Assembly: GCF_032854445.1 (NCBI RefSeq) | Contig: NC_088300.1 | Location: forward strand, 13,177,191-13,241,190 | From: Liolophura sinensis | Taxonomy: Eukaryota; Mollusca; Polyplacophora; Chitonida; Chitonidae | Reading direction: 5' to 3' | Length of the DNA: 64,000 nt | In this document: positions 1-64,000 of the stretch, one piece after another | Layout: every line of letters begins with the position of its first letter | Position numbering within the stretch: position 1 is the stretch's first letter | Notes under the pieces: model-generated | Seen by the model: only the letters and a program-made list of their open reading frames with translations | Told to the model about the DNA's origin: nothing | Databases searched by the model: none | Program-made: the position numbers and the translations under genes

Positions 1-76
1 GGTCCAGTGGGCGGTATTCCATGAATACCAGAATTATATATTTTATTTATTACATATACATGTATTTGTATTAAAT

Positions 77-281
77 GGGCCTCCGTGTTTGAGGTGCGGC
101 GCAGTGACCAAGGAGTCTCTCACCCATGCAGTAGCGGTAAGTTCAAGTCCAGCTGTACATGGGAAGGTCTCCTGCATATGGTCGTAGGTATCCCCGGTTT
201 CCTACCACCATAGTCCTGGCCGCCGTCGTATGAGTGAAGTATTCTTGAGTACGGCCTAAAACACCAATCAAATAAATAAGC
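77..281 (+). repeat. tRNA-SINE family 1, degenerate copy
   Basis: It runs from a decayed head (GGGCCTCCGTG) through CAAGTCCAGCT and the core to TTGAGTACGGCC, then AACACCAATCAAATAAATAA. The tRNA part is shortened. Confidence 0.85.
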
Positions 282-439
282 AGATGTTTGTAGTAAACAT
301 TAACCTGGAAACATGTTGGCTAGCTGGTTGAAGGTGTTATATAAACTGTGTAATGAGAGTTACTGGAAATGCCATCGTGTGGTTCAGGGGCGGGTTTAAT
401 ACACGCTATTAACGTGAGGTGATTCAATTGTCATACCCC

Positions 440-524
440 CCGACATGAACATAAATGACGTCGAGTATCAAGTGAAGAAATCTTGAGTACGATGTAAAGC
501 GACAGTTAAAAATAAATAAGATTC
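440..524 (+). repeat. tRNA-SINE family 1, eroded 3' end
   Basis: GACGTCGAGTATCAAGTGAAG, then TCTTGAGTACGATGTAAAG and AAATAAATAAG match the family 3' end with many changes. Confidence 0.4.
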
Positions 525-2049
525 TCGGAAGCCATTAAATGCGGAAACTGATGGCGTGGTGAAAATCTGCTGATTGTCATAAACTAACTTCTCTCGGTCA
601 CATTGTGGGACCTCGGTCACAGTGTTGGCTGTCACTGGTGGAATCACGTGTTCAGATCAGGTGCCGCCTGACCTTTTGAGGTGACTTATGGTGGTTTTGT
701 TTCCTATGGGCTTTACCTGTTGTCCTACATGTACTTCCACAACCAGGCTTGGGTAAATGTAATAAAATATTATTACGTATTGTGTGAAACACGAATTATA
801 TACAGTATTAAGCTTGAATGGTGTTGCGATTTCGCATGGAACGAATAGAAAGAGCAATAGGGCTTGGTAATAAACAGACTCCTGTTTGGGCAAATTGTAT
901 GACTTACGTGTGTACCACGAACTGTAATTCCCGTTATCCATTAACCTGGCCCTATATTGCTTAAGAAATTAATGCAGAACATTCAGTAACACACCCTGGT
1001 CAAATATATACTAAATTTCTCAGAGATGCACTGAATTCTACTGACTAAAGGCTATGCGTAAGGCCTAGAGAACCTTGAAAACTCATGCCTGCAGAACAAG
1101 GCGTATAGAAGATTTAACATAACTAGTGATTGCATATAGCCCCGAGGCTGATCGAAAGAGCCTTGGAGATTTATTAGCTCATTGACAATGCCTTCTGTCT
1201 CTTGAGTAGCACGACCTTACTATAATTTGTCACATTCAGCTAGAATGTATTTTGATGTGAGAGAAGAGGGAAGCTTCGATGGATCTGATTGATCTCAAAT
1301 CTCTGTCTGCTTTAGGTCATAACGGTTCGCTTGAGAAGAGTCGCGGTTAATTCCTGATTTTTATCTGTCCTCTTTAGTTGATTGTTTGAAGAGCAGAAAT
1401 CATTGAAGTGGTTATAAATCATTGATGTTTAATGGTCCCAGGTATCCCGCCATGTAAGTGCAAGCTGTACCTATCCCTTTGATCTTAGGCGACTGACATC
1501 CTGCTACCAGTAGTATAGTGTTTCCTTTGATATCACTGGACAGCTCAGCTGGAATCTCTTATTGTAAGCAACCCTATTCCATTTATCAAAAACTTTCTTC
1601 TCTCTACGATCATTCTAATACATATATGTTAGGCCAATGACATCTCTCTTGATGAGGTTAGTATACATTTATCCATTCCGGCATTTTTATCACTCCAGAA
1701 ACACCAGAAACCCTAAATGCACAAAGTGGCGTTTTTTTACTTCACAAATATGCTCTCGATGTGTATTCCTTTAAAAGATAAACGGTAAATAAGCCTTTGG
1801 TCCGCTCTTCAAACGCTGATGATTTGGGTGTATTGACTTTTCGAGCCATTCTACTTCCTAAAACATTTTTAAACTCACTGGGTACATCTTTATGTCATTG
1901 ACCTTTCGGGGATTTCAAGCCGCAAAGTTCGACAGCCTCTGGCGTGTCGCTGCTGATTTTCTGTGTGGTGCATCAGGTTGCACTTCCCTGGCCGAATGGT
2001 ATGGAGTGCTATGCATTTGGGACCGTGCACTTATCTTTGATTCCATTAA

Positions 2050-2186
2050 CTCTGAACCAGCACGGTACAACGCATATCCATAGCCACACCCTGTGGTTTC
2101 CTCCCACCTTAATGCTGACCGCCGTCGTACAAGTGAAATATTCTTGAAAACAGCGTAAGACACGAATCACTTAAATGAATAAAATC
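2050..2186 (+). repeat. tRNA-SINE family 1, 3' fragment
   Basis: GTGGTTTCCTCCCACCTTAA, then TGCTGACCGCCGTCGT and GTGAAATATTCTTGA, ending in a changed tail (AAATGAATAAA). Confidence 0.8.
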
Positions 2187-2344
2187 ATAGGCACACATAC
2201 ACCTTGTGTTTCTTTGTGATGCAGTAGTCTGTCAAACTACCATAAATATTGTGATTATACGGCAGTTTGTGGTATATGGTTAATAACTGCAAATGAAAAC
2301 AAACGGTAAGTTTAACCAGATTATATATTAGACGGCACGTGTAT

Positions 2345-2530
2345 TGATTTATTTGAATGATTAATTTATTTGATTGGCGTTTTACGCGGTACTTAAGAAT
2401 ATTTCAATTATATGACGGCCGCCAACATTTTGGTGGGAAGAAACCGGGCGGAGCCCGGGAGAAACCCACGGCCATCCGCAGGTTGCTGACAGACCTTTTC
2501 CACGTGTACTGAATGGAATTATTCTGAATC
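2345..2530 (-). repeat. tRNA-SINE family 1, core and 3' end
   Basis: On the plus strand it reads TTTATTTGATTGGCGTTTTA..., AATATTTCAATTATATGACG, CCGGGCGGAGCCCGGG, CATCCGCAGGTTGCTGACAG. The tRNA head is missing. Confidence 0.85.
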
Positions 2531-3299
2531 CAGTAAGACAGAAACCCTCATTACACAAAGAGTCTTGGCCTCTTAAATTCATACAAGCATTTTACTTTTG
2601 GTTAAAGATGTAAAGAGCTGTTTTGGTAGAACGACGATGTCCTTGGTACGCACGTAAGATCAGTAATCATGTACGCGTAACATACATATAATCTGAACGT
2701 ATATGACGTCACAATTAGTGACATTGACCTAATAAAAGAAACAAGTGAGATAATCAATATCAGCACAAAGTTAAAACAACAAAACCAGAAAACATGGAGT
2801 TTTCCGCATAGATCCTGCTTCTCAGTAAACTTTAATTACTTTTATGAATTATAATTATCACCATAGACATAATATTCATCGATTGTCACTGACATTTCCA
2901 AATAGCTTCAAAATATCGTTCTACTTTATTGTAACAATTTGTATAAATACATGTACTCAAGCTTAAGTCTATATCACAGATTTCAAACTGAACAAGTGTT
3001 TGGATCATACCATAACATCTCAATATACGATATAAAATATACATAATGAGTGATTGGATAAAACGATTTGATTTAGTTATTATCTCAGTCATATTAGTAT
3101 AAAAATACGATGATCTATCTGCTCTTTGAATCCGTCTATTAATTGGGCTGTTCAATTATTTCCCAAATTTTTAATCATGGCAGCTACTTCTTCTGCTGTC
3201 ATTTTCAACACGCTGTAACACATCAGTTAATTTTTTCATTGACAGATCATCACCAGTGAATTATAAATGACCGGTAGCTCCTGGTAAATTATTCTTTTC

Positions 3300-3885
3300 T
3301 TGAAGATCGTGTCCCGTCGACCATATGTCAGCTATTTTTTGCTTGAAGATTGTCGCCGATAGACGATAGGTCAGCTACTATTTGCTGACAGTTAGTCTCC
3401 GATAGGCTCCTCCCCGGCACATGTAGACATTAGATCAAATATTCTTTACTGGCAAGCCGTCTCTGATACAGACATGAGGTTATCTGTGTGCCGGCAGATC
3501 GTCACCGGTAAATATTATGTCAGCTATTATTTGCGGGAAGATCGTCTCCTGTAGATAAAAGGTACACCACTCGCGCTGGCAGACCGTCTCTGGTAGATAT
3601 AACGTCAGGTATCCTTTGTTGGCAGACTGTCTCGGTAGGTATAAGGTCAGCTATTCTTTGCTGACAGGCCGTCTCCTGTAGACATAGCGACGGCTATTCT
3701 TTGCTGGCAGACCGTCCCCCAGTAGATATAATGTCAACAGTTCTTTGCCAGAAGATAGTCTCCAGTAGACAATAGATCAGCTTACATATCCTGCAGACCG
3801 TGTCCGGTAGATCTTACTTCCACTATTCTTGGCTGAAAGATCCTGACATGCAGATAAATACTGGGTCAAATTTGCTCAACTAGCA
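3300..3885. repeat. Minisatellite, unit about 43 bp, about 14 degenerate units
   Basis: The unit reads approximately GGCAGACCGTCTC.GGTAGA, then TATAA.GTCAGCTATTCTTTGCT. Units differ by substitutions and 1-2 base indels. It lies 0.5-1.1 kb beyond the stop of the CD36-like gene, possibly inside its 3' untranslated region. Confidence 0.85.
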
Positions 3886-4401
3886 AATCGATCCTGACCG
3901 ATGTAGACACTATATATAGGATTGCAAAAGCAACAAAAGTCCATTCATAAATGGACCTTGAACCTTTGATCAGACCACTCTGTTCCTCATTAAATGAGCT
4001 GATGAAGGATAGAGTCTCGCAAATAAGCCCTAAAAGTAGATCTTATCGTCGTACGCAATTATAACACAGACACTTGTCTTTGATTGAGAATAATCAGACA
4101 TAGTTTAACAACCCTTCAAGACAACTTTGAAATCACAAAACTTCCACGAGGCTAACATCAGTCGATAAACCGAACAGATTCATTTGGGCTTGTTTTTAAC
4201 GACCAAAGGCGATTAAACGATTCACGCGATTGCTTCTGTAACGAGAAAAATCGACCAAACGTCCCAAGGAAAAGAGATTCGCGTGACCTTCTCTGTTAGA
4301 ATTGGCATCCTCACCAAGAGACATAGTTAAAATTGGCTGAACGGATTCACTGCACCATTCTAACGGGGTTATGTGATTTTAATCATACCAAGAGATTGCC
4401 G

Positions 4402-4557
4402 TTAATGACTGTGAAGTTCCATGTCATGCGGCATAGGTGCCACTCGGCCGAGGCCCAGAGGAACGAACGTTAACAGAACTCCGATTGCAACAACAACAAT
4501 GGCGATGATGGAAATACCGATCAGCCCTCCGCATGACACACGCATCAGCCTGGTCAC
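4402..4557 (-). CDS. CD36-like gene, coding exon 8 (C-terminal membrane anchor)
   Basis: It holds 51 codons plus a TAA stop (4404-4402), phase 0, with acceptor TTGTTTCCTCAG. It encodes VTRLMRV followed by a Gly/Ile/Val-rich helix of about 25 residues and a short tail ending ELHSH. No acidic dileucine lysosomal-sorting motif is visible in the tail, so a plasma-membrane location is slightly favoured. Confidence 0.82.
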   Translation of the reverse strand: MTRLMRVSCGGLIGISIIAIVVVAIGVLLTFVPLGLGRVAPMPHDMELHSH

Positions 4558-7500
4558 CTGAGGAAACAAACAATCCGACATACACGGCAACGATCAGATT
4601 TAAAACCCAAACGAAGGTTTCGCATGTTTGTTAGAAACCACACATCGGAAAACACTGAGCAGGCCTACATAATTGTTTCTTCACAAGTTGACAGTCATGT
4701 ACATTTTTTGCCGTGTTGTTTTCTAACAAATATTGTGAAACCAATTTATACCCATGTCTAACAAGAGTTTATATTTCTATTGATATCTATTGCTTACGTT
4801 GGATATATAACAAATTCTTGGTCAGAATATCATAAGAATACACAGTAGGGCTACACATCCAGTGTCGTGTCATGTCATGTACCGTTACACTCATGTTTTA
4901 TGTTACGCGTCTGTGTGTTGTTTTAAACAGTACGAATTAACTGGTGCAAATTAATGTGAGAGCACGTGGGCATCATGGGGTTATGTCAGTTATGGCAAGG
5001 TGCATCTTTGTGTAAGGCAAAAAGGCAGGAAAGCGACTCGGTGTGTATTGTGTGGTGTGTCAAGTTGAGTGGAAAAACACTCAGTCCGTAAGTGGAGCTG
5101 TAATTTATCTTGCCTTAAGTAAACTTCCATGTCTTTGCGACGCAGTGGGTTACGCAAGCATGGGTTCCTGCTCAGCCGAAGTCAGTGCACGAACATACCA
5201 TTGGAAGTAAAGCGAGAGTGCTGCTTACTTTGAGAGAGCAAACTGAGATTTGGTTAAATTGGAAATGCTGTCCATCTGTAAAGAGGATCAATATTCCAAC
5301 TTAAATATTCGCTTGAGACTTTCAAACAAATATCTTTGATAGTCTTCTATATACGACATGTCAGTCGTAACGTGGAAAATGACACGACCCATGCCTAGCT
5401 AACGTTCTTCTCTTACGACTGTAGATGTGACTTTTACGATCAATAGACCCGGAAAAAAATATCAATCGACTTCAAGTAAATGTTAAACTCTGCAAGGTTT
5501 GGTATCAAGCCAGGAAGCATGGAGAAATATAAAACCAGTCATGGAATAAAACATATGACCACTATTATGTATATTATGTTGTCTGTTATTGCCAGTGCTA
5601 TATGTCTGCTGCTCATTCCATAGAAATGTACATTTGTTAACTACTGAAATAAAATCGACATTACTGCCTTCCTGTACACAGCGAACCTAAGCTTTTCTAA
5701 GACCACCTTGTTTCTTAAAGTGAACATAAAGTCGGCCACTATAGGCCTATATACATATATATTGTTATCTCAGAAAAATATGTAAAAAATTCTATACATA
5801 TGGCACTGACGGACAATTCACTCCGAGTAGCCATGTTGTAGAAACCCTTATGAACTTGACTAATCACTAGTGCTGAAAGCATCACATGATAATTGGCTGT
5901 CACGTCAAAAAAAGTTCTCGATTGTCGGTGTTTTTTCTTAAAGTGGATAGGCAGATATTGACGCAATAAATTGGATTTTGCAGTTAGTTTAAATGTTAAA
6001 CTGATACATTTTGGACCACTCATTTATATGAGCATGGAACCGAGAACGGCTGCCCGTGTCACAGTGGGTACATGTTGGACAGGATACCGCAGTAACTTAT
6101 CAGGCTGAGCTGGCAAGAAAACCGCCTTGAGAGAGTTATTGCTTGTAGAAACTATTGTGACCTTGCATTTTTTCCTTAGCAAGGTCAGATTTCTTACGAA
6201 AATATCTTCTCAAAATCTGAATGAAAGAGTCTGTTGTCAATCAGAAGGTCCTGCTTTGTTCGGTAAATTCCCTGAAGTCGGTACAGCCAGCTCCGCCAAA
6301 TGCTTACACTCATGTAGGACGAGGACGAGCATAACTTCTAAAACACGACGCTTGTCATACTTATGTCCACGAACATTGCCCTGACGGAGCGCCAAGCTAA
6401 AAGAAACATCGGTCCTTTGAACACGGAACAGAGCTGATACTCTTTGGTTGGTATCAGGCGCGTTTGTTTGTATTTTCTCGTTGTAACACACTCATTTAAT
6501 ACCGATGCTGCAGGAGAGCTCATAGGTTTTGTGACGTCACTGTAGATAGCTTAACATGGCAAAATGGCGTCACCAAATGAGTGGCTAGGTACTGACGATT
6601 GATTGCTATTTATTTTGTTGATAAGCGGAGAAGAATTTTAAAAATATTTTTAGAACCTTTTTGGATAACTACTTTATTAATTAATTTAGCTTTAGTGGCT
6701 AACTTTATGTTCCCTTTAATGTTCCCCATGAAAACTGACGCCAAGTACATGTAGTCCAACATTCAAATTCGAATCGCACGATCCTGCATTTTGTTAGTCG
6801 CACGTGGACGCATATCTCCAAGGAAATGTGAGTGCTTGAATGCTTGGGGTTTAACGTCGTACTTAACAATTTTTCAGTCTTATGACGACGAAGGAATCCT
6901 TAGTGTGTATGTGATGTGCCTCCCTGTTGCAGGACGAATTTCCCCTACTTCACCGAGACGCCTTACCGATGGCAAGTAAGCGGGTCAACAGGTAGTTGCA
7001 ATATCTTCGTGATATTCAAGCTGAACGTCAACTTCCTCTTTTAAGGAAATAGGGGTGACACGAACCAGGACTGACCCTGGATCTACTGGGCTATATAAGA
7101 GCTGGGCTGCACGCTGTATTTTGTATTTTATTTTTATTTAGTTTCCTATGAAAAATGAAATCTGTTTATTAATAAGATGTCTCCTTGATTTAGGAAAATG
7201 CAATGCCCGCCTAAAACACGTCGGTCTAAAGCGATGTACTCTTTTATAGTTTCAGTACATCAGTGTTTCTCCGTGCCCATCAAGCAAGTGGTACATGATC
7301 ATAAAGTTCACAAGAACTGAGCACGGCAGCTGAGGATATGTGTTTTAATAAGAAATTGAAATTGGCCTGTGTCGGTGATCATGCCCATTGTAATCCTTCT
7401 GCTTGATTTAAATTACAAGTTATTTATCTTATGGCGAGACCCTAGTCAAAACATGCAGTCATCAGTGAGAGATGCTAGTCTGTGGCTGCCATATTGGCTG

Positions 7501-10500
7501 TTTGATGACAAACGACCTTTGACTGGCCAGTTAAGTCGGGGCCCAGACTTGTAAACTTGGGGCCCCGACTTTAAAAGTCAAGGGTTAAAATTTTTTTTTG
7601 CTTTTCCCCCAAATTATTTTCACCATGTAATTTTTTTGTTTGTCTTCAAAATATTTTTTTCTTCCAAAAAAGTTTTTTTTGCCATTTCACTTTTACGGCT
7701 CGGTAATGACATGATGTCCGCTTGTAATACATGTTAAGCTGTGTTGTTCGAATTGCTTTGTACATCTAACAACTGATTTCGGAGAACCGAACAATATCCC
7801 ACATATCATAACTCACTCTAAATGTATGGTAAGTAAAGTGTATATAGGGAGCTGGTGCAGATGTGCTCCGTACAGTTTAGTATCAGAGCACAAACTCTTT
7901 ACCACTGCAGAATAATTTCGGCGATGAAAGGTTCTAAACTACCTTCAACTAGCAATAACAATGACATTAGAAACGACGATAAATATCTCAATATTTATAC
8001 GTTCCTCGCTCAAAAATGCTTTAATTTAGTCCCCGCGGGTATTGTGACATACAACCCAGCGTGTTGAGATAACGTAAATGAGATATGTTTGTTTTCATGG
8101 TGCACGTGCAAACCACTGTATATTCCATTACCTCCAGGCTGGTGAAAGTTTGCTTTTTGCATAAACTGCAGCACCAGATTGATCAATAAGTAGGCCTACA
8201 TGTTTACATATGTAATCACACATCAATTTTGGAAGCGTTGCGCAATACATTGCTTTTATACAGATGCAATATAGGAGAAATACGCTCACATACTGAGGAA
8301 CATTTACGCCTTTAGTGTAAGCCATTAGGTTTTGCCCTACATGCTGGGAAATCTTACGTATGATTAATTGCAATAAAGTAATGATTCGAATCACGCTGTC
8401 TAACAACGGACCGAAAAGATACCATAATTGACGTAATTTCATAATAATGAAACACATAATATAAAGGTCGATGGCCACTAGTTGTTATTTATTTATTTAT
8501 TTATTTGATTGGTGTTTTACGCCGTACTCAAGAATATTTCACTTATATGACGGCGGCCAGCATTGTGGTGGGAGGAAACCAGGCAGAGCTTGGACGAAAC
8601 CCACGACCATCCGCAGGTTGCTGACAAACGCCACTCGTTGTAAAGTCTTGATAACTCGTTGGCAGGAGTAAATGAACAGATGAAAAAAGTCACAAGTGAT
8701 ACTGTAGCCGTACCTTATAGTGGTAGTATTCCACTTGTAACGGATTTATCTCTGCCAACTCCTCGAGCCAGTACACTGGGATCGGTAAGCCGAAGAAGTT
8801 GATATTAAGTGTGAGCGGTCTGACGGCCACCAGTCTGTTTTCTTCCAGACCCACGTTATACTGAAGGCGTATCACCTTCCTCCACACCCTCCCAGTTACA
8901 TCCTCCACGTCAATCTACAAGGGTATTTATGCATAAAATGTATGGTTATTTGGAATACTTTGACCATGTCCGTGTGGACGACTATGTGACCAAGATGTGG
9001 AATATGACATACTGTACATAGCATTATACACCAGATCAACACAATCTGTGACACATGTAGTAAGGAATAGATTGTTAGATCTCTAAATTTAAAGTCTGAA
9101 AATCAAAGTTTTGGGGATATAACACCGATAACGGGTCTCACCAAAACATTCATAACTGCCTACAACTTTAATAACAAATTAATTCACTTATTAACTGTTT
9201 TATGCTGTACTCATGGATATTTCATAATTACGACAACTCGGGTAATAGGTGAGGGGAACTGTACATAAATCTCTGAGAAAGCGCCACCTACTATATATAT
9301 ACATATGGGTCTACTATATGCATGGTTCACAAAACACATGTTGTAACTTCACCCAGAGTCTATGACTCGGATACAGCTCTTGCAGTTTCGGACGCAGTTT
9401 TCAGTAAAAAGAGTTTTTCTGGTAGGGGCGAAGGGCAGTTGTTTACTCTTGCCACTCCGATTTCCGGCATCCATGAGCCTGGCCGCCACCATATTAATGA
9501 AATATTCATGTTTCGATATAGAATATTAACGATATAGAAGACTGCAGCCTAGCGTGCAAAACCAGAATAGCGCCGACAGCGTGATGTAGGCCTGCTTATA
9601 GTTATATGGCAAATGGACACACGTAACTGTTAAAATCAGGCATCATATTAATTTACCTCACTTAGTGTTACGTTATAACCGTTCATGTACATACTTAAAT
9701 CATTGAATATTACACGCCTTCTAGCAGCATGGCTTGAGCAGCATCAGGTTACAAATGCAGCGATGTTACTTGCAATTATCGCAGTTGGTAAATAGTCACA
9801 GGTAACCGGTGAAATACGACCTCTCATCGGTTTACTTCACTTTTATTCTCATGGATCATGTAATGCCCATGTAATAGTAACAAATTACATGCCCTTCCCT
9901 AGAAGCCCTAGCAAACAGATTATGTAAAGCAAATGCAGAGACGTCAGTTGCAGCTGAATACATGTCACTCACCAGAGATGAATGGTCTTCACCCGAGTCC
10001 TGCAGCACCACTGATGATACGTTATCCTCAAAGCCAGAGAAATATGGCGTACTAAACCATGACAAGTGTGACGTATAGCGCGTGACATTCTGTAAACCGA
10101 CGTCGTTGACGCCCGTTTGTCCGGGATAAAAATTTGCTGCAGGAAAAGAAAGAAAAAAGAAATTCAAGCTTAATCTGGTTGTATTTTTAACCTGAATTAT
10201 TTTCTTCCTTGTGACAAAAAACATGTTCCAGTTATGAACTAAAATAAGACAACGGGAAGGTTTATATGTGGTAGAAATTGGGTTATCCTAGACAAGTCCA
10301 TTCCACTTCATCGAGTACATGAAAGCTTGTTTATTGGCTTACACAGTGAGCGCTTCACACTGACGAAGTTAAAAGTGAAGTATAAATATTATTTGTTAGT
10401 TTTTATTTTTATTATTTGATTGGTATGTTATGCCGTACACCAGAATATTTGGTGGGGGTTTGGGGGGGGGGGGGCGGGTAGAGCCCGCGGGAAACCCATG

Positions 10501-13500
10501 ACTATCAGCAGGTTGCTGTAAGACCTTCCCACGTCCATCTGGAGTGGAAGCCAGCAAAAGTTGTTGGAGAATATCAGCCAGAATGAAATTTCGCAAACAG
10601 ACACCCTAATAATATAGGTTTGCGGTAGGTACGCCCGTGGCTTTATTGATACTAGAATGTGGAAGACTCTTTCTGTAGACTGGTCGCCATCCTTATAGAC
10701 AAATAGTGACTTTACACCTTCAGGTTATATTCTTGGAGGAATGTAAGTTTGAAACATCTGGTGGACTGTACGTCTGTATCATTTTGAGCTCTACATCTTA
10801 CCACGAGTCATTTGGTAGCGGGTAACATGGACATGCTGATGAGTTGACCCCGCGGCTTTGGTAAACCACACCGCTCGTCGGAGAACAGGTATGGTAAAAC
10901 TCAACTGGAGATTGGAAGAAACACAAGGCACGCATGCTTTCAAAGATAGAGAGACGGGTGTGAAGTCATCAAAGCCCGTGATGGCGTCCGAATGGAAATT
11001 TAATCGGGAACTCGTGTAACCTGAAATACAAGACAATGGAACACAAAATTTAATTGTAATTACTGAGTGAAACTTGTTTTCACAAACTGTTCTAAGACAG
11101 CGTTTTGATAATGCTCTATACGTAACACAAAGGAGATAACTATGGTGGCTTTTAACGAAACCGCGACCTACGTGCCTTCGCGGAAGACGCGGAGTTCACC
11201 AGTTCGCCATCTGCAAAAGTGAACAGGTTGCAACCTCTTGCTGAGACTAGCCACAAGAGTACTACCAAAAACCATGTATGTGACACAGAGCTTACCCACA
11301 ACCTGCATGTTTGTGGAAATGTCCCGTTTTCCAAGACAGGTTTCAACTTTCACTTTGTCAATGGAATCCAAGAACTCCTTCGTTCCATCATTATGGGGTA
11401 AAATTCCTGGCACAAAATCACCTCCGGCAATGTACGAGTCTTGGTAACCAAGGGCAAGGTCTCGCTGTGGTTTCGTGATTGTAACCTGATTGTGTATTTC
11501 TGACAAAAACTCGTCTCTTGTTAATACATATATAACATTACTTATAAAATAGTATAAGGCATCAATATACGCTCTCAGTAAGTTCTCTCCGCTTGATGAT
11601 ATCACTAAGCACTGTTCTGGACTCATACACAGTAAACTTTGTATCACTGAAGTATAATTTGTCTTGAAAGCCTCTTCAAAATTAGTCTGACATTTTCTTA
11701 AGAAGTATAATAAACCGCAGTATGTTGCATTTTTCTCCACACATACATTGTCTAGCTGTGGTCGCGTCAATTGCTCCACTGTTACACCGAGGCGAACCGT
11801 ATCGGACAATACTGTATATAAGCCCCGCATGTCTTTCTCCGTAAAATCAGAAAAGTTCCTTGCCAATAAAATACTGTTCTTGTAGTTTGTATCGTTTTTC
11901 CCAATCCAGAAGCCAAAAGCGAAATTCTGCAGCTCGAACTCCACCCCAGTGGTATTTACGTTGTGTAAAGTCAAAGAACCCAGTGCTGAGTAAACTTCAT
12001 CTGTCAGACCGTGAAATGCTTGTTGTAATCTGCGCGTAACTTCATCTATCCACTTTGGAATCAGAGAAAACATAAAATTTTCGTCGTTCTTGTACTCGGT
12101 GATCTTCTTAAGAAAACTACTGTTGATGACTGTTAGCTGCAATCATAAAAACACAGTGATTAGATTAAAAGATTAGTATTTTCATTTGAGTTTCCATTTA
12201 ATCAAAGAACACCCAGGCTCTGCCCGGTTCCCTCCCGCCATAATGCTGGCCGCTGTCGTATAAGTGTCGTATAAGAGCACGACGTAAAACACCAATCGAA
12301 TAAATAAATAAATAAATAAATAAATAAATCAAAGAACAGCAAGGATATATGAACTTTGACCATCCCACAACCAGAACGTTATGCCTTACACGGGTTTATA
12401 GAGTGTTTTCATTCTAACACATTTGGTCACCCTTTATCGCAATTCATCAGATTGTTTTCACTACTTTTTACAGTAAGTGTTAGGCCTACCAAGGTCTCAC
12501 CAGTCTACATGACTGAACACTTATAATTATATTGCAAGTCCATTACGCATGCGCCTCTTTTGCATCTAAATTTCACCTCTGCTTAGCCTTGTATACCTTT
12601 TGCTGGTTAACCCAACAATTTACACACAATGACGCCACTCTTCCTTTCAGTGTTCAGGACGAGGGTGAGGGATACCTGGGTGGGGGTAGTGGGCAGGGGT
12701 AGGCAGTACTTACAGAATCACTCTCACTACAATGTCGTCCACACTCCCGATGAGTAATATCCCGCTGAAATTGCTGTGACGCCATAACGGTATAAGATAA
12801 GGTATGACCTTTGAAATGGACGTCAACCTTTCGCTGTGTGGTCTTATATACATATGGTCCTCTTTGAACAACCTGGCATGGAAAAAATATAATATTATTT
12901 AAAACATTACGCTGAAATTCGCTTTAACATTTTCGGTTTGTCCATTGCATGTTCCCTGTTATTGATTTTGTGAGGTCGAGTAGATACTGTAGATGTAATG
13001 GAATCAACACATAGATACACTGATATAGAACTCTACTCACATTCTACAGTTAACTACATATGTATTTATATATTTCCTATTGTTATACACACTCTGTTAA
13101 TCTGTTACGTCCCAGATATTATGAGAATAGCAGTTGTTGTTTTTGACCTAAAAAAAATAAAATTAAGCATACCATTTTTGGAAAGCATGTCTGCGGTCAA
13201 GGATGATCGCAACTACTGGCACTGCACATATAATCCAGTCACAGCTAATGTGCACTCAGTGCAAGACAGTGGGTTTAACCCAGATCTGTTATCACCATGA
13301 TCATCCAACCAGAGTCCATCACTATGAATTTCATAACAAAGATGAATCATGATGTCACTATCGATATTTTTGTTTGTTCTATGTAGTTATGTTTTAGAGC
13401 TAAGAATTCTTTTTTTTTTACGGAACATAGAAATATAGTTGATTTGGAAAGGAAGTGTGAGTATAATACCTTTGGAACTTCACCGTTGAACAGAAATCCG

Positions 13501-16500
13501 TTCCGATTGGTTATAACCCAGTAGTATATCCTGTGATAACGATTGTAGAACGCATCTTCCGTCTGTGGACACAAAGGTAAAACAATAAATATATATATAC
13601 GTTGTGCGGGTGTTTGTTTTCCCATTTGTTGATTGGTGACAGGGTACGCCTTTCCTACCGTTCCAAATGTTCTTGTCATATAGATGTACTCTGACGGTTA
13701 TGGCTACAATTTATTTAATTTGTTTACTTCTTTGGCGTTTTCTGCCATACGAAAGAAAGTTTCACAAATTCGACGATATGACTACAAGACAATAAAATAG
13801 AATGTATATAGGTATGCTTGGGCTTTATGTCGTGATCAATTACATAACATGACCACGAGAAGTCGTTAGGTGTACGTACAGATACTGTATCTTCTTGCGG
13901 CTGGTCGAGTCTAGGTCACGAATTTAGTGCTGCCGGCATTAAAAACACCAGACATTATGCCTAACCCTCACATTATACCAACCAGAGCTGTTTCCTTGCT
14001 CTAACCTTTCAGTTCTGGTTGCCAAGCGAGGCAGCAACATGTGCCATGTTTAAAGTCTTTCATATGACCCGACTTTCAAGGCGAGCGCTTTAACCACTAA
14101 GCCAAGCGGAAACAGGAAGACACACAGCGACATGAATCAAGTGACGGTTAAGTTATGCTCTTCACGTATGGATATATTCCGAATACGTCAGCAGTAAACA
14201 TATGGGCTATATGATCTTAAGAGCATGGTCGGTAAATTATGAAATGAGAATTTTAATGTTTGTAATTTTACATGTGATTTGATTAATTTGTCCGTGAATG
14301 TTTTCATGTATCATATCTCTGAAGCAGGTTAAAACATATCATGGTTTAAAAAAAGATGGTGGATGCATAATGTTATGTTTACTCAAACAAAACAAGCCTT
14401 GAACATTGTAGCAAAATTATTTTGGGTACGTTTGAAAGGGTAAGAAAAAGTACATGTAACGTCACATGAACGCTTAATGAATGGAATGAGAGTTTTGAGA
14501 TCAGCAACCCATTTGGCGTAGACTAATTCATAACTAAATATTTAGTGAAAGCTTGTGAAAGCCCATCAATGAAGAAAAAAATTAATGCATTCAACATTTT
14601 TCTCATGCAACAAAGCAAATAGAAGAAACACAGAACAGGACTGTGAACATTGTTATGATGTTGACAGTGATAAAAGCAGACTAATACCACAGTCTGATGG
14701 GTAATCTCACGGGATATTCAAATTTTAGGCCTTAGTAAATAGACTATATTTTTATACCACCATCAACCATTGCAAAGCAATGAATCATCCTAAACATTTT
14801 CCCGAATCTGCTTCCAGGATTACACCTTTGTCCTCCAACACGTAGAAATATTCAGCCGCCGTCTTCGAAAAGCGCAAACCGGTTTTTCAAAAATTGTATC
14901 CCCCTCAGGGGTTTTGGTCGTTCTTCTTTCAAGACTAGGATGACTTTAGGGTACTTTTACCTCAGAGCTGATTGGAGCACTTTCACGTTATCTAATATAG
15001 CGATGAAGCTGGCTTGCTTTTGGCTGCCACGTACATACAAAGAAGCAATCCATGAAGGCCATGTGAAATCTGCTGCATTGAAAGAATGCATCCTAATTTT
15101 TGTGTTTAAAAAAGTACTTCGCACCATCTGTTTACTTATCCCTTAAGATCCCTCAGGTAGTGAAGCTTATGTTGTCAATCTGGTGCCAAAGACATTGCTC
15201 TTGAACGCATATGTTTACTCAACTTTAGAAAATATGAAACCTGGCTATCGAAACACAATGGAATATTGAATTCCTTTTTCGTCTCGTGAGCTAACCAGGC
15301 CTATAATCTTTTCTTTACAAGAGTCAAGATGCGCTTGAAACGGTGTAGCGCGTGGAGCACTGTTCCATAGAACCCGTTTCAAATCTAAAACTTCACAAGA
15401 AGAATTGATCGTACGCTGACAAGAAATGGGACATCCTCATACATAAAAAAGAACTAATCGATACGCGGAATTGTGGTAAATTTATCTGGTACGTCTGAAG
15501 AGTCGCTTGATGCTAACTGTCTGTAAGTCAGCTTACCCGATGTTGTTCGTTAAATGTTTAAATCTATACACTGGCAAATACATAACGCACACGTAGCATC
15601 TAACGAGCATTCGAAAGCAGTGTCTTAAATTACAGTGTTAAAGGCCGGAGATTTATTCCTGATTCTTGAAATCATATCTGATACGTCTGAACTCCACAAA
15701 GGCTTCAAGCTGAGAATTTTCATTACACACCAACTGTACCATTAAAGTATTTGCTCACGACGCTGTTTTCTTCACAGCAAACGCCGCAAAAAAAAAAAAA
15801 CCGCAAAGGTGAACACAGCATCTATAGGAAGCGAGTATAATTGTCAGACATAAAGTACGGACCAGGAACTTCAGCGAGACAGGTATCTAATTAGGTTAAT
15901 GCTGTCAGATTTTATTTAATGAGGGATTGCAGGAAGTAAGCGGTAAAATGTTAAAGTCGGGTAGGGTGACACGGCGTCATTCGTCGCCCACGAAACACAC
16001 AGGTGTTCGTGCTTATATGGAGGTCATGTGGTGTTCAGATCAGCCAAAGGGCAAACATTCGATTCTATTAGTGAGGGGACTTCTTGAGAACGTGGTCTTT
16101 TTTAAGCGTAACTGTAATGTGGCTGCAGCGTCATGGGTTTATTGCTGTCCTTGGGGCTGAGCAAAATCCAAAGCTGCGGTCACTCAGTCTCTCGAAACAA
16201 TATCTGAATCGAATTGAAAAGTCAAATGGATCTTGTCCAAGTTTAGAACTACTAGTAGATGAGGTTCTGCTCATTTAACGTTGTCGGGTGGTGATGTTAA
16301 AGTGCATGTGCTAAATGATTCGAATGCTTGCAAGGCACAGTGGTCCATATACAGAAACATACATAATTTGAATTAGCTTTTGCTTGTCTTAAATGGATAA
16401 AAAGGCAGTTTTCTTTCCTTTAAACGCTTATAGAAAAGACTTATTTTACATTCGAATTATTTAAAGAGGATATATACCGGAGATTGTCTGTATTTACCAA

Positions 16501-19500
16501 ATATATACCTCGAATTATTGCCTCTCAGTACATATATCGGACTCGTACCTGCAGGACTACATGTATTTTGTGTTAAAATTATTCCACACTTTGACAAAGT
16601 TATGATGCGAATTTATAAATGTTACGAACTTCATTACGTGCCAATTTTGAACGCGCAAACGATGATGACATTTTGTGAATGTAATTATTTGGGCTATTCT
16701 ATATCAATAGCAAAACTCCGGTTGGATATGCGCTAATCACTTTTTTACCTCTTTAATACACACATGAAAAGTTTGGCAGGAAATCTGTCACAATTTTAAT
16801 GTTCACATATATGGTTCCGGTGTGCTCCGGCCATTTAGCTGTTCCTTCAGTTGCTGATTTAGCTCGTTTGTTCTTGTTTTTAATCGCCAGATCGGCTCAA
16901 TTTCCCAATTTTGGAAAAGTTCCAAAATGTACGGTACATATGATACGTCTCTAATTTCATGTATCCCTTGATATATATGAAGAAACATTTCCATTACGTT
17001 AATGTAAACGGACAGATCAAAGTTTTCAGTGTCTATTAGCATTCTTGTATGTAAATCTCCAATATATAACGCAGAATACATCCTCTTCAAAAGATTCTAG
17101 ACCATATTCTTAGGGCTGATCGATCACCGTTTGGCCAGAAACAATAAGCTTACATTAACATAGTGGTTTTTGCGGTGGTTGATCAACATCGCTTGGACAA
17201 TCATCCCATTGACAAACATTGTAAATCTGTCTATTGTACGTCCATTAATACCATTATTTTCCGAAGGAACTATATTGGTTTATCTTTGTTGAAGAAAGAA
17301 GACCCACTCCTGTGGAAACTTGAGAGGAACTTTATGGATTTCTCGTTTAACAAATTCAAGAGTAGGCCTAATTTTTCTCAGCTCTTTAAATTAACTCCTT
17401 TATTTTCTGTGATTAAATTCTGTGATATAATAATGAAGTGATACATTAAGAACTTATATCACATCTGAAACTGAGGTAAAATGTTTATTGTTGACGTTTG
17501 TAATTACGTATGGTATGGTGAATTTGAAAGTCATATCATGTGATACTGATTCGTTATTAATGTCCTCATTATCACCGTTTAACGCCTTGATGCAGGATCC
17601 TTCCCTTTGAAGACGCCAGTCAGGATTATGGACGTAGGAAACTTGCCATGTATCTGAGAAACTTCCTGTTTTAACCCATCATCCAGGAAGACTGAGAAGT
17701 CGAGCATTAGAAGAACTACGATAAAAACCATTAGTCAGTTTGGCCAGTTGGATCCGGTAATGTGTTCTGTCGACCTTCACAGTTGCCCATTACGAGCTGT
17801 GCCACGAAAAATACAGCTGCCATTCAAATCGTTGTTTCCCAATAGTTTTGCTTTGGTTAACTGAGTCAGCAAATTTAATTAACTATTTACTTTTCTGATT
17901 CGTATTTTACGCCGTACTCAAAAATGGCGGCAATCGGCAGGTTGCTGGAAGACCGTCCCATTTACGACCGGAGAGGAAGCCAGCCTGAGCTCGACTTGGA
18001 CTCTGCATGTTAACATAATTATTAATTGATTCTTTTAATTAATAAATAAACGCTTCGACCCGATGTTCATAATCAACTTGCCAACAAATCATCAATTTTT
18101 CAAATCGTTGACTTCACGCATCGTTTAAGATTGTCATGACTTCTTTTGTCGGCTTCAAATTGCTGCATTTGGATCTCCCGTCCTATGACCATCTGCCTGA
18201 GGCAGGGCTTTTTCCCTCGACCGCGAGTTTTCTGGTGTTTTGTTGCTGGTACAGTTGATTATAGACTGGTCAGATGTAACCGTAGTTTATCAATAACCAC
18301 TCAATCTAGCTGACCCCAGATTATAATTATTGATCGGAGTCTACGCGGTCATTTACTGGTACCCAAAGAACTGTGGCATAACGACCAAGAGTATAGCTGA
18401 TTGTGGGTATATAAAATACAGCATGTAGACCTCTTCGTGAAGCCTGGGAACACGGCAGTCATAATGATGTCACATTCAACGGTTATATTAGGGTGACCAC
18501 CGAGTGCCGAGATATTTATTGGGCGCAAGTATTATAATAATATAATTCTGACCACCGTTGTGTAAGTGAAATATGCATGAATACGGCCTAAAACACCAAT
18601 CAAATAAATAAATAAATAAATATATACTATTGTAATTATTCTGTATCTCGGAATGTGGCGGGAGGTTTCAGTACTGATGTCAAGACATACAAGTAAAATG
18701 CAAATAGAGAAGTTTACGCCATATCGAGGTGATAAAACTGAAGGATTCACATTCACAAGGGAAGTTTAACATTTGGTCCATATTAGCCAACAAGACTACT
18801 TTTGTCCTCAGCTATGTCTAAAACATTCATCTAATACATTTAAACATAACAGCGTCTTGCACACGGAGAGCCGACGTGCGGTGGTTTTAATCGTGGAAAT
18901 AGGCTTAAATGAAGCTTGTACCATGGTTAAGAGTATAAGCAAAAATTGTACTCGTGTTTATGATCATAGGGAAGAAGCGTCTCCGAAGATTATCACGTAT
19001 CTTTTGTTTTCTGTGATATGGTTTGCCTTTATAATGGCCAGCTTGAAGGTAGGAAGCTGCCTCAAAATTCTTTTATGCTGGAACAATTAATGTTGATTTT
19101 TGCATGCAACAGATGGTCAACATTAACACTGGCTTGTATGCAGTAGCATTGGGCTGTTGACAGAATAGAATTCCTGTGTAACCAATAGGTATTTTGTGAT
19201 ATCATGAGAAACATACAGCGTATGCACAACCAGATCATCTCCACGTTCGACTTCGCTGGGTGAATTTTTGACATTGGGTGAATGTTTTCGGTAGTTTATA
19301 AAATACACACATCACCCAGCTGGCCATAAATATAGTTAACACCATATTTGATCTGTGTTTGGTAAAGATCCCAACTCGCTGAAATAAAATCAACAATAAA
19401 ACTTTGGATAGCGAATCATAAGTTGGCCTGGGTCATTCAGGGTTAACCCTTTCGTTTGATTAGCTTTTCGAATAATCTAAATTTTTCATATCGTTGACTT

Positions 19501-20139
19501 CATGCGCAACATTTGGATATACCATTACTGATAAAACACAAAATATGGTGATGAAGTCAGGATCCAGACATGCCGGTAGTTTCTGAAAGCATTAGAATCG
19601 CAGCGACAACTATAAAGACTATGTGTCTATTAAATACGGCTTGTAGAGATTATTATAGAGAACATTCCAAACATATTATTATTCACCCTCTCATTATGTA
19701 TTGTGTTTGATCGTTAGATAATAACAATGTATTGATTTGAAGCAATATGTCACTACTGCTTCGGCCATACCTATCAGCAAACTTTTGATAATGTCGTTTG
19801 ATTGGATACAAATTACGTATAATCACACACATCAAAGAAGTCAAAAAGAGCAAATATAAACAGTTGTTCTATAGATTTTGCTATGCTGAAAGGATAAATT
19901 ATTCTCTGTAAAGATTTCAAACTTACCCATTCTTCATACTTGAGATGGTGTTCTCCCATGATACACTGGTCGTCTTTAACCTTCTCCCGTACGTGCCGGG
20001 GAAATTCTAACCCAATAATCAGTGCAACTGCTAAGACGACACCCCCAGCGAGGATGACCCCGATCCCCAAAATCTTGTTTGAAACAGGCTTGAGTTTGGG
20101 GGGAATGTCTTTCTGCATCCATGTCGTCCTGTCGATCAT
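4402..20139 (-). CDS. CD36 / scavenger receptor class B-like membrane glycoprotein, 8 coding exons, 681 aa
   Basis: Coding exons in transcript order are 20139-19927, 13562-13470, 12872-12714, 12136-11296, 11020-10802, 10136-9973, 8914-8714 and 4557-4402. All have AG/GT borders and phases agree at each junction. CD36-family proteins are two-pass glycoproteins that bind lipids, lipoproteins or microbial ligands at the plasma membrane or in lysosomes. Supporting sequence, in order: a short cytoplasmic N-terminus and membrane helix (about residues 22-45); HLKYEEW, matching the family segment after the helix; YYWVITNRNGFLFNGEVPK, like the family 'F.V.NP.E...G..P' strand; the hallmark GPYVY (107-111); LTVIN (156-160); LALGYQD (382-388), like the family LLWGY.D; IDVEDVTGRVW (564-574), like 'DI.PVTG'; PVYWLEELAEI; and a C-terminal helix with a short tail. 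Family members are usually about 470-530 aa, and the excess lies in exon 4. Family assignment is confident; subfamily and ligand are unknown. Confidence 0.88.
6755..6797 (-). repeat. Dispersed repeat family 4, short reverse piece
   Basis: AGTCCAACATTCAAATTCGA, then ATCGCACGATCCTGCATTTT is the reverse complement of the family 4 start, with gaps. Confidence 0.4.
6826..7092 (-). repeat. tRNA-SINE-like family 2 copy
   Basis: GGGGTTTAACGTCGTACTTA, AATTTTTCAGTCTTATGACG, CCGATGGCAAGTAAGCGGGT and CTGACCCTGG are in the order expected for the reverse orientation. Confidence 0.78.
8485..8627 (-). repeat. tRNA-SINE family 1, core and 3' end
   Basis: TTATTTATTTATTTGATTGG, GTTTTACGCCGTACTCAAGA and CATCCGCAGGTTGCTGACA are all present. 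It lies in the last intron of the CD36-like gene, about 90 bases from exon 7. Confidence 0.88.
8714..8914 (-). CDS. CD36-like gene, coding exon 7
   Basis: It holds 67 codons, residues 564-630, phase 0 at both ends, with acceptor ACCCTTGTAG and donor AAG|GTACGG. It encodes the last family ectodomain block: DVTGRVW, a beta strand KVIRLQYNVGLEENRL, then LPIPVYWLEELAEI, equivalent to 'P.LWL.E...I' in vertebrate members. Confidence 0.85.
9185..9260 (-). repeat. tRNA-SINE family 1, heavily eroded piece
   Basis: TTTTATGCTGTACTCATGGA, then TATTTCATAATTACGACAA keeps the order of the family 3' end only. Confidence 0.4.
9466..9515 (+). repeat. tRNA-SINE family 1, short fragment
   Basis: GCCTGGCCGCCACCATATTA, then ATGAAATATTCATG resembles the core/3' junction of the family. 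Confidence 0.45.
9755..9885 (+). repeat. Dispersed repeat family 3, decayed copy
   Basis: TCACAGGTAACCGGTGAAAT, ACGACCTCTC, TTTTATTCTCATGGATCATG and TAATAGTAACAA follow the family order. It lies just beyond exon 6 of the CD36-like gene. Confidence 0.6.
9973..10136 (-). CDS. CD36-like gene, coding exon 6
   Basis: The exon is 164 nt, phase 1 to phase 0, with acceptor TTTTCCTGCAG and donor CTG|GTGAGT. It encodes NVTRYTSHLSWFSTPYFSGFED, the family strand 'NVS.C....P.F.S.PHF'. The cysteines normally present here in CD36/SCARB proteins are absent. It ends DHSSL, which joins smoothly to IDVEDVTG of the next exon, matching 'E.H..FLDI.PVTG' in the family. Confidence 0.82.
10398..10575 (-). repeat. 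tRNA-SINE family 1 copy with an internal deletion and a 13-base G run
   Basis: TTATTTGATTGGTATGTTAT, then AGAATATTTGG and directly a G-rich stretch (pure G 10462-10474), then the core GGTAGAGCCCGCGGGAAACC and CATCTGGAGTGGAAGCCAGC. It lies in the intron between exons 5 and 6 of the CD36-like gene. Confidence 0.8.
10802..11020 (-). CDS. CD36-like gene, coding exon 5
   Basis: The exon is 219 nt, phase 1 to phase 1, with acceptor TGTATTTCAG and donor GTAAGA. Only one frame is open, and it joins exon 4 through a split Gly codon. SDAITGFDDFTPV sits where the family has 'C..INGTDG..F.P', and HVTRYQM matches the family 'Y.RY/F' strand. The similarity is distant, so the call rests mainly on splice phase and order. 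Confidence 0.72.
11296..12136 (-). CDS. CD36-like gene, coding exon 4 carrying an extra ectodomain insertion
   Basis: This 841-nt exon (residues 156-435 plus one base) has acceptor ATGATTGCAG and donor GTAAGC. It opens with LTVIN, equivalent to the family TVLN, and reaches LALGYQD at exon residues 227-233. Vertebrate CD36 covers the matching interval in roughly 45-80 residues, so about 180 residues are additional. The insertion has six N-glycosylation sequons across the exon (exon residues 5, 61, 81, 94, 136, 160) and five cysteines (C132, C140, C149, C170, C176); a sixth, C267, lies after LALGYQD. This fits an extracellular, disulfide-bonded, glycosylated fold. I do not recognise the inserted segment. 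Confidence 0.85.
12212..12329 (+). repeat. tRNA-SINE family 1, 3' fragment with (AAAT)n tail
   Basis: CAGGCTCTGCCCGGTTCCCT, TAATGCTGGCCGCTGTCGTA, a short duplication of GTGTCGTATAAG, and a tail of seven AAAT units. It lies in the intron between exons 3 and 4 of the CD36-like gene. Confidence 0.9.
12714..12872 (-). CDS. CD36-like gene, coding exon 3 with the GPYVY signature
   Basis: It holds 53 codons, residues 103-155, phase 0 at both ends, with acceptor CCATGCCAG and donor GTAAGT. It begins VVQRGPYVYK, the most conserved motif of the CD36 family. It ends with two closely spaced cysteines (RECGRHC), which are not typical at this place in vertebrate members. Confidence 0.9.
13470..13562 (-). 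CDS. CD36-like gene, coding exon 2
   Basis: It holds 31 codons, residues 72-102, phase 0 at both ends, with acceptor TTTGTGTCCACAG and donor GTATTA. It encodes the family strand that precedes the GPY motif. Intron 1 in front of it is about 6.4 kb. Confidence 0.85.
13990..14112 (-). repeat. tRNA-SINE-like family 2, head half
   Basis: GTTGCCAAGCGAGGCAGCAA, AAAGTCTTTCATATGACCCG and GGCGAGCGCTTTAACCACTA resemble the head end of family 2 or a close relative, in reverse. Confidence 0.55.
16803..17090 (-). CDS. Unidentified 95-codon open frame inside CD36-like intron 1
   Basis: The frame encodes a protein with regular acidic and hydrophobic spacing (e.g. VYINVMEMFLHIYQGIHEI, YILELFQNWEIEPIW), looking more protein-like than most random frames here. 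No known family, splice site or ribosome context supports it. It lies on the same strand as the surrounding gene. It could be a remnant of a mobile element or chance. Confidence 0.2.
   Translation of the reverse strand: MKRMYSALYIGDLHTRMLIDTENFDLSVYINVMEMFLHIYQGIHEIRDVSYVPYILELFQNWEIEPIWRLKTRTNELNQQLKEQLNGRSTPEPYM
17880..18010 (-). repeat. tRNA-SINE family 1, internally deleted copy
   Basis: TTTTACGCCGTACTCAAAAA is followed directly by GGCAGGTTGCTGGAAGACCG and GGAGAGGAAGCCAGCCTGAG. Most of the core is missing. It lies in CD36-like intron 1. Confidence 0.8.
18548..18622 (+). repeat. tRNA-SINE family 1, 3' end
   Basis: TGACCACCGTTGTGTAAGTG, then AAACACCAATCAAATAAATA and further AAAT units. 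Confidence 0.82.
19927..20139 (-). CDS. CD36-like gene, coding exon 1 (N-terminal membrane anchor)
   Basis: It encodes residues 1-71: a 20-residue cytoplasmic start, a hydrophobic helix (about 22-45) and the first ectodomain residues ending YEEW. The donor GTAAGT follows TGG in phase 0. The ATG at 20139-20137 is the first Met ahead of the anchor, and family members also place their anchor within the first 30-40 residues. A 5' untranslated exon further upstream cannot be excluded. Confidence 0.85.
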
Positions 20140-21231
20140 TTTGATCCGTTGGTTAGTTCTTGGCTCGATCCAGCATTTTCACCTTTATCCAGTTCTGTCT
20201 TGGGAGCTAAATGTCTTAAGAATTACCATCTTTGCAAATGCCCAAATTACGATCAAAATACCATACACACCTTCAAAGTTTGAGCTTGAAAGTCGGCGAG
20301 GTTTGCAAACTTGTACTAACAACCACATGAGTTGTTTGTCATAGCCATCCTTGTCCCTTGACAGCGGAACGGTCACCAGACATCGAAGCTGTCATCGCGT
20401 CGAAACTGGCGGTAAGAGTGGTAAATCAGGTTACATAAGAACATTGCCAGCCTGCTAAAACTAAGCCATTTGCACGAGATAATTGAACCAAGGTTTCCAC
20501 CACAACACATTATCTGTAGTAAGAGGTACGTAGTGATGCTGATGAAGTGTTGATAATGGTTGAGATCAGAGCGGGTGGACATTCAATACATCTCATTTGC
20601 TTCATGCCTGGACTGTCAGTATTGAATCACCAGGACTACCATTTGTCACAGAAAGCTGTCTGATCTACTTAAAGCAGTGTCTCTTTTGGTACACTCACAG
20701 TTAAACGACAAGACCCACTAGTAGAGCCTAATAACATAAGTTGAGAGCCCATCAGATCTGCATATGAAATATCCCTTAGATGCGATGACACTGACACGAA
20801 CTCGTATCCCGTATTCTGTCAAGGCTATACCTGCCGTTCATGTTCTACGGTCAACTGCATGGAATACCTCGGGCGCTTAACAACGCCCGTCACGCGGTTT
20901 ATAGCGAGATAATGCTACAGTCTCCAGACCCAAGCTCAATCACCTGCATGCCATTGTTAACTTATGAAATTCTGTTGTTCAGCAAATACTTAGAACGCAG
21001 TGAGTTGTAGCAGTGGAAGGAGACCTGCGAGTCTTATCGATCAATCTGCACTTCATTAGCGGACATACATTTGTAGCTCTGATAAACACTTCGACAGACA
21101 GACTTTAATCTCATCTGTACAATCACCAATCGCTCCAATTAGCTACTAGTTAATGCAAGCGAACTAAATGTGATCAACGTTTTATCTCCAAACACAGTCG
21201 GAGATTTCACATTGTTCGATGAAAATGTCAA

Positions 21232-21397
21232 TCATTGCACCTTTCCATCTGCATCACAAGGAATACAGTTGTTACACAGTATATGACAAAATGTGACATT
21301 TTTTATCTGACACTTAACCTGTTTTTGAACACGTTCACCGGAGCAAAGGATTGTATCAGAGAGCCCTTCAAGTGTTTCTTTGGTACTGGACATGTCT
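21232..21397 (-). CDS. Possible terminal exon of an unidentified gene
   Basis: A good acceptor (TTCTCATTTACAG) is followed by an open frame of about 54 codons ending in TGA. It is rich in cysteine (seven, e.g. FCHILCNNCIPC) and has one N-V-T sequon, which would suit a small secreted or extracellular segment. I do not recognise it and no upstream exon is identified, so it may be chance. It lies about 1.1 kb upstream of the CD36-like start on the same strand. Confidence 0.25.
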
Positions 21398-21721
21398 GTA
21401 AATGAGAATAGCAAAGTGATGGATGAGCCCATGATTCCACACTCTAGTTAATTTACTACTCTCCCAGAACCCATAAGGGCGAGTGGAACATTTGGCTTTT
21501 TCCAAGGTAGGAGGTTACAAATCTAGCTATTCATTAGTGACCGGTTATGTAGAACAAATCCCTTTTGCCCGACTTGTTTTCTTACTTAAGGATAACTTAG
21601 TGATATTATACAGAGGACAATTTAATATTTCATTACTGTATAGTATTATTTTGAAATTCTGACATAGTTATGTTATGTTTGCTGTGTACGTTGTACGGTT
21701 TATAAGATATAAAATACGATT

Positions 21722-21795
21722 AAACCAGGGCAACGACGACAGTGCGATAACTGACAAATGGTCATATATAACCCGTGCATTACAACCTCTTGTTT
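21722..21795 (+). repeat. Dispersed repeat family 3, short decayed copy
   Basis: AACCAGGGCAACGACGACAG, then TGCGATAACTGACAAATGGT matches the central block of the 42790-43090 copy. Confidence 0.5.
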
Positions 21796-23593
21796 AATTA
21801 AACATCACTCAGCCAGAAGTTCTCAGACAGGTGCTGATACAAGCCTTTGCAATTACACATATGCAATTAAAAGAAATACTTATTTATTTGTCGTTCTAAT
21901 TGTTCTTAATTGAGTATGATAAGTTTGCTTAAGTTAAGAGACAATAGATTGAAATGGTGTAACACGCTATTCATTTTTAAATGTTTTACATTATACTGAT
22001 GGCAACAATTCATGCTTTTCGACAGTTGGCAATTGTGTTTAATTTAGACATAATGGCGCATAATGTGCGTTTTATTTGTTACGCACAACAGCTTGGTTTC
22101 GTTTGGTAAATTTACAGGTTTACACACCAGGCCGGCTCGCGTGCTTTGAACACCGTTATACTGCGCCATAACAAGAAGCCTGATAACAATGTGTACATTC
22201 TCTTTCCTGTCGACTGAAGCGAATAAACACCTTGACTGTAAAATCAATTAGTTTTATTGGTTTGCCAGCTTTCGTCCGGACGAAGTTTCTGACTTCCAGT
22301 CTCTAATACATTCTCACGCCCCGAACATAAAACTTTACTTGTATAGAACAAAAAAGGCCAGTCTCATTTCCAAAACCTACTATCGTCTAAACAATGAACA
22401 CATTTCACACATTGAAGCAAAAGAATTTTTCCGGGAACCGAATGAAAACAGCAATGTGATATGTCTTGGATATGATGGGAGTACTTTTCCCCAAATGAAC
22501 TTCAACAAGTATGTAGCTAAATGATAAATATTTTGCGTTTATGTATTAATCCATGCATTCATTGGGATCGTGTTCTCGCCACTATCAGTGCCGAGAAAGG
22601 GCAACAGATCTAAAACCCAGAATTTGTTTACTTAATCTTAAGTAAATATCTAGTGTGAAGTAACCGGATTAGAACGTTCTCGCTGGCGAAGTCGCCGGTA
22701 AGCCAGGGCTTTCATGCTTATGTTTTTTATCTGGTATTTTTTATCTGGTATCTGGTATTGTTTTACAGAAACTAAGACCACTTGAAGTGTGGATTGTGTG
22801 TTTCCATTAGTCGTAGACTCGTGCTAACAGAACACAATCGCAGACAGTCCGAAGGACAAATCAATACTGTACTAACAAGTACATCAGAAACGTCAAAAGT
22901 TCATAGCATTAACACGTGGGAGTTCAGGCAAATCGACAAAAATCGATATGCTTCTCAGATCATTCTGTAATTACAAGTCTCTCCCAAGATGAAGAGTAGT
23001 TATTATTGTTGTTTGTAAAAGCTTTAATTAATAAATGTCTGGAGTTACTCCACCGTTGGTTAACATGACAGTGCATAGTTTTCCTGTACTTACCATGTGC
23101 CATGTAGCTGGGTCTTAAGAACAATACAGCCATACCATTATACCGTACGATATAACAGTCATCCGTTATGTCGTACGGCGATACAACCAAGAAACATTTT
23201 TTGTACTAATTTTTAAAAATACTTTTTTTAAAAAAGATCATAACTTTATTACTGAATGATTGTCTCGACTCATAATTCAGGTCATTTATGAATTATTGAA
23301 AGTGTTGATCTACAGTCCTACTAATATTTTTATTATCCTGGAAAGAAGGGATGATATGAAAAGAATTTTTTATGGTTTGCGGTGAAGTGGTTTAGGTAAA
23401 ATGATTTCCATCACAACACAACATTATAACATGCTGCTACATACTATTTGATCGAATTATTGGGTAAATTATCTTCACCTGTCTACCCTGGCTGATTGTG
23501 CTGCCTCCTGTTTTCTTAATTTGCTGCTTTTGCTGCGATATTTTAAACACTTTTTTATTTTCACCTTTATATCAGGTTGTCTTCGCGGCGACC

Positions 23594-23625
23594 TCCCCCC
23601 CCCCCCCCCCCCACACACACACACA
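23594..23625. repeat. Poly-C run followed by (CA)n
   Basis: About 19 C residues lead directly into ACACACACACACA. This is a simple-sequence tract prone to length error in assemblies. Confidence 0.95.
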
Positions 23626-25974
23626 AAGACGAAAACAAAAAAAACAAGAAATGACAAAAATCAGCCGCCATCTCATACAGTCCTTTGACCGTTTCGGTGA
23701 CCTAATAGTTTGACCGTTCGTCTCGAAGGCGAGAAAACCCGGGGCACGTCATGCCGAAGATTTTTAAAAATAGTACATGTACTTGCTGCTGCCTCACTTG
23801 ATCAAGTTCACTGTTGGCCATCCAGACGTTCTACTGAGATGTCTCTACAAACATATGTAGAGAAGCCTATAGTCCAGCCTATAGTGATGCAACTTTAACG
23901 TTGTGACCAACAGATAGATAGAGACAATTTTAAAGCAGCCGGGCAACTAAAATCGCACGACAATTTCGTCGTCCCGGATAATGGCCAACACACCATTCCC
24001 ACAGCAGGTCGACTCAAAATTTGATAGATTCCCTTGCCCTTGTATGTCGTTCAAACTGTGTAGACACAAAGCGCTTTGAAAAGGGTTACTATAATATCGG
24101 TGTGATTTTTAACGCCATTGTGTAGAACAACACAAGACCGATGCTTCTCAAATGATACTGATGCCGAGAAAGACCAGCTCTCCCAGCCTCAGAACCAATG
24201 GGCACCCAAGAAAACCTTCCAGACTTTGCCAACTGCCGGACATTCCCAACAGCGTCTCGGGTTGTAACGAGCTCACGGGTCACTCTGCAAATTTGTCTTA
24301 ACGTCGGTTTGCTTTTCCACGCCGGTTATGATTTTACAAGCTGTATCTCCAAAATCCCTCCTCATTTTAATTTCATCTTACAAGTTGGCAATGTGCCGTA
24401 CGTATGTGCGTTTGTCTTTACTCCCGTTTACTTTTAACCTTCCTGTGTTCTACTTCAGCTGGTATTTCTAAACCGGCTTTGTATTGAGATTAAAGCTAAA
24501 ACCCTGCCATTCAAATAAACTGTTCCAATTATCAGGTAAAAAACACTTCAGACTAGACTATCACCACACTGTCGCTCTATTACTCTCCTACAGTGGAAGT
24601 GTTGCAATGCATAGGCCATCTGAAGAAACTTTATTTCCACAGAAAATTGCACTATGTCCCTTTGAATAAACTGCTTGTCCTTTAAAAATCTGCGAAAATC
24701 TCATTAAAACATCTCGTCATTAAAATGTCAAACCTTTTACCACATATGCAAACCAGCCGGCATACTTGGAGATTCATACTGTATACATTTCCTGGTAGCC
24801 CAAAATTCGACAAGTTATAACATTTGTGACCATTTACCGTCCTATGTGTGTGGGGGGAGTATCAAACAGTGAGTGTTTCTCACCTTTTGGCGTATTCGTT
24901 TAGGTAAACTCCTGGACAGACGAAATAAACCACTAACATCATACATCAGTATATGCTTACCGAATATTGATGCCTTATTATATCATGTAGTTCTTATATC
25001 AGAGACAATCCAACCTTGGATTCTAGTTTAAAGGTCAATGCACTGCGATTATTCTCTTGAAAAGGAAGCAAAATCAGTGTAGAAATGACCCGGCTTTGTA
25101 GAGGAATCTAAAATCTCAATGGCAAGATTGTGTTGAAAATGAAGGCCGTATGTAAATACATACGCATCACAACCTGTATAAGAAAAAAACAAGCTGAAGA
25201 TATTTCTAACCTTTGTTTCTGCACAATAAATTTCAGCATTGAAATCAAATACGTCATATTTTATTATTTGGGCTTCACTATCTCTTTGGAAGTGCTGTAC
25301 ACGGACTTATTTTATCTTTTCCAGTGCATATACACTTCAGCGTTATTGGAACTAAGGCATGGGACCCATGTGTTGCAAAAGCTGCTGCGTAGGACTACCG
25401 TGGTGAACGCCTGTAAATACATTGTAATGACTTCAGATCAAGTGACGGCTTCTCTTCTTGTCAGCAACTCGTCAAGAAAACAAGTCCACCCCTTGCTTTT
25501 CTTCTGATGTCAGCGTGCACTTTGCTTAAACTACAAATATAATGCTTGCAATGTGCTAAGATGGATTACATAATCCACACAGTGCTATAGGCTTATCATC
25601 TGTATGAACTGCGTTTCTCCGTGCACCATACTGTCTTCACGTCAGATCAATAGTTACGGTGTAGATGCAGTTAATGTATAGGGACAGGGTAATAGTACAC
25701 TGTCGATATTCTATAAACTGACGATGCCAGTAGAGCCCTGTGAATATGGAGTGTCTTTCAGTCATTGTTTAATACTCATTCTACTGTTCATGCATAAAGA
25801 CTGGTCGAACTGAACGAGGCTCCTTTTCCGTACCATTTCTGGTTTTCTCGTCAAGATTCTATCGTATAGAAGATGTATAAACTCTACATTTGAGGTCAGA
25901 AGAATCAACGATAAAAAGTTACTCCCCCAAAAAACCAATGACCGTTTCACACAAAATCTTGCGATATTCAGACT

Positions 25975-26250
25975 GGTGTGTGTAAGTAGTAATAGAATAC
26001 AATTAAAGACGTACAAGCACAGAGAGCCAAATCAGAGCAGCGACTACGGTGTGATAGCTTGTAAGTCACACGTAACCGTGAAATACGACCTTAGTTAGGG
26101 TTTTATTCTGACTGTTCATGTAAATGTATAAATAGTAGCAACTTACACGCTCCCAAGCACAATGACTTAAGCTGAATAAGGGGGAAAATGTAGTGACGTT
26201 AACTGCAATTTTATTGGACATCACTGGTCAAGAATTACTCAAAATGATGT
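25975..26250 (+). repeat. Dispersed repeat family 3
   Basis: Ordered blocks CAATTAAAGACGT, GCACAGAGAG, CAGAGCAGCGACTACGGTGT, GATAGCTTGTAAGTCACACG, TAACCGTGAAATACGACC, GGGTTTTATTCTGACTGTTC and AATAGTAGCAACTTA recur in reverse at 42790-43090 and, decayed, at 9755-9885 and 21722-21795. I find no coding content or terminal repeats. Confidence 0.75.
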
Positions 26251-26927
26251 AATGTCATCACATTTAACATACAATAACATTAAAATCATGCAGGTCTCAG
26301 GGATACTTAGTCCACCAGCAGAATCCCGTAAAACACAGTCAGATATTGCGTATATATGGTACAATGTACACAATTTGGGCCCCAGGCACTTCAGGCACCC
26401 AGTATCGATGACGTCACCTACCTCCTTATGAAGTCCCCTATCACCGATGACGTCCTTATCTCCGGCATGGTAACCATGGATTGTTAGGCAATGGCATTGA
26501 ATAACATTAATGCACACGTGAAAAGCTAGGCATAATTGAACATGAAGTTGTATACTGCTCCAGACTGTACCCTTGACGTTCGTGTCCGGCCTAGTACGCT
26601 GGAATTGTCGTCTTTGAGATATGTAATCTTCTTGATCATGAAGCTCTATAGCATGGCTTTCTACAGAGGCGAAATAACAAAAGTGTAACCTTTTAAAGAT
26701 TCATTAAGGAAAGAAAAGCTTATTGAATTATGCAATTTCTTTTTTTCGTAATAACTCAAACCATTATTTATAGGAGAAACGACAAGATTGTTGAAGATCA
26801 AATGCTGAGTCAAAGAATACTTGGGAGCGGCTATATTGATTTTGCAAGAAAGCACTATCGTACTTGACAAGCCTTTTACGGACTCTCTGCCACGCCGTCG
26901 CCGGATTATTTATTGCTTTTCAAAACC

Positions 26928-27287
26928 GGCCCCAATATCTCAGTCGGTAGAACGTCCGCTTCTGGGCAGTAGATCCAGTTCAGTCCTAAGTCGGGTCACA
27001 CCTAAAACCTTAAAAAAGGAAGTTGTAACTGCCTCGCTTGGCGTTCATCATTAATGGGACAGTGCAACGAGTGGTTGACCCGTGCCAGTGTAATGGCTTG
27101 GGCGGGACCACTTATTTGAATTCGGGAAGTCGTCTCATTGAAGCAGCACTAAGAAAAATGAGCGATGGAAATCCGTCCTGCAATAAGGAGATACATTACA
27201 TGCACTCTAAGGAGTCCTTAGTCGTCATATGACCGAAAAATCGTTAAGTACGACGTTAAACCCCAAGCACTCACTCCAATAAATAGC
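26928..27287 (+). repeat. Second tRNA-SINE-like family (family 2), longest copy
   Basis: It begins with a tRNA-like head (GGCCCCAATATCTCAGTCGG, then CCAGTTCAGTCC as a weak B box). It continues through CGAGTGGTTGACCCGTGCCA and CATATGACCGAAAAATCGTT, and ends with TACGACGTTAAACCCCAAGC and CAATAAAT. Other copies in the window share the same ordered blocks in both orientations. Confidence 0.8.
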
Positions 27288-27563
27288 CTCAATTATACAC
27301 GAGACGTCTTATACAAGACGAATTTTAACATCCCACCTACACTTGTCTTTCGTTTTTAGTTTTGGCAGAATGCAAAAAATGCCTGTGGATTCATATGTTT
27401 GAATTCTACGTCTAACGGTTGAATTTCACATGTTAGTATCGCGACTACCGAAACTTCGGTGAAGTGAAAATTTGCTTCCATCCAATGCTGTGTGTTGTAT
27501 AAAGCATCAATGTCAAGAAATAAAGCATTAATGTCAAGCAGTGTCAAGCAATATATGCCTGAT

Positions 27564-27763
27564 NNNNNNNNNNNNNNNNNNNNNNNNNNNNNNNNNNNNN
27601 NNNNNNNNNNNNNNNNNNNNNNNNNNNNNNNNNNNNNNNNNNNNNNNNNNNNNNNNNNNNNNNNNNNNNNNNNNNNNNNNNNNNNNNNNNNNNNNNNNNN
27701 NNNNNNNNNNNNNNNNNNNNNNNNNNNNNNNNNNNNNNNNNNNNNNNNNNNNNNNNNNNNNNN
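27564..27763. other. Assembly gap of 200 N
   Basis: Exactly 200 undetermined bases, a conventional scaffold-gap length, so the true distance is unknown. The left flank carries short direct repeats (ATAAAGCATCAATGTCAAG, ATAAAGCATTAATGTCAAG), suggesting that a tandem repeat caused the break. Confidence 0.99.
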
Positions 27764-28296
27764 ATTGCTTGTGGCCAACTGTTGCATTTAACATCATTTT
27801 GGTCATATCAAGACCACGTTTCGTTGAAGCTGACCGGGCCAAATAGTGACATAACCTATACGCATGTAATAGGTTACGTCTCTACTGAAACGACATCATA
27901 CAAGACATGGGGCCCTGCGAAATCTACTTATACCTTTAACAAACTAACCAGTGATAAAATGTTACTTTTCATGCAGAGAGTCAATCCAAGGCGTTGACAA
28001 GATTACCATTTTTACCCTCTTAGACATCACACGACTCTGGTCGAATTCCAATTTCCTTCTCTAATACGATGTCAGGGAAGGATAATTCAGCGTGAACTGG
28101 ACAAAAAGAGGAGTTACCTCCCCTAAAACTATTTGCGTTTGTGTCCATATGAATCATTTCAATGCAAGCCATTGTGGCTTCGATTCTATATGACTAACGT
28201 AGGATTTTAAGTGACTATATTATAGGTCTTGCTGGACATGCTACTTGAGCCTGTACGGTTGAAACTATATATGACAGTGATATTACCTGACCATGT

Positions 28297-28720
28297 GCAG
28301 ATATGACTTGTCGCCTCTGTGATGTGACCTGTCACCACCATCTTAATATGATCTGTCACTACCGTGATATGACCTGTCGCTGCGATGATATAACCTGTCA
28401 CTGCCGTGATATGACTTGTCATTGCCGTGATATGGCCTGTCACTGCCGTGGTATGACATGTCACTGCCGTGACATGACCTATTACCACCGTGTTAAGACC
28501 TGTCACTGCCGTGATAAAACCTGTCACTGCCGTGATAAGACCTGTCACTGCCGCGATATGACCTGTTACTGCCGTGGTATGACCTGTCATTGCCGTGATA
28601 TGGCCTGTCACTGTCGTGATATGGCTTCTACCGCCGTGTTAAGACCTGTCACTGCTGTGATAATACCTGTCACTGCCATGATATGACATGTCACTGCCGT
28701 GATATGACATGTCACTGAAA
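28297..28720. repeat. Minisatellite, 21-bp unit, about 20 copies
   Basis: The unit is close to ACCTGTCACTGCCGTGATAT plus G. As 21 is a multiple of three and the unit lacks stops, both strands stay open (a heptapeptide like CHCRDMT on plus, AVTGHIT on minus). These are not genes. Confidence 0.95.
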
Positions 28721-29253
28721 TTTTGCACTTTATGAGTATTGTGCGAATTCGAGTTCTTGACTCTAGTATTTCGTCTAGTCCACTCAACAATCGGTACAAA
28801 TCATGGAAATGAATGCTTTCAACAGGCCTCAAAGTTCAAAGTCTGGATTCTGTATGCTATGCATATCACATCTGCTTTGAGGGTCATAATGGGATGGTGG
28901 TTGTGTCCTGTAAAACAGGCACAAAGAAAGAATGAAATCTAGATATGTTAATTACGTAATCAAGTTCACTTGTCATCAGATCCAATTATAGCTTCCAAGT
29001 CTGTGTTTTCCTCCTAGACTTCTTGTCGACATTAATAGTGCCAGTTTATTTAAACTGCATACAGATTTGGAATTTGGTGTCGCCTTACATGCATTATTAC
29101 TGTGCATACATGACGAAAACAAACTACTATCAGATTATTTCTGATGCCAGTGCATGTCCTTAGAACTGTCGCTCGAAACTGGACAATACGCAAAATAGAG
29201 AACTCGCGGTGGAACAATAGTGTCATTATGTAAGTAGGTTATTCGCTTGTGGT

Positions 29254-29308
29254 GGTCAGCAGTAACATAATAGACCTCGGGCTAAAGCCTCGGTCTATTA
29301 ATGACCGC
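29254..29308. repeat. Imperfect inverted repeat (hairpin)
   Basis: GGTCAG...CATAATAGACCTCGGGC and, after TAAA, GCCTCGGTCTATTAATGACC are imperfect reverse complements, giving a stem of about 20 pairs with a bulge. It may be the end or core of a small transposon. Confidence 0.6.
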
Positions 29309-29674
29309 TTACCAGGTGTATACCCGCGACCAAACACCTCAAGATCAGGCGATAACCCTTACATAACTAACACTACAAACTGGCGCAAATTTCCAGTGCT
29401 GAAACTCGTATGGTGTCACATGGAAGCTTTACAGGTTACACTCCACGCATTCCCCCCGACTTTATTGTTTTCACAATGTAATTAGATTTAACGATGTTCC
29501 GTCAGGATGGGGTGGATTTTCTACGGCGTTCTATGTGTACAATTATAAAACACTTGCATCAACTCCTAAATTCGACGCATCATAAGCTGGACGCCGATTT
29601 TCATTAGTCGATATCTACGCTATGCGTTGGGTTTTTAGATGTTAAATTCCCATTTAAAACACGACGTGTTTTGA

Positions 29675-29796
29675 TTTTTTTTTTGATTGGTGTTTTACGC
29701 CGTACTCAAGAATATTTCACTTATACGACGGCGGCCAACATTATGGTGGGTGGAAACCGGGCACAGCCCGGGGGAAACCCACGACCATCCGCAGGT
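29675..29796 (-). repeat. tRNA-SINE family 1, core and 3' end
   Basis: TTGATTGGTGTTTTACGCCG through GGGCACAGCCCGGGGGAAAC to CATCCGCAGGTT. It is well conserved where present and cut off before the tRNA part. Confidence 0.88.
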
Positions 29797-29959
29797 TCGT
29801 TGTGTTTTGAAACTGTCAGGTTTAGAGAGTATCAAGTTTCGAAGGCTGACACAAGTGATTTTTCGTGGCACAGAAAGAACACTGTACAGTTTTCATGAGC
29901 TGAATGTCCTCGTAACACTCCTTCCCTGTGAGGCCTCTGCGTCATTATTTGTTTAAGGA

Positions 29960-30004
29960 ATGGAGCGTAACTCGGACATTCCTCTTTACTTTGTGCATTT
30001 TAAG
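29960..30004 (+). CDS. Candidate first coding exon of the ninjurin-like gene
   Basis: A short ATG-started frame (15 codons, ending YFVHFK) stops exactly at a GTAACA donor in phase 0, the phase required to splice to the exon at 31283. This would give a 308-aa protein. Nothing else supports it: the peptide has no recognisable feature and such matches occur by chance. Other first exons may lie further upstream or in the gap. Confidence 0.25.
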
Positions 30005-30259
30005 GTAACAGCCACCCAGTGTCGATATGTGCATGACAGTGAGTAATGTTATTTTTGTAGTAACACCTGGTACAGATTCTACCACCGTGTATAATCGCTA
30101 TAAATAGAACTGAGGTACTGCATGCATGCATTGTATTCAGAACACCCATCATGATAAGGTTCACCGTTATTCTGTCACATCGGTTCTCGTCTACTGTAAC
30201 ATGTACAGGTTAATGTCGTTACTGCTGAACCAGATTTCAACGGTTAATCAGCTCTCTCT

Positions 30260-30294
30260 CCATATATATATATATATAGATATATATATATATG
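30260..30294. repeat. (AT)n microsatellite, self-complementary
   Basis: Two AT runs flank a central TAGATA. The tract can fold on itself. Confidence 0.9.
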
Positions 30295-30430
30295 TGACTG
30301 TCAAATCCAGAATTAGCACAAAAAACATTAACCAATGACCGAAGAGAATGGCACGGAACAAAGTGAGTTGAATTTGTAAGTTATTTGTGGAGTAATTGAC
30401 ACAGATCGATTTGTGAAGCGTTAGAGTAAG

Positions 30431-30705
30431 CGAGTGCTTGGAGTTTAACGTCGTACTCAACAATTTTTCAGTCATATGACGTCGAAGGAATCCTTAGGGT
30501 GTATGTAATGTGCTTCCTTTTTGCAGGACGGATTTCCACCGCTCTTTTATCTACTGCCGCTTCACTGAGACGACTTACCGAAGGCAAGTAAACCGCCCCG
30601 CCCAAGATATTATACTGATACGGGTCAACCAGTCGTTCCCCTTCATGCTAAAGCGACGCGTTAGAATTGTAACTGTTGCTGTCACGTATACCTTTAAGGC
30701 TGGCT
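30431..30705 (-). repeat. tRNA-SINE-like family 2 copy
   Basis: CGAGTGCTTGGAGTTTAACG, TCGTACTCAACAATTTTTCA, TTACCGAAGGCAAGTAAACC and GATACGGGTCAACCAGTCGT. The tRNA part is missing or decayed. Confidence 0.78.
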
Positions 30706-31282
30706 CTAAATTACGTTTCGGTTTCCATTCACCTAAATATGTCAGAAAAGAATAATAACATCAAAGAATATTGATACACTACCAAATACAATCAGTGTTA
30801 ATATTTTGGCATAAAGTAAATGAGGTTTCATTGACCTAATTTATCTATACTTTGTTCATTTCACTGTTTATTAACACGATGGGAAGTATGGTGTAAAATA
30901 TCAAACAAAAAAAAATTATATACGAACACGATGCGATGGAAATTAGGTTTATGGGTCGGGGAAACTGGAAGACCCGGTGAAAATCACCAATATTTGACAT
31001 GTTAGTAACAGATTTTCTCACGTGTGATGTACATACTTGCACCTTCGGCCGTTTTACCGGCTGGAGTTGTGTCTTTGATAGTTCGACATAAATACTCCAC
31101 TTATCTCCGTACTGTATAGTATATATATAGCTAAAAGTGAATAAATTTTTAAAGAATGACAGCCGATTTCATGTTAAAAACCTTGTCAGACAGTGGGAAA
31201 TTCCTTTTTTTACACATATTTTTGCAATAATCCTGACTATAACATACGACAAATTGCACAAACATATGTTGCTTTATTTAAG

Positions 31283-31366
31283 ACAATAGAGGCCATGAAA
31301 TTCGACCCGGAAGAGCATATTTCCTACAATACCAATGCGGAAAGAGATACCACAGATGCGGCAGAG
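31283..31366 (+). CDS. Ninjurin-like gene, repeat exon A
   Basis: 28 codons, phase 0/0, acceptor TTTATTTAAG, donor GTAATT. It encodes TIEAMKFDPEEHISYNTNAE and then RDTTDAAE, the standard cassette form: acidic start, PEEH, SYNTN core, Thr-rich acidic end. It contains no glycosylation sequon. Confidence 0.75.
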
Positions 31367-34300
31367 GTAATTCATTCAAGAAGCTGCTGATAAACTTCTA
31401 AAACATTTTCTTCAGTGAGAATAGTATATGACATCTTCTTACATGTCTTGGTGTTGATGCATTTATATTCATATATATAAAATTTTGAGCTGGCTAACTA
31501 TTGTTTAAAAGAGCATAGAAATTTGTGTACAGCTTAGGTGTCAGAGGTCTGGTTTAAGACTGCTTTGCTATAAACTTCTGGACTGAACACTTCTTGATTT
31601 TTTTCAGTTGACACAGACCTCACAGATAGACCAAGACGAGGATAAATCCTACAACTCCAACAGCAACAAGACTCCAGTGGAGTCAATTGAAGTGGTAATT
31701 CATTTCTGGAAGCCGCCTACCGACTTTTCAATGTATGTACGCCACTGTGAACATTTATCATGTCTTCGCATATTTGGCAGTGACTTACTCTTGGAATGGT
31801 AATAAACCTAGCATATGTGGGATAGTGGCTACATCTATAGGTATCATATTGAGTTAGTTAGCTATTGTCGAAAAGAGAAAGGAAGTTAGTGTGGAGCTTG
31901 GGCCTTAGATGTCTTGTTGCTAAAATGGTGAATTCCATAAGTGTTTCTTAATTCATTTCAGAAGACAGAAGATGCAAAACCAAAGCAAGAAGAGCATATA
32001 TCCTACAACACTACTGAGGATAGCGCTGTAACCGATTTAACGGAAGCTGTAAGATCATAGATTATGATAAGCTTTTACTACATGTACTTCAGTAAGGCCT
32101 GTGCAATGTCTGTATACATTGATAGCACTTAGCAGGCCTACCTGAGATACCAGACAATAACCGATACAGTTTCTGTCATTAAGACACACATGTACAGATG
32201 ACCCAACAACGTGTAGCATCAAACATAACCAAATATACGCTCATGTAGTCTCTGTGTAGAACGTTCATACGTTCATATCGTACTGTTAAAATAATATAAC
32301 TACTTGTTCTTAGTACATTTGCGTGAACATTCTTGATCTACTTCAGGCGATTGGGGCCAAAAATCTAGATCCGCAGGAACTTGGAAACATAGATGTATGT
32401 GCGGCAAAGGAAGTGGTAATTCATTTATAGAATACGCACAGAATATTCTTAATATTGTATTTTAGTGATAAATAGAAAGTCTTTATACCTTTTATTACCA
32501 TATCAATTAATTACCTCTTGCATTAATTAAAATTTCACATATTTTACTTCATACATCTAAGATATACCTCGCATTCAGAGTAGAGAATTAAGTCTGACAG
32601 CTATAAAACACGACTTACGTAAACGTTTTTTGATTTTTTTACAGTCGACTGAGGACACAAAGCTAAATCCACGAGAACATAATTCCTACAACACCAATGA
32701 CAATAAGGCTCTAACCGATACAACGGAAGTGGTAATCCATTTTAAGAAATCAGTTAAAGAATGCTTCCTAACACTAATTATGTACTGTATGCATTAGCTC
32801 CACACCTTTTATAGTTACCGAGTGTTGCATAGCAAAGCAGTTAATTACCCGGGTTAAGTGCATACACTGTGCAAGAGATTAAACAGTCTAAATTTCTGCT
32901 CTGTTTTACAAGTCATCAAACTTCGTTAACTAGAGGTTTGTGAACTGTTCTTTGTTAAATTGAATAATTTGTGTGTCAAAAAGCCTCCCCACGTGTCATT
33001 AAGACATTATTAAGACGCAGCAGCTATAGAGTATGACTTCAGTTACAACAAAAGCTATGTGTTAAGTATACATGGGTATATGGCTATGATTTATGTTTTA
33101 CATTTGTACATTCTCAGAAGGTTCATCCCCGAACATTATCCATAATGTCATTATAATACAACATAATTATTATAATACAATTTCCCGGAGACTAAACAGT
33201 TTAGCTAACTTCTTCTATTTTAAGACAATGTTAATGTTATTATGATGTTTTTACAGATATTTTTCGTAATTAACTGGCAACTATAGAAGACTAATTAAAT
33301 AAACATTTCTTGACTCCAACTTAGACAATGGAGGCAGGAAACCTTGGCCAAGAAGAAAAGAATTCTCACAGCTCCAACGTGAACAGATCAGCAGCCCAGG
33401 GAACAGATACGGTAAATCATTTTTGGAATCCGCTAAAACTGAACGAGACGCTTATCAATCCCCATATCTGTACTTCTCTTGCATTCATTTCGCCTCGTTA
33501 ATGTTTCGTGATTTGTACCTTATTAAATTGCAAAAGTTTATAACGTTGGACTAATAACAGCACACTTAAGTATAAATCCATCAGCAGTTGACTTCTATCA
33601 ACGTCCATTATGTATTAAGTAATTATTTTATGTACCATTTGGAAATGTATTACTACTCAACTAAACTAGTGCTCAAAAGAAAGTATACAGCTGTTTGATC
33701 AGACATCAAATAAAAACGGAAAGAAATATTTGAAATTATTTTTAATTCCATAAGAATATTCCATTTCACCTGAAACGTCCATACATACAGTTCATTAAAT
33801 GGTGAAGGTTTGGTTTGATGGTCAGTCAAAGAGATGTGGTGTCAACAGAACATTTACACATTTGCAAAATTCAAATGAAGCATTTTTCCCTCTGGGAATG
33901 TCATTCAAATCATGCTCAGTAGCGAGTGTGGCCTCCATTGGCATTGATGCAGGCCACAACACGTCGCCGCATTGATGACGTCAGGCGTCGAATGACGTTA
34001 GGTGTGATTCGTTGCCATTCTTGTTGGAGACACTCTTCCAGCTGTTGAACGGTCACAGGTGGCACTGGCAGTCTTCTGACTTGTCTGCCCAGAAGTGGTC
34101 CCACAAGTGCTCAGTTGGATTGAGGTGGGGTGAACATGCCGGCTATGGTAAGAGATCGATGTTGGCGTTCTGTAGAAAGTTGTTCGTCAATCTTGCAGTA
34201 TGAGGTCTTGCATTATCATGCTGGTACAAAATTCCTCTTTGCTGTTGGTGACTACAACCGGTCGTAAACCTTCATCCGTGTATCTGCGAGCATTGAGGTT

Positions 34301-36233
34301 CCCATGAATCACCACCAGCCTCGTCTTCAGATCGCAGCAGATGCCTCCCCACACCATCACACTACCACCTCCAAACGCTCGAACTTGCTGAACGCAATTT
34401 GGCACCAAACTTTCTCCTACACGCCTGTATACCCTAGCCCGACCGTCATTTTTGTACAGGCAAAACCTGCTCTCGTCGGAGAACATTACCCGTGCCCATT
34501 CACGCCTCTGCCAGCGTAGAACGCGCCTGGCCCATATCAGCCGACGACGTTGATTTTGAGGCGTTAGATAAACTCCACAATACGGTCGACGTGCCCTAAT
34601 ACCGTGTTGACGTAGTCGACGGTAGACTGTGTGTCGACTAATCGGGTGCCCTAGTGCCGTCGCCGCCGTTGACGTTGCCGTTATGTTCCGATTGCGGAGG
34701 TGAATGGTCCGGATGTGTCAATCTTCAGTGGGGGTGGTGACGCGTGGTGGACCGCTCCTAGGCCTGTCGGATGTAACGCCTGTCTGCCGGAGTCGCTGCA
34801 TAAATCTGACGATAGTTGCTCTTGTGCAACCAAAGGTTCTGGCAATGGCGGCGTTTGTCGCTCCTTGCTGGGCCATGCGAACAGCTCTCTCTCGCTCAAC
34901 TTGGCTCAAACGTGGCATGCCTCTGGTGTTTTTCTGACGACTGTGTTCCTAACGTTTCCCGTCGACTCATTTAACCGCCAAAATGCACGTTCATGTCGTG
35001 TTACACGTGGAAGGGCCATTTTTCGATTTTATGCTAAGTTTAGGCAAATCTTGCTTTGTTGGGCCAGTTTGTTCCCTGGATGGATCGGCGTTTACACGGG
35101 TAATAGGGCTCATCATGCATAATTTCTCAATTTTTTACTTTGCGCGATTTTTATGTATTTGTTTTGGTGTATACTTTCTTTTGAGCACTAGTTTATATAA
35201 AATTGTTCATGCATATATTGTCCGACATGTTCCCATGTATTAAATAATGTACTCTTTTTTCATCAAAAAATGACCATAATATAAACGTGGAATCAACACT
35301 GATTCACGATGTTGATTAAACATTATTAAACACACGTTTAATAAACGTGATATTGCGTTGCTCAACGTCACGACCTGATTCGACATGATATCAACGTTGC
35401 ATCGTGTGCCCACTGGGACGTGTCAATAAACCGAACAGACAGAAGTCATTAGACATACTCTAATCCCAACAGCATGTAGCATCATATATAGGCAGGACAA
35501 GGTCATGTCTAATTATCTCCATCTAGTTACGTTTTAGTGCTGCTTAATTTCAAAATAATCGTTCTGAAATATCACTGAATATGTTCCAGTGTAATGCAGC
35601 TAACAATAATTGGTTGAATGTGTTGTGCTGTAATACACCTGATCATTCCTGATGATGGCAAAATAAAATGTTGAAATACGGAGTGAAAATGAAGCCTTCG
35701 TTTTTCGGAGTTGCACAGTTGGTATGTTTAGAACGATTGTCACACTTTACGACGTTTTTCTCGGTAAAACCACTGCTTTGGGACATAACCAGCCCCCCCA
35801 ACTTTGTTCTGAACATGAAATATCATATTGTTTCTTGATATTTTCGTTTCAGACGGATTCGCCTCAAAATTCCTCAGTTAAAAAATACAGCTCGAAAAAT
35901 GCACTAGCAATGGTGATGGATTTTTCGATATTGTCTAACAGCACCGTGATGTTGATAGACGTCATCCAGCAGTGGCAGTTAACGACAGATCCATTGTTGA
36001 CAGTTCTCCTTATCTTGCTGCCATTCGTCATGTTTTTACAACTTCCGGTGGCCATTTTGGTGATGCTGGCAATCCACGGAAATTACCATGAGAATACAAG
36101 AAGACACATCCAGAATAGCATTTTGGCACTTTTGTCATTGTCTACTGCTCTTATGCTGGTTTCAGATTTGTTAAAAGTGAAGACAGATTCAGTCCAAGTT
36201 GTGGTGGCACCCTCAACTGGGCGCAAAGAGTAA
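31283..36233 (+). CDS. Ninjurin-like membrane protein with a tandem array of repeat-encoding exons
   Basis: Identified coding exons are 31283-31366, 31608-31694, 31962-32048, 32347-32415, 32645-32731, 33325-33411 and 35853-36233. Joined, they give 293 aa plus an undetermined N-terminus. The last exon encodes the ninjurin core: KKYSSKNALAMVMDF, the amphipathic stretch before the first membrane helix, then helices at about exon residues 47-74 and 86-108. Vertebrate NINJ1/NINJ2 are cell-surface homophilic proteins of about 140-150 aa; NINJ1 oligomerises to rupture the plasma membrane in lytic death. Here the short extracellular N-terminal region is replaced by six homologous 23-29-residue segments, each one exon and each phase 0 at both ends. 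NINJ1 has Ser-Lys-Lys where this protein has Ser-Lys-Asn. The gene is tail-to-tail with the SLC46-type transporter at 37101. Membrane-core assignment is strong; the true start is not established. Confidence 0.85.
31608..31694 (+). CDS. Ninjurin-like gene, repeat exon B
   Basis: 29 codons, phase 0/0, acceptor GATTTTTTTCAG, donor GTAATT. The core is KSYNSNSNKT, with one N-K-T glycosylation sequon, and it ends ESIEV. The frame reads through the donor for another 36 codons, which is why it looks longer as a simple open frame. Confidence 0.78.
31962..32048 (+). CDS. Ninjurin-like gene, repeat exon C
   Basis: 29 codons, phase 0/0, acceptor AATTCATTTCAG, donor GTAAGA. It encodes KTEDAKPKQEEHISYNTTED, with an N-T-T sequon in the core, then SAVTDLTEA. 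It is closest to exons A and E. Confidence 0.78.
32347..32415 (+). CDS. Ninjurin-like gene, repeat exon D (shortened, divergent)
   Basis: 23 codons, phase 0/0, acceptor GATCTACTTCAG, donor GTAATT. It keeps the first half (AKNLDPQE) and the end KEV, but the SYNTN core is lost and a cysteine appears (DVCAAKEV). The 18-nt shortfall is a multiple of three, so the frame survives. Confidence 0.68.
32645..32731 (+). CDS. Ninjurin-like gene, repeat exon E
   Basis: 29 codons, phase 0/0, acceptor GATTTTTTTACAG, donor GTAATC. It encodes STEDTKLNPREHNSYNTNDN and then KALTDTTEV. This is close to the consensus of the array. Confidence 0.78.
33325..33411 (+). CDS. Ninjurin-like gene, repeat exon F
   Basis: 29 codons, phase 0/0, acceptor CCAACTTAG, donor GTAAAT. 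It begins TMEAGNLGQEEKNSHSSN and has an N-R-S sequon. Its start (ACAATGGAGGC) resembles exon A (ACAATAGAGGC) more than B to E, suggesting that the outer cassettes share an origin. Confidence 0.75.
33664..35193 (-). mobile_element. Tc1/mariner-type DNA transposon (about 1.53 kb), inactive
   Basis: Terminal inverted repeats of about 26 bp (start AACTAGTGCTCAAAAGAAAG) lie at 33664-33689 and 35168-35193, each flanked by a TA dinucleotide as expected for Tc1/mariner target duplication. Between them, on the minus strand, is a broken transposase. The element sits in the last intron of the ninjurin-like gene, opposite to its transcription. Confidence 0.88.
33916..34918 (-). pseudogene. Tc1-like transposase pseudogene
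   Basis: The frame starts at 34918 with a helix-turn-helix region (MPRLSQVERERAVRMAQQ, AAIARTFGCTRATIVRF). It stops early at about 34718 and continues in another frame with the catalytic block FSDESRF and VWGGI. It shifts again near 34240, just before the HDNARPH block carrying the second catalytic Asp, and ends with LNPTEHLW (third acidic residue, Glu) and a C-terminal tail finishing at 33916. With at least two frameshifts it cannot make an active enzyme. The DDE residues can still be traced, so decay is fairly recent. Confidence 0.85.
35853..36233 (+). CDS. Ninjurin-like gene, terminal exon with the ninjurin membrane core
   Basis: 126 codons plus TAA, phase 0, acceptor TTTTCGTTTCAG. It holds the whole family core: YSSKNALAMVMDFSILSNST, DVIQQWQ, a long hydrophobic helix (LLTVLLILLPFVMFLQLPVA...), a polar loop HGNYHENTRRH, a second helix, and a short tail ending GRKE. 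The 'Y.SK..A...MD...L..N...L...' pattern is the ninjurin signature. Confidence 0.85.
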   Translation, partial: TDSPQNSSVKKYSSKNALAMVMDFSILSNSTVMLIDVIQQWQLTTDPLLTVLLILLPFVMFLQLPVAILVMLAIHGNYHENTRRHIQNSILALLSLSTALMLVSDLLKVKTDSVQVVVAPSTGRKE

Positions 36234-36511
36234 GACCTCATGTGATATTCCACTTGCGACATGTGGCTGGAGCACTAGATTTACTGACATATTCGGGCTT
36301 GTAACACATCATAAGATACCAACTACACAAGAGGATGCACCCATCGGCGAAAGGAAACAATATACCCACGTGTTTCACCTCAGGACGATTCCGTTTTCAC
36401 CTGTTATAGCTTTGATAAACAATACGTAATACTTATGTCTGGAAACATTTACGAAGTATGATATACCGACATTTTTCTCATTGTTTTATACCGTTCCAGG
36501 CAACCTCTTGA

Positions 36512-36517
36512 AATAAA
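36512..36517 (+). promoter_or_regulatory. Polyadenylation signal AATAAA for the ninjurin-like gene
   Basis: The hexamer lies about 280 bases after the TAA stop and is followed by a TTGTTGTTGTTCT-type GT-rich stretch, the usual layout of a eukaryotic 3' processing site. The assignment is by position only. Confidence 0.55.
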
Positions 36518-37100
36518 TAAACATATTCGATCATAAACTTGTTGTTGTTCTATATTCACCTAAGTATGGAGAATAATCTAATCTGTGAACCGTTTACCGC
36601 AAAATGGAATAGAGCAAAACTCGATATAATGTTATGCTCTCAAAAGTATCCGAAAATCCAAAGAAACATTATTGCATAATCAAACGCACAAGTGGTTAAA
36701 CTTTGGTGATTCGATTATATTTATGCAAATGGTGATTAAAAGAAAAACGTTTTTTTCCTTCTTAAGTCATGGTTCTTTTTCTGCTATTATAAAGTGTGCT
36801 TTTTTGCTCCACTGGCGACTAGAAGCCCTTACTCCCTATCATTAATTCAGACACATTTGTCGATAGTTTTACAAAGAGACGGGTAGACATCGAGGTCCTT
36901 ACAGGCTTCTTCATCCCATCGTCCACATTCAACACGTCAGAAGAACAGGGTGTCTCATTGCAACTTATTATGAACTAAAGGATTTTTACCTCTAGGCGAT
37001 GTATTCAATCTCTCACCAAGTAGTTGTATTTGGGATAGACCCTTCACAGAGAAGCTAATTATCTCCTGAAATCCTCCTTTATGACGCCATTATCCACTAC

Positions 37101-37191
37101 TCATGAATGTGACTTCATCTCTTTCGGTTCATCATTCACAACTTGAACATTTTCATTTCCAGCCGTTCTGCGTTTTCCTCGCTCCAAAACA
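37101..37191 (-). CDS. SLC46-like gene, coding exon 4 (cytoplasmic tail)
   Basis: 91 nt, phase 2 in, acceptor CATTCTTTTGCAG, TGA stop at 37103-37101. It encodes VLERGKRRTAGNENVQVVND and then EPKEMKSHS, a hydrophilic tail with a basic start, as expected just after the last membrane helix. It rests on splice phase and chemistry rather than on conserved residues. Confidence 0.62.
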
Positions 37192-40100
37192 CTGCAAAAG
37201 AATGAGAAAATATAAAAGTTAATCGTTTGAAACAGAAAAAAGATTGCCTTGACTTGCCATCGAGCGAGTATCGTCTTACTAGCCTTGGCGCCACTGCGAC
37301 GACATCGCTAGCTTGAGTAGTTAGTGATTTTAAGCTTGATAAGTTATAGCCAGAGGGAGACTAATTTAAAGATATTGGATGTTCTAATTATTCATCATAG
37401 GGATTCTCCTAAAGAAGACGAATGGGAACAAAAATTAAAAAATTAAGAAAAAACCAAAAAACAAAACAAAAACCAACAAACAAGGACAATCATCACATCT
37501 GTATTGACTTGGAAATTGCATATCAGAAGACATCCGAATGTGTGGACAACCTGTATAAATAAATTGTGAATTATCGACATTATAACATGGCTTTCCGTAA
37601 TGCTCTGTCATACCGTAAGGTATGAGCTGTACTTATTTCCACTCTTTTTCTATATCAGCTGATTAGCTTTCTGTCAAAATATAAAATATCAAGGTTTCAT
37701 CGTTTAGATATTTTTTATCTCTCCTGCACTAGCTCTAATTGGTGGTGGAGGTGGTGTTTGGGAGGGGGCGGATTTATGAACCATGTAGTCGACACAACAT
37801 TCTCTTTTCCGCTCTAGCTTGCAGCTAGGACGGATTTATACGTAATTTAGTATACATACATGTGTGTCTTTTAGGCGTTGATCCTCCACGATGCAAAACG
37901 ATGACTTTAGATTCTAAACAATATTAAAGGTGGATAATTTTAAGGACTGATCTGAACAATTTTGGTATGATTCATCTTTCAATTTACTGTACTCTCTGTA
38001 TATTTGAAAAGTTAAACATTGTTGTGTACTACATCATATCAGGTCATATACCACGGTTTCCGGTGCCCAAAAGCGCTTACTGGATGACTAAAGCGAGAGT
38101 TCCACAATTGCGGATTTTTGGGTCTTGAGAGCCCATTTTATAAAGTAAGTTTGACTTTACCTGCTTCGACATGTGAATTTAACGCGTACATTTGGAACTA
38201 AGCAGTAAATTGGGAACACATAATATGTTTGAACTTCTGAGTTATAATTTAAGCATTTTTAGAGTTTTATTTTTTACAGGACCCAAAACTTTTAGGACAT
38301 ATACGCCTGGCCCTATATATACCCACATTTAAAAATCACCACAAAGACAAAAAAGTTTGATTTAGGGTACTCTCAAAAAGGAAATATGTACAGATTTGTG
38401 TAGCTCATGACTAGGTACCCGGTACACAAGTTTGTGTATAGAATGTGTTTAACTTAATTTGCTTGTATTGCACCGGTATACGTTTTGTACACACTTAATG
38501 TTGGAGAGCACTCTTTTTTAACCTTCGGCCGACAGCGAGAAAAGCTTACATGAACAATCCTACTGCAACCAACAGCAAGCCTCCCATGAACATGTAAACG
38601 GCACCGTGGAATAATGACAAAGTAGACCGGTAGATGACGTTGAAAACTATGCCGTTCGTGAGCATGGTGATTGCCTCGATAACAGCCACACTGCCGAACA
38701 TTGCACCTGGTAAAGGGAAGATAATTGGTTAGCTGTTATCATACTGGTGTCTTCTGCCACTAGTTAACCTTAGCTGATCATAGATGTTACCAATGCTACG
38801 TCAGAGCCCGGGGTAAACCAACGACCATCCGCACGTTGATGGCAAACATTCACTTATGAGGAAGCCAGAATGAACTGGACGTGAACTCACAGCGACTGCG
38901 TTGGTGAGAGGCCTCTGGGTCATTACTCTGCGCTAGCGCGCAAACCAACTGAGCCACAGAGGCCCCCAGAATATTTTGTACAAGAGACAATTTGCTCGTG
39001 GACACTTTCACGGAAGGTCATTCTGCTTAAGCCATGGCGCCGGGGGCGGGAAGGAGATGGTCGGAGGGGCGGTCAATTTGATACTATTTAAGCATTTACA
39101 TGACCAAGTGGAAAAATACCCTAACTCAGGTAAACTGACAAGACGTCGTATTTCAGGACAGAAATTTTCGAGCAAAAGTGGTCCCCAGTGACATATTGAA
39201 ATACGGAACATACATTATTATGTTAATAGTTTTATATACCTATTTGAATATCGTTCATCAAGAGGGCTTCATCAAGAAGCTATTTCATCCAAGCCACATT
39301 TGTTCGTATATCGTCTAGATCGTGTTTGATATGCCAAACACGAATGGAACAGCTGATAATTAAGGTGGAATTAATAATAGATACACATGAATCTTGAAAC
39401 ATCGCTATCAGAATGTGATCCGAATTTGGTATAATTTTACCGTGTTGTCCTTGAGGTGTTAGCTTTGATAATATCGCCCGAACCAAGGATATGGCAGCGC
39501 TGGCGAAAGCTCCGACGGTTACAGCTGCAGAAATAAGAGAATACCAGGTATCTAGGCGAATACATATTAATCTTAAACACAACATTACAATACGTCCGGA
39601 ATATTTATTTATGAATGAGAATTATTGGAGTGTTTAAATCGAAGTGATTGTATATGGCTTTACAGTGGACGAAAAGACGTATTTTAAAAGACTGATGCAA
39701 CAAACCGCTGGAGCTTTAAAGGGAGTACGATTATAAAGAGAAAATTCTTAAGACAATCAAAATTTAGAAAAGAAAAATTACATGTATTTTTCGAAAAGCG
39801 TTGAGAGCTTTCCCCGTACGATTGCCTAGAAAACAAACTGTCGGTTTATGTAAAAATAAAGGTGCCAATAAAATATTTGATTTTCATTTGTGTTTTGAGT
39901 TTAATTACTCTTATCTCACGTATTATCTGTACTCTCCACCAGTTAGGCAAACATTTGCAAATGTCAATGCGGTGCGGCTGTGTCATTGCGTCGTATAACT
40001 GACATGCCACGTGACATACATGTACTTGTTTATCATTTCTTCTGAAGATATCTTTTCATACAAAACATCAAAAACTCTATACTTTTTTGTTATCTCCCAC

Positions 40101-41276
40101 TTCCAGTTGGCTGAACTATATTTACGTTATCGTTAGGAAATCCAAAGACTTACAGGTAAACATGAGAATGTCATTCCATGCAAAGCCCTGAACAACGACT
40201 CCAAGGAAAAATGATATGGTCGAAAGCATTGCGATCTTGGCGTCAGGGAGCCATCTTTGCAACACTGTTACCAGGATAAGCCCACCTAAGGCTGCGGAGA
40301 CTCGATGTGCCACCCCGAAGTACCCAATCTTCACTGAATCCCAACACAACGGCGAATTAAGCATGAACAGTATGTCTACAGAGGGCTTCCCCAAGCCAAT
40401 CAGTGCCAGGATAAAGAAACTGCAACCGCCGATCTGGAACAAAAACCTGTTCACTTTCTTTGAAAAATAAAAATAGAAGGTTGAATAAAAGTACTGCTTG
40501 ACGCTCAATGTCGTGTAAGTCGACACAACATGCGATTCGGGTAAGATAAACTGTATTATGCCAGCGTCTAGGAACAGTAATGCTGTGCCGACTACAAAGG
40601 GTATGGTGTAACCCCAACTGTGTATCACATGTCCCAAAGCCACGTCCGTTACACCCAGACTGAAAGCGATCACAGTTTCCACCAGGGTTATTCGAAGCGA
40701 GCGTGAGTTACCTCCCTTCGTCAAGTCGGATGTGTAAGCAAACATACCTATCAGAAAGGTGACAAAACCACCGGAAATGCCTTCCAGGAAATGACCGATG
40801 TATACGAACTGAATGGGCAACGTCCAGTAGGAAACAACTGCATATGTTACGGTCATGGCAATGAAACCAAATACTGGTAACAGGAAGAGAACTTTTCTTC
40901 CAACGCGGTCCGAGAAGGCTCCAAGCAGGAATATGACCACGATGCTGGGGATGCCACTGGTCATAGACAGATACATCTTAATGGTGGCCGCTCTGGACTG
41001 AGATTCTATCATCACTGTGTAGCTTAGACTGCTTGTGTTAGCCTCACATCTAGTTCCGGTCGACGATATCTCGGTGATGTTCCACTCCAAACGGACCTCC
41101 TTTATGAAATGTGCCACCAAATACTGGGAATATGTTGACGATATGATCATCATGGACGAGACAAATAACGCCAGGACGCCCCATATGACATGGAATCGCC
41201 TCCCAAGGTTAACATTGGTATCCCGTAGGTCAGTCTCCTTCTCGTCTGATATCACGCTCTTGTCAGCAACAGGCAT
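37101..41276 (-). CDS. SLC46-family (proton-coupled folate transporter-like) MFS transporter, 484 aa
   Basis: Coding exons are 41276-40154, 39524-39441, 38706-38550 and 37191-37101, with consistent phases and AG/GT borders (donors GTAAGT, GTAAAA, GTAAGC). The SLC46 family covers plasma-membrane and lysosomal carriers for folates, steroid conjugates and muropeptides. Visible marks: a cytoplasmic N-terminus; TM1 (about 30-50); a long first luminal loop with sequons at N66 and N80; the MFS motif GAFSDRVGRK (119-128) between TM2 and TM3; several further hydrophobic helices; the central loop; and a last half rebuilt across three introns (MFTSVTVGAFASA, SKLTPQGQHGAMFGSVAVIE, then TNGIVFNVIYRSTL). 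The tail is a charged 29-residue cytoplasmic segment. Family members are usually 450-490 aa. The ATG at 41276 lies just inside an acceptor (TTTTAACAG before 41296), so a 5' untranslated exon probably lies upstream. The substrate cannot be told from sequence. Confidence 0.85.
38550..38706 (-). CDS. SLC46-like gene, coding exon 3
   Basis: 157 nt, phase 1 to phase 2, acceptor CCCTTTACCAG, donor AT|GTAAGC. It encodes the last membrane helices (MFGSVAVIEAITML, VYMFMGGLLLVAVGLF). Reading through the donor gives an immediate ATG TAA, that is a stop after GLFM. Confidence 0.82.
38803..38967 (-). repeat. tRNA-SINE family 1, tRNA head half
   Basis: On the plus strand it runs from GAGCCCGGGGTAAACC to CGCTAGCGCGCAAACCAACT and GAGCCACAGAGGCCCC, so the tRNA-like promoter region is intact while the 3' end is missing. 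It lies in the SLC46-like intron between exons 2 and 3. Confidence 0.88.
39441..39524 (-). CDS. SLC46-like gene, coding exon 2
   Basis: 84 nt, phase 1/1, acceptor TTATTTCTGCAG, donor GTAAAA. It encodes VTVGAFASAAISLVRAILSK and then LTPQGQH, the family 'RS..SKLV....QGK' region that follows a membrane helix. Confidence 0.82.
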
Positions 41277-41296
41277 GTCAACGGGCGGAAGCCTTA
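40154..41296 (-). CDS. SLC46-like gene, main coding exon
   Basis: The acceptor TTCTTTTAACAG precedes 41296. The initiator MPVADK begins at 41276, and 374 codons plus one base run to the GTAAGT donor (40153-40148). The open frame continues upstream to a Met at 41414, but that part crosses the acceptor and looks like intron, so the internal Met is preferred. It carries about ten of the twelve membrane helices. Confidence 0.82.
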
Positions 41297-42153
41297 CTGT
41301 TAAAAGAACAACGACATACATGAAACGTTTGACACATTTATAACATAAAAATTTCTTGAAATATTCCGAGAGGATATAATACAGGAGGCGTACTGACAGG
41401 TATCGATATCTCATGAAGATAGCATGTAGGCCAACTTCAAAAAGGTTTTACATTATATACAAGAAAAAACTCCCTTGTTATACAGAAACCATTATCTATG
41501 GATAATATTTGGTTGTGATATTCTTATTTTTTTCCCAACGGACATGTTAAAAACTTGGCATGCTGTCCAACTTCCACATCATTTAGGTTTATAAATTATT
41601 AATAGGCAAATTTCTACCCTTTTTAACCAGGAAATGCATGTGTTTTAAACAAGGATAGTTGTTATGTTCGACGTTTTAGATCATGTGACCTGAAAACTGC
41701 AACTCCTCACCACATTCTTAGCCGTTTGGGTATAAGTACATGTAAGTCCATTGTAGTCCGATACAATATGCGCATGACAATTAAATGTGTACATGTATGC
41801 AAGCAGACACTGTTCTGTTGAGAAACCTGGATTCTCGGGCGCCGATTGTTACAACAATGGAGTAATAAACAGGTAACATTTAAGACCGACAATAAAGCCA
41901 GGTGTTGACTCAAACATTCTTCTGCCAGTCGTCAAGCACAATGAAAATTAATCCCGGCTAAATCAACCCAAGGCCAATGTCCGAAACAACGTTCAACACA
42001 GACAACCGGAGATCTAAGAAAGTGTATGAAGTAAGATGGATAGATTGTTAGGGATTCATATAAAGAAATGCAGTTAACACTGATCATGTAGGTCACAAAT
42101 TGACAAATATTAATTCTTTACTATAGTTTTATCAGAACAGAAAATAAGATTTG

Positions 42154-42312
42154 GCCCGACGGCTACCTGGCGGACGGTGGTGGGTTTTCCCGAGGCTTTG
42201 CCCGGACCAATCCCAGAATATTTCTATCCGCCGTCGTATCAGTAAAATATTGTTGAATACATAGGGGACTCCATTTCAAATCAAAAAACAAATGAATAGT
42301 TAAATAAATAAA
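42154..42312 (+). repeat. tRNA-SINE family 1, degenerate core and 3' end
   Basis: GGTGGGTTTTCCCGAGGCTT, then TGCCCGGACC, a deletion, TCCGCCGTCGTATCAGTAAA, and a changed AATAAATAAAAT tail. Confidence 0.7.
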
Positions 42313-42474
42313 ATGGAATTTTTTTATTGTCGCACTTTGATGACTTGTATATTGTGAACTAAGTAATTTACTGAAACGTGGCGCCATAATAACATATTTG
42401 CTTATATATTTTTGTGGTGTTTGATGTCGTACTTCTGCAAGTATTTCCTACATATCCCTTTGAGAACAGGTGGG

Positions 42475-42565
42475 TTAGGTTACTTTGAAAATGGTTCGTG
42501 CGATTATCGAATAGGACTGCTCCTTTACGGTTCACAAGTGGTTTACGAATGTCCGACGACTCATA
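42475..42565 (+). repeat. Dispersed repeat family 4
   Basis: AAAATGGTTCGTGCGATTAT, then CGAATAGGACTGCTCCTTTA and GGTTTACGAATGTCCGAC closely match 63165-63255. A reverse piece is at 6755-6797. This explains part of a 112-codon open frame here. Confidence 0.7.
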
Positions 42566-42789
42566 GTGCAGAAATTCTTCCCTTGTATGTCGACTGGCAC
42601 GATTATGATTTGAGGAAAAACAACCTCCTCCTAGATGGTACCAGACAAAATTCCTGGTCTAAAGCTGCAGCCGAAATAGCAAGAGTAGTATTCGAGTCTC
42701 TACTCTATTTTGTTAGGGCTCCTTGGCTGTCACGACAATGCGCTTGTTGACTGAACTAATGAGGGCCTCTTTGCATTGTTTTAATGTGA

Positions 42790-43090
42790 TAGTATGTTAA
42801 ATGTGATGGCAACAAAGCATTTTGAGTAATTCTACACCTGTGACGTCTGAAAAATTGCAATTAACATAACATTTACTGCATTTTGGAGGTGTGTAAATTG
42901 CTACTATTTATGCATTCACACGATCAGTTAGAATAAAACCCTGACTGATGTACATGTAAACTGGCAAGAGACCGTATTTCGCCGGTTACGTGTGATCATT
43001 TGTCAGCTATCACACTGTCTTCGCTGCTCAGGGTTTACTCTCTGTGCGGCACGTTTTTAATTGCATCTAATTGTTAGATATGTCTGTGCA
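42790..43090 (-). repeat. Dispersed repeat family 3, reverse copy
   Basis: The reverse complement contains AGCAGCGAAGACAGTGTGAT, TCACACGTAACCGGCGAAAT and GGGTTTTATTCTAACTGATC, matching the copy at 25975. Its outer end (GAGTAATTCTACACCTGTGA) also matches that copy's flank. Confidence 0.75.
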
Positions 43091-45221
43091 CTGTTTGTCC
43101 AATATTTCATTGAAGTATTTCTGCAAACGTATTTCCGCCCGAGCATAGCGGATTGGGCGAGAGTGGGATTCAAAAACACAATATCATTTTTATTTCAGAC
43201 GATAGCAGATAACAGAAATCAAACGACCTAGTTTACTCCACTGTGACATTTTACAAACAAAAGGTGTTTTATACATTTAGTATCGGTTACTTTGTCAAAG
43301 TGTTTTATATTTCCTACCTTCTTCTTTCCGCTTTGTCATTCTTGTCGCACTCGCTGAATTATTTCAAAAGAAAGTAGTTTCAAATTTTAGATATCCGTTT
43401 ATGTGATTATCTGCCATGTGATCAAGTTTAGATAATAAGTCACGCGCGGACAGCTGGAAAACAAGTGGCTGCTGTTAATCTACTTAGATAAACGTCCGTA
43501 ACATGATAACTTTATTGTTGTCTGATTTTTTTGTGTTGTTGGACAGTGACACAATTTTAAAGGTCCAAAATGTAACCTCATTTCATATACAAATGTATAT
43601 CTAACACATAAAAACTGTTTATATTTTGATAATAGCCAAGGTTTTATTGCTTCCGTCTTAGAATTCTAGTGGTTACATGTATTTCATTTATATCCTTTAA
43701 TGATCAGCAGTTTATATGTACAGGAAAAAACTGGATAAGTGATTATGGACAGAAAAATGGTTTATGGATAAAAAAGAAAGCCATACGAAAATTAATACAG
43801 TTCGTATAGAATTGTGTCTAAACGTAGATGCATTTCTGTTCTGTGCGAAGCATATGTTTCACGAAAGTGTTTTAGACTGAAGTTGTAAAGTAGCACTGAT
43901 TAACTGGGATATTAACAGTTTTGTTTTGAGAAGACAAAAATAAGATAGCACCACTTCCTAATTTAAATCCGTCATATGTTCATTAAATCCGTCACATGTA
44001 TCAGCGTGTTGACCTTGAAATCAACACTTGCGGTCACAACGTCAAACTAAGCATACTGGGTTGTTTTACCTCTGACAGCTTGTTCTGATATTCTCCGGCA
44101 ATTTTGTAGTCTCTGAGGCCATATCTCAGATATTACGAGCTACTGTGGATGAGACTAGTGTTTTTATAGTGGATATGCCTTGACAGACGTTCACTGCCTT
44201 GAAAGGGTTTGCTGCTCGAAACGCCATTCCATCGTCGGTAAGTTCAATTCATTTTGGCAGTCGAGCGGGAATGGCCGGCGAAAGAAGACATATGTGGTCA
44301 CCATCTCAGACACTGATTGCTATGCCCCGTGTGTTTGACCTGTAATGACCACCAATCTAACGAGAGATACCTAGGGCATGACCTATTCACATCGACTTGA
44401 TCAACCGTTGCCGCCATGAAAATGGTACTTCCAAAACTAGCAGACCGTGGATCGGGCTTTCGGAAGTGATGTCAAAGGGACGATCTCAAGTCACACCATC
44501 CGTTTTTTTTTGTTCAGTGTTTGATAAATGGTGTTCCAGGAACAATTGTCTGCCGAATCGAGTTTCTGCACAGACTGCAGGATGTATCATTTATAACCCG
44601 TATCGTGTTTGATCTTCCTTCATCAATAACACTCCACTGACTGTAATACCATCTGAGAGGAAGGGATTTATCACTGGAGTTAGAGATCAACATTTTCGTC
44701 ATGTTAATTCTGCACAGAAAGGCAGCGAATCTAATGGCATTTCTTCCTGCTGGATCCCATCGCGTCAAAAATGTTTTCATTTTTTCTCTCTCATAACCAT
44801 TCGTCTTTGTGTTAATTGGCAGGGTAGAAGTAGCATTCTCTATATAGGCCTACTGAATAGGAAAATCTGACGTATACTCTACATCAAACTTGCTTTCCTT
44901 ATACAGCCTCGTCTTGCATATTCCGTGAACAGTGTCTTTCTTCATTAGCTTTATATAAACAAGGGGAAACTAACAGTTGTTCACACTTGGTGTATATAAT
45001 TTTGGAAACTTCATGCCCTATGTATCCGACGGTAGTCCGGGCTTTAAGAAACCGAATGAATCTCGTGGAAGCCCACAAGAAATCACGTATGTAGTATCTC
45101 ATCAGCTTTCCAATACGTAATATTCCAATGAAATTAAAACTGAAAGTAGGTATACAGGTTGAATGTGAATATGGGAAGTCAATCAACCGATTATTTCCTA
45201 CGCAATTCACAGAAGACAAGT

Positions 45222-45918
45222 TCCATAAACATGTATATACATTACATGTACTACTATCGCCCTGCACAGTTCTATACACGCGTACGTACATTGCATGTAC
45301 TACTGTCGTCCTGCACAGTTCTATACACTTGTACGTACATTAAATGTACTACTATCGTTCTGTACAGTTCTATACACATGTATATACATTAAATGTACTA
45401 CAATCTTCCTGCACAGTTCTATACACGTGTATGTACATTACATGTGCTACAATCGTCCTGCACAGTTCTATACACGTGTATATACATTACATGTACTACT
45501 ATCGTTCTGCACAGTTCTATACACGTGTATATACATTACATGTACTACTATCGTCCTGCACAGTTCTGTACAAATGTATGTGCATTACATGTACTACTAT
45601 CATCCTGCACAGTTCTATACACATGTATGTACATTATATTTACTACTATCGTCCTGCACAGTTCTATGCACGTGTATATACATTACATGTAGGTTACTAC
45701 TATCGTCCTGCACAATTCTATGCACGTGTATATACATTACATGTAGGCTACTACTATCGTCCTGCACAATTCTATGCACGTGTATATACATTACATGTAG
45801 GCTACTACTATCGTCCTGAACAGTTCTGTGCAAATGTATGTACATTACATGTTCTACTATCGTCCTGCACAGTTCTATACACGTGTATGTACATTACATG
45901 CACTACTATCGTCCTGCA
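45222..45918. repeat. Minisatellite, 49-bp unit (53-bp variant), about 14 copies
   Basis: The unit begins TTCTATACACGTGTATATAC, continues ATTACATGTACTACTATCGT and ends CCTGCACAG. Several later units carry four extra bases (GTAGG.TACTAC). 49 is not a multiple of three, so the same unit is read in all three plus frames, each open. Each unit holds a palindromic core (ACACGTGT and ACATGT). Confidence 0.95.
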
Positions 45919-48900
45919 TTTTATTTGAGCGAGTCTCATTGATCCACAGGGTGATCTCGGTCACAAGTGCTATTAAATTCGTTTAAAGTTATTAAATATA
46001 AACGGGATTGCTATTTGGGACTTAATGAATAGTCTAGTAGTCAAGAAGTTCCTCCAGTATTGACGACAGGCTACATTATACCTCCTACGTCTCATTTCTC
46101 ATCTTCCCATTTCTAATATGTTACATCATCCACATAATCGTCCAAAAATGTGAAGTTAGTTGAAAGTTGAAGTCGATGAATGTTCATGTATGCATTTACT
46201 ATAGACCAAAGGCTTCAACTAAGGCATTACGCACTCCGCCTCACACACACGCAAAAGAGAGAAATTTCTGTTCGAATGCTATTGTTTTTGTATGTTATTT
46301 CTACGAGGGCAGTTTTTGGCATTCCAGCAGGCAAGACAGAAGTTGTCTTCAAATTGAAATATCAAATGGAACGCCAATCCGAAAATCTAAAATTGAATCC
46401 AAAAACTGACTCCAATTCTGAAAGAAAATACATGCAGTTTTTAACTCCAAAAAAGATTCCAGTCTGATGCAAAAGGTTCCTTTTTCTATGACGGATTTCC
46501 TTGCGAACAGCCAATGATGCTGCACAGTCATGATTTAATTCAGAAAGTGCTCACATAAATGTGTATATACGTAGACCGCGGCATCATTGACAGTTAACGA
46601 AAGAAAGCAGTGTTATGTTACGTTTTAATACTTGGCGTGAATTTAGTTGCAAGGAATGAGGCTAATGAAAGAGGTTTATAAACCACTTGAGAGGAAACTA
46701 GGTAATGACAATCCGCCAACCCAACATTTTCACCGAAACGATATTGTCAAACGCGTTTCTGCATTTCTTATAAATGCAGAACCTATATATAGATACCCCA
46801 TGTAGCTCATTTGCTTACAGGATAGCTCAGATGAAAGTTAATCGAATTCTCTAAACACACCTGCAAAAAGGAACATTTTAATTTTATCGACGAAATCAGC
46901 CAAATTTGTACAATCAGCAATTCAAGCCATAAATCTAGCAGCGGGAAACTTATCACTCTGTGAACTGAAAGTCATTGTTCATTAACTGCTGGAAACAAGC
47001 TGTGGAGGTTAATCAAATTTTTTTTGCAGCAAATCAAACCGTTTAGATATGACATGATTTCTCGTCTGAAATAAAACATCGTTATTAACTTGACCACCTG
47101 GACTGCTGATACGGATAATGCATGTTGCAGCAAAATGGTATAGATGATATGAGTTCGAACTTTCAGAAGATTTGAATTATTTTTTTATGTCAAGGATTTT
47201 AGTAACCACACGCTTAATATGCAGAAAGGATTACTGTATATCTGTTTTTATATCTAGTAGAGGCCACATTACTTGTATTGTCAAGTTATTTCAAATATTA
47301 CTTTGTAATTTCCTGACAGCCCATGAGCTGATGGATGTGCCACTATATACAACGTCATTAATAGAACGTCATTAAAGAACACCAATTTTAAAGCAACGAT
47401 TAAGTTATCTTTATCTTCCGGTTTTATTGACTAAAATCTTTCTCTTGTACACATATGATTCTTGTCCAGAAATTGATATGGCGGACGCTTTTCTAACCCG
47501 TATTGTATGTTACTTGTGTACATACCAGAATACGACTTGTTCAAGGAATTTTCAGGGAAGATTCTAAGAACATGGGATGTTGTACTTTACCTTGAGATTT
47601 TGTTCATTGCTGTTTACTTTGAATCCACGTCCAAGTTATTGCTGCAAACACTGGTGTGTTAAGGTTATTCCATGAAAGATTTTCGCCCTAAGTATCTTAA
47701 GTTTTTTACTGAATATAATTCTCTGTGAGTAAATATGGACAGAGCTCCCGGAGTCCCTCGCCCTCTTCTTCATAATTGTGTATAATTCCGCTGAACGCGG
47801 GACTAGATCGCCACGTGGAGTATAAGAACAGTTGCAATCAAAACGCAACTGAGATACATATTTTGAGTATCGACATCTTACGATCCACCATTAGCATATC
47901 ATTTTATTCATTCTCCTAGAACATTCCTTAGGTCTTTCTGCATCATTGGAAATTGACGACCACACCTCTTTGCATCCGTCCTATTTTCGTACTTTATATG
48001 CATTTTTAGTTCTTTGGTACTACTAAAATTGCTATGAGATGAGTGTTCATTTAATGCTAGAACTCAAGTACTGTCATGTATGAGTAATTGGAATGATAGT
48101 CTGAGGAAACCTTAAGAGCCTGGCCAAACTTTACTAAGTTACACTGACTTTCCGTTGTAACCAAGATACCATTGTGATGAAAACCTAATACAGAGCAAAT
48201 AAACTTCCGCACGAATTTCTGAAGTTGCTAGTATCTAGTTATATCTTTCATCTTTACTTGGCACATGTGCTTACTAGACAAGATAATCTCATACCCTGGC
48301 CGTAATTTCCTCTACTTCTTTCCTAACGAGCTTGTTAATTCATCTCTCCACTAGAGTAATTAGTGCCCAAATCGCATTTACGAGGTGTTTATTTGTCTTT
48401 TCCCAGCATCTTCCAGTTGAGTCATATACTATATGAAGCTCCCTCTAGCGAAACTCCCGACCTTTTGATAAAGGTCGCGCAATAAAGCCCAGAATTACCT
48501 CCATCAAGAAATATCGAGTGCGTCTCAAAGAGGAAATCACTTCTGTATCACGTCTTGTAAGGGTGTGCTATTTCCTGGTTTTAACTGTAAGCAACCCTAG
48601 TTGTTTCAGTTGGTGTTATTTGCTAGAGATCCACAAACGCCTGGAAAATGTTTTTGATTATATCTGGTAAGAACCTTTATGTAGCTGAGGAGTGTTTGTG
48701 AATCGTTTCAAATACAAGTTATCTGAACCAACCAATCCACTAGTTTGGTACCCTAATCAGTTGTTTTGCTGTAGTCGCATCACCACACATGACAAGACTC
48801 TCGACGACTGGGCGCATTTGTAGATTTGTCAAACCCACCCAGCACTTGACCAATGAGATTGCGGGTGTGAATCCAACATTTGCTGATTCGGCTGATTTTG

Positions 48901-50438
48901 ATCATGATGGTTTGGCCTGGAGTATGGCGTATAACTTAAGCAATTTCAATTAAGTTTTTAATGACATTCTTTCCCAAAAGTTAGTTTTTCCGTCTTAATT
49001 GCAGTTAAAAGCTTTCGGTCGCTAAAGTGACAAAATAGCGGAGATTATTCTACGTTATTATAACGACCCATTGAGGAGACCACAGAAACAGTCCACTCAA
49101 ACTGAAGTACTGTGTGTGAGATACTAGAAATTTGTCATTTTCGTTTGCTTACCGTAATAGTCTAGAGAAAATTTGGTTTTAAACATTAAATACATTTTTA
49201 CTACGGTTTATACTCCAGGTCTTGCGATTTCAGCGGGCAAGTTCATCGGAAAGCCTATTTATTGGACGTTTAGGTTAGGTAAAGTAAGCTTCCTTTGAAA
49301 GGCTTCGTTGTCATATATTTAAAATTTTTTTTTTTGTATTTTATGCTGCCCTATTACGATACAAAACCGCTGTTCTATAATGATATTAGGGATAGAAATT
49401 CTATAATTTTTACATTCCATTTCTTATCAGCCATATAACCGTAATTACTCACTGTCAGGGACTATAAAGTAAACAAAGTGGCTAGGTGGTCAGATTATCC
49501 AAACATTGAAAATAAAGCTCATAAAAGATTATCAGAATTGACACGTTGGACAAATTTTATTTTGTGAAATATATCCTGAAAAATTTCAACACATAAATGT
49601 AGATGTACACAGTCCTTCAACAGGTGCCGAAGCTGAAAATACACCTTTACCCTGCAAGTGAGGCTATGACGCACGGTACATGCTCGACTAAGTGCGGAAA
49701 TGGATTATTTTTCGGTACCGCTATTCAGAACATTCTTATGCATATGTATGTCTGTTCAAAGTACATGGGGATTCCAAAAGGCGTAACATACCGCAAAAAC
49801 TACTGAAAGGTACCCAGTTGTAAATGGAAAGAAAACATACAATTTCGGATCTGTGAATCACAACATATAAGGGGGACAAATGACAAAGAAGAGCATCCTA
49901 GTTCCAATTATCAGCCACGGGAGTTCCTGCGGAGATGACAGAAAATGGCCATCCTCACAACACAGACGATTCTTTGTGCTAATTCACTGCGCTTTTGTTG
50001 ACGCCATAAGGACAAAAATGCGCCAAAAAGGGAGCACTATTCACAGGAAAAACAAGACGAAAATGAAACATGTCTCTCTGTATCACGCATCAATAGTGAG
50101 TAGGAAGTTAGCACTGAATCACAGATTTGTCAGATTTAATCCGGTAACCCGTGAATTCTTCCACGTGAAGCCATCATCAGTAATGGAACCGCTATAAGAC
50201 ATACACAAACAAAACGAAGATGTCATTTCACATAACTTGTGAAGATACATGTAATACCGGTACACTCAGAACAGTAATCCAATATCCCATTGTACATTGA
50301 TTTGTCAAAATGGACTGTCATGCAGTCTAAATATTTTCACCAGTTTTTACATATCCACACGGAATTCAGGTGAATTGTAACGAATAACAAATCCGTGTGA
50401 AAGCGCCCAACAAAGAAGCACCGTGACTTGCGGATGGC

Positions 50439-50588
50439 TCAAGATAACTCATCGTCAGTGTCTTTCATTCCTTCTTTCATACGAATACAGATGTACTCGT
50501 AAACTTTCCGCCAGGCGTCCGCAGCTTCCTTCGTGTAATTGTCCTGTAAAGTTTCGGACAGTCCGAAATCCAACGCTGGCCAAAGTTT
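50439..50588 (-). CDS. Globin gene, exon 3
   Basis: 49 codons plus a TGA stop (50441-50439), acceptor CCTGTTGTAG, phase 0. It encodes helices G end and H (KLWPALDFGLSETL, AWRKVYEYICIRM) and an acidic tail ending DDELS. Confidence 0.92.
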   Translation of the reverse strand, partial: KLWPALDFGLSETLQDNYTKEAADAWRKVYEYICIRMKEGMKDTDDELS

Positions 50589-53500
50589 CTACAACAGGAA
50601 AAGGAAAGAAAAATATATGATATACACGTGAACAACAGCGAGTTCACGACTCCCCGCCTTATGAATTGTATAAACTTTAAGTGACAGACAGCAACTGACT
50701 AATGTTTATGTTCACTGAAAGATTACCTTTCAAAGTATCACAAACCGGCATTAAATATTTTTTTAGATTTTCCAGTAAAATTTTAGAGAATCTTCGTCTT
50801 GACACAGCTCCAGCGCGTTTCCATTATTGACAGGAAGGTGACGTCACGTTTACTCTAGCTCTTTAACGTCGAAGTTATTTTCTGTGTTATAGTCATAGCT
50901 GTAGCCTATGGGAGATAAAAGTTACCGACATTGGCGATGAAGATCCAAGTGATAAATTGGGTATACAAAGGATATTTCTTCCACTGCCTGAACTGTTGAT
51001 ACAATAAGCCTGCTATATCATTTAGAGTTTAAGTAACCTGCAGATGCACTACCGGAGTATTCCTGGTTCAGGTCGTAGGAGATTTAGGGGATTTTGACCC
51101 CTATTTTAAAAATATTTACAAGATTACAGTAAAATTCTTGTACAACTGGATTCATGCTCAATTCTGAAACAAATGAAAATAGATTTAGGCACGGCTGGGG
51201 CTGATCAAGGCATTCGATTGTCGCTAAATTTTATTCTTTAGTTTTGTGGCGGTGGCTTCTAAGACGAGAGCAGTGCTGACCCAATTATCGAGGATGTCAG
51301 AGAAAGCACCTCGGCTTGAAATAGGCGTTTCAATAATTTTACCGTATTTTATGAAAGGAACAGAGAAAAATCATCCCTCGTATGAAAGAAAGACAAAGGT
51401 GCAAAATTTAAATTCTCCAATTCTGATAAACTGAGAGAAAAACAAATTGTATCGTAAGAGATAATTAAGTTTAAGCATTGTCCGATGAGATGCTGCTTTC
51501 TCATTCCCATCAACCTTCGACGTCCCTAATGAGTTTTTCACTGACTCTGATTTTTGGTATTTTGAAACTGCTGACTAACCGGTAAAATGGATGACAAAAA
51601 AATGTATTTGTATAATTTGAGCAGCGTGCATAAGTAGGTCGATGTATAATGCTTTTCAATTACGCTTTTCATGCTTGCTGTTTGGAATTGTTAATGATAA
51701 ATTATATTTTTATAACTTGGAAAGAGGGTATATTACGACACTGGTTCTGAGCATATATGATGATGCATGCTAATCAAGCGTGCTCAATACCTATATACAT
51801 TTCTTGGTTAAGTCTTGAACCAAAATCCTGTGAAAATACGTCAACACTTAATCTTACCAAAACTGTAAACAAATAAATATCAACTATAACAAAATAACAA
51901 TGTGCCCTGGTGCAGTTGTCAACAGACAAGGTTTAGATTTCTTTCTGTTGTCTTTCTACAATGATAACGAGAATCATAAATAAACACACGAATGAATGTC
52001 ATCCTTTCAGTTGTTTTTATTTCTGGAGTGAACAAATGGACTCCGACAATAAGGAAGATTCTACCTGTGGGCATTTTTGTGCATTGCATATATTCACAAT
52101 ATAGTTATCTTACTGTAACATGAGCACGCACACAGTCATTTATGTGCTGCAGCAGACATAACAGACATCGTGCTCCGTACTTTATGGTGCTAATATGTAC
52201 AAAGGATGGGTTTATTTTCTTAAGGCCACAGATTACAATGGCAGCTATAAAACATTACATCTTAATTTAGCGGAAGGAGATATGTAGGGACATTAGCCTT
52301 AGTTCCAGCCAACGATCGATATTACATAACTCAGTGCTCGCCTAAAAGCACGGGCTCAAATGTAACATTTTAAATTAAAAATCACGTTGTCGACATAGCT
52401 TGCATTTGTGATTTCGATCGTAAAGGCACAACCATTTAGGTAAAGCCCTTCTGCGCTCTGATGCAGCACAATGATGTCTTAAATATCGTGTGATTTCATT
52501 TAAATATGAAATCTGACATGAATCCTTGATTACCTCTAATCCGTAGAAAGGAGAGCCTGCTGCATCATATTTGTATCAACTAGAATTGATATAGGTGACA
52601 CAGAAAGGTGATCACATGATCGTTCAAATATGTCATATTTTGATTATAATAACTGATCACGTTACGCTTGTGACCTTTTCCGTTGCCAGCATGCACTTGA
52701 TGGGAGGCCGAGGAGTAAAGATTTTTTTTCGTTTGAGTGGATTGTGACGCCCTCCTCCCCCTCTCCCGGGGCCATCAGCCCAACTTGCTCTCGTGGGCCC
52801 TTTTCGACGATGCTTATTTGTGCTGTCGTACGTTCGTTAGAAATTGGAGTTTTACGCCGTACTCAAGAATATTTCACTTCTACGACAGTGGCCAGCACTA
52901 TAGTTTCACTACAGGAAGCCGGACAGAGTCAAGAAAAGCTCAACACTCATCCGCATGTTGATGGCAGACCTTCCCACGAACGACTGCAGAGGAAATCAGC
53001 ATGAGGACTCACATTGATCGCATTGGTGAGAGGTATCTGGGCCATTGTGCTGCGCCAGCGCGCTTTTCACTTGGCCACGTTCGTTAAATATAACTTGTCT
53101 TTCATCATTATTGTGCCTATCTATAGACGCACATGTACGTCACACGTGTATCAGTAATTTGCCAAAAAGCGGTGGGTTCCTCCACTCATAAAACTGATTC
53201 TCGAGCCAATTCTCGAGTAATGCGTTAAACAAAAATGATATAAATAAATTAACTTAAACCTGCACTTGACTGTAATTTATGTTTATCCTTAAAGAGCATC
53301 GCTTTTATGAAAGTGATGCCTAATAAAAGCGCAGAAGGTCGTGTCGTAACCGACATCATTTTAATCGAGTGAAGAAATCAGGTTGTTTTATGAGGCGGTG
53401 GACAGTGCGAGCTCACTGGAAGCTAAGTGGTCGGACTGACGGCTACCTGCCGGTTTGTGTTAGTAACCTTATCATGTGACTGAAGATTTAAAGGGGGTGT

Positions 53501-56500
53501 ACCCCAGGCGATAGACTTTCTTTAGACAGAACATGCCACTAATGGCAGCACATTTAGGACAAATGTACCTTTGAGACACATAAAGCGACAAGAGAAAACA
53601 GTTAACGAACGCGTACGTAGCAGCCTGGGAACCTCCACTGCCAGATGTGTTAAGACTTCTATGTGAACAGTTTTCAAAGAGACGAAACAATGTTGTGGTT
53701 GCCTACGAGAGAACCTAGTCCAGTGTAACAGTGGAACTGGGCGAATCGCGGAGCGGCAATCTGCAAGCTATCTCACAATAATTATGACAAATGCGATTTA
53801 GATTGGCGAGTGTCCAAGGGAATAGGTCGACCAGATATTACTTTCCTTCGATCAGGCCGTGTAATCAGATCTAAGCGATTTACACCTACTTTGAGCATGA
53901 TCGGCTTCACTTGTCTCCGGGCGTGGGTTTGCCCGACGGCTTTCAGGACATTGTCCAGAACATATGGATTGTTCAAGCTCTCCACTGCCGCTCCTAATCC
54001 CTCCATCACGGTAGTGGCGTGCTTTTGTAACATCTTCTCATCGATGACAAACTCCAGTCGATTCTCCTCGCTGATGGTTATTATTTTGGGGAAAAGACCT
54101 TTCATTTCGGCATTGGTCTGAAAGAACCTGAAGAGTAAAAGTAAATAACAGGAATTAATACAAATGTATATGTAAAATACCTGTTTTGTGGCAGTACGGC
54201 TTCTTTTTGCGGTAACTTGGCAGGTCTTAGGCCCACTAACATTGTATGCCGCCATCATAACAACACCTACAACAATAACATCATGGAAATAGAGGACTCC
54301 GTATTCCGTATTACCGTTAACACTGTTAACAGCTTATCTATCAGAAATGAAAATGATCATACATTCCCTACGACTTGTTTTAAAACGCAAAAACTCTTAT
54401 TTTAAAGTCCTGTTTTAAACATCTTTCAAATTTTTTGTAAAGTAACTGGTTATTGAGTACTAATCATTGGTTACTCTTGCGAGTGCTGCTTCTGTGTCTT
54501 AGCAGGATAATAAGTTGTAAAACGTCGATTTTTGAATCCTTCAAAACCAAATCACTACAGTAAAATTTCACCTACGTGATTTTGGACTACTGGGTATGTG
54601 ACGAAACATTTTGCGGTTTCTGATGTGACGCTGTCACATTGCGTGTTATGAGACTATACGACAAAAAGCACCAAACTCAAGTATATATCAAGCGAAAGGC
54701 TATTTAACACTGTCCTGGAAAACAAATCGATATTTTATTAGAATGTTTTAATCTATTAAAATCGAATGCTTCGGCTGTCTGCTTGACTTACAATAGTTTG
54801 TTTAGAGGTCTGTTGGATCCACAGCTCTATATGAGTCTGTGTTTTGGGGTGCAAAAGTCTTGTAGTCTGTCTGTGTTGAGGGGCAAAAGCCTCATGTGAC
54901 TTTTCAATGATCACAATATGGTCAGAAAAGACCACAGTAGAATCTATCATTTCACATACATTTAACCTCGGTTAAATACATTTTAAAACATTGATTTGAT
55001 CCAGTATCCTGGACAATATGTGGTGATCTTTTACCTGACATATACTTAACGTTAATGTTTTCTTTGCCTTTGAGTTGAAGGCCTAACTGTACCTGTGATC
55101 CCTGTCTCCGGTGTGAGCGGACATCTAGCATACTGATGTTTTCATTACATAGATAGGTATTTAGAAAGAAAACAGATGATCAGTGTGTGAAAGCATATAT
55201 CCATTACTTTATCAATGCACCATTGTTGAATTGTAGCTATAAATTTGCTGAAACATTCTATTTGCCCAGACTTGCCCAACAAATATCACACTAAAATTTA
55301 AATGTTTGCAGCGTAAATAACCATCGTATGTACAATATTTTTTTTTATTCTTTTCTCAGAAACTTAAGCCCTATTCACACTAGCATCACAACCATAACTA
55401 TGTCGTTTTAACATGACATTCATGACATTTAGCCTCGGAGAACTGATGTCGTCCCAACATGTAGCCAGTCGTGTGAATGATCATACAGAACAAAGAGTGC
55501 TCTATTTCTACTAGCGAAGGAGTCATGTTTGTCATGCCACATTTATGGGTGGAGGAAACCGAAATGGCCTTGCGGGGAGTATGATGAGTATGTTTAAAGC
55601 TGTCAAGGATCCTGGGAGATTAGTAAATCTATGCAACAGCTCTTCTACGATGACCCACAGCACCCATTCCCACCAATGACGTTTCCGCCGGCTTGATATT
55701 TCTCACTGTTATTGAGGCATTTTTATGTGTTGTATATATATCTTTGAAAGAGGTTAGAAATAGAAACACCCCCCCCCATTCAGAAATGGTTCAATATTGT
55801 ACCCTCTTGAAGCAGAAAGAGTTTATAATAGAACAAGGTAAATGGTTCTGTATAGAACCATAGTGAGCGAAAAGGTTCTTTGTAGAACCATATCTAAAGG
55901 GTTCTATATTGAATCTTTTCAAAAGTGTTCTTTATACGTCGTATAAGTGAAATATTCCTGAGTACGGCGTAAAACATCAATCAAATAAATAAATAAATAT
56001 AGATGTGTAACATGTGGTTTAGTTTCACAAAACATATTCGTTTTTCAAAACTGCATTTAAATCCGAGTAACAAGAGGCCTTAGGAATTTTGCGGTAAGCG
56101 CTGTGTTTGATACAGCTTAAACTGACACTTGTATTAAGATACATTTTTTATTTATTTCATTGGTGTTTTACGCCGCACTCATGAATATTTCACTTACACG
56201 ACAACTGCCAGCATTATGGTGGGAGGAAACCGGGCTTATATCATTGTACGCATATATGTAAGTATGCTTGGGGTTCGTTATACTTAAGAATTTTTCAGAA
56301 GTCATTATGTGTGTGTACAAGTATTGTGTCTTGTTGTGACAGGGCGATTCCATGCCGCCAAAGTGTTGCCGCCACTGAAGTATCATGCCGAAGACAACAG
56401 ACATGATACCCCATCTAGTCACATACTGACATTTGGCCAACCGGTCATGTATTCTTGATGTAACCTGTCATTGCTGAGCGCCAAGCGAGACTGATGATAA

Positions 56501-58404
56501 GGTCGATTTTTAAAGTCTTTGCTATGACCCGACCCGGGTTTGATCCCGGACCTCCCGACATCGTTAGGGCATTGTAATCGATAGTTTTTCGGAAGATGGT
56601 CAAATGAAACGGGGTGCATTCCTCTTTGCTTCTGCGTTTCCGAAAAACAATGAAAAATAGGCCTGACATAAAGAAATCAGATTGTAATTTGAAAACCTGA
56701 CTGTTAACAGCTACATACAGCACGCGAGCTTATCTGTCATGTGATTATAATCATTATAAAATACAACCATTAGTAAATACAGTCATTATAATATACAACC
56801 ATTATAAAATATATCCATTTTAAAAATTTCACATTATTTTACTATTATAACAACGAATATTGAAAATGTTCCCGAGGAAGAGTCTTGCTCTTCAAAGCAG
56901 ATCGTTTGCAACAGAATATGTGCCTGTCAGAGCAGACCATGTGCTGTGATACTAACTCAGATGATCCTAGGGTTCATGTAGCTTTCTGGAATCTAACCCA
57001 AGCTATCACCACTTGTACGGCCTCGTTTTTTGGGAAGACAAACTAAATTCATCCAGTTGTAATGGCATCATGTTAATGACCTTTATGATTAGGCTTCCGT
57101 TTAACTCCCCTCGCCTAAGGGTTTTCTCTTTTGTTAACTAGAAATTCCCCCTCGAGGGATTAAATGATTACACGGATATCAGAAATTCAGAAAATTGTTA
57201 AAACAATGTTTTCATGCAAGCTGATGTCAACCTGGGGTTAACCTAACAAAGCTAAAACAATGATAAAAGTAAAGATTTATATATTTATTTATTTGATTGG
57301 TGTTTTACGCCGTTCTCAAGAATATTTCACTTATATGACTTCGGCCAGCATTATGGTGGGTGGAAACCGGGCACAGTCCGGGAGAAACCCACGACCATCC
57401 GCAGGGTGCTGGCAGACCTTCCCACTTCCGGCCGGAGAGGAAGCCAGCATGAGCTGGACTTGAACTCACAGCGGCCGCATTGGTGAGAGACTCTAGGGTC
57501 ATTACGCTGCGCTAGCGCGCTAACCAACTGAGCCATGGAGGCCCCCATAAAAGTAAAGAGCCATTTGGTCTAGCATAGTGAAATATGGCATACTGCGCCA
57601 TTTCTTGGTTTTGAATATAAAATCTTGAGAGATACCTCTCCATAGAAGATTTGTATATTAGTTTATCAGTTAAAAATTACATTATACATTTTGTAACGGC
57701 CTAAAATGAACATTCAAGACAGATACATTTACCTTTTAAGGTCAGATTTGTTAACTAGTTAAGACAGTTAATTATGGCATACCAAATTATTCCCGTTCCT
57801 ACATAGACATTCATCCAAGATATCCTTCAAGGGCAGGCTTGTTTGACAGTTAAACATGGCATAATGTATTACTCTGTTCTTAAATGGACAGTCATCAAAG
57901 ATACCGTCCACGGTCAAATTTACTTGTTAATCGGTTTAACAGTTAAACTATGTCATAACGCATTATCCTCGTTGTTAAATAGACATTAAACCAAGGTTCC
58001 CTTCAAGGTCAGATTTGTTAATCGCTTTGGCAGTTAAACATGGTATTATGCATTATCTCTGATCTTAAATGGACATTCATGAACGATAACCTTCAAAAGT
58101 ACACTTGTTAATCGGTTTAACAGTTAAAACTATCATAACTCACGATGCGCCATCTGAAAAGGACATTCGTCCAAGGAAATCTTAAAGTACAGATTCACTT
58201 AACTGTTTCAAGCCTCGGTTCTAGCCTTCGTCTTTGTAATAAAAGTACTTACCTTGTAAAGACAATGACCCCACAAGAAGACAAGTCTCCTCTGAGTAGT
58301 TTCCAAGTTTCCTGAACAAGGGTAATTTGTTCCTGCGTTAAACACGAGTTGATCTTGACCTGACTTGGTTTGGCAACACACCCTGTTAACGCTTCGTTCC
58401 CCAT
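50439..58404 (-). CDS. Haem globin, neuroglobin / globin-X type, 179 aa
   Basis: Exons are 58404-58253, 54127-53890 and 50588-50439, joined in phases 2 and 0. Globins bind haem and O2, NO or other ligands; neuroglobin and globin-X types are neural or membrane-associated sensors or redox proteins rather than bulk oxygen carriers. Key positions: LTQEQITLVQETWKLL (helix A, W34); RFFQTNAEMKGLFPKI with CD1 Phe63; distal E7 His87 (LQKHATTV); proximal F8 His119 (VGQTHARRQV); and C-terminal helix EAADAWRKVYEYICIRMKEG. Introns fall at B12.2 and G7.0, the ancestral pair of animal globins. The ATG has a strong context (ACCATGG), and the protein starts MGN with a nearby Cys9, suggesting but not proving N-myristoylation/palmitoylation as described for globin X. 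The introns are about 4.1 and 3.3 kb and repeat-rich. Confidence 0.93.
52845..53079 (-). repeat. tRNA-SINE family 1, nearly full-length degenerate copy
   Basis: TTTTACGCCGTACTCAAGAA, GACAGTGGCCAGCACTATAG, CATCCGCATGTTGATGGCAG and TGCTGCGCCAGCGCGC cover the 3' end, core and head. It lies in globin intron 2. Confidence 0.88.
53890..54127 (-). CDS. Globin gene, exon 2 (haem pocket)
   Basis: 238 nt, phase 2 in and phase 0 out, acceptor TACTCTTCAG, donor AAA|GTAGGT. It contains CD1 Phe, distal His and proximal His, so the whole haem-binding pocket is in one exon, as in vertebrate globins. Confidence 0.93.
55780..55925. repeat. Palindromic GGTTCT...AGAACC repeat cluster
   Basis: Four to five imperfect copies of a self-complementary motif (GGTTCTGTATAGAACC, GGTTCTTTGTAGAACC, GGGTTCTATATTGAA) alternate with GTGAGCGAAAA-like spacers. 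Each could form a short hairpin. They lie in globin intron 1. Confidence 0.75.
55933..56000 (+). repeat. tRNA-SINE family 1, 3' end
   Basis: CGTATAAGTGAAATATTCCT, then GAGTACGGCGTAAAACATCA and an AAAT tail. It follows the palindromic GGTTCT repeat array directly. Confidence 0.85.
56147..56237 (-). repeat. tRNA-SINE family 1, 3' end
   Basis: TTTATTTATTTCATTGGTGT, TTTACGCCGCACTCATGAAT and TTATGGTGGGAGGAAACCGG. It is cut off at a family 2 copy that starts about 25 bases later. Confidence 0.85.
56262..56600 (-). repeat. tRNA-SINE-like family 2 copy with head
   Basis: It starts TATGTAAGTATGCTTGGGGT, then CTTAAGAATTTTTCAG, and ends with GCGCCAAGCGAGACTGATGA and CCCGACCCGGGTTTGATCCC, the last containing a good B-box-like match in reverse. 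The middle differs from other copies. Confidence 0.7.
57276..57546 (-). repeat. tRNA-derived SINE (family 1), near full length, with 13-bp target-site duplication
   Basis: Read on the minus strand: a tRNA-like head (GGCCTCCATGGCTCAGTTGG, the A box) with a B box (GAGTTCAAGTCC), a conserved central core with GGTTTCTCC...CCGG, a 3' end GTACGGCGTAAAAC-like, and an AAAT-repeat tail. Perfect 13-bp direct repeats (ATAAAAGTAAAGA) lie at 57263-57275 and 57547-57559. It sits in globin intron 1. Confidence 0.92.
57705..58205. repeat. Degenerate tandem repeat, unit about 103 bp, about 5 copies
   Basis: Each unit contains AAATGGACATTCATCCAAGA, then CCTTCAAGGTCAGATTTGTT, AATCGGTTTAACAGTTAAAC and ATGGCATAATGCATTA. 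It begins only about 50 bases inside globin intron 1, next to the exon 1 donor. Confidence 0.82.
58253..58404 (-). CDS. Globin gene, exon 1
   Basis: 152 nt, residues 1-50 plus two bases, donor AAG|GTAAGT in phase 2 (position B12.2). An overlapping ATG at 58432 opens a different frame that does not resemble globin and is ignored. Confidence 0.92.
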
Positions 58405-60371
58405 GGTGTAATAAGTAGCCTCCATACAACATTTGGACCCCGACGGTGTAATGTGGCAGCAGATCGTCCAGGCTATCGTCTATGCCTATGCATTGAGTTT
58501 TCCGTCATCATACCAAGATGACCCAGCATAGGAGTAATTGGGAGGAATCTCCCAGCGGGTGGTCTGCTACCCTCAACTAGGCAGAGGCTGGAGGTGGCAG
58601 GAGAAGAAAGACCATGGTATCTCGCCTCTTCTTCTTTTCTGTGTGTAAGCCTAAGTTTGTCAGCCGCAGTTTTAATGGAGCTTGCCTGGACTATCGATTA
58701 GTAGAGTCTTTACGGCTAGCGCCATATAGACAGCGTCGAGTCGCTTAGCACAGTCCCAATCCTGTGGCTGATCCGATTCTACAAATACTGCTCCCTGAAA
58801 TCCGCACAGTTTTGAAAGAGATTCCTATAACATAGTGTCATGTCTTTTATAGTCGCAGAACACTGGGGACATTAGATCATTTATTATTTTTCACAAAGAG
58901 GGAGAGAGTGTTTATTCATGTTTACCACTTTGTACTTGAAACCGTCAAAGAGCAAAACTCTGGCGTGTGAGGAAATCGCATTTAATGAATTCTACACGAC
59001 TGTTCTCTTCAACTGGAGCACTGACTTTGCACGTAGAAGTACAGGTCTACCAACGTTATAAGGATTTTCTAAGCAGAACGTTTCTCAATGCAAGGGATTT
59101 TGAATTGAGGATTTATTAATTAGAAGCACGTTATAGCCCCAGGATCTACATTTACTTTTATACACCATAAGCGACTGAAAAGATTTTGGGTCGAGATGTG
59201 AATGCTTTCCCTGTATTCCTACCTCAGAATCTGCAAATATACTGGAGGCCTGAAGGCCAGTATACCTACGAAAAGAGCTTGACGTAAACAAGAGTTCCAA
59301 CCATGGCGCCCGCCTTACGAATTAATGACTCTTTTCCCCGCAAGACGCAGCCTTTCTCATCCATGACATCTGGCGCTAAAATGGTCTGATGACCAACGGG
59401 TGTTTCATTGTACGCATCTGCAGCTCAATCAGAGCAACGATCTCAGCTGAACCACGCTGTTACAATTAAATTACTTTCATAATACTTATTCATTCTACAT
59501 CATGCATTCCGATGTCTGGGGTAAAAATTGTAATAAAAAACTGCACGATTTAGTTGCTTTAGCGTGTTTTGTGATGGAGAAAAAGCCATTACTTAGGTAA
59601 AATTTGATTACAATTGACAGATTTCAGTTCTGATACCAGCAGACTGGAAAAGTAATCAATACAACAGAATTTAGGGCTTTAAGCCGTCAATAGGAACAAC
59701 GCTATCTTCTCTGAAACGCACGTTTTGTTTGTCACCAGCGAAGAAGGTCGGATTTTTGATAGAAATGACATTAAATCGGAAACAATATTTCTACAACTAT
59801 TTATCGCTAAAGAAGCTTACGTCAAATCTCGTTTGCACCGAGTGCACGAAGAAGTTTTTCTAAGGACACCATCTATAACACTGGTTCCCAAGAGGATCCT
59901 GATGTACACGTGTATCAGATTCGTCATCCTTAGTGAAAATATAGTTCGGAAAACAAAAAACATATGCCCTGTTAGTAATCACACTTTTCTGTACTGTCAA
60001 GTATATTTGCAGATTCCTAGCCAGATTATTTTTTGTTGTTATTTCGTTATTGTTGTTGTCGATATTGGATTTCACAGAGATAGAACTTTTCAGAAATATC
60101 AGAAAGAGAAGGTAGGAATTCTTTATTATATGAAGTATTAAACGGACCCTTTTTGCTGAAAAGACAGCAAAAAAAAGTTTTTTTGGTTAAAAATATGTCA
60201 CCAGATTGTTTTCAAAGCAGCACGGATTTTAGAATGGTAAGGACTAATTTTCCTCACTTCACACATATCAAGATAACACAATTATGGTATCTCGATAATA
60301 GGTGTTGAATTCATCTTCAGCAACATAACGTCAGTCCATCCATCCATATTCCATTTAAGATTCCTGGCTTA

Positions 60372-60653
60372 TTGCCAAATCGATCGGACTTCATCAGCTT
60401 GTCTGGTTACGTGGCTGTTTATCATCTCTTGGCGAGAGGGGTTAGAATATCTGAGTGGACACCAGGAACACCGTCGTCACCCCGCCAGATTAGCGTCAAG
60501 GCGAGCACGTTTAATGTTATTACGCTAGCTTATCCACGTTGTCTCTCAATCAATGATGTCTGGCTAATTCAGTCAGCAGTAAATGTTGTCATATCCTTAA
60601 TTCTTTTTTTTGCAAGTTTAGAATATATCAAATGGGCACTACAGAAAAATTAG
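60372..60653 (+). pseudogene. Possible Cys-loop ligand-gated channel M2-M3 fragment
   Basis: A 93-codon frame contains SEWTPGTPSSPRQISVKAST, then PRCLSINDVWLIQ, a hydrophobic run and FFASLEYIKWA. This recalls the Cys-loop receptor pattern 'SFW....P.R...G.TT' (M2 start) and 'S..D.W....FVF..LLEYA' (M3). The M2-M3 spacing is about seven residues shorter than usual, and the preceding frame holds a tryptophan-rich piece (LFIISW) out of phase. If real it is a decayed or very divergent exon. Low confidence. Confidence 0.22.
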
Positions 60654-62175
60654 CGAAAGTATTGAGACTGTAAACGTAAGAATATGAAAGCTTTGCACTG
60701 GTTACATCATAAGTTTAGGAAGTATATGACAAACATGTTATTACAGGGGCAAAATATTATCTGATTACGGATCGAGTTTACAAACAATATACACATGTAA
60801 TAAATACGTCATTGGATGAAATTAATATTCGAGGAGGCAGCGCAAGCCTGGGGCATGTTATGCCAGTTCGTGATCTGCATTAGAAGCCGTTTAACATGGA
60901 GGACTCATTAAACATCGATTTGATTAGAGGAACATTTACCCTTTTGGGCATTAGGGCAGAAAACATACTAAGTTGAATGAGTTATAAACTGTGAGTACGT
61001 TCTGGTGTGACATTTTCGTCCTAATTGTTGTATGTCCTGCTCGAACAGAACTAAGTTTATTAAAATTGTTACATATTTATGTCAGCTTCAACGCAGGACA
61101 AAAAACAAATGGCAGTTTATTACAGCAATATGTAATGTTACTATAAACCAAAATGCATATATGGGAAACCTCTGTTTTGTATTGCTGGAGTGATATCCGG
61201 CAATATTTACCAGGCCAGCGATTTAGATGATTAAACTTATGAAGATAATTCTTTCTATTCGCATAGGAAAGATGAAAACAACATCCTGTAAATGTTAATA
61301 AACATAAGAATATGGTCTGAAATTCTTTTAGTATCATCACAGATATGGAGATAACGTGGATGTGGATCAGAGTCAACTGGATACCACTCAAGTCATCTCA
61401 ACTGGCCATTTACTGGAGTTAATTGATTAGTGACCTCGCGCTGTCTATGGAACTTCCGTTGTCTCGGTCCACTCAGTAAAATGTTGATGTCTCAGAAAGC
61501 CGCTCAGGTACCTACACTTTGATGTCACGACATGCTGGATGAAGCACCTGAGGACGTCCAGTACCAGTAAAATATCACTTCCGGTTGTACCTGTATACCG
61601 CACGAACTAGTTCTCAACGTCCCTAACACGTACATGTATATGGCAAAGAACTCGAGAAGAATGAACCGTTAGCACTTTGAACATCAAAGTTTGGTTAATA
61701 TCAAGACGATCAATTCACGTTCCCCTGTAGTCATGATCATGATCAGAGGTGAACAGAATGTCGTCGAAAGAGAAAGAACCCGACTGGTAAATATTTTTTC
61801 ATAAGTGAACTCTTAAGAGCAAGTTATAAAACTCGATAAAATAAATGAATAAATACGAGCAAAACCAGTATAGTAATTCTACTGAGTTAGTGAGAGAAAT
61901 TAACGTTCAGTACAAAACATCTGAAAGTCAGAAGAGAAATGTAAAGAAATACCCTGAAAGAAAAGTCGAAAAATTTAGTTATACAAGTAAGCTAATTCAA
62001 CTCAGAGTCTTATGACCAGATCAACCGAGTGATGAAGACTCTCTGAGTTTTCCGACTTACAAAGTAATAACAATATAACCGGAAGAGTTTCACTTGTTGT
62101 CCAGTTGTGTAGTTCAGATGTTTAATCAGTTGACCCAAACTTTTCTCTCAGTATACAGAGTCTATGATGTATGGC

Positions 62176-62362
62176 ATGAAGTCCAACCCATGCTGGCGTC
62201 CTCTCCGGCCGTATGTGGGGAGGTCTGCCAGCAGCCTGTGGCTGGTCGTGGGTTTCCCCAGGGCTCTGCCCGGTTTCCTCCCAACATAATGTTGGCCGCC
62301 GTTATATAAGTGAAATATTCATGAGTGTGGTGAAAAACACAAATCAAATAAATAAATAAAAG
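62176..62362 (+). repeat. tRNA-SINE family 1, copy lacking part of the head
   Basis: AAGTCCAACCCATGCTGGCG, TCCTCTCCGGCCGTATGTGG, CAGGGCTCTGCCCGGTTTCC, GTGAAATATTCATGAG and a CAAATAAATAAATAAA tail. Confidence 0.9.
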
Positions 62363-63164
62363 TATTGCGTGAGAAAATCTGACATATTTTGATTTCCGGT
62401 TATACCATGAAGGTCACCTTCGATCTTAAACATTCATCTTGAACAAGGTTGACATTATACCTCAGATCATTTATGTTATAACAGTTTATAATGCATGTAA
62501 ACAAGCGAATCTGGATATCCTTGCTCACATATATAATTTCAAGAGTGTCATTTTCTTATCCTACCTTGAAATGATAAACGTAAATTGGTTGTGGCCACAT
62601 TCATCTTCGACCATAAGACGATGAATGTGTCTACATTGAGCGATTAAATATCTTTAATCCTTATTTCGAGTCCCTTGTGTGTGAACGTGCAATAAAACTC
62701 CGTAAAACTGTAAGTTAAAAATTTGGATAATTGTGGACAAATACCTTAAAAGCTTGGCGGTCAATGGATTTCATTCTTTCATGGTACAGAAGCAGAAAAT
62801 TTTTTTTCTCCATAAAGACACCTCCTTAACTCAAAGGTGTCAATAGAGCAAAATAAGTGGATGTGTATATCTTTGTACCAACCTGTAACACTGTCTTATT
62901 GAACTGACAGCCAACAGGGAAATAATAGCCCATTTCAGTCATTTGATTACACATGGAGAGGTTGAAAGGCCAGTGAAACACAGATGAATGCATATGGTTA
63001 TGGAAAATATATCAAATTTGAACTTCGATATGGAATTCATGCCTACAATATTCATTGTCTGCCCGGCATCATCGAAAACTGATGACCGCTTCTCTCTCTT
63101 GTGTTACCGGCTTTATTTCTTATTTGTATAATTTCTTACATACCTTTGTCCTTGGGAGTTAGTG

Positions 63165-63255
63165 TTAAACGTTGTTTTGGAAATGGATCTTGCGATTATC
63201 GACTTGGAACGCCTTTTACGGACTACGAATGGTATATGAATGTCGGACTTGACCC
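63165..63255 (+). repeat. Dispersed repeat family 4, second copy
   Basis: GGAAATGGATCTTGCGATTA, then TCGACTTGGAACGCCTTTTA and GGTATATGAATGTCGGAC, alignable over about 85 bases with 42475-42565. Confidence 0.7.
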
Positions 63256-64000
63256 TTATATTTAACATAACCAAAGAGTTCAGCCAGGTCTTTTTATGCC
63301 TGTAAATACTTTAGCTCTGGAGTTTAACCCAATATTTATTCTTGACATTCGGTAACTTTGATGCAGACATCAGCTGGCAATCTCGATACTTGAATTGTGT
63401 TACTACTATTAGACGAATACATTGCTATTAGGCTTTACATTATAAAATGGAGTGATGAATACCATGTCTAAGTGAGTACATGTAACACGTTTGAACAACT
63501 AAAACATCAAAATTTTCAATGCCTTACATCATTAATTTATTGGTTGCTTGCATTTTAAGACATTTCAATATTTGTTATGTGATGAATGTATATCTTTCTA
63601 TCAGTTCAGTAGCAGTGGCCAACAATCTGACACCATATCCGGTGTACTCTGAGTATATGCTAACAATGGGCATCCTTCGAGTCGGAAATATAATATGGGC
63701 ACTGTTGGAAAAGCCTTATAGACACGATTCTACTCGAAATTAAATCTGGACTATCCGTGAAAGATGATCTAACCTTTTCGGGGCTGCTTTGAAGGCGGTT
63801 TTATATTCGTTAGAGCCCACAAGTATAAGGTGTACTATACACCGTGTCCCTCATGGGCCTATAATGGATTAGACATTTTGTGCATTCAGCAAATTAAGAC
63901 ACATTTAGTTCCATCTCGCCGTCTTTTGGGTAGTTCCCTTCAGCGTTTATGGCGACATTTATAGCTCGTGCCATCAAAACGATTCTCCAGGACATGTCTA

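Follow-up and report, generated by a model that had tools for sequence, protein, structure and literature searches.

The window, a 64,000-nucleotide stretch of Liolophura sinensis DNA (C6:13177191-13241190; genome searched, 609 Mb in 632 contigs), carries on its forward strand six short exons, E1 to E6, ahead of a longer terminal exon. The six-exon array is genuine and belongs, most probably, to a diverged ninjurin-like membrane protein. The features of the locus, in window coordinates, are as follows.

31120-31125, + strand: TATA-like hexamer 175 nt 5' of the ATG at 31295, a possible promoter by consensus match only
31283-31366, + strand: cassette exon E1, 84 nt, 28 codons, or first coding exon of 24 codons from ATG 31295
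31608-31694, + strand: cassette exon E2, 87 nt, 29 codons
31962-32048, + strand: cassette exon E3, 87 nt, 29 codons
32116-32295, + strand: part of intron 3 resembling part of intron 6, with a score reached by 0 of 1000 dinucleotide shuffles
32347-32415, + strand: cassette exon E4, 69 nt, 23 codons, 18 nt below the 87-nt cassettes, supported at the DNA level
32645-32731, + strand: cassette exon E5, 87 nt, 29 codons
33325-33411, + strand: cassette exon E6, 87 nt, 29 codons
33662-35195, no strand assigned: Tc1-like element in intron 6, bounded by perfect inverted repeats of 28 nt that include the TA flanks
35383-35559, + strand: part of intron 6 resembling part of intron 3, 5' of the core exon
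35853-36233, + strand: terminal (core) exon, 126 codons plus TAA, with a linker, a helix and two hydrophobic helices; ninjurin-like
36512-36517, + strand: poly(A) signal (AATAAA) beyond the core exon, a pattern match

All seven exons are preceded by AG, all six cassettes are followed by GT, and phase 0 fits throughout. An earlier note on this DNA had described six whole-codon, phase-0 exons, and its coordinates and codon counts are correct. The cassettes depart from a common length only by multiples of three (18 nt in E4, 3 nt in E1), and because every one of them is 0-0 (84, 87, 87, 69, 87 and 87 nt), any subset stays in frame, as had been proposed. The splice signals, which had been called good, have weak points: the donors, mostly GTAATT-like, agree with the consensus at 5 to 7 of 9 positions, and the acceptor of E1 is poor. 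The SYNTN core put forward as the common motif occurs in exact form only in E1 and E5; it is altered to SYNSN in E2, SYNTT in E3 and SHSSN in E6, and absent from E4. A scan of the window with Rfam gave no matches.

The relationship among the cassettes was assessed with leave-one-out profiles, in which the column alignment was built from all six cassettes for the DNA and the protein version alike. With DNA profiles that included flanks of 40-45 nt, the left-out cassette was the top match in the window in all six cases (E-values for E1 to E6 of 2.4e-18, 3e-20, 1.5e-15, 5.7e-12, 1.6e-29 and 1.8e-14), and the smallest E-value of a non-member across all runs was 0.36. With protein profiles, five of the six cassettes ranked first among 3468 open reading frames (E1, 1.7e-9; E2, 0.017; E3, 2.7e-4; E5, 6.3e-10; E6, 0.078); the E4 peptide came 45th, with an E-value of 65, so that its membership rests on the DNA and not on the peptide. 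The two sets of results point to a common ancestry of all six, followed by drift of E4. Judged by their sequences, the six exons are descendants of one ancestor, and the exon duplication suggested earlier is upheld by these adjoining homologous exons. Within the window no further copy rose above noise, and peptide searches of the genome found no convincing copy elsewhere: the four weak matches beyond the locus (one with an E-value of 7.4, three between 0.34 and 2.5) each contain stops. A strict A-B-A-B arrangement of a two-exon unit, prompted by a spacing of 680 nt, was rejected, as no single consistent order emerged from the intron matches or from the identities of exons and flanks.

The differences between cassettes appear coding-like. 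Pooled over the 15 cassette pairs, which are not independent, pS is 0.63 and pN 0.42; pN exceeds pS in a single pair (E4-E5), and three further pairs, all involving E2 (with E3, E4 and E5), show a gap of at most 0.04 between them. Third codon positions carry an excess of changes (p = 0.006, label permutation within columns). Frame 0 is open in all six cassettes, with stops in frame +1 of all six and in frame +2 of three; as a yardstick, of 1270 arbitrary AG...GT segments of like length elsewhere in the window, 322 are open. This pattern lends support to a coding role for the array, short of proof.

The genome has five clear ninjurin genes with which the core exon can be compared, two of them on C7 and three on C9. 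These score 93-134 bits with Pfam Ninjurin, all five match the family when scanned singly, and a profile built from them finds human NINJ1 and NINJ2 among solved structures. The window core scores 15.6 bits (E = 0.015) with Pfam Ninjurin (PF04923), below the curated cut-off of 26 bits, and is for this reason not counted as a family member; it is termed ninjurin-like here. MerC and EBP match the core at similar E-values; in the joined protein Ninjurin falls to 13.3 bits and MerC ranks first. A genome-wide search with Ninjurin at E-values up to 10 did not have the core exon among its matches. A candidate sixth ninjurin from the genome, at C6:47.7 Mb (22.5 bits), proved to be a low-complexity stretch with a stop, and no gene. 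The single exon with two transmembrane (TM) helices described in the earlier note is thus present, but its ninjurin label is weaker than was stated, given the score and the conserved residues lost.

With the five-paralogue profile, 12 full shuffles in 20,000 reached the score of the core, as did 22 in 20,000 among block shuffles, which keep local composition. When NINJ1 was added to the profile, the core ranked sixth, directly after the five themselves, among 719 open reading frames of at least 50 residues from the window and six other loci (E = 0.0018); no full shuffle in 20,000 reached its score, against 83 block shuffles in 50,000. The block counts tell against the family assignment. The match is collinear across the helix, TM1 and the start of TM2. 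Taken separately, the N-terminal part was equalled by 1048 and the TM part by 253 of 20,000 shuffles; among the 719 frames the former lay outside the first nine and the latter was ninth. Comparison of the core with the five paralogues by hhalign gave P = 0.062. The core is identical to NINJ1 at 21 of 109 positions, and the two paralogues for which identities were counted at 47 and 40 of 110.

Residues reported for the NINJ1 filament are K45, D53, I84, Q91, G95, T123, I134 and A138 (PMC10307626). Aligned with NINJ1, the core keeps the equivalents of Y41, K44, D53, Q91 and T123 and has changed K45 to N, I84 to L, G95 to A, I134 to V, A138 to S and F135 to K; a lysine would stand at position 45 if a gap were moved by one residue. 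In the five paralogues K45, Q91 and G95 are always kept, T123 is kept in one, and A138 and I84 are each replaced in three (by S and L, respectively); T123, A138 and I84 are therefore little informative, being variable among clear family members. The core has neither the NIFIT/SFG end of TM2 nor the N-A-S-Q-L stretch of the paralogues. A sequon in the core (NST), considered as the equivalent of N60, is out of register in the alignment.

Gene structure, as far as it can be predicted, offers the best independent support for ninjurin ancestry. In all five paralogues the core is a single exon behind a predicted phase-0 intron, whose acceptor (chosen by eye) lies 10-19 codons ahead of Y/F in the YATKK motif; the window core is likewise a single exon, with its phase-0 acceptor 11 codons before KYSSK, in the same place. 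A single-sequence AF2 model of the core is of low confidence (pLDDT 63, pTM 0.34) and has helices at residues 14-42, 47-75 and 80-114; hydropathy gives two peaks with a helix ahead of them, a topology that fits a ninjurin but is common, and the loop between TM1 and TM2, with two K/R and one D/E, fits a cytosolic loop. In hydrophobic moment the first helices do not surpass shuffles, and by that measure those of NINJ1 do not either. No ninjurin chain was among the matches listed in structure searches with the low-confidence model (17 rows; 30 chains aligned), which does not count against membership, and phmmer found no match to the core among 177,635 distinct sequences of solved structures at E-values up to 10.

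The array could belong to the same gene and yet end in an unrelated small two-TM protein, whose likeness to ninjurins would come from topology and composition and whose arm would be a lineage-specific mucin-like surface repeat. This is doubtful, although several results agree with it: the sub-threshold Pfam score, equalled by the unrelated TM families MerC and EBP; the hhalign P value; the loss of most conserved ninjurin residues; the weakness of each half by itself; and a junk TM stretch that outscored the core exon in the genome search. Against it stand the collinearity and the shuffle counts of the whole match, an intron position and phase shared with all five paralogues as predicted, and the retained equivalents of Y41, K44, D53 and Q91. 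On balance, we lean modestly towards a core of ninjurin ancestry that is much diverged.

The five paralogues differ from the window gene in their far higher scores and in their surroundings. Cassette profiles found nothing in 40.6 kb around and upstream of them, comprising 2.2-9.6 kb of upstream DNA per core (best E-value 0.44 for DNA, and 1.8 among 2207 open reading frames). A filter search of the upstream DNA returned no cassette-like internal exon, but the filter would pass none of the six window cassettes, which makes this negative uninformative. The idea that the cassettes were copied from the first exon of an ordinary ninjurin was dropped: a candidate first exon upstream of a C7 paralogue resembles E1 by eye but fails the cassette profile, its score being equalled by 2415 of 5000 shuffles.

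At its 5' end the array may begin with the gene itself. E1 contains an in-frame start codon, ATG 31295, preceded by G at -3; this codon, the tttaag acceptor and the TATA-like hexamer suggest that E1 is the first coding exon, which is more likely than an internal cassette. The 5' flank of E1 is similar to the final part of intron 5 (score 50, against a maximum of 37.5 in 60 shuffles), so that E1 may still have originated as an internal cassette; one weak candidate for an upstream first exon lies at 29960-30004. Translated from ATG 31295 with all six cassettes, the predicted protein has 289 residues, 163 of them ahead of the core exon.

An mRNA might instead contain one or a few cassettes, either mutually exclusive or used as alternative first exons, with the others decaying and the product of near-ordinary ninjurin length. 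E1 and E6 both carry ATGs, E4 has no conserved core and a peptide that the other cassettes do not recognise, the donors match the consensus only partially as given above, and tandem exon duplications have been tied to mutually exclusive choice (PMC9013439). All six cassettes nevertheless retain an open frame 0, lengths divisible by three and AG/GT ends, and we consider such restricted usage unlikely.

Array and core show a likeness between introns. The parts of introns 3 and 6 listed above align with a local score of 54, against a maximum of 44 in 1000 dinucleotide shuffles. A genome search with intron 3 matched only intron 3 itself, so that at the sensitivity of this search, which also missed the copy in intron 6, the sequence is no common repeat. 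The likeness suggests that array and core are probably one gene, and the phases of E6 and the core exon are compatible, both of which favour the linkage of the array to the following two-TM exon that the earlier note had assumed; we infer that E6 is spliced to the core. The Tc1-like element, which carries HTH_Tnp_Tc3_2 (E = 1.9e-10) in an open reading frame at 34187-34717 on the - strand, makes up approximately 63% of intron 6. An acceptor flank common to the cassettes and the core was looked for and is unsupported without gaps (823 of 3243 sites score as well). Separate transcripts, with the cassettes ending elsewhere and the core read from its own start (for example ATG 35724 in the frame 35667-36233, giving 169 residues, an ordinary length), are improbable: 62 open codons precede 35853, the element of approximately 1.5 kb now lies between E6 and the core, and the core acceptor flank is unlike those of the cassettes, but the acceptor at 35853 is a pyrimidine-rich CAG placed as the predicted acceptors of all five paralogues, the core phase fits E6, and introns 3 and 6 have sequence in common.

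The six cassettes encode 167 residues, mainly Thr, Glu, Asn, Ala, Asp and Ser, with a net charge of -22, three N-glycosylation sequons and one Cys. The sole Pfam match of the joined protein that touches them is Fer4_16, below cut-off (E = 0.82). Up to 174 residues would precede KYSSK, compared with the 38-44 disordered residues of human NINJ1. This long acidic arm is presumably extracellular and is expected to be a disordered spacer.

Work on vertebrate and insect ninjurins gives such an arm a context. NINJ1 is reported to polymerise by way of extracellular helices inserted in the membrane; residues 1-38 form a disordered stretch that, according to a truncation, is dispensable for filament formation (PMC10307626). 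According to a review, the N-terminal region decides whether NINJ2 ruptures membranes, the N terminus of NINJ1 confers rupture activity when placed on NINJ2 by a mechanism that is unclear, and the role of the disordered N terminus in membrane rupture is unexplained (PMC12547243). In Drosophila NijA, the N-terminal extracellular domain is described as approximately half of the protein (PMC11664169); its deletion abolished surface localization and killing on overexpression in cell culture, and the ectodomain alone did not kill (PMC3460944). From these reports on the N-terminal regions of NINJ1, NINJ2 and NijA we infer that a long acidic arm would alter the reach of contacts and the crowding of cores.

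The window protein as predicted resembles NINJ1 and NINJ2 in having a disordered extracellular N terminus, a helix region and two TM helices (PMC10307626), and differs in that their N-terminal regions measure 44 and 30 residues (PMC12547243). With NijA it would share the plan of a ninjurin whose two TM helices follow a long extracellular domain at the N terminus (PMC11664169), whereas the description of NijA in that source, as far as it was available, has no repeated-exon arm, and the window core is far more diverged than the five clear ninjurins of the genome. The array itself resembles tandemly duplicated symmetric exons, described as neighbouring homologous exons of one phase of which any subset stays in frame (PMC9013439). 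The earlier remark that no described ninjurin of such architecture was known needs qualification. Since NijA already provides an example of a long ninjurin ectodomain, the repeated-exon construction alone would be new; no ninjurin with an exon array or repeated-exon arm was found in the literature searched, as far as the texts were available. An annotated orthologue may exist in gene databases.

Taken as a whole, the chances are about even that the locus is one forward-strand gene with a diverged ninjurin-type two-TM core and an arm, enlarged by exon duplication, that functions as a spacer. The last exon would then encode a helix and two-TM core with both ends outside the cell, and the exons ahead of it an extracellular arm displayed at the surface. 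The arm would have grown by tandem duplication of an exon of approximately 29 codons in phase 0, together with flanking intron, and may now comprise up to six related acidic units rich in Thr, Glu and Asn. As a flexible, negatively charged and partly glycosylated spacer, it could set the reach in cell-cell contact and hinder or permit the packing of cores into oligomers. Since every cassette is 0-0, varying cassette inclusion could change the length of the arm and leave the core unchanged.

A stronger version, in which the six acidic units form a splice-selectable chain on a ninjurin and yield a graded series of membrane-rupture or adhesion proteins from one gene, is distinctly unlikely. If it were true, the arm, reported to decide between lytic and non-lytic vertebrate ninjurins (PMC12547243), would be controlled exon by exon. 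A multiplied N-terminal exon in a natural gene would provide a ready-made series of lengths and charges for testing the role of the ninjurin N terminus; if the core is no ninjurin, the locus would be a clean example of the growth of an exon-array arm on a small membrane protein. Ninjurin-1 has been reported among the responding genes of scallop and oyster (PMC6281612, PMC7578350).

The clear ninjurin genes of this genome, which lie on contigs C7 and C9, are arranged as two close pairs and one separate gene:

C9:15.57 and 15.58 Mb, ninjurin pair (loci L011 and L012), spacing about 7.8 kb
C7:44.29 Mb, ninjurin pair (loci L014 and L015), spacing about 2.5 kb
C9:0.46 Mb, single clear ninjurin gene

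At L014, a candidate first exon of the clear ninjurin is followed by a phase-0 donor:

L014, 4272-4225, (-), candidate first exon, MELLNEDYSLVSNNKE

A resemblance of this exon to E1, the first cassette exon of the array, gained no support from a shuffle test.

The window itself contains two minisatellites:

28346-28717, minisatellite, 21-nt unit, 17.8 copies
45219-45918, minisatellite, 49-nt unit, 14 copies

Several reading frames remain free of stops across both repeats, and the long open reading frames found there are therefore spurious. For a 324-amino-acid open frame at 11168-12142 (-), no Pfam family was found at E values up to 10. The 441-amino-acid open frame at 40122-41447 (-) is MFS_1-like (Pfam E = 2e-5, under the curated cut-off), its predicted product resembling a major facilitator transporter. 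The open frame at 53782-54333 (-) includes a globin exon (PF00042, E = 1e-9), with a score above the cut-off.
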